DNA of 64,000 nt from Lophium mytilinum (Eukaryota > Ascomycota > Dothideomycetes > Mytilinidiales > Mytilinidiaceae). Within the stretch, counting starts at the first letter, position 1, and every line of letters begins with the position of its first letter. The notes beneath the pieces are model-generated. The model did no database searches and was not told where the DNA came from. It saw only the letters and a program-made list of their open reading frames with translations. Below, in pieces: positions 1-64,000 of the stretch. The translations under genes and the position numbers were made by a program. The DNA lies in NCBI GenBank assembly GCA_010093605.1, contig MU004190.1, positions 1,178,001-1,242,000 of the forward strand. Direction: 5' to 3'.

Positions 1-1
1 C

Positions 2-295
2 ACTGCTACCCGCACGGCAAGGTCGGCCACTCCGACTCGTGGCCAACCTACAAACCTCAGTCTTGCCGGTTTCGGGAAGATTGCGCTCCGGTTTTCGCTC
101 GACTTCGAGAAAACTCTCGGCATAAACGCCACCACTGTGCAAGGTAGCATGGTCTGGAAGCACTATATGCTCCACGCTGAGCCGTCCATGCATCGAGTCA
201 GCTTTCTCACTCTCGCCCGAGGGCTGCCTGAAGCTCGGGACGGCATGCCCAAGCACGTTGATCTTCTCGTCCCGCATGCACGCGGGGGAGAGTGA
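2..295 (+). CDS. Possible 3' end of a gene cut by the window edge
   Basis: Frame 2 is open from the first bases to a TGA at 293-295, about 97 codons. Third positions lean to G/C, as in the confident genes here. The peptide includes GFGKIALRFSLDFEKTLGIN and ends HARGGE. I recognise no domain and there is no start or splice acceptor in view, so it could also be a chance open frame. Confidence 0.3.
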   Translation, partial: TATRTARSATPTRGQPTNLSLAGFGKIALRFSLDFEKTLGINATTVQGSMVWKHYMLHAEPSMHRVSFLTLARGLPEARDGMPKHVDLLVPHARGGE

Positions 296-3200
296 ATTGA
301 GAAATGTTCCGCTGATTCTTGCCAATTAACTCCCATACACTCCTCAGCTCACCGCAACTAAGCCCTCCAATCTCCCAGGGGACGGAGAATTTGGCAGCCT
401 GGTCCTACAACTCCGTTTGGGGCGCCCAGCCAACACAATGGGTGCTGGTGACATGATACGATCTCGGAAATCTTCAACCAACACTTCCGCACTAACGCGG
501 CATGCCAGCAGCTGGACCTCTATCGGTCCTATTGAAGTGCATCATTTGTCACCGCTCTTATGCTATTGCGGCCCATTGCTGGCGGGCCAGTCTCTACGAG
601 GCCCACGGCTGGTCTTGTGCCACCGTAGACGAAATCCAGACACTCACTCTAGACACTGAGCCACTTCACGCTCTGCGAGCCTCCTCTGCAAGCACTATCA
701 TTAGGCGTTCAAGGATGGTCTGGAGGGCTCTAGCCTCCATCCGGTCCGGTGGCCGGAGGAAACATGGTGCTCGCATTGTGGGGATTATCAGCCAAGTGAA
801 GCTCGTGTCGATGAAGACGTCCTTCACCCGGGCGAAGTGCTGGACTGTCTCCCTACTGGCCCTCCGGCTAGCAATCACGCACCTCAGACTGAAAGAGGAA
901 AGTCCAGTGGACGTGAAGGCAGTCCTACCGTGGCCGTGACGAAGAAGCTCCCGAGATTTGCGTCATCCGGCGCCCATTTCGCCAGAGAGTCCACGAGTAT
1001 CAAGGACGGAGGAGAGCCCCATCGCCGAACGACCAGGGCTACTGAAGTGTGCATAGCACTACCGCACGCAGGCCCTGAAGTGGAGGTACTCAACCTCGCG
1101 CACACACACACAGCCTCCCGGCGCCCCGTTCCCATGCCTACCTACCCGCTGTCCGGGGCAGCCGCCGTGCCACACGTTCTACACGAAGTGCAACACAGAC
1201 ACGGCATGCAACGCTCCTCCATCAGGAGAAAAAGCACTCTTCCTCGCACGCAAAGAGTCTCGAATAGGGCTCCACCTCTTCCGGCCAGGACCCAAGCAGC
1301 CAGCGCACCAATCCCCGCCCTAAGACCGCAAACCTTGCATATGCACCCACGGCCTAGGTGCAGCAACTCTCCCTACTCGCGCCAGCCCAAATCCTGCACG
1401 CTGAGCGCGCCTCTCTCGCCCGCCCTTCGCCCTCCCCACCGGGGGCCACAGTGCCCAATGGCACCGCCAGCACTGCTGCCCTCACCCACCCGCCGTCGGC
1501 CAGTACGTGACGCACCGCGACCCACCCGGCCACCTCATTCGCCGCCCACAAGCGGCCGGCCGCGCTCGCACACAGCTCTGATCTCGGGACTCCCATCTTG
1601 CGCGCGTCAGGCCGCTGGCAGTCTGGTTACCTCGCTCGCTGCATTCTCCCCAGCATCCGCGACTCCTCACATGACGGCCGCGACCACCAGCAGTCGAGCG
1701 CACCTGCATGTAGTAAAAATCAACGTCGGCCCATGGGCTGGCACGGCCTTGGACGCTCGTCCGCACGCCGCACGCATTGCACAATCGAGGCAAAGACTGT
1801 CAGGAGCAAAGCACGGAAGGGGTTTGGCATTTTGGTTAACTGGCTGAGATTCTAATCGCTGTTTTGGGGCTGCGCTTTGTTTACTTTGTTCATGCTTGCT
1901 GCGCCGAGGGCCGTGCTTTGACTGCCCTAGTGGTTGGTGCAATGCAAAACACGCGAGGCTTGGAAAAGGAGGCAAGCGAACGACAACAGAATGTCCTCTT
2001 GCATAACGGAGGTGCCTACCCAACCTCGCTTTCGTCCTTTGAGTCTGCCACAAGGCAGATGCTGCCCGTCAGGAGATGATAGGTTAGTTGCAATCTATCG
2101 GTGAGCGAGCATTGGCTCGGCGGTGCGGTGTTTGCCTTCCTGATGCCAGGCAGAAAGCGTCAGCGTGACGGCCGGAGTCCTGTTCCAGTCATCTCGCCAC
2201 CGCACCGTCAAAGCGCTCACTCCATGCTTCTGCTCCGTCCATACATAATCGTGAATGCGGCGGGGTAACCGGTGAGAGAGCGTCTGATCTTGCCGTGGAT
2301 ACGCAAGCTTGTGACGCCTTTCTGCGGGCTGGGGGCAGGTAACCCCAGCCCGGACTGCAGTAACAGTGAGGCGAACCGGCGCTGGGTGTTTTGTCCGGCC
2401 CATTATTGATTGAAAGGAGGATACCCTGGAAGCGTGGTCTCCCCATAGATCAACCAAACGGTGTCCGCCACGTCAGAGGATCTCCGATGGGGCATGCTCC
2501 GGTCGAATCTAGCGTGGTTCTGCATCTCGAATGATTGCCTCGATATGCGATGGCGGACTAGGTGCCGCATGAACTTTGCACCAGCCCGTTATCTAAGAGC
2601 AATGCTTGTCAGCCTGCATGTGAAGCTAGACCTTTCAACAATAGGCGGGACGCGGGTGAACCATGCCGTTGCGCGAGAATTTGATCAGCTGAATGATCAG
2701 AGAACCGACCGCTCAATGCATCATGCATGTGTGTACTCAGGCTAGTAGCCCATGCAGACGGTGCGTGGCATGACCGGACACCACCTCCTCGAGCGGTTGC
2801 AGCGCCAGCAGATAAGGTGACTGGGCAGCGATGCCTCCGGCCAGTGGGGAAGGGTCGAGAATGTTTGTGTCAGCCAAGAAACGCGAGGACCCGTGTCGAG
2901 GAAGGCAAAGGGTGATCGAATGCAGTGGTATCCGTGGAGCTCGAGCCTACGATTGATTAGCTGGGATGACAAGGGAGATTGACACAGACTCAGCACCGGC
3001 AAAGGCTGCTGGATTGCGCCACTTGAACGGCAAGGGAGGAATTGCAAGTGAAGCAGCAACAAGAAACCAAACAACTCCAGCCGAGAGGCACGACAAATGT
3101 CTCCGGGCGCTGTTGACCAATGCTTCGAAGCGAAAGGGCAGACTCCATGATCGGTGGGCGTGCGGGAACCGTCATGTAGAGCACCCGCTTTTCAGTCCTC

Positions 3201-4142
3201 CCGTGTTCCAAATTGATGAGGATAACGTGTGAGGCGTTATTGTCCAATCGCTTGCCAGGGACGGCCAACGAATGGAGAGGCGGTTGGACGTTCGGCATTG
3301 GTTTGGAAGCACGTGACCAGATCTCGGTTCAACAACTTCAACATCCACCAGGGATGGAAAGCCCAAAAACACCAGAACAAAGCCCCCAAGACGCCCGGAG
3401 TGCTTCGGCTGAAACGATCGGACAAGGACCATGAGGGATTTTCTCCTCGCGAGGAGCAATTACGCGTACGAGGAAGCCACGATGTCGGTGATCCCTAGCA
3501 GATGTGATATCTCTTTGCATAGCTGGAACGCCAGTCGCGGCCTAGGGTATCATTGCAGCCGGCCTCCATGGATCCTTTAGCGTCCTTCGAGAGGGATCCG
3601 TTGATCGTGGCGATATCGTTGGACGCCAGTGGGTGGGGTAGCACCATGCCGACTCATGGACGGACGACGGCTACGTCCCTTGGTCCGTCGACGGCAACGA
3701 GCGGGAGCCAGACGTTGATGAGCTTGTGATGGTCTCCCCGAGTCTCTGAGGCATAAATAGCGGCGTCGGTGCCCTCAGGAGTCTCCTCCATCATCCCATC
3801 AGCTCCTGACTTTCTCAAAGCTCCACCAGATATCCAGCATCTTCGACCGTTGTCCTTCTTCTCTGACACCAGAGCTCTTCCTGTCCAAGCTCTTCCTCAT
3901 ACCACGCTTCAGTAGACATCGAGTGTCTCCCACCCAACCGCAGTGTAGGTCATGATGAGGTTCCTCCTCTTGAAGTGACCCCTGAGGCTGATCTTTGCGA
4001 GCAGTGAAGTCCCTTGTCCAATCATTTCGAACCACAAGCCCACTCAAGCAACACGAGGTACGTTGACAAGACCTGTCAACCAAACGATTGTCCCATAAGG
4101 CTGACACAGACATCGCGCTAGAATCGCCCAGCCCTTGAAACA
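296..4142. other. 3.8 kb without a supported gene
   Basis: GC-rich sequence with overlapping open frames on both strands but no recognisable protein. The longest frame (837-1847, plus) translates to Pro/Arg/Ser-rich low-complexity sequence. Around 500-1000 there are scraps that look like decayed coding sequence (Cys pairs such as CIICH and WCSHCG in different frames, separated by a TAG). I see no RNA gene or clear repeat. Confidence 0.4.
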
Positions 4143-4487
4143 TGTGCTTCTTTGATCAACACCGGTTCGTGTGTGGCGACTGGAAGTGGGGCCACTTCCG
4201 CCAGCACTGCAATCGGGAGTATCGCATCGGTGAAACGTGTGGCATGAAGCTCATCATGCAGACGGTGCCGGTGGGCCAGAAGTGCAAGCTGTGCGAGAAG
4301 ATCGACACCAAGATGCGTCGCCGGGCCGCCGAGGTCGAGCGCATCAATCGATGGCAGCGCGAGGGGAACAAGTTCCGAGCCTCCATTGACAAGTCGATGG
4401 AGATGATTCGTGGTCTTGACGCCGAGATCTATGAGCTTGGGTGCGAGCGGAATAGGAGACTCCAAGGCATCGGCAGCCATGGCTAGG
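4143..4487 (+). CDS. Small conserved fungal hypothetical protein, 114 aa
   Basis: Intronless frame starting MCFFDQHRFVCGDWKWG. The N-terminal half has a Cys/His pattern (C-G-D-W, H-C-N-R-E, E-T-C-G-M, C-K-L-C) that suggests a small metal-binding or disulphide-stabilised fold. The C-terminal half, from about residue 50, is a charged helix rich in Arg/Glu that could form a coiled coil. From memory, proteins of this layout (C-G-D-x-K-W-G-x-F-R-Q-H-C near the start) are common uncharacterised single-domain proteins in Dothideomycetes and Sordariomycetes. No function is known to me. The ATG follows an in-frame gap and the frame ends at TAG just after GIGSHG. Confidence 0.75.
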
Positions 4488-7401
4488 TGGGAGTGCGGGA
4501 ACGGGCGTCGGGGTATTTTTGTTTCATGTACAACGTTTCGTTCTTCTGCAGTGACTTGGAGTCCACTCATTCTGGGACAGGGGATTTTGGATGATACAGA
4601 AAATTGATATTGGAAGGTGGAGGAGGAGCAAGGAAAGGGAGAGCGGTACCTCTTACAGTCGCTTGTTTCTCAAGTAGCTACTCTGTCGGGTCTAATGATG
4701 TAACGATTTCAACTACCTCTATGATTGGCCGTGTTGTGAGCGCTGGGGACGTAGCCGCTGAGCCGGTGATCGGGGGCTGAAGCTGTCCAATCCGTGACGG
4801 TCGCGTAGCCAAAATAGCAGTCCGCAGTTGATCGCGCACGGCCCCCACAGGAGGCGGCGAGGCGCCCGCTCCGGTGCGCAAAGAGCCTGGCAGAGGGTTG
4901 GAGCGTAGTGCGCCATGATCTGGGGGTGTGCAGCACTGTTCGCTGTTATCGCTGAGGGTCGGAGGATGTTTGTTGTGGGGAGAAGTGCGGCGGGCGAGGT
5001 GAGGAGAAGTCTTTCGGTTAAAGTTCCGGTCACATGATGGCGCTAAGCTCCGTTTGGGATTCTGCCGAACTGTCCCCGATAGGCCTTGACGCTCATCGCT
5101 TCATCTCCGGAGAACTTCCTCATCCTGAACGGCGTCCCTCTTGTCCTCTCTCCTCAATGCTGAAGATAGTATCCAAGGCTGTGTGTAGACCATCTGTAGC
5201 TAGACAAGCTGCGTGGCCACAGTGCCACTGTGCCGTCCCCCCTTCTGTGCCGCGCCAGCAAGTATGTCTTCGTCGTTCTCTGCCAGTATGCTCCATCAAG
5301 ATCGAGCTATATGGATCGTGGGTATGGTATCGAGTGTCTTTCGTTCTTCCTAGAGTTGGTTCTTTCGTTTGGGCAATATCCGCCTTCGTTTTCGAGTCCT
5401 GCCGTGCGAGTCCCGATGTCGTGCTGCGTTCATGAAGGCTGGGTGGCTGGGTAGGTTCGCTTCCAAGTCTTCATCTCTTCCCCCTCTCAAAAGAAAGCGC
5501 AAGACGCCAAAGGATGGGAGCTCCTCTTAGACGACTCAAAGGAGCAATATCAACCCACAGGGCCAGCAAACTCATTCAACGCACTCTCTCCTACGTGGCG
5601 CTCTCTGACTGGTCTGCCTACCCCGTAGATCGCTCCGGTGTCCTCTCCGTCAAACTGGCGCGGCCCTACGTCTGTCGTTAGGATGCGAATCCCTCCGCGA
5701 TCTTGCTTTTTGTCGATGATCGTGATCTCATGTTGAATCTTGTCTTACCATTTTCCTTTTTCTCTCCACCTGCTTGGTGTCTGGCCGCGAGCAGCGGCCC
5801 TACGTTTCTTTTAAAAGTCTCAGCAACCCCAGCAGCCTGGCCCAACACACCACATCTCATCTTCTGCAGTCCTCGGCGCTAACTTTGGCCATTGCATTTG
5901 ACACCTCTGTACGACTGACTGCTGCCGAATCTATGACGTGTACAGGGAATTGCCAGGTTCAGCGCCGGCGTGCAACCAATAACCAGCGCGCAGCACCTCT
6001 CCTCTCCTCCACCCTCTGCAGCGTTAATACGGGCGACCATCATGCCAGGCGAATACACTTCCTTCACGTGTGTTGTGGTGAGACTACAACCCTCTCAAAC
6101 CCTGCCGAGGGCTGTCGGTGCCAATAGGATTCATTTGATACCCTTGTATTATTACACTCTGGGCCACATGCAGGAGACTTTAGCTCCACCATGCGTATGA
6201 AATGGGTGTACAGTTCTCTCCCATTACGAATCTCTCTCCTTCTCACATGCGCGACGCGTTTCAGACTTTACGAAGACTCATTTCCCTAGCCAACCAATCA
6301 GAGCGAAGAAGCGAGCAATTGGCCTTGTGTGGACTGCCCGCCTACCGCCAACGACCCATATCTTCCAATGCCCTCCCAACTGGATCACAAGCGCTCGCTT
6401 CGCATACAGAACATCCCAGCGGGTCTCGAATTCAATAATACGCATTGGGTTCCCCACAAACTTGAAGCCTAACGCGAACCACATCGCTCTCCACTACCTA
6501 CTACAAAACGAACCCAGGCGCCAACACTGCATACAGAACATCCAGCGTATCTCGGCACGAGTCAGGTTGATCAAGGCAAGGATGTATCAAATCGATGGTC
6601 TATGGATTACGAGCCTACAGCGGACGAGCGAAACCTAAGCGCTTGCTACCTACCAAGCCCAAGCGCGTCGATGAAGAGCTCAGAAAAGTTGAAAAGCGAG
6701 CACGCGAAGTCTCTTTTACAGTCTACAAGGTAATCGTCTGAAATTCAGCGAACGACAACGATCTCTACCAGCCTCGCCGCTACAGGTCCTGGCTGACTTC
6801 TACCGATGACTACCAAATAAAACCCTGGCGTCCTTCAGAAAAGGCCAGAGCCATGAGAGCGAAGATGCACGCCATTATTCTATGGTGGGCTGCAAGCCTA
6901 CCCCACGAATACCCAGCTTCCAACGCGCAACCGTAGGCACCCAAGCGCCCGCAACCAATGCATCACACTCAGCACGGCCTAAATAAGGCAGGAGCCAACC
7001 CATGAGATCAAGAAGCACACCAGCTATTCCATTATGCTACCGCCGCCCCACAACTCTCCAACACTCCTTGTCCCACAAGAACCCCCAGGCGCCAGCACCG
7101 ACACACAGCATACCCAGCGCGTCGAGAAACAGCGCGAAAACCTCATCGAATCCAGGCTAATGATGCTGTATAGAAAAGACGAAAGGAAAAGTACCCCCGC
7201 AGAATGGTCAGCCACCAACTCCCATCCCTGATCTCGCTCCCCACTCACCCCCACGCTTTACCTCTATCCATCCCATCCGCCTCCTTTTTCGATTTCCATG
7301 TGCTCATCCGTTCGTTCGTTCGTTCGTTCGAGCGCTCACCGGCTCGGCTCGGCTCGTCCCGTCACGTCCCCCTCCCGCCTCTATTCCCCATCTCTCAGCC
7401 T
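4488..7401. other. 2.9 kb intergenic region with weak degenerate repeats
   Basis: No supported gene. Three loosely similar stretches (about 6340-6460, 6500-6600 and 7050-7170) share wording like CAGGCGCCA...CATAC..CA..CCAGCG, which suggests an old diverged repeat. A TTCG microsatellite lies near 7310-7332, followed by GGCTC repeats; both are probably just downstream of the wall-protein gene's stop codon. Confidence 0.4.
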
Positions 7402-10400
7402 TCAAACCGCAAACAACCCCACCCCATCCACCTCCACCGCCACCCTCCCATCCGCATCCAACGCCCCGTTACACGCCACCGTGAAATGAAACTCCACACT
7501 CCCCGCCTCCGCCCCACTCCCCGCCTTGAAAACCGCCCGACTCGTCTCCCAACTCACCCCGGGCTCAACACCCAGAAGCACCTCGCTCCCAGATTTAAAC
7601 GTCACCGTACACCCCCCATCCACCGGCGCCTGCCGATAGCTCACGACGAGGTTGTACGTCGTATCCGGGCACAGCGTCACCGGCTGATACACATCCAGCG
7701 TCGCGTTTACCACCGAGCTAGCCACACGCGCGACGTACGAGCCGTTCGACCCCGGCGAGCTGCCGCGGAAGGAGGTGAGATACGTGTCGGGCCCCTTAGG
7801 AACGGAGTCCCAGCCGAGGGGGAGGAAGCGGGCGTCGGGCTGCTCGAAGTCGCCGTTGAAGACGGCGTTGCTACTTTTCGAGTCGCACGCTTGCTGGATT
7901 TGCGCCGCGGTGGCGGTTTGGCCGAGGGCGCGGCGGAGGGCTAGGGCCGCGGTGGCGGAGGGGAGGGAGGCGAGATAGGCGGTTGTGTATTGGGCGGGTG
8001 CTGTGGGGGCGGAGAAGAGCGGGGTGGATGCGCAGGAGGCGCTGGCGGTGTGGGTGATGTAGGTTATGATGGTTTGGGTTTCGACCCAGGGGAAAGCGGA
8101 GGGGCAGACGTTAGCGGAGGTGCCGGTGCCGGTGGGGAAGAAGGTTGTGGCGTTTGAAGAAAGGGTGGGGAGGGAGGAGGAGGGGAGAGAGGGTGCTAGG
8201 AGAGACGCTGATGTGCCGGTTCCGAGAGGAGCGGTTGAGTTGTCAGATTCGGTTTGGACGCTGAGTGATGCCGATACAGTCGTCAAGACCGTGCCAGTGC
8301 CGACAAAGCTGGTTGAGTTTGCATATTCCGTAGGTGCTGCGAGCGAGGCTGATGCTGGGGCTGTCCCGGTACCAATGAGGATGGTTGAGTTTGCAGATTC
8401 TGTAGGTACCTCAAGAGACGCTGTCGATACGGCGGTTCTTGTGCCGAGCGGGATTGAAGAATTTACAGACTCAGTAGGGGCTAGAAGAGAAGCAGACGTA
8501 ACCGCGGAGCCAGTCCCTAGAGGAAGTGTTGCGTTAAGCGAAGGGGAGTAGGTGGGGAAACCTTCAGACGGTATCAGAGAACTCGTTCCAGTCCCCAGAA
8601 CTAATGTCGAATTGAGTGATTCTATTGGCACTGACGGAGAAGGAGCGGGAGCGGTCCCTGTGATCAAAGTGAAGTTCAGTGATTCAGAGGACCCGGCAGA
8701 CGGGACAGATCCAGTGCTCAACACGAGAGTGGTGGTGATTAGCTCTGTCAACACAGAGGTCACGGTTCCCAAGAGTGTCGAGTTTGTCGTAGCTGAAGGC
8801 ACGACTCCCGTGGATCCAGTTCCTTGCCTTGGTCCTTCTGAATTGCTAAATTCAAAATCGGTAGAAGGGGACGCTGTTGGCGCTGGGAATGTTGCATTCG
8901 AGGAAGCTGGAGCAGGTGTCACCGATATTGCCTCAGATATGGTAGAGTTGGCTGATACGGGTGACAGCCCAGTAGAGACTCCAGTTCCACCCAGGGTGGT
9001 TGACCTGCTCCTCGATTGGTGACCATTCCTGCCCCCCTCGTCGTTGCTGAAGTCGAAGGTATCTGTGGTATCCGTAGAAATGAACGCACCGACGCTGGCT
9101 GATGGCACGGGTCTTGGTGGAGCGGTGGTGAGTGGGATGCTTGATTGTGGAGTACCGCCGTATGAGGGAAACACTGGTGAGAGCACAGTCTGTACTGAGG
9201 TGACAGTCTCCACTACAGTCTGGTTGACGACCGTAGTGGTTCCGTTTGAAAAAATTGGGAATGGTGCTGTCGTCGGTGGGATGATGCCGCTCGCTCCAGT
9301 CTCGTTTGCGACAGTCGTGGCCCCAGATACAATAGATGTGAAGCCTGCGGACACGACGGTACTTGACACAAATGACTCGTTGGTGGAGGGCAAGCTCCCA
9401 GTACCCGAAATTACGCTCGAGGCAGAAGGAATCTGGGTCGAAAACACTATGGACTCGTTAATGGTTGGTGAAACTCCACTGGATAGACTGCTAGTGGACG
9501 GGGAACCAGTCGGTGGGAGGATTCCTTCTCCTCCAGTAGAATTCGCAGTGAAGTATGAGCCTGAACTAGCAACTGAGAAGCCGCCACTGACTGTTGCTAC
9601 CACACTAGAATCATTCAAAGATGCTGTCGGTCCACTGGATGGACTACTAATGGACGGGGAACCTGTCGGTGGAATGATACCCTCACCTCCCGTTGAGTTA
9701 GCTGTGAATAGCGAGCCTGACGAGGCGAGAGAAACCCCGCCGGTCAACGTCGCGACTATTGTTGAGTCATTCAAAGACTGTGTTGCTCCACTTGACGGAC
9801 TGCTGACTGACGGAGAGCTAGTTGGAGCGATGATACCCTCTCCGCCCGTTGAGTTTGCGGTGAAAAAGGATTCCGAAGTCGCCGTCGAGAAACCCGCACT
9901 AATTACTAAACTTTCGGTAGGTGTGATGATGCCCTCTCCTCCAGTAGAATTCGCAGTGAAGTATGAGCCTGAAGTACCAACCGAGAAGCCGCCACTCGCG
10001 ACAGATGTCGCAGCACCAGTCGGAGGAATCACGCCTTCGCCTCCTGTCGAGTTCGCAGTGACAAACGACCTCGACTCAGCGCTGGAGAACCCACCGCTCA
10101 CGGTTGATGACAACACGATCTCACTGATGACAGTCGACACCGCAGGGGCTGTTCCAGTGGGGCTCAACACCGTGTCGTTTGAAAAGATCAAGGAAACGAT
10201 TGAGCCAGTGGCCGAGAGCACAGTACTAGGAGCACCTGTTGGAGAAATGACACCTTCGTCGCCTGAGGAGTTTGCCGTGAATGATGCACCAGATGTAGCG
10301 GCAGAAATTCCCCCACTCACGGCTGAGGAAACAATGATCTCAGAGGTAGCGTTTGGCAGACCACTTAGAGTGAGCGAGGGACTCGGAGTCTCAATCCCGC

Positions 10401-12552
10401 CTCCGCCAGTAGAAAAGATTATCTCCGTATGGCCTGAGATGACATTTGTGATCGTGACAACTTGCAGACTGGTGAAGACGGTTTCCAAAGTTTGATTGAA
10501 TGGTCCCGGGATGGATGCACTTGGGCTCTCTATGCCAGCCCCGCCGGTAGAAGTGGCCGTTGCAAAAGCACCAGAAGTAGCTGCACTGTCGCTACCAACA
10601 ATTACTACTGTGCTAAAGACGAGGGACGTTGAGTTCCCAATGCCAACGCTAGCACCGCCAGTCTCACTGGGTGCTGCAGTGGGAGTAGCCGAAGATATGG
10701 CTGGAGTCCCACCTTGAGAAGCAGCAGTCGCGGTGGCAGCAGCACCAGAAGTAGAAACTATTGTGCCACTAGTAATCCTAGGTAATAGAGTCGACCCGCC
10801 ACTTCCATCACGGCCGATAATGATGGTAGTAGATCCTCCGGAGATGATAGTTGTAGTGAAACCATCGATAATTGTAGTAGCGCCAACAACGAGTGACGTT
10901 ATGTTTAATTCCACAACGCTGGTACTCACAGAAGGATTGATTATGGTCTGCGTCTGGACATATGTGCAGGAATAATCGGTGGCATACTCCATATACCAGT
11001 CGCTCGTAGCGTTGTAGTATTCTTCCCAATGCCAGTGGACGAAGCCCGCCGTATCCGTCGAACGAGCAGATGTGTAGAAGGAGGTCGCGGCTGCGTGGCC
11101 CGTAGAAAATACGAGAGGAGGCAGTGTGATGGAGGGCGGGTTATTGACAAGTACAGACTTGAGTGAGGCAAGATCAATAGAGCTAACTGCGCTTCCCGGG
11201 GTTTCAATAGCGCAAGTTGTGCCGTTCCCGGTACCGAGCACGTTGAGAAGAACTCCAGTGATAGCCCCATCCCTTGTATCATAAGTCTTCCCACTTCCGT
11301 AAAGGAGACAGTTGTCGCCAGAGGTGGGGGTAGAAAGGAACGTGAATCCTGCACATGGCTGCATCCCTGGAAAGTTGGCATCCACGTACGAGCATTCGGC
11401 CGCGCAATCGTCCTGATCGGAAGTAGTGAGAGTAATGAATGGGGTTGCCCCGATCAACTCGGTGTTGCACATGAGTAGGTATTCCAGCATCTTGCCTCCA
11501 ATGAAGTTGGCGATTTTCTTGTTGTCATCTCCAGGACAAGCAAACGAAACGGCGGTTGCGATAGGCGAGACGGGAGTTCCTGGGCTCGCTATCGAGGATG
11601 TAAGGCCTGATAGGGTGCTGTATAATGTCGTCACAGACAAGGGTGCACTAGATGATATGGTAGCATTAGCGGTCGGTACGAAGGAGGCGGTGGGCACCGA
11701 AGCATTTGAAGGCGAGGAAAATCCCATTGGCGACGGCACTGTCGTTAACGCCGATACGGTCGAGGTGGTAGTCACTGTCTCGGTTTTCGTGGATGTTGAG
11801 GTGACTACTTCGCGGTCATAGGCATACAAGGTTGTCGTCTGCGAAAGTTAGAATTAAGCAGATAGTCTTCTCGTTGCACTTACAGAAGTCGGGGCTGTGT
11901 AGGTACTAGTCTCAGTCGCCGTCGGATCAACATTTAGACAAGTGCAGGCAGTGCTCAGAGCTATGTCCATGGATGACTTTTGGCTATTGGTTGGTGATGG
12001 GGCAGGGGTGCCAGCTACGACAGCCGAAACAGTAGAGTCGAGCTCGGCTTTTGCTTCAGCCCGAAGTGCATTTCTCTCTCGCTTCCTTGCCGGAAAGATT
12101 GTTGACCAGGCAGTCTCGGTAACGGTCTGGGTCGTTGTCGTTCGAGTCGTAGTGGGTATGGTGTTCCACTGGCTTCCTGTCACTGCTGTTACGGTTCTGG
12201 AAGAGGTCAGTTCGGATGATGATACAAATGGAAGAGAGCAGTACACTAGTGGCGTGGTCTCAGCGGTCACGGTGGTAGGGCTCAATCCAAGCCATATGTT
12301 ACAGAATTTCTGGGCCGTATCCTTATTTATCGATTTATCGAGGTATGTAAATTCATCATCCAGGACGCAAAGCAGTTGTCGTTTGCCGAACAGATGATCT
12401 TGAGCTCGGTCGACCAGGCGATTCCCTCTCGACAATTTTCGAACCTCGATTAGTTCTGCAGCGCCCTCCCGTGGGCTGGTAACCCGCGCGTGGGCCGAAT
12501 AAAAGGAAAGTGCAAAGGCCGAAGCCAAAAACGAAGGACGAGTAAAGTACAT
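7402..12552 (-). CDS. Secreted Ser/Thr-rich repetitive cell-surface protein, 1,701 aa
   Basis: Two exons, 12552-11884 and 11838-7402, joined by a 45-nt intron (GTAAGT...CTAAC...GCAG) that keeps the frame (TAPTS|TTTLYAYDRE). The N-terminus is a signal peptide (about residues 1-22, ends YSAHA). Residues about 320-430 hold a Cys-rich apple/PAN-like module (DDCAAECSYVDANFPGMQPC, then NCLLYGSG). A long Ser/Thr/Gly stalk follows, with many N-x-S/T sequons and six repeats built on FTANSTGGEG. The last ~155 residues (from NAVFNGDFEQPD) look like a galactose-binding or CBM-type beta-sandwich. No GPI site is evident. This layout fits a heavily glycosylated wall adhesin or carbohydrate-binding surface protein; that role is inferred. 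Repeat number may vary between strains. Confidence 0.85.
9520..10340 (-). repeat. Intragenic repeats encoding FTANSTGGEG units
   Basis: Six in-frame units with starts near 9527, 9683, 9839, 9935, 10030 and 10255, spaced about 90-220 bp, within the stalk of the wall protein. The units near 9527 and 9935 are nearly identical over about 65 bp, while the others have diverged, which suggests recent copying between two units. Confidence 0.7.
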
Positions 12553-13710
12553 GGCTGAGCAATTGCGATAAGGAGGGCTGCTCCAGCCAAATGAGAAAAA
12601 CGAGCGGTGATGTCCAAAGAGGCAGGGACAGGAATTTGAAGCAGCGCATGATTTTATAAAGGGACATTGATTGAAACCTCACAATATGCCGGGTTAGGAG
12701 GCCGGGTACCAGCAACGACCAGAACGGTCCTCCAATGTGCCTTGCAGAGACATAGGCAGCCCGAGACTGACAGCTGTGCCACAAGACCGGGAACATCGTC
12801 GCGTGTCAAAGGGTCCTTAGGCAAGAATGACCTTACGTGAAACCAGCCCCGAGATTTTCATGAAGCTCAGGTCCAGGTGGTAGTTCATGAACTTGGCAGA
12901 CAATGCTGGTGGTTGACCATACTAGTCTCGGAACTAAGGAGGCATGCACTGGGCCCTGAGCTGCTAGACACGCCCCTTACCTCGCACTTTGCCAGCACAT
13001 GGCAATCGCCTTGCATTCTAGAGCACCACGTCCATATTTCAAGGCCAGAAAGGGTTATCTTATTGGATCAGCCGTCGCGTCAGCCAGACGCGATGCGCGA
13101 TGCGGGCAATGGAGGTGCACCTCGGCAGAACGTGGAGAGACGTGGAGATACAACATGATGGCGCAACACGAAGAAGCAGGGAAAGAGGGTGTAGAGTGTG
13201 GTATCATGGTGAGTGTGAATATCGATATATTGTTCTGAAGCAGTGAAAACAGAATGAGATGATGATTCGCAGTAGAACGAACCAGTCCTGAGACGCAAGC
13301 AACCACGACTCGGATAGCATCAACCGCGGCTGGCAGCTGTCCAACCGACGACTCACAGAAGAATGGAATGGTTTCATATTACTGAAGCTGCAGTGAGTCG
13401 ATAGCAGATGGGGTGCCGGATGGAGTGAAGTGTAAGGTTGAAGTCCCCAGAGCAGATCCTGGCGGGAGAGAAACGGGCTTGCATGCAAGCGAAGCCCGCC
13501 ACCGCCGGGAGAGCTCCACAACACCAACCTCCCGTCAATTCATCCAAGCACCACCCCAAAGACTCCGCCCAACCGCAATCCGCACTCCAAGGCTGACATA
13601 CCATTCTCTACGCATTCTCTACAGCTGCCGCCCGCGCATGCAAGCAGTTCCACATCCGGCGCCCGCTGTCTCGCTCGCCGCCGCGCCAAAGCTGAGCTTC
13701 CCGTCTGGCA
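12553..13710. other. Divergent intergenic region
   Basis: About 1.16 kb between the divergent wall-protein and LAMTOR1-like genes. It probably holds both promoters. I see no further gene, repeat or RNA here. Confidence 0.5.
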
Positions 13711-14346
13711 ATGGGCATCTGCTCGTCCTGCATCGGACGACGGGCCTCGCAGTCTGATGTACGTCCTGCTCGCTCTCGTATTCTCCCCTCTGTACCGCCT
13801 AGCTCTCCAGTGTGCTGACACTCTCCCTTGCCGCAGCGGTCTGACAGCTCTCACCTCCTCATCGACCCGTACCAGCCTCACTATGGCAGCATGCACACAT
13901 CGGGACCGCATGGCGGGCCCCAGCCGGATCCGGAAGAGATACGGCGCCAGCGCGACACGTTAGAACGGATATGCGCCCAGACCTCCGAGTGCGTCTCCTC
14001 CCTCTGCTCGCTCGCCCTAGTCACTAATCTCCTATCCCTTGACAGCAAGCTGATCGACGTCTCACAATCGGCGTACACGGAGGAAGGGTCCAAGATGACT
14101 TCGGAGTACCCCCGCTTGTTCATGGAGCGCTTTCCCCCGCCAAAGGCTGCCGTCGATAGCAGACCCTCGTCCTCCGGCACCGGCGGCGCAGAGCAGGACG
14201 AAACAACCTGGCTGATGAATACAATTGGTGGCGGCGACGGTGAAGAACCTAGCTGGGACCGCGTCGAGCCCATCGATGGTGGTACCCTCACAGTGCAGTT
14301 CGACGAAGCACTTGGACTTGACAGGAGACAGGGAGGAAGATCATGA
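13711..14346 (+). CDS. LAMTOR1/Ego1-type Ragulator (EGO complex) membrane anchor, 166 aa
   Basis: Three exons: 13711-13758, 13837-13988, 14046-14346. The start is fixed by MGICSSCIGRR: Gly2 is an N-myristoylation site and Cys4/Cys7 are candidate palmitoylation sites, the lipid anchor typical of LAMTOR1 (p18) and yeast Ego1/Meh1. SHLLIDPYQPHYGS then matches the conserved acidic, leucine-containing motif of the family, followed by a helical segment (EIRRQRDTLERI...DKLIDVSQSAY). The protein is expected to tether the Rag/Gtr GTPase scaffold to the vacuolar or late-endosomal membrane for TORC1 amino-acid signalling. Both introns have GT-AG ends and preserve phase (0 and 2). Family assignment rests on the N-terminus and overall size. 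Confidence 0.8.
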
Positions 14347-14950
14347 TGGCCGACTGCTACGGTGTCGCTGGATACCTGTTGCGTTGTGATAATCACCTGA
14401 GTGCCAGCCGCCTTCATCATTACACTTTCTTTTTGATACCCCTAGGTCACACTACTTAATCTTTCTTTTAATTGCGATCATTCTGAGCCATCATTTCAGG
14501 CGTCCAGGTTTCTTTTGTCAGCACTAGGCATTTCCCGGCGTCCTGCGTTGTTATGTCTCTGCAGGATGATTTCATTTACTCATTAGCCAATGGCATGCAT
14601 CTGGCCATACAATCTCATAAATCATTCCATACAAATGACACCATTCAGCGGAAATGTCACAAGTCTTCAAAGATATTGCATTCGTGCTACTTTGTCACTC
14701 GTACCTGAATCATGACTTAGACATGAGGCTCCCGCATCCGGCCTCTTGTCAGTACGCCACAGGTACGATGTCTGAGATTGGTCTGTGTTCCCTTACTAAC
14801 CTACTTAATAAAGCAATTCGCCACTCAATGAGACGTTTCAACAGAGCATCTGGCGTGATGTCGAGCGTGGTACCAACTGAGTCAATTCCTCCATCATCGG
14901 TAACAGTCCCAAGACATCAACACCCGGTAGCAGAATTCAAATCAAGATAC
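14347..14950. other. 3' flank of the LAMTOR1-like gene
   Basis: About 600 bp, rather AT-rich. Short frames only; nothing I can support as a gene. It ends where the MITE array begins. Confidence 0.4.
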
Positions 14951-15640
14951 CAGTAAGCTAAATATAACTCCTGTTTACCACTGCTTGGGGTACCCCCATA
15001 CATTTCGAAAAGTGTGGGCGCGATGTCAAGTTTCGAGCAATGAAAATCAGACTATTCCTTGGCTCATTGGCTAGTGACTAGCTGGGCCACTCCTCGCAGT
15101 GGTGTCCAGAGAGCAAATTGGAGCCAAGCAGTCACAGATCCGCGTGTTCCAGAATTTCGAAGATCTCAAGCACACACGTTTACCACTGCTTGGGGTACCC
15201 CAATACGTTTCGCAAGTCCGAGCGCAATGTCAAGTTTCAAGCAATGCAAATCAGACTATTCTTTGACTCATTGGCTACAGACTAGCTGGGCTACTCCTCA
15301 CAGTGGTGTCTAGAGAGCAATATTGAAGCCAACAGTCGCGGATCTGCGTGCTGCAGAACTTCGAAGATCTCAGGCGATGTCAATTTTCCAAGCAATGCAG
15401 ATCGGACTACTTTTTAACTTATTGGCTACTGAATAGCCGGGCTACTCCTCACAGTGGTATCCGGAGAGCAAGATCGGAGCCAAGCAGTCACAGATCCGTG
15501 TGTCACACGGTTTCGAAGCTCTAAGGCCATGTCGATTTTTAGGCAGTAGAAATTAGACTCCCTATTGTCTAGTTGGCTTCTCGGCAGCCGGGCTACCCCC
15601 TACAGTGGTGTCGAGTGAGCAGCAACACTCCACAGCATCG
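14951..15640 (+). mobile_element. Tandem array of four MITE-family copies
   Basis: Four direct repeats share a core GATGTCAAGTTTCAAGCAATG and an end block CTCCTCACAGTGGTGTC. Copies 1 and 2 carry the head CCACTGCTTGGGGTACCCC at 14978 and 15183 (205-bp spacing). Copies 3 and 4 lack the head and are spaced about 150 bp. The units are 75-90% alike by eye. Tandem order suggests unequal exchange or replication slippage after one insertion. The array lies beside the broken repeat-protein gene. Confidence 0.75.
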
Positions 15641-15680
15641 CCAATTTGCCCTCTACCGAACACATCCTAGCCCTTCCCTC

Positions 15681-16973
15681 TCAGTTCAGAACCCATGGAT
15701 TTGTAGCTGAGGTCCCAGTCTTCATACCCTCCTGAAGTCTCCGCTTCCTAAGCTTCAGCTCAGCAACCCTAGCTCTAGCTTCCGCCTCTTCGATCTCCAA
15801 GTCCAAGAGACCTTCGTTCCTCGACAGCAGAGAATGAATCGAGGGCTTCACATCTGCTTCCGCCTTAACGACAGCCTCGGATGGGACACTGTTCTCCAAC
15901 TGGGCGGGGATATCTGGTCCATGCCGAAGGCCAGTCTGATGAAGAAAGTGGCTGGCCGGGGGGATTTCAGACAGTAGCCGTGGGGGGGCATGAGTCGCTC
16001 CAGTAACTAAGCCCTCAAATTGGTTCACATGTTCGAGCCGGGTATCCGCAGCACTGGTCTGACTTCTCACTATGTTGGTGTGTGTAGTAGTAGGAGTGAA
16101 GCGGTTCCGCATCGGAGGGTGAGCTTGAGTGTTATCGGTACCTCTCACTATCTCGGTGTGTGCGGCAGTGGGGGTGAAGCGGTTAGACATTAAAGGGCGG
16201 GCTTGAGTGTCGGTAATACCTCTCACTGTCTCAGTGTATGCGGTAGTAAGAGTGAAGCCGTTCGGCCCTAAAGTAAAGCCGTTCGGCCCAAAAGTAAAGC
16301 CGTTCGGCATCAAAGGGCGGGCTTGAGTAATGTTGTCGATAGTAGTATTGCGGCGTTAGATGAGGCTTGCTCCGAGCGGCCCGAAGGTAGTCGTCTGCAT
16401 TCCCAGAGTTCTAGCATTCTTAGAACGTGGATCGGCCTCCTCCACTCCCCCAGCGGCTTTTCTCTTGAGCGGCTGGGCGCCCATCCCATTTATGAGTCGG
16501 TTTCGCTTATCCTCCAGATCCTCGATATCCAGGTTTTCCTCCTCATCTTCGTCGAGCGCATGCTGGCTAACCACTTCACCTTTACAAAGCTGTATAACAC
16601 GCTCCACATCGCTGGGTAGAATGTAATTTTTACGGGACTTAACCGTAACATGCTTAACTACTTTGCCAGCTCGCCTATCTAAGACGGCTGTCTTTAGGAG
16701 ATCCTAAGCTTTCTTCAAGTTCCCTTTTGTGAGCTGCGAAAGCTTAGAGAGCTCTCGGAGGGTTACTAAGGACCATAAACGCGGATTATCCTGCGGGACA
16801 GCTCCTTGGAGGCCGGCACCGCCCTCTTTCACCAGCGGTCTGAGACTCCTCGGGATCGCGTCGGCCAGATTCAAGACGTTCTAATTGGTCTTCATGGTGT
16901 CGGTCAACCTGGTAAGCTCTCGCTAATAAGCTGGAGATAGCTCCTCGTAAGGCTACTGCCGTCTTGGAGCCAT
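15681..16973 (-). pseudogene. RIP-broken gene for an unknown repeat-containing protein
   Basis: One continuous minus-strand frame from ATG 16973 to TGA 15681 (431 codons) with no frameshift but five internal stops: TAG at 16955-16953, 16925-16923, 16883-16881 and 16706-16704, and TAA at 16358-16356. Each stop is one C-to-T step from CAG or CAA (or TGG for TAG), in the CpA context preferred by RIP. The encoded chain has a basic N-terminal part (LRELSKLSQLTKGNLKKA; then RAGKVVKHVTVKSRKNYILP), an acidic stretch (ALDEDEEENLDIED), a repeat zone with units like TDTQARPLMSNRFTP, and a C-terminal coiled coil (LEIEEAEARARVAELKLRKR). The frame remains partly open upstream to about 17050 with another TAA at 17055-17057, so the true 5' end is unknown. 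I recognise no family. Confidence 0.7.
16085..16335 (-). repeat. 75-78 bp tandem repeats inside the broken gene
   Basis: Units encode about 26 residues of the form TAxxTEIVRGxxxTQARP-MxNRFTP. They are followed upstream by three copies of a 21-bp unit encoding PNGFT(F/L)G. The frame is preserved throughout, so the units expanded while the gene was still coding. Confidence 0.75.
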
Positions 16974-17399
16974 CTGGATATTATTAGTCGGCGAGGAGCT
17001 TAGGATTTCCAGTAGTGGGAAACAAACCTTTAAAGAATTACACAATGCTTTAGGTTAAGTGGTGTGTAAGCGGTTCTGGAGGATATAGAGGTCTTACATC
17101 TATACTTGTATAAGAAGGTGAGGAATCGGAATTTGCGAAGTGAGAGTATGTAGTAAACAAGTGAGCCGATCGGGAATAAGCTTATCCGCTCCCGGACTAG
17201 CGCGGGTGCACATCCCTCACTTGTCGACATGAGCGTGGCAAGATAGTCAAATATTTCACTTGCTATACATCACCACCATTTGCTTTTACTGATCTCTAGG
17301 CGGCTAAAGGATCGAGAGGGTAGAGCTAAGAGACGAGGACAATCTCTAGGAAACGCAGCAGAAAATAGAGGTTGCGACAATGTTCTCATTTGTTTCTTA
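16974..17399. other. Gap between the broken gene and a MITE copy
   Basis: No supported gene. A 66-codon minus frame (17230-17030, starting MSTSEGCAPALV) is open but unrecognised. It could be part of the original 5' end of the broken gene. Confidence 0.35.
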
Positions 17400-17620
17400 C
17401 AGCAATAGGCCATACCCAAGTCAGTCCGAGCATACTGGTCTGCCACTGCTTAGGGTACCCCGCAGAATTTCCAAGATCGAGCGGCGATGTTAATGTTCCA
17501 GCCGAACAGATTAGACTATCTGTTGACTGATTAGCTGTTCGGCAGCCAGGGCACCTCCGACAGTGGTGTCGAGTAAGCAAATTGGACTTAAGTAGAGAAG
17601 AGTCTACGTGCTATACTTGT
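17400..17620 (+). mobile_element. MITE-family copy
   Basis: Head GCCACTGCTTAGGGTACCCC at 17442, core GCGATGTTAATGTTCCAGCC, and end block CCGACAGTGGTGTCGAG. It matches the array copies but is more diverged. Exact ends are uncertain. Confidence 0.65.
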
Positions 17621-17974
17621 GGCTTAGGACTGTATAAAAAAGAATTGCGTAAGTTTCTCGGGCGCGGGAACATGAGCAAAAAGTCAAAGCATAAGACATG
17701 TACTTCACGCTCATGATTGAGAGACCCTTTAGTCAGGCGGTGCTCTCAACCGCTTACGTGGCGCAGGTGGCCTTGACAAGCATCTGAAACGCTGCGCATC
17801 ACGTGCCGCAGGCAGCAACATTTTGCCATAAGATTCAGGATTTTCCAACGTTGACCTCGTGAATCATCACAGTTCACTCTATAGGCGCAAAGAAACCTCC
17901 AACGTCGTAGTTACTTTGCCAGCGTCGCTACTACCGTTATCAATCCGAACCCATTCTCCTACCCAATCGGAGAA

Positions 17975-19353
17975 ATGACTCGGTTTAGCGACCTCAATGA
18001 CGACGTTCTACACGAAATAATCGGATGGCTTCAACTCATGAAAGAGATGGACCCTTCCGCTGCTATCTCACTTCCTCAACTTGCTCTCGTATGCTCAAGA
18101 TTTGGATTTTTGGTGCCACGCCATCTTGTGAAAGCTGTGAACATCCGGATTACAGTTCCCGGTGAACAAAAGTTCTTGTTACTCAGGCGCACACTGAAAG
18201 AGAAGCCAGGTCTTAGAGCACTGGTGCGAAATATGCAGCTCACGCTTGGGTATGGAGAGCAAATAATGTCTTGGGCAAACGAGTTGCTTCAACAACTCCC
18301 CAACCTCGTGTACCTTGAGATCCAGCGCCCAATAGGGGTCACTGAGATGTGGCCGAGGTTTTTCGAGTTCTCGCCCGAATTCTTCCGAATCAACAAACTG
18401 GAAAAGCTCCGCCGAGTTAACTACGAACGCGGCACGGTAGACTTTGGGATGCTCTTGAAGTGCATGTCGCTTTCTAGTATTGAACGAATTGACTGCTCCA
18501 TTGAAAATGAATGGACTACCAGGAGCCCTCCGCTAGCTTCAGATGCAACCTCATTCATACAACAGCCCTTTCGAGTCAGAACGCTAAACCTCAACGATTC
18601 AACTATCTCAGTCAATTATCTATTCCGAGATTTGCTTGAGCAGTGTCGGTACCTTCAACATTGTACCGGCGCTATGCCCGTTGTGCACCACCCTCTCATT
18701 CCCCGATTCGTTTTATTCTCCGCTGCAAACCTAGAGCTAGCCTTGACTCCGACAACAGATACTCTGGTGTCCCTCGATTTACTCAACTTGCAAAGTCAAA
18801 CACGGTGGGAGAATACCAGGTTCGATGGGACTCAGCTGAACTTGAACATGTTTTCATCCTTGGAAAGCATCAAGCTTCCAGCTTACTGCTTCTTTGACAG
18901 CCTGGTCCCACACGACTCTCGTAACGGGACATATGCGCGATTCCCTTTTTCCATGACAGACCTTAATGTGAGTCCACTCCTGTCTTTCTCCCAGGCTCAG
19001 AAACGTCAATGTAAAGCCCTGATATCTGATGGCTGGCTCGTTAACTTACTAACTGCATCACGACTCAGCTGTATTTTGGACAAGATAGGAGTATACTTCA
19101 CGCCAACGACCAGGAACGTTCCAAGCTGCGAAGCGGAGATGCCGCGTTTGAGCCATGGACTTACGCATGGATCATGGAGTTCGCGTACCACAAGGCCACA
19201 TGCTTCCCAAAGCTACACAGCTTGACTCTGGAAGAAGAATTGACAAAACCGGACATGAGCTTAGCACGATGGACGAATGAAGACGCCGTGAAGGTATGGA
19301 GCTCTGTGGGTACCAATTGCAACGTCCTATTCAGGCAAGAATACATGCCGTAG
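17975..19353 (+). CDS. F-box protein, 425 aa
   Basis: Exon 1 17975-18967, intron 18968-19068 (GTGAGT...TTACTAACTG...CTCAG), exon 2 19069-19353. Joined this way the frame continues as LYFGQDRSILHAN and ends at TAG 19351. Unspliced, the frame would run on to a stop at 19225. The N-terminus TRFSDLNDDVLHEIIGWLQ with LPQLALVCSRF downstream is an F-box, which would bind Skp1 in an SCF ubiquitin ligase. The rest (Leu-rich, with WARxLVYLEIQRP-like strands) resembles the irregular LRR-like substrate-recruiting region of fungal F-box proteins. The target is unknown. Confidence 0.8.
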
Positions 19354-19398
19354 TGATAGAGTTGGAAGACAGCCCCGAACCGCGACGGTAGCCATGCG

Positions 19399-20114
19399 TC
19401 AAGTCTGAAGCGGCACGCTCAGCTGTGGTTTCCTCAACGTCACCGTGTACTCATGCCTCCACTTCTCCGTCGGAAAATCCACCTCTTCTACAATCTCAAA
19501 CCCGTATCGTTGATACAGCGGGAGCCCCATCGGCGAGGATTCCACCCAGATCGGAATGAACAACCTATCCGCAATCTCCAGCCCATACTTGATGATCATG
19601 CTCGCACAGCCTCTCCTCGCATAGTCGGGATCGGTATTTAGATCATGTAGAACTGCAATCAAAATCAGCGTTGCATTTCTCAACCCGAGCCACTCGTTTC
19701 CTAAAACTCACCCATGTGTGCATGCCCATCCGTATACCTCTCCCTCCGCGCCACGAAATCTTCCAAAATCGTCTCCGCACACTTCCGCTCCACACTACCC
19801 TCCGGATAATATGGTGCAGTAGCCCAATGCTTTGGTCCTTGCGGCGCATCTACCCAATTCACAACAATACCCCAAACGCCCACCGCTACTATTTTTCCAG
19901 TGTCGGTGTCGGTCACTTTCAGCTGCAAGATCGTGGGATTAGCGGTCCGGCTTTTGAGCACGCGCTCTTCGGCCGCTTTGCGCAGCTCGGGCGTGTTGCA
20001 GGGGCCGAAGAGAGCGGCGTGGGCGGCGTAGCCTGAGGCGCGGAAGGCTTTGAGCTCGACGCCGATCATTTCGGGGATGTCGGTTAGCGGGGCGCGGGAG
20101 AGAACTAGAGGCAT
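19399..20114 (-). CDS. GNAT-family N-acetyltransferase, 218 aa
   Basis: Two exons, 20114-19712 and 19652-19399, with a 59-nt intron (GTGAGT...TTGCAG). Starts MPLVLSRAPLTDIPEMIGVE, the usual opening strand-helix of fungal GNAT proteins. The acetyl-CoA motif A lies in exon 2: LHDLNTDPDYARRGCASMII, where ArgArgGlyCysAla is the Q/R-x-x-G-x-A/G loop. VESSPMGLPLYQRYGFE is motif B. Substrate unknown; small fungal members often act on amines or xenobiotics. Phase across the intron is 1 (ATG G|TT CTA). Confidence 0.85.
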
Positions 20115-20533
20115 TTTGATTATTCGGTCTTGATTTAATGTATGAAATGAGTAATATAAATTGGTAAAGTCGGAGGAACTCTAGGAGGGGAAGTGGTGAG
20201 ATCGGAGGTAGCTTATGTTTAAGTAACAACGCGAAGTTGAATTAGGCAAACACCATGTTTATAAATACGGATATGCAGTGGTAGCGCCTCAACCGCCGTT
20301 AATATGTAGGAGATGCTGTATATCACGCATGAACATGCGGGGCAGATGATACCGTTTGCCGGTTTTCGTTTAGCGTGTTAGCAACTTTAGCGGGGCAGAG
20401 AGGGAATCGAATTCGGATTTCGACTATTAATAGGCGAAACAGATAAGCAACAGAAAGCTGGAGGATCGCTTTTCGCTATACAAGCCTGATCTGGGTGTTC
20501 GCCCCTACCATGCCCCAATCGGGACGGCCAAGC
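20115..20533. other. Short intergenic gap
   Basis: About 420 bp between two minus-strand genes. It probably contains the GNAT promoter and the 3' flank of the TPR-DUF4470 gene. Nothing else seen. Confidence 0.5.
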
Positions 20534-23492
20534 CTAGGGCACATCCTTCTTTGTAGCTACGTCGAGCCAACAGCCCCCTCTCTTTAGTCCTTTGGGACCT
20601 TCCTTCAAGTCGCAAGGATCGCTTTGCGAACACCAGGAATCATTGCGCCAGATACCGACCATCCACGTCCCTTCAGCCAGCATTTTCTCTATGACGCGCC
20701 GATCCATCCAGAAGGCTGCCTCTTTGGCCTTGTTCTTGACCACTTTGGTGAACTGGAACACGCTGACGACAACGATTCCTTCCTCTCGAAACCTCTTGAC
20801 GGCTGGGGTCTGTATGCTGTTATCGTCGTCAAGCAGGGCCTGTCTTAGATTCATGGTTTCGCCATCGGGCCAGATGCTGTCGTTAAAGAGCACTAGAATG
20901 AAATGTGGCACGTCAGGCCAAAAGGGCGTGGCGCCCTTCACAGGCACCTTGTGACGGTAGATGTCACCCAGGTTGGGAAGATCTGGGACGGAGAATCCAA
21001 ACGGCATCAGAGGTAACCAAATGGCGGTTTGGGTTCGCATATCTGCGACGAATGGTGCTACTGTAGTAGTCCTGATAGGGCGGTTGACTTTTGTCTCTGC
21101 AATATTTAGGGGACACGAGCGAGGCGGACGTGCTCTAGTCGTTATCTTGCCACTCAGAATGTTTGACAGTATTGCCGCGAGCCAGTGCGCAGGGTAACCT
21201 ATCTCGGAGAGATGGATGAGCAATTTGAACATAATTGATACGTTGTGCGGCGAGTAAATTAAGGATCGGTTATTGGACTCTGTGAGCGCTCGTGGATATG
21301 GGATCGTGATCTTCATGAAGATCGAGTAGACCCATTTCTCGAGGCTTGGGCGCTCCATGAGATCGGCGAACTTCATCCTTTTCTGGTCCGGGCGCTTCCA
21401 GCATGCGTAGCGGGAAAGGTCAAATTTCACTTTGTCATCCCTTGGCTCCAAAATGTTTCTAGTCTTCTCCACTTTCATCGTCTTGAGCAGATCCTTAGAG
21501 TCGTACAAACACAGATTCTCGTTAAAAAACGTATCGAAGTTCTTTGTATCCCCATAAGCAGGGTTGTTGCGAAGGACATTTGACGTGATATACGGGTCCC
21601 TATCAGGATCGTTGACTGGAATCGAATAGAGGAACGTCGTGAGGGGTCCTCCGACATAGTCTCTGCACAGCCGGTCCGTCAGCGCATCGGATGTAGGCGA
21701 AGTAAAATAAGACGGGGATGACGGTGCTTACGGGATATTGCTGAGATGGATCCTGTCGTATCGCCAAGGGTAGGAGGCAGGATTTACCAAGTCTATGGTT
21801 TTTGACCTACGATGCGGAAGAGTTTTGTATTTAAGATGCTCCAAAATCTGGGTAGCTTCCCCGGTGATAAGTTCAATGACGATCCGATCTCTGAGGGAAG
21901 ATATGGCTTGGGAAAGCTCGACGAAAAAGCCCTTCCAATAGTCAAATAACTGATGGAGCTCTTTCGGTGGAACATGCCACAGCTGCGCTCCCAATACACG
22001 AAATGGATTATACATGAGATCCATCTCAAAAGGTGGAGAAATGGCATCAATGTCTACTAGAGTGACATTCGGTTTCCAATTTTGTGCAAGATATTCAGAG
22101 AAGGTGACAAGAGCAGTGTCGGACTCCTCTGAGTCATTGACGCTGTGCTTCAATGCGTCGACGAATGAACGTTCACGGTCAGTGAGTAGGGTGGGTGGGG
22201 GTAGAAGCATCGCGCTTGAGCCATAGTAGCGGTGCTCCAACTCGCAACCATCGGGAACCGGATCATCAAACGATTCGAAGCCCTTCGCTGCAATCGTAGC
22301 CATTTTTGCAGTTGTACAAGCTGCGGCTGTGTTCAGTTGCCAGGATTTGAGGGCGTCGACCAGAGCCGGCCTGTCGAGTTCGTATATAGTGATCCATTTA
22401 GGTGGGGTTCGACGACCCTCCAAAATATCGATTGCCAATGTGATGGTCTTTTGTAGCTGTTGATGCGCATAAACTGGCATTATAGGTGCCACGAAAACGT
22501 AGAACGCTGTGGAATTGATTTGCTGTGCAGTGTCGGAACTCCTATTTGCAGGTAATCGGTTTATCAGAAGCAGCATGATGAGCAACCTAGCCATAGTGGG
22601 AGCTTTCAAATCAACGCAAGTGAAATGATATTTCGGTGTGCGCATGTTTTTCTTCATTTGTTCTTCCCACAAAGTTACGGCTGCAATAGTTGTGTAGAGG
22701 TGTCTTGCGTCCCCGATACCACCAAACATGGCCGTAAGCGTCTCCTTGAATGGCGGATCCATCATGATGGCAGGATCCAACAAGGGTGAGCAGTCATCGT
22801 GGCCGACATTATAATATTCCGGTCGGGATAGCCTAGATGTGTAAGTGGAAGAAGATGCTGAAGATCCGCCCAGCCCAAACGTAAACATCAAGCATAGACT
22901 CGTGCTTGTCTAGGAAAGCATGTGCTACTCACATCGAGGGCATGTAGCGTGGTAAGATCTGGGTGACATTTGATGCGTAAGTGAACATCCCTTGCGGCGC
23001 TCTCGTCTCGATGTCTTTCTCAACTCGAATGGCGTGTTCCAGGGCAGACTTCAGCCCGTCATCATCCGTGACCGCAAGTTCTCGACTTGCTTTCTCCGCT
23101 TCCTTCCATCTATCGGCATGCATGTGAGCCTTGGATATTCTTGTCCAGAGCCTGGCTCGCAAAGGGTCATCCGGTGATTTCAGAAGCTGGAGAGCAGCCT
23201 CCGCTGACTTGATTGAATTGTCATATTCGCCAGTTTCAAAGTAGCTGGCACTCAAGTTGGAAAGAGGTCGGGCATCTTCGGGACTTGCACTACAGGCTCT
23301 CTTGTACGCGTCGATCGCTGAAGACAGTCTATAAGAAAGGAGGCTACGAGGGTAAGAAACACAAAGACGGTCTTGGGTACCTTGTATGAGTTTACCACCC
23401 TTGTAAAGCGCATTTCCCCGTTCGCGATGGTCAGTCAAATCGGTCACCTGCTTGGACCTGTTTGGTAGAGAAGGACTTCGGGCGTCACCCAT
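20534..23492 (-). CDS. TPR-DUF4470 protein, 908 aa
   Basis: Four exons: 23492-23381, 23317-22933, 22832-21732, 21662-20534. Introns of 63, 100 and 69 nt all preserve phase. Residues about 15-140 form TPR-type helices (HRERGNALYKGGKLIQ|AIDAYKRACSA, then RPLSNLSASYFETGEYDNSI). After MPSM|LSRPEYYNVGHDD comes the DUF4470 signature FGGIGDARHLYTTI. LSNIP|DYVGGPLTTFLY spans the third intron and is also typical of this family. The C-terminal third is Trp/Pro-rich with no motif I know. In fungi DUF4470 often sits with TPR or MYND modules; no MYND zinc finger is visible here. Molecular role unknown. Confidence 0.8.
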
Positions 23493-23987
23493 GATGCAAA
23501 AGAGATAGTAGGCGGAAGTTTTAACCTAGAAATGAGTCTAAGAGGACAGGAACATACTCCTCGCGTACAACAACGTATCGGGAAAGGGTACTCCGGCGAT
23601 GATGAGGATGGGGTGGAAATAAGGTTGGGAGCGGCGGTGAGATAGTGGGCTAGATTTGCTAGCCTCTTGTAGCGCACGCTAATTCCAACGCGTGTTCCCG
23701 TGATCTACGCCCCTTTTTAAAGCTCAGATTAGATCTCCAGTCTATCCTTTGTCACTCCCTTTCACGGCATCTGTACTCGTTCTTTCCATTGGCGTCGTAT
23801 TTGCCAAATTTCGTTCATGTAATACCATAGAATCCATGCTTCCATTCACCCGTATGTACCCCCCCCACCAAACATCAATCGACGAAAATCATCAATAATC
23901 GCCAATCGATTATTGGGGGGTCGCACATATGCTCCTTCCTCTGCACTCTTGCATATACCGGTATCACAAATCGCGTCCCAAAGTTGA
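23493..23987. other. Intergenic gap
   Basis: About 500 bp between two minus-strand genes, with a C-rich run near 23859. No gene seen. Confidence 0.5.
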
Positions 23988-24842
23988 TCACTTCCTGCCC
24001 GTCGAAACAACGAAGACACCCTTCAACTTCTTCGGGCTCTTTGGATGCCGCTCAATCGCGAGCCTAATCCACTCCTCCTCGAACCGATCAAGCTCCTCCT
24101 CCGTATAGCCTCCAATGTAGAGATTAGCAGCCGGATTCTTCGCCCTCACAAACCCATTGAAGTACGGAGCCGGGTCATCAATAGCCATGAATGCCTCCTG
24201 GATCTCAAACGTGCTGTCCTTGAACCCAGCCTGCTCGAACATCTTCTTGATGCCCTCCATGCTCAACCACGATTCCGGAAACAACGAAGCGGGCGCCGTA
24301 TTCCCTTTCGTGTTCTCGGCAGCTAACTTCATGAGATCCATCCACTCGAGATTTGTCCAGGTGCTCATGCAAACCACGCCGCCGGGCTTGAGCACGCGAT
24401 ACGCCGCTTGTAGAGCCTTTTGGCTATCGGGAATGAGGTTGTAGACCAGACTACCCATGACATGGCTGATTGAAGAGTCGTCAATGCCGGCTAGGTCTTC
24501 TGCGTTCGATACCAGCGGTTCGATCCGGTTCCAGAGCGGATCTGTTGCTGTTTTCTTCCGTTCTTCGAGCTGCTCGATCATGCCGGTGCTAAAGTCCGAC
24601 GCTATGAGACGCGCATCCGGGGGGATCTGGGAGCCGAGTTGTCGTATCAGCATGCCAATGGTCGTTCCTGGGCCGCAGCCGACGTCTAGAATGACAGTCG
24701 CTTCGGATATTGAGAGCGCGTCGTTGAGGGTCTTGACAAGCACCACGCTCGGACGAGTAATCGGAGACTCGTCATCCTGAGGAAGAGCGTTGTAGTGTTT
24801 GGCGTTCGCGCTCCAGTCGTCGCCTTTCTGTTCGAAGGCCAT
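23988..24842 (-). CDS. Class I SAM-dependent methyltransferase, 284 aa
   Basis: Single exon. Motif I is VILDVGCGPGTTIG (residues about 50-63), which binds S-adenosylmethionine. ASDFSTGMIEQL is the acidic strand 2 motif. AAYRVLKPGGVVCMSTW is the post-motif III strand typical of UbiE/COQ5-like small-molecule methyltransferases. DDPAPYFNGF and the C-terminal ELDRFEEEWIRL helix form the cap. The length is normal for fungal Methyltransf_25/11 proteins, many of which act on secondary metabolites, but no biosynthetic core gene lies nearby. The substrate cannot be read from sequence. Confidence 0.85.
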   Translation of the reverse strand: MAFEQKGDDWSANAKHYNALPQDDESPITRPSVVLVKTLNDALSISEATVILDVGCGPGTTIGMLIRQLGSQIPPDARLIASDFSTGMIEQLEERKKTATDPLWNRIEPLVSNAEDLAGIDDSSISHVMGSLVYNLIPDSQKALQAAYRVLKPGGVVCMSTWTNLEWMDLMKLAAENTKGNTAPASLFPESWLSMEGIKKMFEQAGFKDSTFEIQEAFMAIDDPAPYFNGFVRAKNPAANLYIGGYTEEELDRFEEEWIRLAIERHPKSPKKLKGVFVVSTGRK

Positions 24843-26533
24843 GGCGACAGTGAATGACGGTGAGTATAAGAGTTGCTGGTGGATTGAAGTTGAGCCAAAC
24901 GAAGTAGAAATTGGTTTAGATACCGAGAGGTTACAGCAGCCGCCTTTTTATAGTATGGAGAACGGAGACATCCGGAGCTTTTGCGGAGAGATTTATGATC
25001 CCTGTGATCAATTAGCTCAGATCCGCCAAAAGAGGTAGGCGATGCGATGGTACTAACAGGTTGGAAGCTTTTGCCTGTTAGTTGTAGACGTGTAGAAGGA
25101 AGTTGCTGTGTAGGTCTTGAGGTGGTCGTCGGTGCTACGCCGCTCGTCGCCGCAATTGCTCCGCTATTTTCTAACCAACGACAAAATCCGCCCTCGAGCT
25201 AGGTAGCTAGACAATAAAAGAGTCCTCATGACCGATAACATATCTCTATATTTCCAAACAAGTTATTAGAATGAAGTCGGTTATTCAAAGAGTGTCATAG
25301 TCACGTGATCTCATTCCGTTCCCCGCCTTCCTTACTATCACCTTCTATTCCCAAAAAGGAATTCGAAGACCAGCAGTAAGGACATTTGATCCGTCAACCT
25401 ACCCAGCGGTACAGAAGAGTCAATGTTTCGGACGTCATTCCCTCGCCCCCGGACGGGCTTGAACGGCGCTAACTCGACCACTGGGCAGGCCTAAAGACCA
25501 ACTGAACGTTGTACCAGAGCCCGAGAATTCGAGGTTGCTAAGCAATATAACTATTATATATCCTTTAAATCCCCGTTTCACTACCTATACCCCCTTGCTT
25601 CAGCCCAACAACTCAAACTTCCAGCTAGCGAACAAAGTCCATCTGAACACCGTTGTGCGCTGGGAGAAATAGTGAAAATTTAGCAAGTAGAGTGCCGAGC
25701 ATCTAGTATCTTTCTATTTAGATCTTTATATACTAGTTTACCTTAATATACACTTCTACACTCTATTAGAAATACCTTTCTAACTCTACACGTATAATAA
25801 TTTTAACTCACGTGTTAGTACCTGGCATTCACGTGCTACCTTTTAGTGCCCTACTATTTAAAGATTTTCTAGAATTTCTTTCCTCTCCTAAGAAAATGGT
25901 AAAGGTGCTACCTTAAGAAGAAGCACTGCTGCTGTATCTAGTTCATGGTGAGAGATCCTTTGAACTAGATTCTAGTGGCATTCATATGGCTGCAGAGTGG
26001 TTATCATGGGGCTAGTTGAGCCACGTAGTGTTTTGTGGTAATGGTTCCATTGGGGATAATTAGTGATTAGCACGTTTGTATAGAAGCGGTGGTGATTGTC
26101 AGTGATGGAAAGTGCGGGCTTCTTCCATCGGCCATGCAGGAGTCAGATCTCCAATTTTATTCGCTATACCCTACATTCCTGCATATGAACCGTCAATCGA
26201 GAACGTATCATCTTCACACTCAGACTTGATTCCTGCACCTAATATCTGGGCTCAAGACGTCCTACGAAGTACTTAGAGATTCCACCCATCCCCCAACCCC
26301 CATCCTGCTCGCCCGACGCCGCTGTGAGGAGGACCCCCGGGAGCTAGTACTGGCCTCGTCAAAGTGTAGCCCAATTCCCACTCTATTGACCTTTCCATCG
26401 TATTCCAAGTTCCAAAAGCCTATCAAGCCACCCCATACAGTTGCAAGGAGCCTACATCATGCGTCACCGGATCTCCCTTCTCACTCTCACATGCTACACC
26501 GAATCCCAATCTTTCCTTTATCCCTTCGTCCTC
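24843..26533. other. 1.7 kb gene-poor stretch with an AT-rich core
   Basis: About 25540-25900 is clearly more AT-rich than its surroundings and full of stops in all frames, as expected of an old RIP-mutated transposon relic; no terminal repeats are recognisable. The rest holds no supported gene. Confidence 0.45.
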
Positions 26534-27838
26534 CTAAAGCTCCCCCTGCACAACCAACCCCTCCCCAACCGGCCCCAAATCCAAATCCAACCACTCAAAC
26601 ATCGCCGGCCCCTCACTCACCTCCCCACCCCTCACGCCCCCCTTCGCCGTGCCAAACCACTTCCCCAACCCCATCCCCATCGGCACTCTTGGGCTACTCG
26701 TCTTACTCGTCACATTCAACTCAAACACACCATGCTCGCCCGCATCAATCGTGATGACAGCGCCTAGCGGGTTCGGATAGTAGCCCTTGGGCGGGTACTC
26801 TGCGCCGTTGCCCCAGGGGCGGATGCGCACAGCAGAGGGGGAGAGCGTCTCGACGAGGGTAGTACCGTTGTAGTCGAGCCACGTTTGGCCGAAAGTGGTG
26901 GGGGAGTTGGTGTTGGGGGAGGGGGTTTGGAGCAAGGCTTCGATGGCGGTGAAGGTGTAGAGGCCGAAGCGGCCGTGGATGGCGTACCAGTTGTGGAAGT
27001 CGGCGAGGCCGATGCCCCAGTTCTGTATAGAGGATGTTAGTTGAGATAGAGAAGGAATGGGGGAGAGGGAGAGAATGGAGAGTGAGCTTACGTGGTCGTG
27101 GTATCCGCTGCCCTCGTCGAAGGAGATAGTCTTCTCGCCGACCTGGACGTAGGCGGTGGCATCGCCGCTTGGGACCGCGAGAGCCCAGCCTAGGGCGCCG
27201 ATATTACGCATATCTTCGTCGAGGTCGGTGGCTGGGCGTTTGGCACTACGAGATGGTACTGTCTTGGGTTGGCAATTAGCACTATTCTCGATATCTCAGT
27301 GACACAAACATACCCTCGTAATCTGAACCTCCCCCTTAATCCCCTCGTCCCGAATATCAAAGCTCATAGAATAATCGCTCATATCCGGTGTCCCACTCCA
27401 ACTGGACCCGGCACCGGTATACAAACCCGAACTCCCATCCCCGGTAGTCTTGATAATCACCTCATCCGCTGGAATGAATGTATCATACGATGTCCCATCC
27501 TTGAATCTAGAGTGGAAGATGAACCAATTGGAGCTTGTGAAGTTGAGGCCGATCGCGGCAGGGTTGGATGTCATCCACCACACGGCAATGGCTTGGTCGC
27601 CTTCCATGGAAGAGGCATCGAAGTACCACCATTCGATGGCGGTGGAGTTGATGAGGTCGGTATGAGGGCCATCGAAAGGGCCGTCACGATGGGTATCTAT
27701 AAAGCTCGTTTCGCCATCGACTGGGTGGGGTGGGATAACTCTTGTCGTAGGCTTAAAGTAGAGGGGTGGAGAGGGGCCTATGAAGGCGCTGGCTGATGAG
27801 AGACCGAGGACGATATTGAGGAGCTGAGAGGTCCTCAT
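26534..27838 (-). CDS. Secreted CrtC/AttH-family protein, kievitone-hydratase-like, 394 aa
   Basis: Three exons: 27838-27314, 27262-27092, 27022-26534. Introns are 51 nt (ends CCCAAG) and 69 nt, both phase 0. A signal peptide covers about residues 1-19 (MRTSQLLNIVLGLSSASAF). The core has NSTAIEWWYFDASSMEGDQ and the family hallmark GYHDH|NWG across intron 2. Several N-x-S/T sites (NST, NFT, NGT, NVT) suit a glycosylated secreted protein. The fold (two lipocalin-like barrels) is shared by bacterial hydroxyneurosporene synthase CrtC, fungal kievitone hydratase and some fungal Diels-Alderases. The signal peptide and lack of a polyketide gene nearby favour an extracellular hydratase acting on plant or environmental aromatics; the substrate is inference. 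Confidence 0.8.
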
Positions 27839-28275
27839 GACGGAAGATCAAGGAGTTCAATTTGATAATGCTGAGGAAACAAGGAGCTGATTGATGAGCA
27901 TTTGCAAACTCGGAGATATAACGGCAGCCTAAATATCGCATCTTATACTTTACCTCAATGATTCCAAGCTTCATTAATGCGGAGTGAAAACAAAGATGGT
28001 CTCCGGCATCCGAAGGTACTCGTACATGATATGGCTCAGGGTAGGTTCCAGGTCCACGGTCTATGCGGCGTCATGCGGGGCGAGATCGAATGTAGTAATA
28101 ATCCGAATCAGATTCGAAGCTGTCACCGTTCCACGAAACATGATGGGGTCCTTCATTGGAAGCGAAGGATCGACGCCTGGGATACGCAGGCGCAGTATGC
28201 GGGGTCCGGGGAAGTCTGGGGTTATCGGTTCCGAACGCACAAGGCTCTGGCCTAACGGCGAATCGTTCCACGGTA
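27839..28275. other. Promoter side of the CrtC-like gene
   Basis: About 440 bp between the CrtC-like start and a MITE copy. It probably contains the promoter of the minus-strand gene. No other feature seen. Confidence 0.4.
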
Positions 28276-28460
28276 AAGCGACAGATCATAAGTCTTTGCA
28301 CACCAGTTTGCCACTGCCTGGGATATTCACACAGTATTTCGAACCTGTAGAAGCAATGGCAAGTTTCAAGCAGTGCAAGTTAGACTGCCTTTTGACTGGT
28401 GACCAAAATTCGAGCGAAGAAATGAGGGATTCGTATACCCAGGCTCAGGACATACTACTG
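28276..28460 (+). mobile_element. MITE-family copy with internal deletion
   Basis: Left end GACAGATCATAAGTCTTTGC runs into TTTGCCACTGCCTGGG, core AGCAATGGCAAGTTTCAAGC, right end TTCGAGCGAAG...CCCAGGCTCAG...ACTACTG. About 40 bp of the interior, including the CAGTGGTG block, is missing compared with the copy at 42393. TA flanks the left end; the right flank is CA, one change from TA. Confidence 0.65.
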
Positions 28461-28905
28461 CATAGCTAGCTTTCGGACCTAATGCCTCCAGAGGACTAAG
28501 ATTCGAGGTAGGAAGAGATGAGTGCTGAGCATCTTTGAGTGTTCTTAGCTCGCATGGTTTGGAGCGACCCTGCAAGCTTGCAAGGCAGACTTGGACGAAG
28601 TTGTTCGAGAAGAGGTAACCAGTGTAGAAAGGAAACGAGAACGCGATATGAATACGAGAAATGCGAGGAACGATAGGAAAGAAAATAGACGTGAATCCGA
28701 TGCTCGAACAAGGTCCAATACTGCTGAATTGACTAATATAGTATGAGAATTTGACATATATATCTCAGGGCGACCATATGAGATGAAGCAGAGTATGTGA
28801 TCATGCCATGTCTAGCCCATTACTCCGGGTATCAAAAAGGGATATAAATCATAAGAGCCTCCACATAGTCCTTAAACCATTTTACATCATTCCAGCCACC
28901 ATACT
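28461..28905. other. 3' flank of the GH16 gene
   Basis: About 445 bp with only short unconvincing frames. It contains a purine-rich stretch near 28620-28690. No feature supported. Confidence 0.4.
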
Positions 28906-30119
28906 TCAAGCCGCAGTGTAAACCTTCCAGCTATTCCATTCCCAAAACGCCGTCTCAAACGCCGTTGCATTCGTCGTCACAAAATCCGTGCACGTCCCGG
29001 GACAACCGCCTTGGGTAGAATATACCTCCGTGCTTCCCGCCCAATCACCACAGAGATCAATATTCGCAATGATGCTCTGATTTCTAAAGTGGCTCGAGAT
29101 ACTGCAATCTGTGTTCGGGAAATCCGCCAGTGCCGTGCCCCACGAAGAAGGGTCCGGGGATGAGCCGATAGTGAGATCCGAGGGAATTTTCGAGCGCGAG
29201 AAAAACCACACGCGGATACCCGCCGAGCGCCACTCCATTGCGTACACGCCGCCGCCATTCGTGTTGAAGGCCTGTCCGAAGGTATCGTCGGCGCCTTGCA
29301 CGCCGCAGCCTGCGTTGCTATTGGTGCCGTTATAGCAGTCTTTATGGAGGACTTTTCCGGTTTCTTTGCGCTTGCGGTCCATTTCGCAGCCTTTAGTCGT
29401 ATGCAGGGTAACCTGGTTCCCGCTCGTAGCGCCATTGACCGCTTCAACCACATCAATTTCGCCATTAGTGGGCCAATTAGAGGCATCGGAGAGCCAGAGG
29501 GCGGGCCACGTGCTGCAGCCGTAGGGGGTGTTGACGATGTCGAAGACGAAGAGGCCGGACGAGTACTGCTTCTTTGAGGTAATGCGGACGGATTTGCGGC
29601 CGGTGCTGGCATCGGTGTCGGAAGTGTCGACGCGAAGGACGGCGCTAGAGGAGGAGGCATAGGTGAGGTTAAGCGATTCGGAGCCCGCGGAATCGACGTA
29701 ACTAACGACAGTCTGTTAGCTACAAGTGCACTGGCAACATGTGGCTGTTTTCTAATACGTACTGAACGAATCCACTTGAAGGATCATAGCCAGTAAAGTA
29801 GTCAAAGTTGTCGAAGAAACCAGTTCCCGAGTCTGTGTTGCTTTAGTAAAAACGAAACGCCAGACAAGAGGAGGTACAAACAGTCGTCTGATAATGAGTA
29901 GGTCAATTTGCTATAATTTGGGTACGCATTGGCACGAACACCAAGCACAGCTCCGACGATAACTGCGACAATGATAACAACAGCACCAACAGCGACGCCA
30001 ATCCATACTTTTCGACCCCAGTACTTCGGGTTGACTTTGGAGGGAGAACTCGCAGATTTGATGTCTTCATACGGCGGAGGGGCTTCGGTCAGATGTATAT
30101 TGGAGCTGTTTTCATGCAT
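28906..30119 (-). CDS. GH16 endo-1,3(4)-beta-glucanase, type II membrane protein, 367 aa
   Basis: Three exons: 30119-29882, 29832-29763, 29701-28906 (introns 49 and 61 nt). The cytosolic N-terminus has a PPxY motif (APPPYED) that could recruit an Rsp5-type ligase adaptor. One transmembrane helix follows at about residues 38-61 (WIGVAVGAVVIIVAVIVGAV), then the extracellular GH16 domain (DYSGTGFFDNFDYFTGYDP...). The catalytic signature is GEIDVVE, with Glu184 as nucleophile, Asp186, and Glu189 as acid/base. Trp-Pro-Ala-Leu-Trp before it lines the cleft. This matches fungal mixed-linkage glucanase/laminarinase of the MLG1/Eng family, expected to remodel or degrade beta-1,3 glucans. The intron 1 donor is GTTTGT, unusual but frame-required. 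Confidence 0.9.
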
Positions 30120-30671
30120 GTTGACGATAGCTATAAAAGCGAGAATAACCTGATACTCAACTTATTGGGGAAAAACGATGAGAATGTTCAACGATAGAGA
30201 TTTGCGGCGTGATAAAAGCCGAATGAAGAGCAAAGGGAGATGGGCAAGTCAAGGATTAAGAGTTGCGTGTTTTGATGTATATACAGGATATATGGAGGAA
30301 TGTCATCGTAATCGCCAGGGGAAGAGGCTTCCTAGCGGGCGCATTGCACATGCGCATACGCGGCTTATTCGATGGCCTCATGGCCAGCAAGGCAGAGTCG
30401 GAGGGGTAGCGACGTTCCGGAACAGATGCGACGCGTCAGTCGTGAGAGGGCTCGCGCAATAGTGGGTACGTCTGGCAGGGTGATGGGCGAGGTGACGAAT
30501 CACTAGTTTTGCGCTTATCACCGTGCAGATGGCGGGCAGTAGACCGGAAGCGGTTACATCCACCGGCTGCTTGCGAAGATATACCGCCCGAGTGAACAGC
30601 CAAGCCGAGACTGTGAACGTAGCAGCGTGTTACATTCGAGCATCGCCCAGTTCGAGGCGCGCAGATGAATA
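30120..30671. other. Intergenic gap before a MITE
   Basis: About 550 bp upstream of the GH16 start; its promoter is expected here. No gene or repeat seen. Confidence 0.4.
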
Positions 30672-30905
30672 CGAAGGAGTTCGTTTTTTGGAGTCACAAG
30701 CGAAAACCCCTCAGTGGCTTTGACAGCTGACAACACCTACAACAAGTCCAATTAACACAATCAAAATAGTGCGATTTCTTAATCGTGTAAAAATGTGCCG
30801 TTCTGGCAAGACCAGAAACAATTTCGAGTTGTGGTGGACTTGCGCGGAGGTGTCAAAGTTGTCGATGTTCGTTGCGTGGTGACTCAAAAAATACGAACTC
30901 CTTCG
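30672..30905. mobile_element. Second MITE type, 234 bp with about 28-bp terminal inverted repeats
   Basis: The left end is CGAAGGAGTTCGTTTTTTGG then AGTCAC. The right end reads the same on the opposite strand with two small differences (CGAAGGAGTTCGTATTTTTT then GAGTCAC). TA lies directly outside both ends (30670-30671 and 30906-30907), the target duplication of Tc1/mariner/pogo elements. The interior has no coding capacity. It ends 24 bp beyond the stop of the minus-strand gene at 30929. Confidence 0.75.
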
Positions 30906-30928
30906 TACTACAGACGCATGCCACACGC

Positions 30929-31758
30929 CTATTTCAATAGCTTCCTGACGCTTGTCTCCATCCAGAGCTTACTATACTCCTTGTGCGCCCAGATGAAATT
31001 ATCCGGCAATGGTTGTGCGTCCTTGCCGGCGGCTGAAGTATTTACGAATATGCTCTTGAGATGGAAAGTCGCAGTTTCGTTCGCCTCATCCTTTGTGACC
31101 TCGATCGTGAACAAGCCGTCGCTAGGCCTAGGTTCCCTTATGAGCGGTGAATCTCCACATCGCACTGTGACCTATACACATGACTCTATTAGTTTGATTG
31201 TTCCCCGGAAGCCCAAAGGCACAGTCGAAGCAGGATGTTGAATTGAGAAAGTACCTTGTTCGGCGTCCTGTCCACCACCTCAAAGTGATCCACTAGAATC
31301 GTCCCCACAGGATACTCTGAAATCTTGAGCTCATCCTTCTCCCACAGATGCTTTTCCCGTCCGCTCAAGGCTTTGTACTTCCTCGCGAGATATATCCGTT
31401 GTAGTGCGAACCCAGGCCCCGCCCAAATATTTCGGCAAAAGTCGGTTGTGAGATCTTTCTCGTCGGTCGTGCGCAATTGGGAGAGCGGCACAGTTCGTAC
31501 AGCGTGATCGATGCAGACAGGCGGGTTCGAGAAGGGATTGAGCTTTTTCGCGATCGGGGAGGTGAAGTCGGCTGAGGAGGACGTGAAGGGGACGAATTTT
31601 CTGTATCCAATCAATTTCGAATACCCAGATGGGGACTGAAGACTTAATTATACATACGTATCTTTGGTATAGTACTTCCAGCCGAGGGCGATGAGAGCGG
31701 CTTCTGCAGCGGTGCCGCCTATGAAGCCGGCCGTGAACTTGACGATTCGAGGAACCAT
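30929..31758 (-). CDS. Unknown fungal protein, 229 aa
   Basis: Three exons: 31758-31658, 31600-31255, 31171-30929, with introns of 57 and 83 nt in good phase. Starts MVPRIVKFTAGFIGGTAAEA, a hydrophobic N-terminus (about residues 6-28) that could be a signal anchor or mitochondrial presequence. The middle has NPPVCIDHAVRTVPLSQLR and FCRNIWAGPGFALQRIYLA. The C-terminus (FTIEVTKDEANETATFHLKS then FIWAHKEYSKLWMETSVRK) suggests an alpha+beta fold. I do not recognise the family, and no neighbour hints at a pathway. Confidence 0.75.
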
Positions 31759-33211
31759 GATGGGTGGTTGTTTGTGGAGGGGTCTGGCGGTTGTTGATCA
31801 ACAGCTGAAGCGCTTCGAAGACCCTGCAGTGGAGAGCTCTCTCCGCTTGCCCTTATCTCCGGCTTTCTCTCCGATCAGTACCCGCGTGACACACCATCCA
31901 TTCTCCATTCGTCTTCCGGCCTCCTGTAAGAACAGGAGAGACTTCGAAAATAACGTGATGAGAAACTTTGGAACTAGATTACTCGACATATTTTCGTGCA
32001 AACTTGAGAGTCACGTGTTGCGAAATTTAGCTAGGATTCGATGCTCTCCGAGATCTGAGGTCAACATCTCCATCAAATATCTTCGATATATCAATATCAT
32101 CATCAAGCACCTCAACTCTCAAACACCTTGTTGTTTCTTCATCTGTACGGTACTCCTAGACACTGTCTCTACCCGCAGCCTCGGTGAAGGTCTGCGAACG
32201 CGGCGCCCTTATCTGCAGGCTTGGGTATATTACATCCCACGCCCTCAAATTGTGTGCGCAAATGATACATCTTCAGAGCTCGGACTTCAATGCCTTTGGG
32301 GCGGTGTTGATGCATTATCAGGTCGTTCAAAGGCAGCGCTGTCGCCGTTTCGATTCACACGCACCGATATCAGACAACCTATACGTCACATATCAGAACA
32401 GGCCTGATCTGAAGTTCTGCGGATGTCACGTCTGTCGCACTTGGGCTATGTTGCCTTCAGGATGGCTTCACGGATCATGAGCCCGCGAAGAAGAATTTCA
32501 AGGTCAAGTCAATTCAAGCGAACTTGACTTCAGATAGAAGGCACGTTTCATTTTTACGCAGTCTTGGCTTGATGGCTGGCGAACGTACGTCTTCATTGCA
32601 CTAATGGAGACTCGAATGATACACCTCTACAACACAAAACCTTCATATCTATGAATAAGGCCGCACGCGTTTCGAACAATGCCTACGACATTCAAACTTC
32701 AACCTTGTAACTAGCAGAATAGAAAGGGTAAATACTTCCTAACCACTAAAGTCTTTGGTTCTTGATTTTCCGAGTCGCGAACGTTCGAGGGTGCTGTGCC
32801 GCACGCAGGAGCAAGCGTCAAATGTTACAAGTATCAACGCCCCAGCTTTACACCCCTGGCCGCTATTCCTACTTTGGTAATTCAACACTTGTAAACTTTT
32901 GAAGAAGTGGTGAGCGCGTAAGTCAGATTTCCGACTACAGCTGAGAGTTCCTTTTAGCCGCTCCCTCCAACTGCCCGTGGGCAAGACAGGCTTTATACAT
33001 ACTTCAAGAGCGCGCATCCAAGAAACATAACGGCAAAACCAGCATTCTCGGAGCAAATACATTCCATTTCCAGGCCTTCGTAACCAAACATGTCTGCTTT
33101 GATCTCCCGCAAGCCCTCGGCCACGCCGTTCAACTACAACTATTGCGAGTCCTCATCCAAGCCGTCTCGTCAACTTCACTGTAGCAAGATCGAATTCAGT
33201 TCGTCATTTAA
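31759..33211. other. 1.45 kb intergenic region
   Basis: Divergent spacing between the unknown gene and the broken coiled-coil gene. A plus frame starting MSALISRKPSATPFNYNY at 33090 may be the first exon of that gene, but no clean splice to its body was found. Nothing else supported. Confidence 0.4.
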
Positions 33212-35152
33212 TTGCTGTCCTCCATATCCGTTCACTTTGGCTCAGAGAACGCCTTCACGCCGTGCCCGGCCTCAGCCACGAGCGGCAAAGATTCGCCATC
33301 TCCTTCCAGTAGCTCGAGTGGCGGTCTCTTCTCTAGCCTTGAACGCAATTCCGTGGTTTCAACCCTGGCCGTCTACACCGGCGGAACTAGCCCTGAATGT
33401 TCGTCTCCAACCCTAGGACGACCTCGATGGGAGCCGGAAGCCACACTGAAAATCATCCATCCCGACGAGAAGCGTGTTACTTGCATGGCAACCTCTACGG
33501 ACGGTGATTCTTGCCGGTGTGAACAAAAGATAGGTGGAGTTGATCTCCAAGCCGTAAACAACTGTTTGTCGGAGATGGGAAAGCTCAGTCCGCTAGTTGC
33601 GTTGACCTCGTTTTGGCTCGGAATTCTTCCAAACTACATGCTTTGTACCAAGCATTACTCCGATGAAGATGAAGTCAAGGAGTGTCTTCTCGATGAGTGG
33701 AAGAACGATATTCAACGACTGATTGACAGACAAGAGGTTCCAAATGAGGAAGGGTCTACGAAAGAGCAACCCTCAACGGAAGATGATTGGTGGACGGAGG
33801 AGGAAGATGAAGGCGAAGCAGTCGCGAAAGAAGAGAAAGGAGCCAAAGACCTACCGCGACTTCACAAACAAGCAGGCACGGGAACAGATGAGCTGTCTCA
33901 ACTATCAGTCAAATTGATTGAGACGCAACTTCTGCTTGAGGGTCTGAAAATGAAGGAGCTGCGACGCACAGAGAAAGAATGGGAGGCTAGTGAGAAAAAT
34001 GGGGAACTGAGAAGACAAGCTGGGAGGCCAAGGAGACGGAATGGAACATTAAGGAGACTGAATGGGAAGGTCAAAAGCTCATCTGGGTGACAAAGGAGGC
34101 GGAGTGGGCACGGGAAATCGTTGCCTGGGAAACTAAGGAGCTGGAATGGTGGGTAACCAAGGAAGTTGATTATTTGACTCACCGGGAAGGCTGTTCACAG
34201 CTTGCGGAAAAGCAGGTGGCCGTGGAAAAGACTCGTTTGCAAACATCGTTTCGGGAGGAGCAAGCCAAGATCGATGAGGGACGCCGAGAGCAAGAGGAAA
34301 CCCGGAAAAGAGAGGAAGAGGAACGACTCGTCGAAGAAACCAAAGAACGAAACGAAATATTTCGTCAAGAAGCGGAGAATGCGAAGGAAGCGATCGACCG
34401 ACTAGAGAAGAGGAACGAGGAGCTACTCAAGAATAACGAAGAGCTGCATAAAGGCAACGAAGAGCTAGTAAAAGGAAAAGAAAAGTTGTGTAAGGAAAAT
34501 AAACGGTTAGTTGTGGAGGAGAGAAGGACGTCGGAAAAAGCACTCCAATTCGCCAAGAGTAACGAGCAGTTGACGATGCACAAAGAACCGATAGGGAGGC
34601 AGTTTGCAAGTTCTCAGGAACGATTGAAGCGGTTGGTCAAAGGAAAGGAGATTTGGGGGCAAAAAATAAAAAGTTTGGTTAGGGAGAAAGAATGACTGAT
34701 TAAGGAGAAGGCAGAGGTAGAAAAGAGGTTGACGAGTGAGGTCTGGTCTCGCTATGTGAAACTATGGAAAGACATCAAGGAGAACCAAATCAGAACCGCT
34801 ATGGTACGTTACTCTACCCATTTCCCACGATACGATTCAATCTCATTTATCATAGAAAGAGCCTTATCGAACTATCGAACTGCGTCGGACGATACCATGG
34901 CCAGTTTTCTTAGGCGATGTCGAGGACGTAAACGAAAAGAACGTTGAGCATTTCTTCCGCAAGGCGACTCCTGACTCGGATAAAGTTAGTCAGATGTACA
35001 ACCTAATGGCGCAGGAATTTAGGATTTCGCACCTTGATAAGACACCACCCTGGTACATCGCCATTACAGATGAAAGTATTGCAGACGGTTTCGGTACCGT
35101 TGCTTGCACAGCAATCAGGTTGAGATCTGAGGCACATAAGAAAAGAGGGTGA
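33212..35152 (+). pseudogene. Broken coiled-coil protein with NFKBIL1-like C-terminal domain
   Basis: Paralogue of the intact gene at 36028. The N-terminal part (RPRWEPEATLKI...RVTCMATSTDGDSCRCEQKI) matches WDPEITLNI...SVTCVGYAPSKRRRCQNPI of the neighbour. The long coiled coil then changes frame near 34000 (around an A5 and a G4 run in GAGAAAAATGGGG). An in-frame TGA at 34693-34695 interrupts it again, with homology continuing as LIKEKAEVEKRLTSE. The intron 34804-34855 is still in phase, and the last exon keeps IELRRTIPWPVFLGDVEDVN and EKNVEHFFRKATP. One frameshift plus one nonsense codon point to recent loss; sequencing error at the homopolymers could explain the shift but not the TGA. The 5' end is unclear. 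Confidence 0.7.
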
Positions 35153-36027
35153 TAAGAGACACCGAGAGAGAATGCCGGTGGTTCTGATGTCATTTTTGCT
35201 TGATATTATCGCCTTTCACTTTTCGCTTCGGACCTCCATTCCTCACATCCTCAGCGGTGTTCAACGCTTCATCTTCTGTCGTCTTGCTTTCTCACTTAGC
35301 ATTCATGTGATAGTCATATCTTGAACAGTTCTTGATTTAAGTTTCATGCGTCATCAAGCTTTCAATGAAGGCTTTCTCTTTCGTAATATCATTGAAGTCT
35401 TACTCTATGCCTCAAACGTCTCTGCATTTGATTCGCATTCCCACATGCCTCATACCGGCAGTGCAGGAACCCGCGCCGAGCCGCCTCAGCCTTCAGGGCT
35501 CAACAAAAGTCGGCACACCCGCCTACCTCCCATGCCACCTTCCAAACAACTGTGGCTTAGACCCCCCCAGCCGCTAATACGAAACCAGAACCTCATACGT
35601 ATTCCCGAACCAGCGGGTCCAGAGTTTGTGGGGGTGGAGGGGTTGAAGTGATGTGCCGCACGCGATAAGCGCCGGCCGTTGGGCAAGCCTCATGCGTTTC
35701 GGGCTGCGGCAACTCCGGCTCCCCTTCTCCTCATGCAAGTCTTGCGCTAGGTACTATGAAGCCCTTGTAGGAGCCTGTCGTGTGGCTGCAGAGAAGATGC
35801 TGTGAGGTGGCTGTGAGACTGGCGGCTGTAGGTTCATGCAGTCTCTCACGCGGGCGTAGGTAGGGTTTATATGAGGGGTCTTCCGCTGGTCAGGTACGGG
35901 CTCAAGTAGTGCTTTGACTGTCATTCATTTACAACAGTTCGTTTCCTAGTCGTATCTATACTCAGTCTTAGATTCAGGTGTTTCCTCGTTCTTCAGAATA
36001 GTCGCACCCTCTTATCCTTGCACCAAA
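35153..36027. other. Spacer between the tandem paralogues
   Basis: About 875 bp; the promoter of the intact paralogue is expected in its last part. Short plus frames at 35346-35651 are Pro-rich and unconvincing. Confidence 0.4.
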
Positions 36028-37465
36028 ATGGGGTACCACTCTACCCCTCACCCAACCTACTCCGCCCCAAATTGGGATCCCGAAATCACCTTAAACATCA
36101 AGAATTACTCTTACGGCGGCTCCGTGACCTGTGTCGGTTACGCACCCAGCAAACGCCGCCGCTGCCAAAACCCCATCAACGCCGCCAACCGCGCCTTCGC
36201 AAACAACATCATCGAAGACCTCAGATGCCTAAACCCGCACAGCCCTTCGATATACCCCCAGCTGTGTAGGCTCGCAGGATATACGCTATGCCTCCGTAAC
36301 CACCAAAGCCAGGTCGATGAGGTGGTCGAGGGATGGATGCGCGATATCGCTAAACTACCAAAATATGGCACATCTAGTATCCATGCTAGAAGAGAGCCTG
36401 AGGACCTCAATATGGATGAGAAGTGGGACGAGATACTGGACTTGAGAGAACTCCTTTATGATTGTGAGACCAGGGCGCTGCATCGGCGCTTGGTACAGGT
36501 GGCACGATCGCTGGAGAGAGCAGCGGTGAAAGGGGTAGAAACTATGGCACTGAAAGCTGAAATGGTTCATCTGTTGCTCCAGTTGAAGAGGTTAGGGGTG
36601 GAGGCACAGGACCTCAAGCAGGAAGGTGATGGATATAACTGGGAGCAGGAGCATGCGGACGAGAGGTGGAGGGAGAAAAAACGCAGGGAAGAGAAGGTGC
36701 TGCGTGAGAAGGCGCGGCAGCAAGCGGAGCAGTCGAGGCAGCAGAAGCTTGAGAGGGAGCGACGTGAAACGGAACGCAGAGAAGAGGTAGAAAGGCTTAG
36801 GAAGGCGGAGGAAAAGCGCACAGAGGAGGCACGCCAACAGAGAGAGCGACTGAGGAAAGAGAAATTTGAGAGGGAGCGACAAGAAAGAGAACGCCAAAGA
36901 CGCGAACAAGAAGAAAAGTTGCGCAAAGAGGCAGAGGAAAAGCGAAAGAGAGAGACCGAGGAGCGGAATGAGCGCGTCCGCAAGCGAGCTGAGAGTATGA
37001 GGTTGGAGAAAGAGCGCTTGGCCAAGGCGAAGGCTGATGCGGAGAAGAAGGCGTTGGAGGAAGCGTGGTTGCGATACGCTGTGGAATGGGATACCCTCAA
37101 GAAGAACCCTACTAAAGGCTCACCAGTATGTTTACATATCGTCTCTAAGTATGCACGGCATAGGCTAATCTTCTGTATAGATAGAGCTTCGTCAAATGAT
37201 ACCGTGGCCAGTGGTTTCAGGCAAAGTCGAGGACGTTAACGAGAAGAACGTTGAGGCCTTCTACCGAAAGGCCACCCCTTATCAAGATGATACCGGCAAA
37301 ATGTTCCAACTCTTGAAAATGGAATGTCTGAATTGGCACACCGACAGGATACCATCTCGGTTCGGCGACGGTGCCATCGATGCCACGATTGCGGACCTCT
37401 TCAATACGGTTATGCGCGTAGTGATCAAATTGAGATCGGAAGTGCAAGAGAAACGAGCCGCATGA
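36028..37465 (+). CDS. Coiled-coil protein with NFKBIL1-like C-terminal domain, 460 aa
   Basis: Exon 1 36028-37125, intron 37126-37180 (GTATGT...GGCTAATC...TATAG), exon 2 37181-37465. The N-terminal ~120 residues form a globular, Cys-containing part (WDPEITLNIKNYSYGGSVTC). Residues about 190-355 are an uninterrupted charged coiled coil (blocks such as RRETERREEVERLRKAEEKR). Exon 2 encodes MIPWPVVSGKVEDVNEKNVE and FQLLKMECLNWHTDRIPSRF. The pattern I/L-P-W-P-V...V-x-x-F-F/Y...L-x-W-H-x-D-R-x-x-x-R-F resembles the RWHPDRF region of NFKBIL1 and fungal relatives with a degenerate J-like helix pair. Function unknown; the coiled coil suggests oligomerisation. Confidence 0.8.
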
Positions 37466-38255
37466 GATTTCTTATCCCTTCAACCTTTGGCCCAGTGTGG
37501 CGCAACGCTCGGACTTCGTTGAACACACTGTGTAAAGGGACAGTCTGGCACCGTTTGAGGTGGCCCGCAAGGCTGTTAGTCGTGTCAAAACTATCCTACT
37601 CCGCTCTCTTATAATGTATTACAGGACCCCAGGCGGTGGTAGACTAGTGTATGAAAGGCTAGAGGGCATGTGTTTTGCTCAAGTATTTCGCGGCAGCTCT
37701 CATTACTGGAAGCTTCCTATTGGTTGTATTTTTATCGATATCGTACGGCCAAATACGACGGGCCTAGGGATACTTCGTTTCCGATTTTCGTTTCATTCAT
37801 CTCTCAAAAACTTTATACCATTGATAATATTCGCTAGTATCAGAAATCAGAGCAACGTTCTCCAGTATCTCGAATGAGCTTACGTTCCACGCGTTAACAT
37901 GACTTAGTAAACGATCATTTCTGTGCTTTCTTACGCTCTCAACAATAGTGACTGGATGTAAACCTTCTAGACCCCTACATAATGTTCAACTATCATTCAT
38001 CTGCATATTCTGATATGGCGATGCATGGTGACCTCTGAAATTTTGCTCACATCAGGTAGACTCCCATACCCTCCAATCATCATGAAGTCTGCTTATGGAT
38101 CTCTATGCTGATTGCTGCTCTCCTTTCAGAAGATTTCTCGCTATTTCCTGAGTACCTCCATCTCCGTGCTGAAGACCTCTGAGATCAACATTTTCACCAC
38201 CTATCAAATTTCTCTGCATTGTAATGTTTCCCTCAGCTGCCTGCAGCTCCTTGAC
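37466..38255. other. Intergenic gap
   Basis: About 790 bp. A short stretch near 37540 (TCTGGCACCGTTTGAGGTGG) vaguely resembles the MITE head but lacks the rest. No gene supported. Confidence 0.35.
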
Positions 38256-38912
38256 TCAAAAGACTTCGCTTGGAGCAATTTCCGGAGTCAGATTCCGCAG
38301 GGGTATGGCAGCTCGCGCCTCAGAAAGTCCCGTCCGTGTATTCTCCGACCTTGAATTATGAAAGTTATTTCCCATATTGATATCAGCGATCACCGTGAGA
38401 GCTGCCGGGCTTGGTGAGCGTGTCGGTCGGGCGACTGGTTTTGACTCCCGCCCTTGACCGCGAGCGTTCTGTCCGTGTGGACGGAATTCATTGGGCACTG
38501 GAATGCGTCCTTTTGATGGTTTCGGAGGTCTTTGAGCTGGCCTGGCATTCCCAAGCTCTCCGGGTCGAGGTTGCCACGAAGGAACACCTCCTGTAGGACC
38601 TGCGTCTTTAGACTTATTAGGGTTTCGCGATCCACTAGGCCGCGCTTGCCCTGCTGGGTGACTATGGCGTCTCTTTCCGCCTCTTTCTCTTTGTGAGTGG
38701 CTATGGTGGCCGGAGCCCGATGCTCTGCGACTCTTGTGTCTCTGAGAGCTCGGTGGGGCCGAGGAAGAAGACCTATCGCAATAGCACATATCAGAGATAT
38801 TGACACATGGAATATATATGGAGCAGTTCTGGGTATGCGGGTAAGCGATGGAACTAGAACCCGACGATATGAATGATGGGTAGAGCGTGCTCGCTGATGA
38901 AAGCTGAAACAT
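38256..38912 (-). CDS. Possible hypothetical protein, Ser/Pro/Arg-rich, 218 aa
   Basis: Open frame starting MFQLSSASTLYPSFISSGSS; residues 50-190 are low-complexity and basic (e.g. RHKSRRASGSGHHSHSQRER, PAQRPPKPSKGRIPVPNEF). Such disordered arginine/serine-rich sequence is common in fungal hypothetical proteins but can arise by chance in GC-rich DNA. No domain. The start could lie downstream, since GATAG-like acceptors occur near 38770. Weak support. Confidence 0.35.
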   Translation of the reverse strand: MFQLSSASTLYPSFISSGSSSIAYPHTQNCSIYIPCVNISDMCYCDRSSSSAPPSSQRHKSRRASGSGHHSHSQRERGGKRRHSHPAGQARPSGSRNPNKSKDAGPTGGVPSWQPRPGELGNARPAQRPPKPSKGRIPVPNEFRPHGQNARGQGRESKPVARPTRSPSPAALTVIADINMGNNFHNSRSENTRTGLSEARAAIPLRNLTPEIAPSEVF

Positions 38913-39500
38913 CTACAAGAACACTGTATTCACATTCTTTAACAAAGGGAGTGCGTCCTGCTGCTACTTCCTCTGAAAAGGGTCACTAAGTGCTAGGGAG
39001 TGTGAGATTGACGTGACTGCTGTCCTCGCAAGGTGAAGTCGTCCCCCCCTCCACGCATTACCAGCACATCAATAGCAGAAGGCTTGTGTTGATATCCGCG
39101 AGTTACTACCGATAACTCCGGCGTCCGGTGCGAAGTCTACCTTTGAGATTGAAGTGAGGCGCCCACGTGATCGGATTTCATCGGCGTAGGGGAGGGTCGC
39201 TACACCGTAACTTCAGACAGGAACGGAACGTAAGTCTATACTCACCCAGTGAGGGCAAGTCACCTTTTTCCTATTATCAAAGTTCCCTATTGTCATCCAG
39301 GGTCACGCTTTCGGCGCTATTGACTCATGGTATTGTCCTCTTCCACAATAACCCGCCCCTTTTGTCATTATAAGTTTGCGAAACGGGCACGCGAGCAAGC
39401 ACGAGCAGCCTCCACACACTGACAATACCTATACCTCGACAGACTATACACCGGCTATTGCAACCCGTAGTCTCATCAGCTCAACAACTCATCATCCGTC
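38913..39500. other. Intergenic gap with the F-box gene promoter
   Basis: About 590 bp. A CACA-rich 5' leader precedes the F-box ATG at 39501. Nothing else seen. Confidence 0.4.
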
Positions 39501-40736
39501 ATGGCCGATCTCGAAAGCCCGCAGAGTGATCAGTCTCACGCCGAGTTTGACGTAACATCGATTGGTCAGCCAGATCCTTCGAACGACAACGATATGGAGG
39601 AGAAGCTATCTCTTACCGCCCTCCCGACCGAGATCGTGGAGAAGATTGCCGAACACCTCCCACTCCGAAGCATGAAGCAGTTGCGACTGACCTGCAAGCA
39701 ACTCGAGACCCAAACCCTTCATTACTTCACCAAGGAGTACTGCAAGCGCAAGCGCGTCGTAATTTGCATGACCGAGCTCCACTCTCTTGTCGAACAAGCC
39801 CGTAATACGAAGTTTGGAGGCAAGCTCAAGGAGCTCATCTTCGAGACTTGGATTAGCGCTCACCAGGACCCGCTGCAAAAGCGCAGCCTCGAGTACGACA
39901 TCAAGAGTTCTCTCATCAGCAAGGCCAGCCACTGCCTCTTGACAGCCTTCAACCATCTCCCTGCTTTGTCTAAGGTCACCATGGTTTCTGAGCCCATGCC
40001 CGGAGGAAAGCCTCACACCTGCCATGCCGCCATGATCATACTTGCTCTTCAGCACAGGAGCAACAGCTATCATCTAAAGACTTTGGAGCTTCCAAGCAAC
40101 GGCAGTTCCGTTTGCTGGGATCTCTTCATGACACTCAATCATTGGCATATGAAGGGCCTGGCGGACCCTCTAACGCCGCTCAGCACTATCACCTCTCTGA
40201 AGCTGGCTCTAAACGGCCGCTTCGACGGATTCAAGCCCGACCACTACTCCAAGGACCGCGCAGAGAAATCAGTTAAATCTTTTTTCTCCGGTCTCTTCGC
40301 CCTAGAGTCCCTCGGCCTCCACCTCGGGGAAATTGAGACAGCAACAGAGGCGGTAAACATAGGTAGTATCTCCAAGATGATCCTCAACATGACCTGGCCA
40401 AAGCTACAACACATCCGCTTCCGAGGCATGGCGCTCGTGGATGGTTCCTTCAGACGCTTCTTCCGCAGCCACGATATTCGTACTCTGAATTTGCATGAAG
40501 TCGTCTTCGGCCCTGAATGCTTTGCGAAGGCCTGTGCCATGATTCTCAACGAGTCAACCTTGGAGCATCTAGAGTTCCGCGATATGTACGAGGTCGGTCC
40601 GCCTGGGCCCATGATCACGACGGCGTCGCTGATATGGTTCCCTGAAGGTGAGACCGAAACGACTATCTTGGTTGCGGAGAAGTGGGAACTCGAGGAGAAG
40701 TTGCAAGGTTATCATTTTTGGGGAATGTTAGCTTAG
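39501..40736 (+). CDS. F-box protein, 411 aa
   Basis: Single exon. An acidic leader of about 30 residues precedes the F-box LTALPTEIVEKIAEHLPLRS, followed by MKQLRLTCKQLETQTLHYF, a clear match to the Skp1-binding fold. The remainder has irregular leucine-rich stretches (LKTLELPSNGSSVCWDLF; ALESLGLHLGEIETATEA; HIRFRGMALVDGSFRRFF) typical of the divergent substrate-binding half of fungal F-box proteins. It is expected to act in an SCF E3 ligase. It shares no obvious sequence with the F-box protein at 17975 beyond the F-box itself. Confidence 0.85.
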   Translation: MADLESPQSDQSHAEFDVTSIGQPDPSNDNDMEEKLSLTALPTEIVEKIAEHLPLRSMKQLRLTCKQLETQTLHYFTKEYCKRKRVVICMTELHSLVEQARNTKFGGKLKELIFETWISAHQDPLQKRSLEYDIKSSLISKASHCLLTAFNHLPALSKVTMVSEPMPGGKPHTCHAAMIILALQHRSNSYHLKTLELPSNGSSVCWDLFMTLNHWHMKGLADPLTPLSTITSLKLALNGRFDGFKPDHYSKDRAEKSVKSFFSGLFALESLGLHLGEIETATEAVNIGSISKMILNMTWPKLQHIRFRGMALVDGSFRRFFRSHDIRTLNLHEVVFGPECFAKACAMILNESTLEHLEFRDMYEVGPPGPMITTASLIWFPEGETETTILVAEKWELEEKLQGYHFWGMLA

Positions 40737-41276
40737 TCGAGTTATGGCATGATCGCTGAGAAGCATGGAATGCTTCCATTCAGCAGGGCTCTTCCCATAT
40801 TGGTCTTCCTGGCGTTGGTTAACTAAAAGCGTGCTTCTCAGTCATCCCCAACAAAACCCACACTTTCCCAATATCTATTCCTTATGCTTTGGTTTTGCGT
40901 CCTGCATCACGGACGGGCGTTCTGGATAAGAACTTGCTTGGTTTTCTCTATCAGCTGAATCGGGCCATCCTCCGGTGGTTGATTTGCGTCACCTACCTCC
41001 GAGGGCCTCTTCATCATAGCCAATTATGTAAATTAGATTTAGCCAAATCCCCAATCGATGCTATCAAAATCAAGTTCCATGGTGCAGCGCGACGAGGGAC
41101 TGCTGAGATAAGAGGTCTTGTACAAATGCTGACATAGTTTGGACTGCTCAGCACATTTTCAAGATAGGACCATGAAGTTCCGATGAGGGGCCCCAAGCAG
41201 TGGCAATAAAGTATACGGATCTGGTAACGAGGTCTGTAGTGGCCGAAAGCATGATCAACCTTTCACCACCTGAAGA
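40737..41276. other. Convergent intergenic region with a partial MITE
   Basis: About 540 bp between convergent genes. On the minus strand, 41190-41212 reads TTGCCACTGCTTGGGGCCCC, the head of the MITE family; the remainder of the element toward 41000 is too diverged to delimit. Confidence 0.5.
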
Positions 41277-44200
41277 TCACACACCCCGCCACACAAAATC
41301 TTCCTTTACAGAAAACTGTACCTCTTCAACGATCTCCACCGAGCTCTTCGCCACGAGCGCGTGGTACGTACCGGCTTCCGCCACCCACGTATCTCTATCC
41401 TCATCCCAGAAACTGACAGCATACTTGTCCAGCTCAACCGTCACTTTCCCAGTCTCCTCTGGCCTCACCTCAACCTTCGCAAACCCCTTCAGCTCCTTGA
41501 TCGGCCTCTTCCCTCGCCCAACTTGATGCGCCGGGGGTGCGACATAAACCTGCACGATCTCCTTCCCAACAACCTTACCAACGTTCTTCACGCTCACCAC
41601 CAACCTCAGCTTATCCCCCACCGCCTTGATCTCCGCCTCCCCTTTCCACCCAATCTCAGTATACTCAAAGCTCGTATAGCTCAGCCCATACCCAAACGCC
41701 CACCTCGCACTAGCATTCCCCTCACGGTCGTAGTGCCTATACCCCACATCTCTGCCCTCCTCATACCTCAACACCCCATCCTCCGGACACGGAAAGTGCC
41801 CAAAAGACGGATTATCCTCGATCCGCACCGGCCAACTACTCGCCAGCTTCCCGCACGGCGTAATCACCCCGGTAACAACCGCCGCGATGGAGTTTCCGGC
41901 CTCCTGCCCGGGGTAGAAACACTGCAGCACCCCTTTGACCCCCTCCAACTCCGCGAACGGCATTGCGATCGGGGAGCCGGAGAAATTGATCACCACGGTA
42001 TTTGGGTTCGAGGCTGCGACGGCGTTGATGAGGGAGACTTGGTCGCAGGGCAGATCCATGGATGCCTGGTCGTAACCCTCGCTCTCGAATTCATCGGTTT
42101 TGCCGACGAAGACAAGGGCGATGTCGGAGGTGGCAGCGAGGGCGGCGGCGTCGGAGAGACGGGTAGGGATGGAGTAGGCTTCGTAGAAACGGATGGAGGA
42201 GCCTTGGAGGAGGGTCATGGAGCCGAGTTGGGAGGAGCGGAGGCGGGCGAGGGCGGCGTCGGAGGCGCCTCTGGTGGTGAGAGTGATTTTGTAGGGGTGG
42301 TTGGCGCGCATGGGGTAGGTTATGTGGCGGGTGAGGGTGTTTTTGTGGAAGACGTCTGCATGGGATCAGTATATTGTTTAGAGGAAGATTTACAGTGACA
42401 GATCATAAGCCTGTGCACGTTCGTTCGCCACTGCTTGGGGTGCCCCGACAAGATCTTAAAAGTCCAGCGCTGATGTTAAAGTTCAAGCAGTGTAGCTTAG
42501 ACCACTTCTGGGCAGGCTGGTCACTAAGCAGCCAGGTTACCACTCACAGTGGTGATGAATGAGCGAGGTTCGAGCCAAGCAGTGACGAATTCGCATGCCC
42601 AGATTCATGATAGTACTGTATCAGTAAGCTGGGTAACTTACAGCTCTCGAAGATCAAATCCATCTCCTGATCTCGGTGGTACACGTGCTCGTCGTCGACC
42701 CAGATGTCAGCTTCACCGGTCGTCGTGACTCCGAGGATGTGGTCTCCGGTCGTTTTGGGAATGATGATAAATTGCATTCTGGAGCAATAGTCAATCTCAT
42801 TTAAATCTTGCGGCCACGCCTCCTTTATCATGTATTCCGGCCTTTTCAGATGGTCGGTTCGAACAGGTTTCCCATCCGGAGAGGTTGCGTTGAACCACTC
42901 GCAAAGGACGGGAATTTCGGGGGATGGTGACGCTTCCACCGGACCAACCACGTCGAGACCCGGCAATGGAATTGCGTTATAGACTGGCACTCCTGGTGAG
43001 TACTCGTAGTTGATTCCAGCATTGGTAAAACCTTCTAGAGGAGTGACGCCCTTGAGCGGGAATAGCTTAGCGGACCCTCCTCCAGACATATTCGTTGCGG
43101 CCGCATGATGCCCAATGACTGCAACGCGGGCTCCTGGTGAGATGGGCAGTACGGAATTGTTGTTCTTCAAAAGCACAAATCCTTCGGCGGCGGCCCGGCA
43201 GATTAAGTCATCTCTTACTTTGCTGGCCGCCTCGAATTCGGGCTTCTCCACTGGGGTTTTCCACTTGTCGGCTCTTTTGATAAGCTCCAATACTCGGCAA
43301 GCCTCTTCGTCGATGGTGTCTGTTGATACCTCGCCGTTGGATATTGCATCTAAGAGCTTCTTACCGCGATGTTTGGTTGGGCCAGGCTGTAATAAAAGTC
43401 AGGTAAGAAGCAAAATGCGGACGTCCAGGAGTCCTCACCATCTCCAGATCCATACCGGCATTTACGGGCTCGTTGCAGGAGTACGTGCCAGCCCAGTCTG
43501 ACATCACGAGGCCTTTGAAGCCCCACTCTACTCGTAGAACATCGGTAATGAGACGCTTGCTATCGCCAACGAACTCTCCTTGGACTCGATTGTAACTGCA
43601 TGCCCATGATTAACACTGACCTCGGGAGTATTTACGATACTAGGCCATGAGTCTGGGCACGCTTATCGTCACTGCTGGGCTCGAATCTTTTTCACTTGCC
43701 ACGGTAGGAGGTAGCCTGGCTGCTCAAAGGCCAGTCAGTCAAGAAGCAGTCTAGTCTGCGCAGCTTGAAAACTGACATCGGCATTGAGTTTGGAAACCTT
43801 ATAGTGGACTTCAAGCAGTGGCGAACAGGGCACAGACTTATGAACTGTCACTGTATGTAGAGAGAGTACTAACCTCGTCATGAAGCACCAAGGGTCGCAT
43901 TCTTTCATAACGATCTGAAATGGATACAAATACACTTCCCTCAGTGTACTCTCACTCAATCGGACATCTAGGGTCCTTCTTTTGTTTTCCGCTTCATTTG
44001 CCACGTAATGCTTGGGCGTAGCACCAACACCTCGAGACTGAATGCCTTTGAAGATCTATCAGAACACCACAGTTGGAAAGAGGGCTCTTCATACCATTAA
44101 CGCATGCTGCTCCTAGCTTCCCTAGGAGAAAGGGGTCTTCGCCATACGTCTCGTAGTTGCGGCCACCTAAAGGGGAGCGGACTACATTGATGGTTGGAGC

Positions 44201-44590
44201 AAGGAGCACATCGGCCGATTTGGACTTTGTTTCTTCGGCGAGCTCTTGACCGATGCGGAATAATAGCTCTGTATCGAAGGTACTGCCTAGGTTTGAGGAA
44301 GAGGGGAAACAGGCGGCTCGAACGCCGGAAACGTAACTCTCGCCGCGAGCTCCATTAGGCCCATCGCTAGTCTGAATGGAAGCAAATACGAGTCGTTAGC
44401 TGAACCCGTATTCAACGAAGCTTACGAAAGACGGAAGAAATCATACCTTCACTTGTGGTACAAAGACACCTTCCCTTTCGATCCGAACAGTACGCCACCA
44501 GTCTGCGCCAGCGAGCAGACTGACCTTTTCCTCAAGCGTCAAGCGACGAAGGAGGTCTCGTATATCTGGAGTCGGCTGGGTGGTGGCCAT
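41277..44590 (-). CDS. GH3 beta-glucosidase with PA14 insert, 857 aa
   Basis: Six exons: 44590-44447, 44371-44095, 44045-43874, 43595-43439, 43386-42642, 42355-41277. The N-terminus lacks a signal peptide ([20 protein letters not shown]), so it is probably intracellular. The GH3 TIM-barrel part includes [24 protein letters not shown] and [11 protein letters not shown], with Asp231 as nucleophile. A PA14-type insert lies at about residues 370-510 ([33 protein letters not shown]). The C-terminal part has the GH3_C sheet ([17 protein letters not shown]) and a fibronectin-III-like end. It hydrolyses terminal beta-glucose from cellobiose-like or aryl-glucosides; exact specificity unknown. Introns 3 (278 nt) and 5 (286 nt) each contain a whole MITE copy. 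A sugar transporter is divergently transcribed next door. Confidence 0.92.
42393..42618 (+). mobile_element. Full-length MITE inside GH3 intron 5
   Basis: 226 bp, plus orientation (antisense to the gene), flanked by TA at 42391-42392 and 42619-42620. The left end CAGTGACAGATCATAAGCCT and the right end on the opposite strand CAGTACTATCATGAATCTGG begin imperfect inverted repeats that run about 45 bp to CACTGCTTGG. Interior blocks are GGGGTGCCCC, GATGTTAAAGTTCAAGCAGT and CACTCACAGTGGTG. Excising it plus one TA from the 286-nt intron leaves 58 nt. Confidence 0.8.
43635..43853 (-). mobile_element. Full-length MITE inside GH3 intron 3
   Basis: 219 bp, minus orientation (sense with the gene), TA at 43633-43634 and 43854-43855. 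In its own direction it reads CAGTGACAGTTCATAAGTCT, TTCGCCACTGCTTGAAGTCC, GATGTCAGTTTTCAAGC and AGCCCAGCAGTGACGATAAG. It aligns along its length with the copy at 42393. Removing it plus one TA leaves a 57-nt intron from 278 nt. Confidence 0.8.
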
Positions 44591-44952
44591 AGCTGTAGCC
44601 GGGGTCTAAGTGGGTGGGAGAAGAAGGAGGCGTGAATTGGCGAGCCAAGTCTGGGGAATATGTACACCAAACCATCGACGGCACCGGCATCCAATTTAAC
44701 CGCCATATGGAGTTTTTCCTCGACGTTGGGATAAAGTCGCAGACCGGTAGAAGAAGAGGGGCCTGGCAATCTTGACGGAGCTCCTAACCGGGCACGCGGC
44801 CCTCGATTCCGTGACCCACAGGGAAGCTGGACGCATCCATTCGCTGGCCGCCTCACCACTCCCATCACGGGCCACCACAGTCCACCACTATTCGTCCACT
44901 TTCAACTTTTCTGTGGTTCGTGTGAGACATCTTGGGGTCTCAGTAAGCTTTG

Positions 44953-44964
44953 GCGGGGCCCCGC
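44953..44964. promoter_or_regulatory. Palindromic pair of CreA-type GCGGGG boxes
   Basis: GCGGGGCCCCGC is a perfect 12-bp palindrome placing one SYGGRG box on each strand, about 363 bp from the GH3 start and 752 bp from the transporter start. Paired CreA sites are the functional form known from Aspergillus promoters. Short GC palindromes also arise by chance. Confidence 0.45.
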
Positions 44965-45215
44965 TGCCTCAATGGAGATTTTCTGTCCGTCTCCGCCTTC
45001 TTGGCATGACCACGTGATTCGGTATTCAGCTTCATCAATTCAAATTGCGGCCAAGTCTGGGAAAGCGAAGAAGGGCGGGGTCAGCATGAACTTGGCTCGG
45101 TGAAAAAGCTGATGCCACTCGGGGTTCCGGCAGAGTTCCGTTGAATGAAAAGTGGCAAACCACGATCTTTAGAATAATGGTATTCTAAACTTTCTGAGAA
45201 ATTAGATACCAACTA

Positions 45216-45497
45216 ACTCTGGGACTCTGTAGACTTGCCTGGCACCGTTTGGGGTCCTTTGGTACGTTCTCGTGAATTAGAAAAGTATTTCTGACATGCC
45301 TGATAACTCTTTGGGGCAGCGAATCCCGACTGTCCAAGAGTCTACTATGTGTGATCATATCTGGAATTTCCGGTAACTTATGTATAAAACTACTCTGGGG
45401 TTATGTACACTCGCCTGGCACTGCTGATATCCGCTGGTATGGTATTGCGAATTGGAAAAGGGCGATTCTGACATGCCGGATAGGTCTATGGGGACCT
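45216..45497 (+). repeat. Degenerate direct repeat, two copies
   Basis: Copies at about 45216-45318 and 45391-45497 share CTCTGG, GCCTGGCAC, GGTA, GAATT-GAAAAG, CTGACATGCC-GATA and TGGGG in the same order and spacing (period about 179 bp). GCCTGGCACCGTTTGGGG in the first copy weakly resembles the MITE head, so these could be very old relatives. Confidence 0.5.
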
Positions 45498-45715
45498 TAG
45501 ACGGAGTCAAAATTGACTACCACTTATTGTTCAGCGAGCCGCGCCAGGACCGCATGATTACTTGCGACCCTGACCACTACCACCAGGCTACCGGCCATAA
45601 AGGTAGGGTATGCCCTCCGCTGTGCTCTCGAGCTAACTTCTTGCTTTAATTTCGGTCCTGCACGTGGACTTTCACGCTCACCTTAGGGTCTGGTACTTGA
45701 AATCAGATCGTAGCC

Positions 45716-47551
45716 ATGGCTCCAGGAACAGTGCATGTCGTTGGAGCCGCAGACCCCATTCTCACGCGAGTCGTCGCAGAGGACAAAGTATCTTGGTATA
45801 AGAAACCTAACCTTCGAATTTTGTACCTCTTACTGCTTCCGACATGCATCGGTATCGAGATGACTTCGGGCTTTGACTCCCAGATGATCAACACTGTACA
45901 GATAGTACCTTCATGGCAAGAGTGTTAGTACTAGAACAGCCTTGAAGGGGATTTATACTCACGGAAAGACTAGACTTCAACCACCCCAAGGGCTCACTAA
46001 AAGGCATCATTGCTGCCATTTACTCCCTTGGAGCTATCTGTGCTCTCCCATTCGTCCCTTTGGTCAACGATCGCTTTGGACGACGATGGGCCATCTTCTT
46101 CGGATCGTTCATGATGGTGTTTGGTTCCATTCTCCAAGGATTCGCAAACGGATGTAAGCTCGTCCTCTCCGCTTAGCTAAGTATCTGTATTGATGATAGC
46201 AGCGGCAATGTATATCATTGCTCGATGGTTCCTAGGCTTTGGTATCCCATTTTGCATCGTAGCCGGATCAGCTCTCATCGGCGAGCTCTCATATCCGAAA
46301 GAACGCCCTATCCTCACATCGCTTTTCAACGCATTGTACTTCGTCGGTGCCTTGGTGGCTGCTGGGATATCCTTCGGTACCCAAGACATCAAGAGTGATT
46401 GGGCCTGGAGAATTCCGTCCTTGCTTCAAGCCGTGCCTTCGGCCCTCCAAATCGCATTCGTGTTCTTCAGTCCGGAGTCCCCGCGATTTCTTATAAGCAA
46501 AGACAAGCGTGAAGAGGCGTTTGCGATTTTGGTCAAGTACCACGCCGAAGGGGATGCCAATTCGGAAATAGTCAAAGCGGAAATGGCCCAAATTGAGAGT
46601 ACGATCAAGATCGAGCTGGAGCACAGCAAGAGATCTTGGTGGGAAATGGTCCGGCCTCCCGGGATGCGCCGACGCGTCATAATCGCTTCTTTCTTGGGGC
46701 TGTTCACGCAATGGAGTGGAAACACGTTGATCAGTGTAAGCTTTGCCGCAGCTTCCCCATGCCTCGTCAAACACTGTTGCATGGAAATGAACATAGGAAG
46801 AAATATGAATGCTGACTGAGGGACTAGTACTACCTCAACGATCTGCTTGTGCTGATCGGTTACACGGATCCGAAGTTCAAGGGCAAGCTCAACGTTGGCC
46901 TTAACAGCTGGCAGTTGGTCAACGGCGTTACTGCCGCGCTCTTAGTTCGCCGCTTTCCCCGTCGAGTCATGTACATGACTTGCACCATCTCGCTGCTTTG
47001 CGTCTATATTGGCTGGACCATTTCCATGGAACAGTTTTTGACCAAGCATGGGGAAGCCGCGGCAAAGCTTACGATATTCTTCATCTTTCTGTACTCACCG
47101 GCGTACAACATAGGCTATAATGCCTTGACTTACACATATCTAGTCGAATTGTTCCCCTTCGCTCAACGAGCAAGAGGGATCACCATATTCCAATTCTGGG
47201 GCAGAGGCGCGGGCTTCTTCACGACCTTCGTGAACCCGATTGGGCTTGAGAACATCAAGTGGCGGTGGCTGATAACGTACTGCTGCTGGATCGCTTTTGA
47301 GATCGTTTTCGTATGGTTCATGTTTCCGGAGACTGGCGGTCGAACTTTGGAGGAACTCGCCTTCTGTAAGTTGCTACAACGCCTTATTGCCGCTACGTGC
47401 CTGGCTGACAAGGTTCTTCCCAGTGTTCGAGGATAAGGCGCTGGCCGACGAGGCTACAATGGCGGTCGAAAAGCAGATCCATCACGAGGAAAACCCCTTG
47501 GAAGAAATCACGTCCAAAGCTGCGCCTACGCAGACCAAGGAGGTCGTGTAG
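45716..47551 (+). CDS. MFS sugar transporter (lactose/cellodextrin permease-like), 529 aa
   Basis: Five exons: 45716-45923, 45974-46153, 46200-46735, 46828-47365, 47424-47551. All junctions keep frame. Motifs: VNDRFGRRWAIFFGS (MFS signature after TM2), RWFLGFGIPFCIVAGSALIG (TM4), PESPRFLISKDKREEA before the central loop, AEGDANSEIV in the loop, FTQWSGNTLIS|YYLND at TM7, and PETGGRTLEELAF after TM12. This is the sugar-porter family, closest by motif to fungal Lac12-like lactose/cellobiose proton symporters. Next to a GH3 enzyme without a signal peptide, import of a beta-linked disaccharide followed by internal hydrolysis is the simplest reading. Intron 3 (46736-46827) begins with an inverted copy of exon 4. 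Confidence 0.9.
46736..46789 (-). repeat. Inverted copy of exon 4 inside transporter intron 3
   Basis: The 54 nt from the GTAAG donor onward are the reverse complement of 47019-47072 in exon 4, matching at 49 of 54 positions (mismatches at five scattered sites, no gaps). The donor GTAAGC is itself the complement of exon sequence GCTTAC. The rest of the 92-nt intron has a CTGAC branch-like site and ends GACTAG. Confidence 0.9.
47019..47072 (+). repeat. Exonic partner of the intron 3 inverted repeat
   Basis: Coding sequence for ISMEQFLTKHGEAAAKLT in exon 4. It keeps an ordinary frame and plausible transmembrane-loop sequence, so it is the likely source and the intronic copy the derivative. The loop between arms is 229 nt. 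Confidence 0.85.
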
Positions 47552-48015
47552 TTGCTGGAATTGAACGTGATATGAATGCAAGTGTCGCACTTAACGAGGG
47601 CATTTGTGTGGCTGGCGTTCGGGAGTGATAATATGACCGGGAAGGAGAAATGACTAAACGCGACGAGCTTATTATTCTATGTAACCTGCGAATGAAGATT
47701 GATCCTACCATGTGACTGACATTGTCTACGTTATATTACAAGCAATCATATTGAATATCTTAAATCATCTTGAGAATGGCCGTGCGCGGTCGCAATGATT
47801 GAAGCTTATCGTGTTCTGAACGCGTGATTTCCAGCAGAAAGTGAATGATAGGGTGACTTCTGTGCTTCCTGTGTAGACCGCTGATATTTGATGGAGGGCG
47901 ACGGCGACCCACAGCGATGGAGAAAAGAAGAGCCTGAATTAGAGTGTGGTCCGTGCGGCATCCACTAAACTTTTCCACGACTTCACGTCTTCCTCGTCGG
48001 CAAGCACCTCGCAAC

Positions 48016-49303
48016 ATGGCGAAACGAACGCACGCAGAATTCCTGGAATCTGGGCCCCCAGATCGCTCTGTTCCCAACGATGAACGCGCTGTGCAGACAG
48101 GCCTATGTGCGCACAGGATCAATCTTGGAAAGACGGTCGTCCGCCGCGCCATGAAACTTGCTGCGGGCTTCGAGCGCCAGAAATCTGGAAGACGAAGGAA
48201 GACAGCGAAGCAAAAGAAGGATGATGCTGCTCTTGCGCGTTTTGACTTGGAAGCTCAAGCTCTGAAAGTCCGTAAGCTTTATATACTCGGCGTGCGACAC
48301 GGTACTAATAGTTTCGCAGTCACTCGACCTCGAACGCGCCGCAGAAGACCACATACACAAAAGCCTCCTTAAAATAAAATCCATAGCATCCTCCGAAGCC
48401 CTTCCTCCTTCCGTCAAGCCTCCATCTCGTGCTGTCGTGGATACCGCCTCTCTAAACGTTCTCGCTCGCCTATATAACTCCAATCCCGTTCAGACCGCAA
48501 TGAAGACTCTGATTACCGATATTCAGGGAATATTAGGGCTGGAAGACCGGAACGTAAAATCAAGGAAGGGTGAAGACGGCAGAGCTATATCTGTGGCAGA
48601 ACAAAAATCCAAAGCAAAGCGACGGGCCGATACAAGCGATGATGATGATTACCCTGCATATGAGGCTCGCATTGCAGGTTCTTCAGACGAAGACGATAGT
48701 GAGGCGTCTGGAAGCGAGGCTGAAGACGGGGTGGTCCAGGTGAGAAGCAAAGTCTCCCCAACAATCGACTTCTCCGTTTCTCCACCGCCATCATCCGAGG
48801 AGTCGTCCTTCGAGGGGTTCTCAGAACCCGATTTTAAAACTCGATCTTCTGAGCCGTCTCAAGTCCCTATTGCGTCTACTTTTGTTCCTTCCCTTACGAC
48901 CGGCGGCTATTGGTCTGGCTCGGAATCTGAACCAGAAGACGACGTGGAAGTTCAGCCAAGGAAGAACCGAAGAGGCCAGCAAGCAAGGCGCTTGCTTGCG
49001 GAGAAGAAGTTTGGTGAAGAAGCAAAACACCTCAAGGAAGGGAAGACCAGTGACCGAGACAAAGGCTGGGATCTAAAGAGAGGCGCGCAGGACGGCTCCC
49101 GGGGACGAAATGGCAAGTATCGGTCTAGGGATTTCCGTCCAGCTAGAACTTTCGCTTCGGATGCCAATACAGTGGAGCTTAATCCACCAAAACCTAAAAA
49201 GGACGATACCGGCCCCTTGCATCCTTCGTGGCAGGCTGCAAAGTTGGCGAAAGAGAAAAATCAGACAGCGAGCTTCCAGGGCAAAAAGGTGGTTTTTGAT
49301 TGA
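48016..49303 (+). CDS. BUD22: BUD22-family ribosome biogenesis protein, 411 aa
   Basis: Exon 1 48016-48267 and exon 2 48320-49303. The basic helical N-terminus (KTVVRRAMKLAAGFERQKSG then RRRKTAKQKKDD) and LLKIKSIASSEALPPSV follow the BUD22/SRFBP1 pattern. The middle is acidic and Ser-rich (DDDDYPAYEARIAGSSDEDD). The C-terminus GPLHPSWQAAKLAKEKN and FQGKKVVFD is the family hallmark. Yeast Bud22 is a nucleolar factor needed for 18S rRNA maturation and 40S assembly. The frame demands joining EAQALK to SLDLERAAEDH; that uses donor GTCCGT at 48268, while the stronger-looking GTAAGC four bases on would shift the frame. Confidence 0.85.
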
Positions 49304-50413
49304 GCTTTGCATCTAGAATCACGGTTTCCCAGAACAAAGTACTGGGGTAGACTCTTCAAAGGGCGCCCAGGAGGTATTCACTATAGCCTGGCATACTACG
49401 TTGGTTGCCGAAGCCCACAGCGTGCATACAGCCGTCGTAGGCTCTATGATAGATCAGCTAGTAGGTAGCACTGCTTGGGGCGGCCCCATGGGCTTTCAAT
49501 ATGTCTTGAAACGATGCAAAAGTTCACGGGTTGGAATCTGGGCGACCTTTTGACAGGTCAGCTGCCGGCCAGTGGGACAACTCCTAACAGTGGTGTCTAG
49601 CAGCCAAGAGTGACAGGGAAATGGTGAGGTATCCATCGGCCTAATCTTAGAACCTAGTGAATTTTTGCTGTAGGTCTCGTTTCAAGAGTATGTTTCAACT
49701 CCTGCACGTATTTGGTGACTTTGTGACATTTCCACTTCAAATGACGGCTTTCTGACTCAATGTTGGACCATTAACGGATATGTACCTGTGTGAGCACAGC
49801 AAGAGAAGGACTATCACGTCACCAGGTGAGCAGTTGTTCTCCCACTGTTGACTGTCGTTCCTTTTCGGAGATTGTCTCCGATGGATTGCCACAGAGCGGC
49901 CCTATTCGGAGGCACAGTGCGCATTCAAGGTAGCGGTGAAGGCTATGAAACGCTCTCTGGAGAATGTACGATATGCTCACGCTTCTTCCCAAGTATTTTA
50001 GTAGCCGCATCTCGAAGTATTCCTTCGTCTTCATACATTTGTGTCCTTTGAGCACGTCCGGGAGAGGAACGCTCATTGCGTTGTGCGCATTGTATGGCGC
50101 AAGAAGGGTCTTATTTACACCTGATGATGTTGGCCATCGTCATTCTCAGCGCACGGTTTCCGTCTGAAGTCACCAAAGCGGGTGCCGTTGCCATGGAGCT
50201 GAAGTTGTTGTTGCTGTCGTGAGTCTTGGCGAGAACCTCAAAAAAGAGGTTGGGGCTGGCCGCCCTTCTCTCCTCACCATCTTTCCACAGATCGTAAGAA
50301 CACCCATCCTTTTGCTATCATACCTGCTAATGAGAGTTCCAAAGGTCTTTCTGATGCAGACTGCTGTACAGAATTATCACAAAGCGCACTTTTACCAGCC
50401 CATAAAGCTCGAA
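49304..50413. other. 1.1 kb intergenic region with a MITE copy
   Basis: Apart from the MITE at about 49430-49625 there is no supported gene. Frames at 49848-50167 are short and unconvincing. The last part is the promoter of the next gene; an upstream in-frame extension from about 50219 exists but reads poorly. Confidence 0.4.
49430..49625 (+). mobile_element. MITE-family copy
   Basis: Head AGCACTGCTTGGGGCGGCCCC at 49467, then CGATGCAAAAGTTCACGGG, CTTTTGACAGGTCAGC, and the end block CTCCTAACAGTGGTGTCTAG. Termini are diverged, so ends are approximate. Confidence 0.6.
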
Positions 50414-52339
50414 ATGCCTTTTACACGCTCCGCCATCCCAACCCTATCGAAGGCCCTGCCCTCGATGGGTGCAAAGCCCATGGCTAGACCTGCTCGGCAG
50501 GCTCCCCTTCGACAAGAGACCAGAGAGCGTCTCATGGAACGAGCCGCCGCGCGAAACTCTCGAGCTCGTCCATGGGCGCAACGCCCGGTCAACACCTGCC
50601 CTCCCCCTCCGCCTAGCCGAATTATTCCCGCCGTCAAGACCCTTCTTGCTGAGAAGCAAGCCCAGGCTGGTAATCGAGCTAAGTTCCTCCCCCCTCGTGC
50701 CCCCAAGACTGTTGAGCAGGTACCTTTGACGGTGAAGACAGTAGCTGTGAGGCCACCTCGCGCGATCATGCGAACCACTCAGGTTTCGACAACCCCCAAT
50801 CGTGCGCCGGCCCCAGCGAGTCCCATCGTCACATTATGTAAGTAACCTTCTCACGTTCTCCATCCGTGCTATAAATCGAAACATCTCCATCACAAAGCTG
50901 CGGGGGCTCATGACCCATTGAGCCTCCCCTGGTTTCAGACCAGAATTCCCACTCCAACGTCTTATCCATGACCCCGCAGTTCAATACACCCCCATCACAA
51001 GTCTGAACGGGTTGATAAACTTTTGAACCCCCCTGACCGCTTGAAAATCCTCCGATCTCAATGTCACATTCACTAGCCCCCAAACTAGAGTCATGCATCA
51101 AGAACACAGATTGCTAACTCTTCTGTCGCAGCACCACGCTACTCCCTCGGTGCTTACTGCGCAGCACTACAGCGAGAACGCGACTCTCGGCCCATTTTCT
51201 CAGGACCGGAGTGGGACAATATCGGGCGACGGAGTATCGGGCGAGGGCCTTCATCCTTCTCTGAGTTTAGCGATGCCCTCAGGAGACTGGGAGCCGACTT
51301 GGAGAGACTGGAGAGACGGGAGGAACCCGAGATCGTTGAAGAAAGCACCTTCGTGTGCGTAGGAGATGCGCCGGCCGATAGCCGAGAGTTGTCTTCACGC
51401 GGTTCAATAGCCCAAGAGCAGGAGCAGGAGGCCGACTCTGTCAGCGAATCGACTTCACCATACCATCGACGAGATTCGTCTCCGTTTGTGGTAGATGTGG
51501 AAGAACAGAGTCGCCGAGAGTCCTCTCCGTTCATTGTGGCGGTCGAAGAGGAGCACGACGCGGAAACGGAGGATAGTGTATGGGAGGATGATCCCCTCTG
51601 CGATTGCAGCCTCATCTCCTACAGCAAGCACGTTGTCGATATCCCTGAGGACAGTGTCTGGGAGGATGATTCCCTCTGCGATGGCAGCATCATCTCCTAC
51701 AGCATTCGTGTTGTCGAGATCCCTGAGGATACCGTTACCAAGTTCACCGTTCCCACGCGCCCGGTCAATCCAGCGAAACCTTGCCCTCGGAATTTGGCAA
51801 TGTCTCGTAGCCTTGAGTGGCGAAAAGGCATACTGAAGGCAGCTGTAACAAGCTCCGCCAACAGTCTCCCGCAGGGGAGGGTCAGATGGGCCGACGAGGT
51901 CTCGCAACCGCTTTGCCAAGTTCGGGAGTTCGACTTTACAGAAGACGACCGGCAGCAGCGCATGGTCCGGATGGAGCACCTATACGGCACTCTCGTATCA
52001 TGGCGCCGCATTGACAACGATGACTTTGAACGCCGCCTGTTCAGTTGCCCGGAGACAGCCGGCTTTGTCACCTGCGGTAGATTCGACGACGACGACGTGC
52101 TCAGAGTGGAGTACTACCCAAGCCGAGGTTTTCTTCACCGCTATGCGCAAGTCCAGCTCTATTACCGGAACAATCGCCTGGCCTACGGCGATTGGCAAGA
52201 GTATTACGGTAACAAGAGCCGAACGACTACGTTGTTTGGAGTGGGCAGATCTCCCGATGAGATGTTCACGCACAACATCGGAAAGTCCGGCAAGAGACAG
52301 ATCACGCACAAGCAAAAACAGTACTACGCTGCGAGCTAG
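50414..52339 (+). CDS. Unknown acidic/disordered fungal protein, 543 aa
   Basis: Exon 1 50414-50837, a long 294-nt intron (GTAAGT...TTGCTAAC...CGCAG), exon 2 51132-52339. The N-terminal part is basic and Pro/Ala-rich (AIPTLSKALPSMGAKPMAR). The middle is acidic and holds a tandem duplication, EDSVWEDDPLCDCSLISYSK followed by EDSVWEDDSLCDGSIISYSI. SRSLEWRKGILKAAVTSSAN and GRVRWADEV lead to a more ordered C-terminal domain (YGTLVSWRRIDNDDFERRLF, VEYYPSRGFLHRYAQVQLYY). GILK...GRVRWAD resembles an RVxF-like PP1-docking context, which is only a guess. No family recognised. The start at 50414 is the best-looking ATG; in-frame ATGs lie upstream. Confidence 0.65.
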
Positions 52340-52384
52340 GAGGCACTGAGCGATGGGTTTTCTGGAGACCGACGATTGGAGAAT

Positions 52385-52690
52385 GAGCCTGACGGGGATG
52401 CCGAATGATTCCCCCACCGCGCGCTCACGACCGAACGACGACACGACTGGGACTGCTGACGACTGTTACGACGACGGAGCCTGACGGGGATGCCGACCGA
52501 TTCCCCCACCGCGCGCTCGCGACCGAACGAGGAGACGACGGATTGACGACGGAGCCTGACGGGGATGCCTATGGATTCCCCCACCGCGTGCTTATGACCG
52601 AACGAGGAGACGATCGACTCGACGACCGAGCCTGACTAGGATGCCGACTGATTCCTACACCGCGCGCTCGCGACCGAACCGACGACGAGA
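52385..52690 (+). repeat. Minisatellite, four copies of a 75-92 bp unit
   Basis: Units begin GAGCCTGACGGGGATGCC at 52385, 52477 and 52552, with a variant GAGCCTGACTAGGATGCC at 52628. Each continues GATTCCCCCACCGCGCGCTC and CGACCGAACGA, then a CGA/GAC-rich filler of variable length. It starts 46 bp after the stop of the upstream gene. Confidence 0.85.
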
Positions 52691-52920
52691 GGATATGAGA
52701 GGAGATGGAGTGGACATATGGATAAGGATATGGACACCGGAGACCTGGATGGTGATGAGGCCAGGCTCTTTCGACAAGGATCAGCAAGAAAGAGCGCCTG
52801 TGGATTGTGATGATGCCACGACTCTACCGCGATCTCAGAAAACCAAAAACCAAAAAAAACGTAAAAACAAAAAAGATCTGATGAAAGGGCAGACGGCCTG
52901 GGTGGATTTCCTTTGTTAGT

Positions 52921-53047
52921 TTTGCTTTTGGATGATGGAACCTCCGAGCCGTGAGGAGAGTGGACCCAGGTGATTCCCAGCGTTGCTTTTTTTGCTTTTG
53001 GATGATGGAACCTCCGAGCCGTGAGGAGAGTTGACCCAGGCGATTCC
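52921..53047 (+). repeat. Direct duplication of a 57-bp unit, 70-bp period
   Basis: TTTGCTTTTGGATGATGGAA at 52921 and again at 52991, each followed by CCTCCGAGCCGTGAGGAGAG and ACCCAGG. Only three differences over 57 bp (GTGGACC/GTTGACC, GGTGATTCCC/GGCGATTCCT), so the duplication is recent. Confidence 0.9.
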
Positions 53048-53884
53048 TTGTACCTTGCGCTGCTTTTACTTACCCTAATTTGTAATTTTTAATTCTTAAT
53101 TGGAGGGCTGGGGGGAGAGTCCACTGGGACGGATGGGCCGGGAGATACCTTATTGGGGACTCTCCTAGGTCACAAGAGGTGGCATTTGCAATACTAGCCT
53201 TGAGCTGGATGCAGAAGTCGCCTGATGGAGTAGATAGATAAGTGTAGCATTGGGTTTTAGCGCAGCCGTAAGTCTTCAAGTAGTCGATTTCACGGTTTAG
53301 CTGTAGCTTCAAATCCCTGCCTTGATTCAAGCGACTTGCACTTCTGGTGGATGGCAGCTGTCGATGCAGCGGCATTGGGCTGCATTGCTCGAAGACTTTT
53401 TCTTGGAGGAGGCGGTGAGAAAATAAGCCAAAAGGTAAGTTGAGGGAACATAGTCTGCAAAGAAACTGCGTGGCTCGGGGTAATCTTAAGGTCTTAAGGT
53501 CTCGCTTTCTTTAGGCATCGTCAATTTCAATCAATATCTACTCTTTACACTCGACTCATGTATCGCCCCTCACTGCCGAACGATGACTTGACCATCTCTC
53601 AACTGGGAAGTGCCTGCTAGTTGCCCGATCTATCATGAGCAGGACCTCCGGATATGGCGAGCACGACTACATAACCCACATCTCAGCAATTACCTCCTCA
53701 CAAGTCACACGCGGTTCATTCTTCCCAAAGCTTTCTCATTATTTCTCCATCGCTTGGTTAGCTCAAAATATCTTCGTCGACCCGTTCATCAGAGTCATTG
53801 AGCTAGGAGGGTAGCTACAGAACCAACTATAAGACGTCGGCATCTCTACTCTCTCCCTATAGAGCATTCTAACACTTCTTCCAG

Positions 53885-54667
53885 ATGGCTTCGTCCCCGA
53901 GCAGCCGCACCCAGTCAACCTGGCTCACCAAAGCCAAAGCTTTCGAGGCTCCTTCTTCGGACGATTTCCCCGAGGATCTCTTCCTTCACGACAAAAACGA
54001 TATAGAACTCGAGCACTCCACGGAGAGATTCATACGATTTTCCGACGACGACGAGTACGACGGCCAGTCCGGCCGTGAGTATCACAGCCAGATACTCATC
54101 TACGCCGAGGGTGCTCTCTCGCATAAAACTGAAACCTCCACGGGCGGTTGCGCATTTGTATTCGTACCTTCTCCCTGGGGCAGAAGCATAACAGACAGAA
54201 GCCGCAGCTTCCGCCTGGAGCAGCATGGCCCCGATGGCCGCCCATACGCACAGACGAACTACCGCGCTGAGATTAGAGCTGCCCTCGGAGCTTTGGAATT
54301 CCGCGACTGGTGGACAGAGCCTTGGAAGAGTATCGTCATTGCCACCCACTCCCAACAACTCGTCCAAGGCATCACTGTCCACGTCGAGCGGTCGGCTCGG
54401 CAAAATTGGGTCACAGATGAGGACGTTCCGATCGCGAACCGTGATCTTTGGATTGCTCTTCTCGCCCGAATCAACGAACTTGCGCAGCATGGCGTTGAGG
54501 TTTCTTTCTGGTGGATTGGGTGGGTTCTCGACCGCGAGGCCAACCAGCTGGCTAAAGATGTGGCTGAGCACGGCGATGATGTCGAGCACTATGAGAAAGT
54601 CCCACGCCCCGGCAAAACAGGACAACCCAACGGTGTAATAAGAGTATACAACGGTATACCGTACTGA
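53885..54667 (+). CDS. RNase H-fold protein with altered active site, 260 aa
   Basis: Single exon; ATG 53885 begins MASSPSSRTQSTWLTKAKAF. From about residue 68 the RNase H fold is clear: HSQILIYAEGALSHKTETST (strand 1), QTNYRAEIRAALGALEFRDW (helix with the conserved Glu), SIVIATHSQQLVQGITVHV, then VSFWWIGWVLDREANQLAKD. In active RNase H1 the first and third positions are Asp (Y-T-D-G-A and T-D-S-x-x); here they are Glu (YAEGAL) and His (ATHSQQL), whereas the helix Glu and the final Asp/Glu region are retained. This suggests lost or changed metal-dependent nuclease activity. Proteins of this type are common in fungal genomes beside genuine RNase H1. Confidence 0.8.
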   Translation: MASSPSSRTQSTWLTKAKAFEAPSSDDFPEDLFLHDKNDIELEHSTERFIRFSDDDEYDGQSGREYHSQILIYAEGALSHKTETSTGGCAFVFVPSPWGRSITDRSRSFRLEQHGPDGRPYAQTNYRAEIRAALGALEFRDWWTEPWKSIVIATHSQQLVQGITVHVERSARQNWVTDEDVPIANRDLWIALLARINELAQHGVEVSFWWIGWVLDREANQLAKDVAEHGDDVEHYEKVPRPGKTGQPNGVIRVYNGIPY

Positions 54668-54822
54668 TGCAAGGAATTGAGGATGTACAACGTTTTCTCT
54701 TTCTCTTCATAGCATTACAGTAGCTTGCAGGCTTCACGTTCTTGACTTTCGTGTCGTCTCATTAGATCCTCCCTGAATTAACGCCTTGAAAAACCCACAG
54801 ATGCCCCCAGCACACCCAGACC

Positions 54823-54998
54823 CTACTTGCGGTTCCTCTTCTCCAGCTTCACGATAGCAACATTCCCGCGCGGAACATCCAGCCCACTTAGAACTCCTCC
54901 GCCGCCGCGACGCCGCCCTCCCCCGCCCCGGCCGCCCTTCTTCTTGTCCTTCTGCGGGCAGTTCTGGCGTTTATGGCGCTTTTTCTTGCAAGTGAAGC
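54823..54998 (-). CDS. Terminal exon of a small Gly/Lys/Arg-rich protein, 5' exon(s) not found
   Basis: After an acceptor AACTAG at 54999 the frame reads FTCKKKRHKRQNCPQKDKKK, then Gly/Arg repeats (GGRGGGGRRRGGGG) and LDVPRGNVAIVKLEKRNRK to a TAG at 54825-54823. The Cys/His spacing C-x5-H-x4-C looks like part of a zinc knuckle, and GGRGG blocks suggest RNA binding. No ATG precedes it in frame, so upstream exons must lie beyond 55000, possibly across the MITE at 55182. Confidence 0.5.
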
Positions 54999-55181
54999 CT
55001 AGTTAATCTTGTCAGCAAATTCAGGGATCAAGGACATTATACTAGGGATGCTCGACAGAAGGCATACGAAGAATAGTAAATAAAAATACATAGATTTACT
55101 ATCAGACAACTCCAATAAAGCAACACGCACATGCTAGACAGGAAAAAGGTGCCATACCTAGCTAACAGTCAGGCCTTTATA

Positions 55182-55303
55182 CACCTGTCTGCCGCTGTTT
55201 GTAGTGCTTCAATATTTCTTTAGACCTAGAAACAAGGTAGAACCGCTTAGCTTTGGGCTACGTGGATGCCTGTTGAGGCACTCCAAGCAGTGGCAGACAA
55301 GTG
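55182..55303 (-). mobile_element. Short palindromic MITE-family member, 122 bp
   Basis: Ends CACCTGTCTGCCGCTGTTTG + TAGTGCTTCAA and, from the other side, CACTTGTCTGCCACTGCTTG + GAGTGCCTCAA: 31-bp terminal inverted repeats with 5 mismatches. The right side carries the family head TGCCACTGCTTGGAGTGCC, but the long interior is absent. It is either a deletion derivative or a related shorter element. TA precedes the left end; the right junction is unclear. Confidence 0.7.
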
Positions 55304-55449
55304 CACCTACTTAAGTACTTGATGAGACAGCGTGTGACTGGGAACTAACTTTACATACCGGGTTAAAGATCAAAAGCCTTAGAAAGGAGGTGCCCACAAA
55401 CCCTATAATTGTAAGGTGCTGAGGAATCGGCAGACCTCGGGCTGGTTGT
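55304..55449. other. Gap downstream of a hypothetical gene
   Basis: Contains possible splice signals (TAAAGTTAGT on the minus strand) but no clear exon. Confidence 0.3.
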
Positions 55450-56130
55450 TCATTCCTGGACTGTGTCCACTTTACCAGCCTCCCTCCAGTTATGAAGGTT
55501 GATGAAGGCGTCCACCTGACACTCTTCCACGTTTGCGACAGCTTTACCCTCAAAACTCTCCATGAGAACAATCGCTTTTTCGTTCATGTCCCTACACAGC
55601 CGCAGTCTGTTCTCATCGTCTGGGACGAAATTATCACTATGCGGGTCGTAGCCGTAAAGGGTCGTATCGAAAACCGACACCACAAGTCCACCGTTGCTCG
55701 GCCAAGCCACTCTCAACCACAATCTCTCTTTAGGCTCCGGTTCCGGCTCCCCACCTTCTTCAAGGGGCGTATCAAGCCTGAGGATGCAGTCCTCATCGTC
55801 CAGCTCGGCGCCTTTCAGCAGCGAGAATCGCGCGCTCGAGCTCCACCACTTCGCGCCAAGGAGAAGCATCTTTTCACAGAAAGCGTCTTCGTCGTCTGGG
55901 TCTTGATGGCGTTCTATGATGGGATGCAGGCGATCGAGACCGAGATAGTCAAAGTCTGGTGTAGTGGCGTTGTCGATGATTATCACGCCACCTTTGGATG
56001 GCCAGCCGCAGATGGTGATGTCTTGAGTGCTGAAACAGACTCGCTCGGTAAAGTCGCGGTCGGAATTATAGGATAGGCCGAGTCCCTGACGGGGACCGTC
56101 TGAAGCTCCGCTTTGAGCTAATGGCGTCAT
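55450..56130 (-). CDS. Hypothetical protein with two WPSxGG repeats, 226 aa
   Basis: Single open frame MTPLAQSGASDGPRQGLGLS... to TVQE. Two half-repeats are visible: ITICGWPSKGGVIIIDNATT followed by DYLGLDRLHP (residues about 38-70), and LRVAWPSNGGLVVSVFDTTL followed by YGYDPHSDNF (about 138-168). The repeat suggests a duplicated small beta-sheet domain. The pattern is known to me only from uncharacterised fungal proteins. Possibly the same transcript continues into the orphan exon at 54823, but the stop after TVQE argues against it. Confidence 0.6.
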   Translation of the reverse strand: MTPLAQSGASDGPRQGLGLSYNSDRDFTERVCFSTQDITICGWPSKGGVIIIDNATTPDFDYLGLDRLHPIIERHQDPDDEDAFCEKMLLLGAKWWSSSARFSLLKGAELDDEDCILRLDTPLEEGGEPEPEPKERLWLRVAWPSNGGLVVSVFDTTLYGYDPHSDNFVPDDENRLRLCRDMNEKAIVLMESFEGKAVANVEECQVDAFINLHNWREAGKVDTVQE

Positions 56131-56910
56131 GGTTATGGCGGTAAGTTTGCCGAAGGCTTTTTCAATCGGGTCAACAGGTTATTTAGAGTAGTGTCGTATT
56201 TCGAATCGGCGGTCGAGATAGATGCCGCATGAGACTCTAAAGGGTTCAGTGAGCTTTAACAGGCAGGAAAACAGTTTCTCTAATGGACAACACTGACATA
56301 AGACGTGCGAGAACGATGGTGGTGCTGATATGTCGTGCTTCACTAACCTAGTCTACCTGCGGCGGATTGTCGGTGGCGAGAATGGGGTAATGGTGTAGGC
56401 TAGGTGATTGTCAGAACTGACAGGTTGACAAGCAGGAATGAATCTGCTTCGCCATATTATTCTGAGGCGCAGCGACCATTTAAGGAACAGCGTGTTATCT
56501 GACTAGATCCTGAGCGAGAATCGCAATACAGCGAAACCCATCCTACCTTCTATGATCACTAACAAAGCCTAATAAATGAGAATCCATCCCATACTGTATG
56601 AATCGAGGTATACAGGTTTTTTAGAATGTAGAGTATTCAGCCTCATGTTATGTTTACCACTCTACTACACACCGTAATAATACATCGTCCTCCACTATCG
56701 TGGCATGAGATTCGCTACGCCGTTACCGTTTGCCCGGTAACCCTACGGACCGCTAAAATAGAGGAATAACGCAATTGAGCTAAGGCTCATACCACCTGCC
56801 ACCATCCCTCCCACGCCCCAACTCCGAAATCCATATAATTACAGCCATGCCCCACCCTTTTCTTATCCCTCTATCCCCCATCCCATCTTCCAATAACTCC
56901 ATTTTCGAAA
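56131..56910. other. Intergenic gap
   Basis: About 780 bp, AT-richer near 56560-56780. It is the promoter side of the 55450 gene and the 3' flank of the next. No feature supported. Confidence 0.4.
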
Positions 56911-59477
56911 TCACTTTCCCCCCGTATTCGCCGCAAGCATCCGCTTATTCCGCTTCACCAGCGCATTCAGCTTCTTCTCCAACTGCTCCGCCTCCTTCCG
57001 ACTCTGCAACATCGCCTGCTCCGCCTCCTCAACACTCAACACCGCTCCCGAACTCACTCCCGCTCCACCAACATGCCCCGCCGAGCCCACCTTCCCATAC
57101 GCACTCGCGCCATAACTCGGCACGCCCATCAAGCCCGCACCAACCAGCGACTCAAGCCCTTGCACAACATACCCGCCCAGGACTTCAGCAGCGAAGACGC
57201 CCAAGTTCTCCAGATCCGGGATCGGAATCGTATTAACATCGCCGCCGCCCGCCGCCACGATCTTCGCGGCTGCAGCTAGACTCGGTGGGATAGGGGCCGG
57301 CCCACCGACAGAAGCCTGCTCACTACGAGGTTGGTTAGTCGGACTATCATTTGGCAAAACCCATTGGTTCAGATACCCCAACGCCTCGTCGAACGACATG
57401 GCCGGCTTTGGAGGCAATTTCGTGTTAGAAGTGGGCGACGCCGCAGTCTGTGACTGCTTGCCCAGCTTCGCGCCCGCTTCTTTGAGCGCGGTAGCGATGG
57501 CTGGGAGGACGCCGTTGTGGATGTCGCTATACGCGTTGCGCTCGGGCCCGTCGCCGTTCTGGCGTCTGGAGGTTTTCCTAGTGTCGTGCCAGCGGGCGAT
57601 GCCTTTGACTTCCTCGACGCGCTGTTCGAGCTCCAGGACGCGCTCTTCTAGTTCTTTGCTCAGGCCCCAGAGGAATTTGCCCTGTGGGGTGATGAGAGTG
57701 CGAGAGTTGGGTTTTCCGTCTTCGCCGCCGAGGTGCACGGGCAATTTCTTAGCGAGCGCATCCAGGTCAGCTTCGGAGAAGTGGATTTTGAGGTCTGGCG
57801 GCGATGGATGAGCGCTGGGGTTGATAGGCGAGGTCAAAGGAGAGGCGTTACGGGTGTGTGCAAGTGAAGCCGAGAGTGGCTTGAAGAACTCCAAGGTAGA
57901 AGCGAGGAGATCGCCGGTACGTTGAAGGTCGGTGAGAATAGAGGCGGCAGTTGGCTCCCCTCGACCTTTCGCGGAGTGGGGTGCTTCTTCAACTGGGCTC
58001 TGAATGTCGACGGGGTTCGTCGTGGGAGACCTTCTCGCTTCTGCTGAAGAAACCGCCCCGGAGCTTGAAGCTTCTGCGAGATCATGACTATCCTCCGCCT
58101 TCGTGTGCTTCGTCGGCTTGGGAGAAGCTGGTTGACTCATGGCTGGAGCAGCAGAAGTAGTATTGCTACTAGTGACTGGCTTCTTCGCCTTCTTCTTCCG
58201 TCCAATGATGGGAGCTTGTACGGGTTCCGGATCAGAAGACTTCACCGACTCTTCCATAGCAGTAAATCGTTCCTCGGCAATCTGCTTCGCACGCTCTTGT
58301 CTGTCCTTCTTCGCCTGAGCTTTAGACTTCTTCCTTATTGGTGCCGTGCCGACTTTGCTTCCAGGAGGGGGTGAGTTGGCTCGTGAAAGTGAGGCGGAGG
58401 TGATGGAGGCGTTATCTGAGATCAGATCGCTGGCCGGGGTTCCAGGCTGATTAAGCGAAGCCACGCTGGCCTGCCTGGAGCGAAGCTTGCCGACTGTGGG
58501 CAGTTGTGGTATCGTCGATGCTGCCGACGAGGCTGATAGCGGCGGTGCATTCTCCGACTTCGGCGTGGGCACAACGCGAAGAGTTCTCGGGCCTGATCGC
58601 TTTACTGGCGACCCAACCGACTGTACTGCTGGACTTGCCGGATGTGAGCCTGTCGATGCAAGGGAGACTGCACGAGGGTTTCTAGCCTGCGTGTCGGGCT
58701 TGCTAGCAGCAGATGTAGTTGCAGAGTCGGCCAAATCGCTTTCAGATAGCTTCGTAGCTGCAGAGATGTCAAGCTTTCCAGGAGGCTGGCGCTTCGACGG
58801 AGTTGATACTACTCGGGTATTGCTCTTGGATTCCTTCTGAGGGCTCACATTGGCTTGGCGAGCTGGCGAGGGAGCAATAGATGAAGAAGCATCGGAAATC
58901 GCTCTCTTCCCCTTTCCGACCTTTTTCGAGGGCGACTCGGAAACTGTGTTTTCTTTCGTAGTGAAGCTGTCACCTATCGATTTGATATTCTTGCGGCTAT
59001 CGGGCGTCTTCTCTAGTACCTTTGACGTAGCAGACGCTGCTTCCTTGGCTCTGACTGGAGTGACTTGCGAATGCGCGTTCGCGCGGGGTACCTCTGGGGT
59101 GCCTACTGGATTTCGGCCAGCAGACTTCTCCTGTCTCACGCTCAAGATCACTGGAGTTACAGCTCTCAAGGGTGTTGCAGGTCGTACGGGCGTCGCTGGT
59201 ATGACTGGGACAGCTGGGGTTATTGCGGCAACGCCAGCTCTGGAATGCGGACGAAGCGGGACGTCGGATGGGAACTTCGGCGTACTTGGAGCAGAGAAGC
59301 CAGGCGGAATCGTAGGGGTAGCACGACGGGGTTGTTCGAGGACATGACTACCGACTACGGGATGGCTCTTACTGCTGTCTTCAAAGTCGACACCAGCGTC
59401 GGCATATGAGTCAGCATCGTTTACTAGGGCATCTACACTCAGCGACGCCTGCTCGGATGGTGCGAATTCTGGTTCAT
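56911..59477 (-). CDS. Large disordered protein with C-terminal coiled coil, possibly the NOT4 C-terminal half
   Basis: Main exon 59477-56911, entered after acceptor CACTTAG (first codon split), about 855 codons. It opens EPEFAPSEQASLSVDALVND, followed by RATPTIPPGFSAPSTPKFP, long Ser/Pro/Thr-rich disorder, a basic stretch KKSKAQAKKDRQERAKQIAE, VQAPIIGRKKKAKKP, and ends in a coiled coil EEAEQAMLQSRKEAEQLEKK LNALVKRNKRML. From memory, this order (PPGF, QAPI-GRKKK, EAEQAM-SRKE-LEKKLNAL-KRN) matches the C-terminal extension of long fungal NOT4 proteins, and NOT4 lies directly upstream on the same strand. A frame-keeping splice between the two was not found. ATG 59758 with donor GTACGT is an alternative first exon. 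Treat the 5' end as unresolved. Confidence 0.6.
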
Positions 59478-60078
59478 CTAAGTGAGGTGTCAGCCGCCGT
59501 GAGAACAAGAGACAATTTTCCAAAGTGTAGTGTAAGTGTGGGGAGTGATTGGGAGACCGCTGTGCAACGGGCAGCTCCGCGTACAAGATCGTTCAAGGGC
59601 AGCTGACAGTATCACCACAACCTCTCTCGGTCGTCTTCGTCACATGAATAGATAGAGCAGAAAAAAATGAATGAAGAAGCCATCTTTTCTAATTAAATCG
59701 TGAGCCTTTGCCGTCTCTGCGAGATCGGCCGGAAGGGATTTTACGTACAAGTGATGGCCATGACGAAGACGACGAGAGAGGGTGGCGTACGGACCTCGCA
59801 GAGGCAGCAAAGCTTGAGGCCCGTAAGTTGAACAAAAAAAACAGGAGAAGGTATGTAAGACCCGCAATTACCCATGCCCAGCCTTATAAGCCAGAAATCC
59901 GCATGAGAATGACAGCCATTTGAAAACGCCATAGGCAGCCCCAGAAGCCAATCTGCTTGGTATGTGCCGATGCTTCGCTGTGCCCAATCCCAAGAACGCC
60001 ATGCAGTCCTCGTCAAAATGATACCAAGTGCAAAATCAGACAAGACAAGAAGAGAAAGTTCAACTGTTTAGGCGGTCT
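59478..60078. other. 600 bp between NOT4 and the downstream coiled-coil gene
   Basis: Either a long intron or an intergenic spacer. A plus frame MPSLRDRPEGILRTSDGHDE (59708-59923) looks mildly coding but has no homologue I know. CTTACATACC-like splice signals occur on the minus strand. Confidence 0.35.
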
Positions 60079-62674
60079 TCACCACCTTCCGCCCACTCCA
60101 AAGTTGTTGTTGGTGTACATGGAGGGAAACCCACCTTGACCTTGGCCGCCGTAGAGCCCCTGGCCGCCCATAGCTCCACCTTGATGCAACCTCGCCTGCA
60201 GGATACTTGGGTCGGCAACATCAACTACACCACCTCCCCCAGAAGAGGAAGTGTTAGCATGTCTGTGCTTCTTTCCCTTTTTCTTCTGCTTCTGGGGACC
60301 AGAATCCTGATATGCACCAGGCGAGGCACCGTAAGGGAAGCTTAGAAGGCCAGGGGCAGGGGCTGGCGTAGAGGTCGTTGGGTGTTGTTGATGAAGAAAA
60401 GAAGGAAACATTGACTCACGCTTTCCAGCATCAGGCCCCCTAGCGCCGGCGCCTCGCTCACGAAGCAGATCTTGATAGGATTCGTTGGGTCGTCCCATAG
60501 CATTCGCACCGTAGCCCACTCCGCCAGTAGTAAAACCATGACCTTGACCAAACATTCCCCCGCCGCTCACTGGGGGAGTTCCGGTCGCCTTGAGACCGGG
60601 TGGTGGACCTTGCATTCCGCTCGTGTAGAATTGGTTTCCAAGGGCTTGGTGCTGACCAAGTTGGTTGAAGTGGTTGGTGTTCTTCGGCATCATGGAGGAT
60701 TGCTGATTCATGAGTTTCGCGTTGGCGACTGGCTGAACTGCAGCTGAAGCAGTTGCGCTGTCGTTTGCGAAACTAAATCTCGAGGTATGCCTTGCGTGTC
60801 CAGGTGCGTTTCCGGGCTGCTGTTGGCCCAAGGCTTGCTGCTGCTGACCATGAACCTGGAAATTGCTCATCAGACCAGCCGATTGAGATGCCGTAGATTT
60901 GAGTAACATGAGGTGCTGTTGTTGCTGTGCAGACAGACCACGACCGTTCAACGCCAAGCTACTAAAGTCGTCGCTTAAGCCTTGCCCAAAGCCCAACCCC
61001 GTAGTTTGTTGTGAAGGCGGTGCAATAACGTGCTGCTGTCCACGGCCTGGCGCAGTCTCGTGGTGCTCCTCAGGCTCTCCTCCCAACTGCAGACTACCGC
61101 CTTCGGGATTGTCCTCCGGCTCAATATTGGGGGCGATCGATACGGGGGCTTGTTCGGTAGCTTGATCTTGCTTGTCCTTCATTGCGCGGCGTTTCGCACC
61201 ACCATTTGGGTCCAAAAGTTGGGGGAAATGAGATATGACATCGAATTCTTCCGGGGTCAATGATGCTGCAGAGAATACAAATTTAAAATCAGGGCTAACG
61301 ATAGCTTTTAGAATGTGGTCGAAGTCGGGGAGACCGCGTCGATCACGGCCGGTTAACGGTGGTTGGGGCGTAGACGATTTTGAGGGTTGCGCTGACTTCT
61401 GCGACTCGGCTTTGATACCTTCTTTGCCTTTCTTCTTCGAGGGCTCAGAATCGGTGTTCGCTTGCGGCAGTGTTGCTGGTACAGCGTTCGTGGTCATTGG
61501 ACTTGACGTAGAGGCATTTGTAGACCGGCTAGCCCGTCGGCCTTGGGAAGATTTGTTCCCCCAATTCGCCGTCGACGGCAAAGCTGCCCCGCCACCACTA
61601 TTTGTCGGGCTTGCCGGAGCATCGTTACTCTCTTGTCGATTCATCGGTGGCGCTGCTGCGGCGATGCCTTGGGGAGCTCGCTGTGGAGGAGGCTGAGGTT
61701 GTAGCGGGTTCGCGTCGGAATGAGGCGAAAGGGATTGAGCCGGTTGCTGTGTTGAGATGACGTTCATAGACGACAGGTCTTGACGAGTGAAACTGTCGTT
61801 GTCTTCTCCCGCTTCATGTAGGAACATGCAATTCCGGTTATTACACGTCTCATTGCGGAGATATGCCGAGCAGTACTTCGTAGTCCCAAATTGTGCTCTG
61901 GACTATGTCAGCGCGTTTTCAAGCAAGGAGGTCGTGAGCCATCACCTTAATGTCCGAGAGGCATTCTGCGACCCATCAACAGCCGTTATGCACGCCGTAG
62001 CATCTTCCTTGCGGGCAAAAGTGACATAGACTCCCACGGAGTTGGAGTGAGCAGTGTCCTTTGCCTTGCTGACCACAATTTTGATGATCTTCCCGTATTG
62101 GCCAAAATACTCGTCGCCGCGAAGCATCTCATGGAGGCGGTCGTCTTGTATTGTCGGTGTCAGGCCTGTTACGTAAACGAGGTTCTTCTGCACCACGCGC
62201 AGTCCGGCCAAATGTTTTCGGCTCAAGTTGTCGGCTTCGACCTTTTGCTTTTCCTTCTGGCGCAAGGCGGCATTCTTCTTCGCTTTCTGGGCTATCTCGG
62301 CCTTGTGCATCGCCAGTCTATTATCATGTTAACAGGTCATGATGCAGGCCGGGCATCGTTGGGGGCTCACTCTTCGGCCGTGACGTTTTTGAATTCGATG
62401 CTCTTCTCGTCGTAGGGTCGCCGGCACGCAGGACATAGGCCGTTCATGGTGGTCTTGATATTGTTGTAGCAGAACTGACATATCTAGGGCACCAGGTGAT
62501 TAGTGATGGGGCCTAGCTGGGCAGGCCTGATGCCGCAAAAGCGAGGTTGCATACCTGGTAGCCACAAGGACATGGACGGAAGTTCTTGTCGGACAGGTCG
62601 AACTCCTCCACGCAGAGCGGGCACACCTCCTCCTCGTCATCATCGACGAACTGGTCCTGTAGTTGTCGCGACAT
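60079..62674 (-). CDS. NOT4: CCR4-NOT subunit 4, RING E3 ubiquitin ligase, 807 aa
   Basis: Exons 62674-62555, 62483-62371, 62317-61946, 61897-60079; introns 71, 53, 53 and 48 nt-class, all phase-consistent. The N-terminal C4C4 RING reads VCPLCVEEFDLSDKNFRPCP, CGYQICQFCYNNI, LCPACRRPY (residues about 17-65). A coiled linker follows, then an RRM (KNLVYVTGLTPTIQDDRL...EYFGQYGKIIKIVVSKAK). Across intron 3 lies a CCCH zinc finger, TTKYCSAYLRNETCNNRNCM + FLH. The rest is disordered, with conserved tracts DFKFVFSAASLTPEEFDVIS, GGGMFGQGHGFT and QKQKKKGKKHRHANTSSSGG, ending GVGGRW. Not4 ubiquitinates stalled-ribosome and other substrates and is part of the deadenylase complex. Confidence 0.93.
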
Positions 62675-63064
62675 AGCCGTGGTGTGTGATGGGTATGCGG
62701 TGTGAGTTGTTCAAGCGTAGTCGCCGGGTGGCGCACGAAAGGAGAGATGACCACGGAGAGAGGGCAGATGGGGAGGAGAGTGTGGTCTCTGCCGGACGAG
62801 AGTGAAGAAGCAAGAGGAGTAGATAGAAGTTTGCCTTGAGGCATAGAAAGAGGTGAGGGAGGGAGGGCGTCGAGGAAGAAAGCGTGAAGGTTCGCGCAGA
62901 ACGCTGTTGCCATCCATGGCGCTGCCAAGCCGCTAACTGGTCGAGTCCCGTGACTTTTGCCGACCTCATCAACTCTAGATGATGCGAGAGACGTTCATTT
63001 GCACTGCTCACGATCCTCGCGCGGCCTCACCTCTGCCGCCCTCACACCCATCTCCGCTCCATCG
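62675..63064. promoter_or_regulatory. Divergent promoter of NOT4 and the NDUFS3 gene
   Basis: 390 bp separate the two ATGs, so both genes are driven from one short shared region. It contains a purine-rich tract (GAGGGAGGGAGGGCGTCGAG). No TATA box is evident, in keeping with two housekeeping genes. Confidence 0.5.
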
Positions 63065-63981
63065 ATGGCTCTCCGCCTGTCAGCAAGTCGGCCATTGGCC
63101 GTGGCCGCCCGCTGCGCCGCGAGCTCCAGCGCCTTCGCCCCTCGAGCTTTCACGACCACAATCCTACGAGCAAAAGAAGTGACGGGAGCCTCCGACGCGC
63201 CGAACATGCGGGTACGCGCTCAATTGATCTATTGCGAGCTCGGAGACAGTTCTAATGGATGTAGTTTGCCCCGAGGGACGCACCCGGCAAGCTCAAGGCC
63301 CCGATCGTCAACCCGGCCGACAAGTACGCAGAGAAGGGCGAGGCGCTACACAAATATGGCCAATACGTCATGTCATGTCTGCCGAAATATGTCCAGCAGT
63401 AAGGCGTTCGAAGAGTGCTACATCGCAACGGGAATAACACCTTGACTAGATTCTCTGTGTGGAAGGACGAATTGACTATCTACATCCCTCCATCCGGCGT
63501 CATTCCCGTCTTCACGTTCTTGAAGTACCACACCGCTGCCGAATACACCCAAGTCACCGACATCACAGCTGTTGACTACCCGACGAAGGACCAGCGTTTT
63601 GAGGTCGTTTACAACATGCTCAGCATCCGGCACAACTCGCGCATACGGGTCAAGACATACGCGGACGAAGCAACCCCAGTTCCAAGTATCTGCGATCTGT
63701 ACGACGGAGCCAATTGGTACGAGAGGGAGGTCTACGACCTTTTCGGCGTCTTCTTCGTCGGACACCCGGATTTGAGGCGAATCATGACGGATTACGGCTT
63801 CGACGGACATCCACTACGGAAGGACTTCCCCATGACTGGATATACTGAGATCCGATATGATGAGGAGAAAAAGAGGATTGTTGTAGAGCCTCTGGAAATG
63901 ACTCAGGCATACCGGAACTTCCGCGGCGGTTCCGCCGCGTGGGAACCAGTCGGTCCTGGAGAAGACAGGAAGCCAGATCAG
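63065..63981 (+). CDS. Mitochondrial complex I 30 kDa subunit (NDUFS3/Nuo-30.4), partial
   Basis: Exons 63065-63211, 63265-63398, 63450-63981, then a donor GTACGT at 63982; the last exon lies outside the window. Residues 1 to about 35 are an Arg/Ala/Ser-rich mitochondrial presequence ([20 protein letters not shown]). The mature part has [36 protein letters not shown] and the complex I 30 kDa signature [20 protein letters not shown] ... [13 protein letters not shown]. It is a peripheral-arm subunit near the quinone site of NADH:ubiquinone oxidoreductase. The introns (53 and 51 nt) are phase 0 and 2. Confidence 0.95.
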
Positions 63982-64000
63982 GTACGTGCTAGTTTTCTAG

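Follow-up and report, generated by a model that had tools for sequence, protein, structure and literature searches.

How introns acquire new sequence has long been asked, and in most cases the traces are no longer legible because of their age. A 92-nucleotide (nt) intron in a sugar transporter gene of the fungus Lophium mytilinum poses that question at a single locus. The gene lies within the 64,000-nt stretch of contig MU004190.1 that we analyzed (the window, whose positions are used throughout unless a locus is named), and more than half of its third intron (54/92 nt) is an inverted copy of a stretch of the exon downstream. How did antisense exon sequence come to be in the intron, and did the event create the intron or alter one that was already there? 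The mutation footprint is real and unusually legible, because its source, its target, and both of its edges can be read. A copying slip in DNA replication or repair is most likely to have left the inverted copy. As argued below from the sequence, a single short-range inverted templated copy, primed at the donor, probably overwrote the 5' portion of a preexisting ordinary intron.

The transporter gene (45716-47551, forward strand) was predicted from the sequence, using a splice model with one open frame of 528 amino acids. It has five exons, at 45716-45923, 45974-46153, 46203-46735, 46828-47365, and 47424-47551, with 46200 as an alternative start of exon 3. A Pfam search of the 528-residue product matched Sugar_tr (PF00083) over residues 43-486 with an E value of 4e-77, and the solved structures scoring best against it are sugar transporters, including Sugar transport protein 10 and GLUT1. 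Scanning a set of viral contigs with the same protein revealed no relative. Introns 1, 2, 3, and 4 are 50, 49, 92, and 58 nt long, respectively. Intron 3 (46736-46827) is in phase 0 and follows residue 307, the last of the residues NTLIS. Reading through it leads to an in-frame TGA at 46817-46819 after 27 residues, and splicing it out gives the 528-residue open frame. Therefore, the intron is needed. By its sequence it has the features of a U2-type intron: a GT donor, a branch site, an AG acceptor, and a frame that is kept on removal.

Two neighbors flank this gene. Downstream, at 48437-49303 on the forward strand, is a match to BUD22 (PF09073, 1.7e-60). Upstream and divergent from the transporter, on the reverse strand at 41277-43290, are pieces of a GH3 beta-glucosidase-like gene (Glyco_hydro_3_C and Fn3-like), which could form a glycosidase-transporter pair with it. 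Copies of a SINE-like element, described below, sit between and beyond these pieces.

The inverted copy (arm 1) occupies 46736-46789, and the corresponding exon sequence (arm 2) is at 47019-47072 within exon 4, where it codes for residues ISMEQFLTKHGEAAAKLT. The first-pass annotation had described 46736-46789 as an ungapped reverse complement of 47019-47072 with 49/54 matches, and recomputing the match gave the same result. It had also placed the start of the copy exactly at the splice donor. This holds to the base, as the block opens with the G of GTAAGC at 46736 and position 46735 is mismatched. Matches drop to 11/30 past the 5' edge and to 10/40 past the 3' edge, so both ends of the block are sharp. 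Under a looser repeat-finder rule, the pair grows to 71 nt at 82%. A short inverted match (14/15) also links 46642-46656 in exon 3 to 47011-47025 at the 3' edge of arm 2; its register differs from that of the main pair, and it may be due to chance.

For an ungapped pair this good, with arms no more than 1.5 kb apart, the chance expectation is about 2e-16 in 64 kb at equal base frequencies. We also scanned 43 sequences, covering 268 kb of the genome, for arms within the same distance. The highest score, 39, was that of the focal pair, and no other pair scored above 20. There were no pairs scoring 17 or more in 1.34 Mb of simulated first-order Markov sequence, a result that bounds the chance level without measuring it. 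The divergence between the arms is about 0.10 per site, a figure that does not by itself date the event. In the reading frame of exon 4, the arms differ by E/Q, F/C, T/T, K/R, and A/A, and two silent changes out of five (22% expected) are too few to tell which copy changed.

Inverted pairs can also come from mobile or repeated sequences. BLAST of four 10-kb regions, a further 40 kb of the genome, revealed two stronger pairs (in loci L056 and L058) and one weaker pair (in L055). When these three and a pair at window positions 30650-30720 were searched genome-wide in the same way as the focal pair, all four proved to be dispersed repeats. Counting the query in each case, the L056 pair had 42 hits among the matches listed, the L058 pair had 18 match rows over both strands that represent ten distinct places, and, of the two shorter pairs, the one in L055 had 5 places and the one at 30650-30720 had 4. 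A 38-nt palindrome (L056 6088-6125) and a 23-nt pair in L031 were left out of this search. Such company is what would favor the idea that the focal arms belong to a transposable element or an introner, or that they reflect an assembly error. However, a 95-base query (46736-46830) against the genome (43.2 Mb, 24 contigs) matched two places, and these were the two arms at this one locus. The search passes over simple repeats and very common words, and at its sensitivity the focal pair is the only one, among those searched genome-wide, that is private to one gene. The same search, with a query that spans the whole intron, did not find the multiple genome copies that are a feature of introners and symmetrical sister introns. 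There is also no inverted repeat of the symmetrical kind inside the intron itself, since the partner arm sits in exon 4. Furthermore, that arm is coding sequence common to paralogues. The gene is intact and the arms differ at five sites, two of which are silent when read as exon 4, and this argues against an assembly error. We therefore consider an element, introner, or artifact very improbable. A repeat or transposable-element origin of the arms was rejected on the result of the genome-wide DNA search, at the sensitivity given above.

The L056 copies (996-1150 and 2217-2369, in opposite orientation) represent an element of about 190 nt that reads like a SINE, and a copy has dozens of genome matches at 85-92% identity. 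Both apparently sit in introns of a putative pyruvate carboxylase gene; both labels are our own reading, the gene label being taken from the translated sequence. The window has copies of this element at 42391-42609, 43646-43855, 14978-15621, 17424-17586, and 28274-28397, about 70-76% identical to those in L056, and the 42391/43646 pair was assigned to the element by BLAST only. At L058 9344-9457 is a 114-nt palindrome, 88% self-complementary, that resembles a fold-back MITE.

Which arm is the original? We examined this with paralogues of the transporter. The sample had 32 loci with 94 introns and is part of a family with at least 93 matches listed. Of these loci, 22 came with the top-scoring matches, and the other 10 were added on the ground that their matches stopped near residue 307. 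We omitted L036 and L037, which repeat L028 and L029, and did not realign L012-L014, L020, L021, and L023, which lie inside genes already covered. The exon arm aligned in frame and without an arm-sized gap or insertion in 31/32 loci, which are all of those whose alignment reaches the arm. This suggests, from the reading frame, that exon 4 was the source and intron 3 the target. It supports the first-pass proposal of a local inverted duplication or template switch, now as a sharp-edged, single-locus copy with 49/54 matches and with exon 4 as its source. The reverse direction, in which intron sequence was copied into the exon, was rejected on the same in-frame alignment.

The start of the block exactly at the donor needs an explanation. 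The first-pass annotation had derived the splice site itself from antisense exon sequence, and as stated this claim was not supported. Among the 94 paralogue introns, 34 have a GTAAG donor and 9 have GTAAGC. The complementary hexamer GCTTAC occurs once on the forward strand of 45701-47600, at 47067-47072, which is the exact end of the copied stretch. Because GTAAG is common among the paralogue donors and the sole GCTTAC marks the end of the copied stretch, shared microhomology is the simpler reading of the donor. Thus, GTAAGC (46736-46741) was probably the old splice site, acting as a 6-nt microhomology at the switch point. Any given hexamer is expected about 0.5 times per 1.9 kb by chance, so one GCTTAC in this region fits priming but does not prove it. 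The opposite edge of the block has no evident microhomology. If the old donor was already GTAAGC, splicing would have stayed intact throughout the event. Also, if the donor did serve as microhomology, then inverted copying may land repeatedly at splice donors, many of which have GTAAG as in those 34 paralogue introns.

Did the event remodel an intron or make one? The first-pass annotation had offered both options. It had also assigned a CTGAC branch site and a GACTAG acceptor to the 38 nt past the inverted copy, and we located these at 46812-46816 and ending at 46827, respectively. Their spacing is normal, and the 38-nt tail (46790-46827) is a complete intron 3' end. Paralogue introns have a median length of 55 nt, with quartiles of 51 and 60 nt, and 7/94 are at least 92 nt, although some of the longest inferred ones may be alignment errors. 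Adding a lost stretch of 10 to 20 nt to the tail would give an intron of ordinary length. Replacement therefore needs one event and no unexplained filler, with the tail as the putative remnant of the older intron.

The alternative is that the event created the intron. Antisense exon 4 sequence would have been inserted between codons 307 and 308 and supplied the GTAAGC donor, and a 38-nt filler would have supplied the branch site and acceptor. This accounts for a block that begins exactly at the donor. It also fits the paralogue survey, in which a splice alignment at 23-39% identity found an intron at position 307 in phase 0 in 0/32 loci. In 9 of the 32 loci an intron does lie close by, between 303 and 311, with a different position or phase. 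This count is inflated by selection, as fetching loci whose matches ended near 307 biases the sample toward introns there, and the 10 loci picked in that way account for 7 of the 9. However, the positions of introns 2 (residue 129, phase 1) and 4 (residue 486, phase 1) are unshared with the paralogues too, and intron 1 was matched in L010 only. These positions come from a purpose-made simple splice aligner, and positions 69 and 486 were not reached by every alignment. Since introns 2 and 4 are also unshared, lack of sharing does not point to a recent origin, and the 0/32 count argues weakly for birth. Birth of the intron would also need a second, unexplained source for a 38-nt stretch with a branch site and acceptor at normal spacing, and that stretch, searched within the 46736-46830 query, had no second match in the genome at E values up to 0.001. 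For these reasons, we regard creation of the intron by this event as unlikely. A fuller version is somewhat more doubtful still: an antisense copy of exon 4 would have entered coding sequence that had no intron after codon 307, the start of the copy would have become a working GTAAGC donor, the filler would have become the branch site and acceptor, and self-templated inverted copying would be a route to new spliceosomal introns. If it were true, that birth would also have left a 54-nt intron-exon hairpin in the pre-mRNA, as well as a spliced-out intron that is antisense to the mRNA of its own gene. Therefore, of the two options in the first-pass annotation, the 38-nt tail and the ordinary length favor an older intron whose 5' part was replaced, and creation is less likely.

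Replacement could have proceeded as follows. A growing DNA end at the old GTAAGC donor would pair with the antiparallel GCTTAC at 47067-47072, and copying would run from there back to 47019. The copied end would then rejoin inside the intron, just before 46790. In this way, the first 10 to 20 or so nt after the donor of a 50- to 60-nt intron would be replaced by about 48 nt of antisense exon 4, with the branch site and acceptor of the older intron kept. The sequence fits a replication-fork switch and break repair alike, and it cannot tell these routes apart.

A further consequence is structural. The first-pass annotation had predicted a long hairpin joining intron 3 to exon 4 and had suggested folding the pre-mRNA over 46700-47100. 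That fold has a predicted energy of -155.1 kcal/mol, compared with -117.5 (standard deviation [SD] 6) for 100 shuffles (z -6.3), and the two arms are paired in it, so the hairpin is strongly predicted. The replacement event described above would have left it as a by-product. It might instead have been kept by selection as a splicing switch, in which, if transcription of the partner arm precedes splicing, the donor is locked in a duplex, the intron is retained, and a truncated transporter of 307 + 27 residues is made. The predicted stability is compatible with this: the duplex of the two arms comes to -82.7 kcal/mol, a 501-nt pre-mRNA folds at -196.1 compared with -165.1 (SD 3.5) when the intron arm is shuffled 100 times, and a retained intron does bring in an in-frame stop. 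However, the predicted mean unpaired probability of the donor hardly shifts as the transcript grows, being 0.27, 0.45, 0.28, and 0.21 for transcripts ending at 47018, 47060, 47072, and 47100. All five differences between the arms break pairs and none gives a G-U pair, although 0/5 is not significant. On these predictions, a selected switch is improbable. Occlusion of the donor by the hairpin was rejected as well, as the fold calculation gave no clear loss of donor accessibility; predicted openness of the acceptor went from 0.98 to 0.85 as the transcript grew. The arms are 229 nt apart, and because the partner arm starts 191 nt past the end of intron 3, splicing during transcription could precede the hairpin.

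An intron made partly from an inverted copy of its own exon was not described in the titles and opening abstract lines of the open-access papers listed by our searches. Reverse-complement filler in introns has been proposed before, from a distant source, as one gained intron in Drosophila is reported with a reverse complement that matches mitochondrial sequence (PMC3296678). Fungal introns with ends in inverted repeats of about 50 nt are described as the internally symmetrical stwintrons and cropped sister introns of the Hypoxylaceae, and in that respect they are like intron 3. However, their arms are reported as both intronic (about 73% identical in two examples) and their family as multi-copy, whereas here one arm is exonic and the pair is single-copy (PMC8469720).

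There are also parallels with copying events at breaks and forks. Fold-back inversions at yeast breaks are reported to span 2 to about 150 bp, mostly <14 bp, and to be primed by inverted microhomology, with a 41-nt spacer and with the other end joined by 0 to 5 bp of homology (PMC11724301). As described there, these templated inverted insertions share with our locus the local inverted copy and the scant homology at the other end, and their priming by inverted microhomology is what is proposed here. They are mostly shorter than the 54-nt copy at our locus, and they lie beside the break, unlike our arms with their 229-nt separation. Yeast coding sequences, too, are reported to be altered by template switching (PMC8604942). 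The four-point model of short-range template switching yields this kind of product when synthesis jumps to the other strand and then returns (PMC7954356 and PMC8794818), and the human events are reported to be enriched in introns (PMC7954356). Intron 3 has three features of such an event: a reverse-complement copy beyond chance, sharp switch points with unrelated flanks, and a source and target at one locus. As in the reported mutations, a single event would have reverse complemented a nearby stretch, and what it left is an inverted repeat that may form an RNA hairpin. Unlike those sets, which are described as found through related genomes or reconstructed ancestors, this case was read from one genome. 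It also differs from them (PMC7954356 and PMC8794818) in having a splice donor at the edge of the target and an exon of the same gene as the source. Intron 3 clearly illustrates how a mutation of an already known kind can land in an intron.
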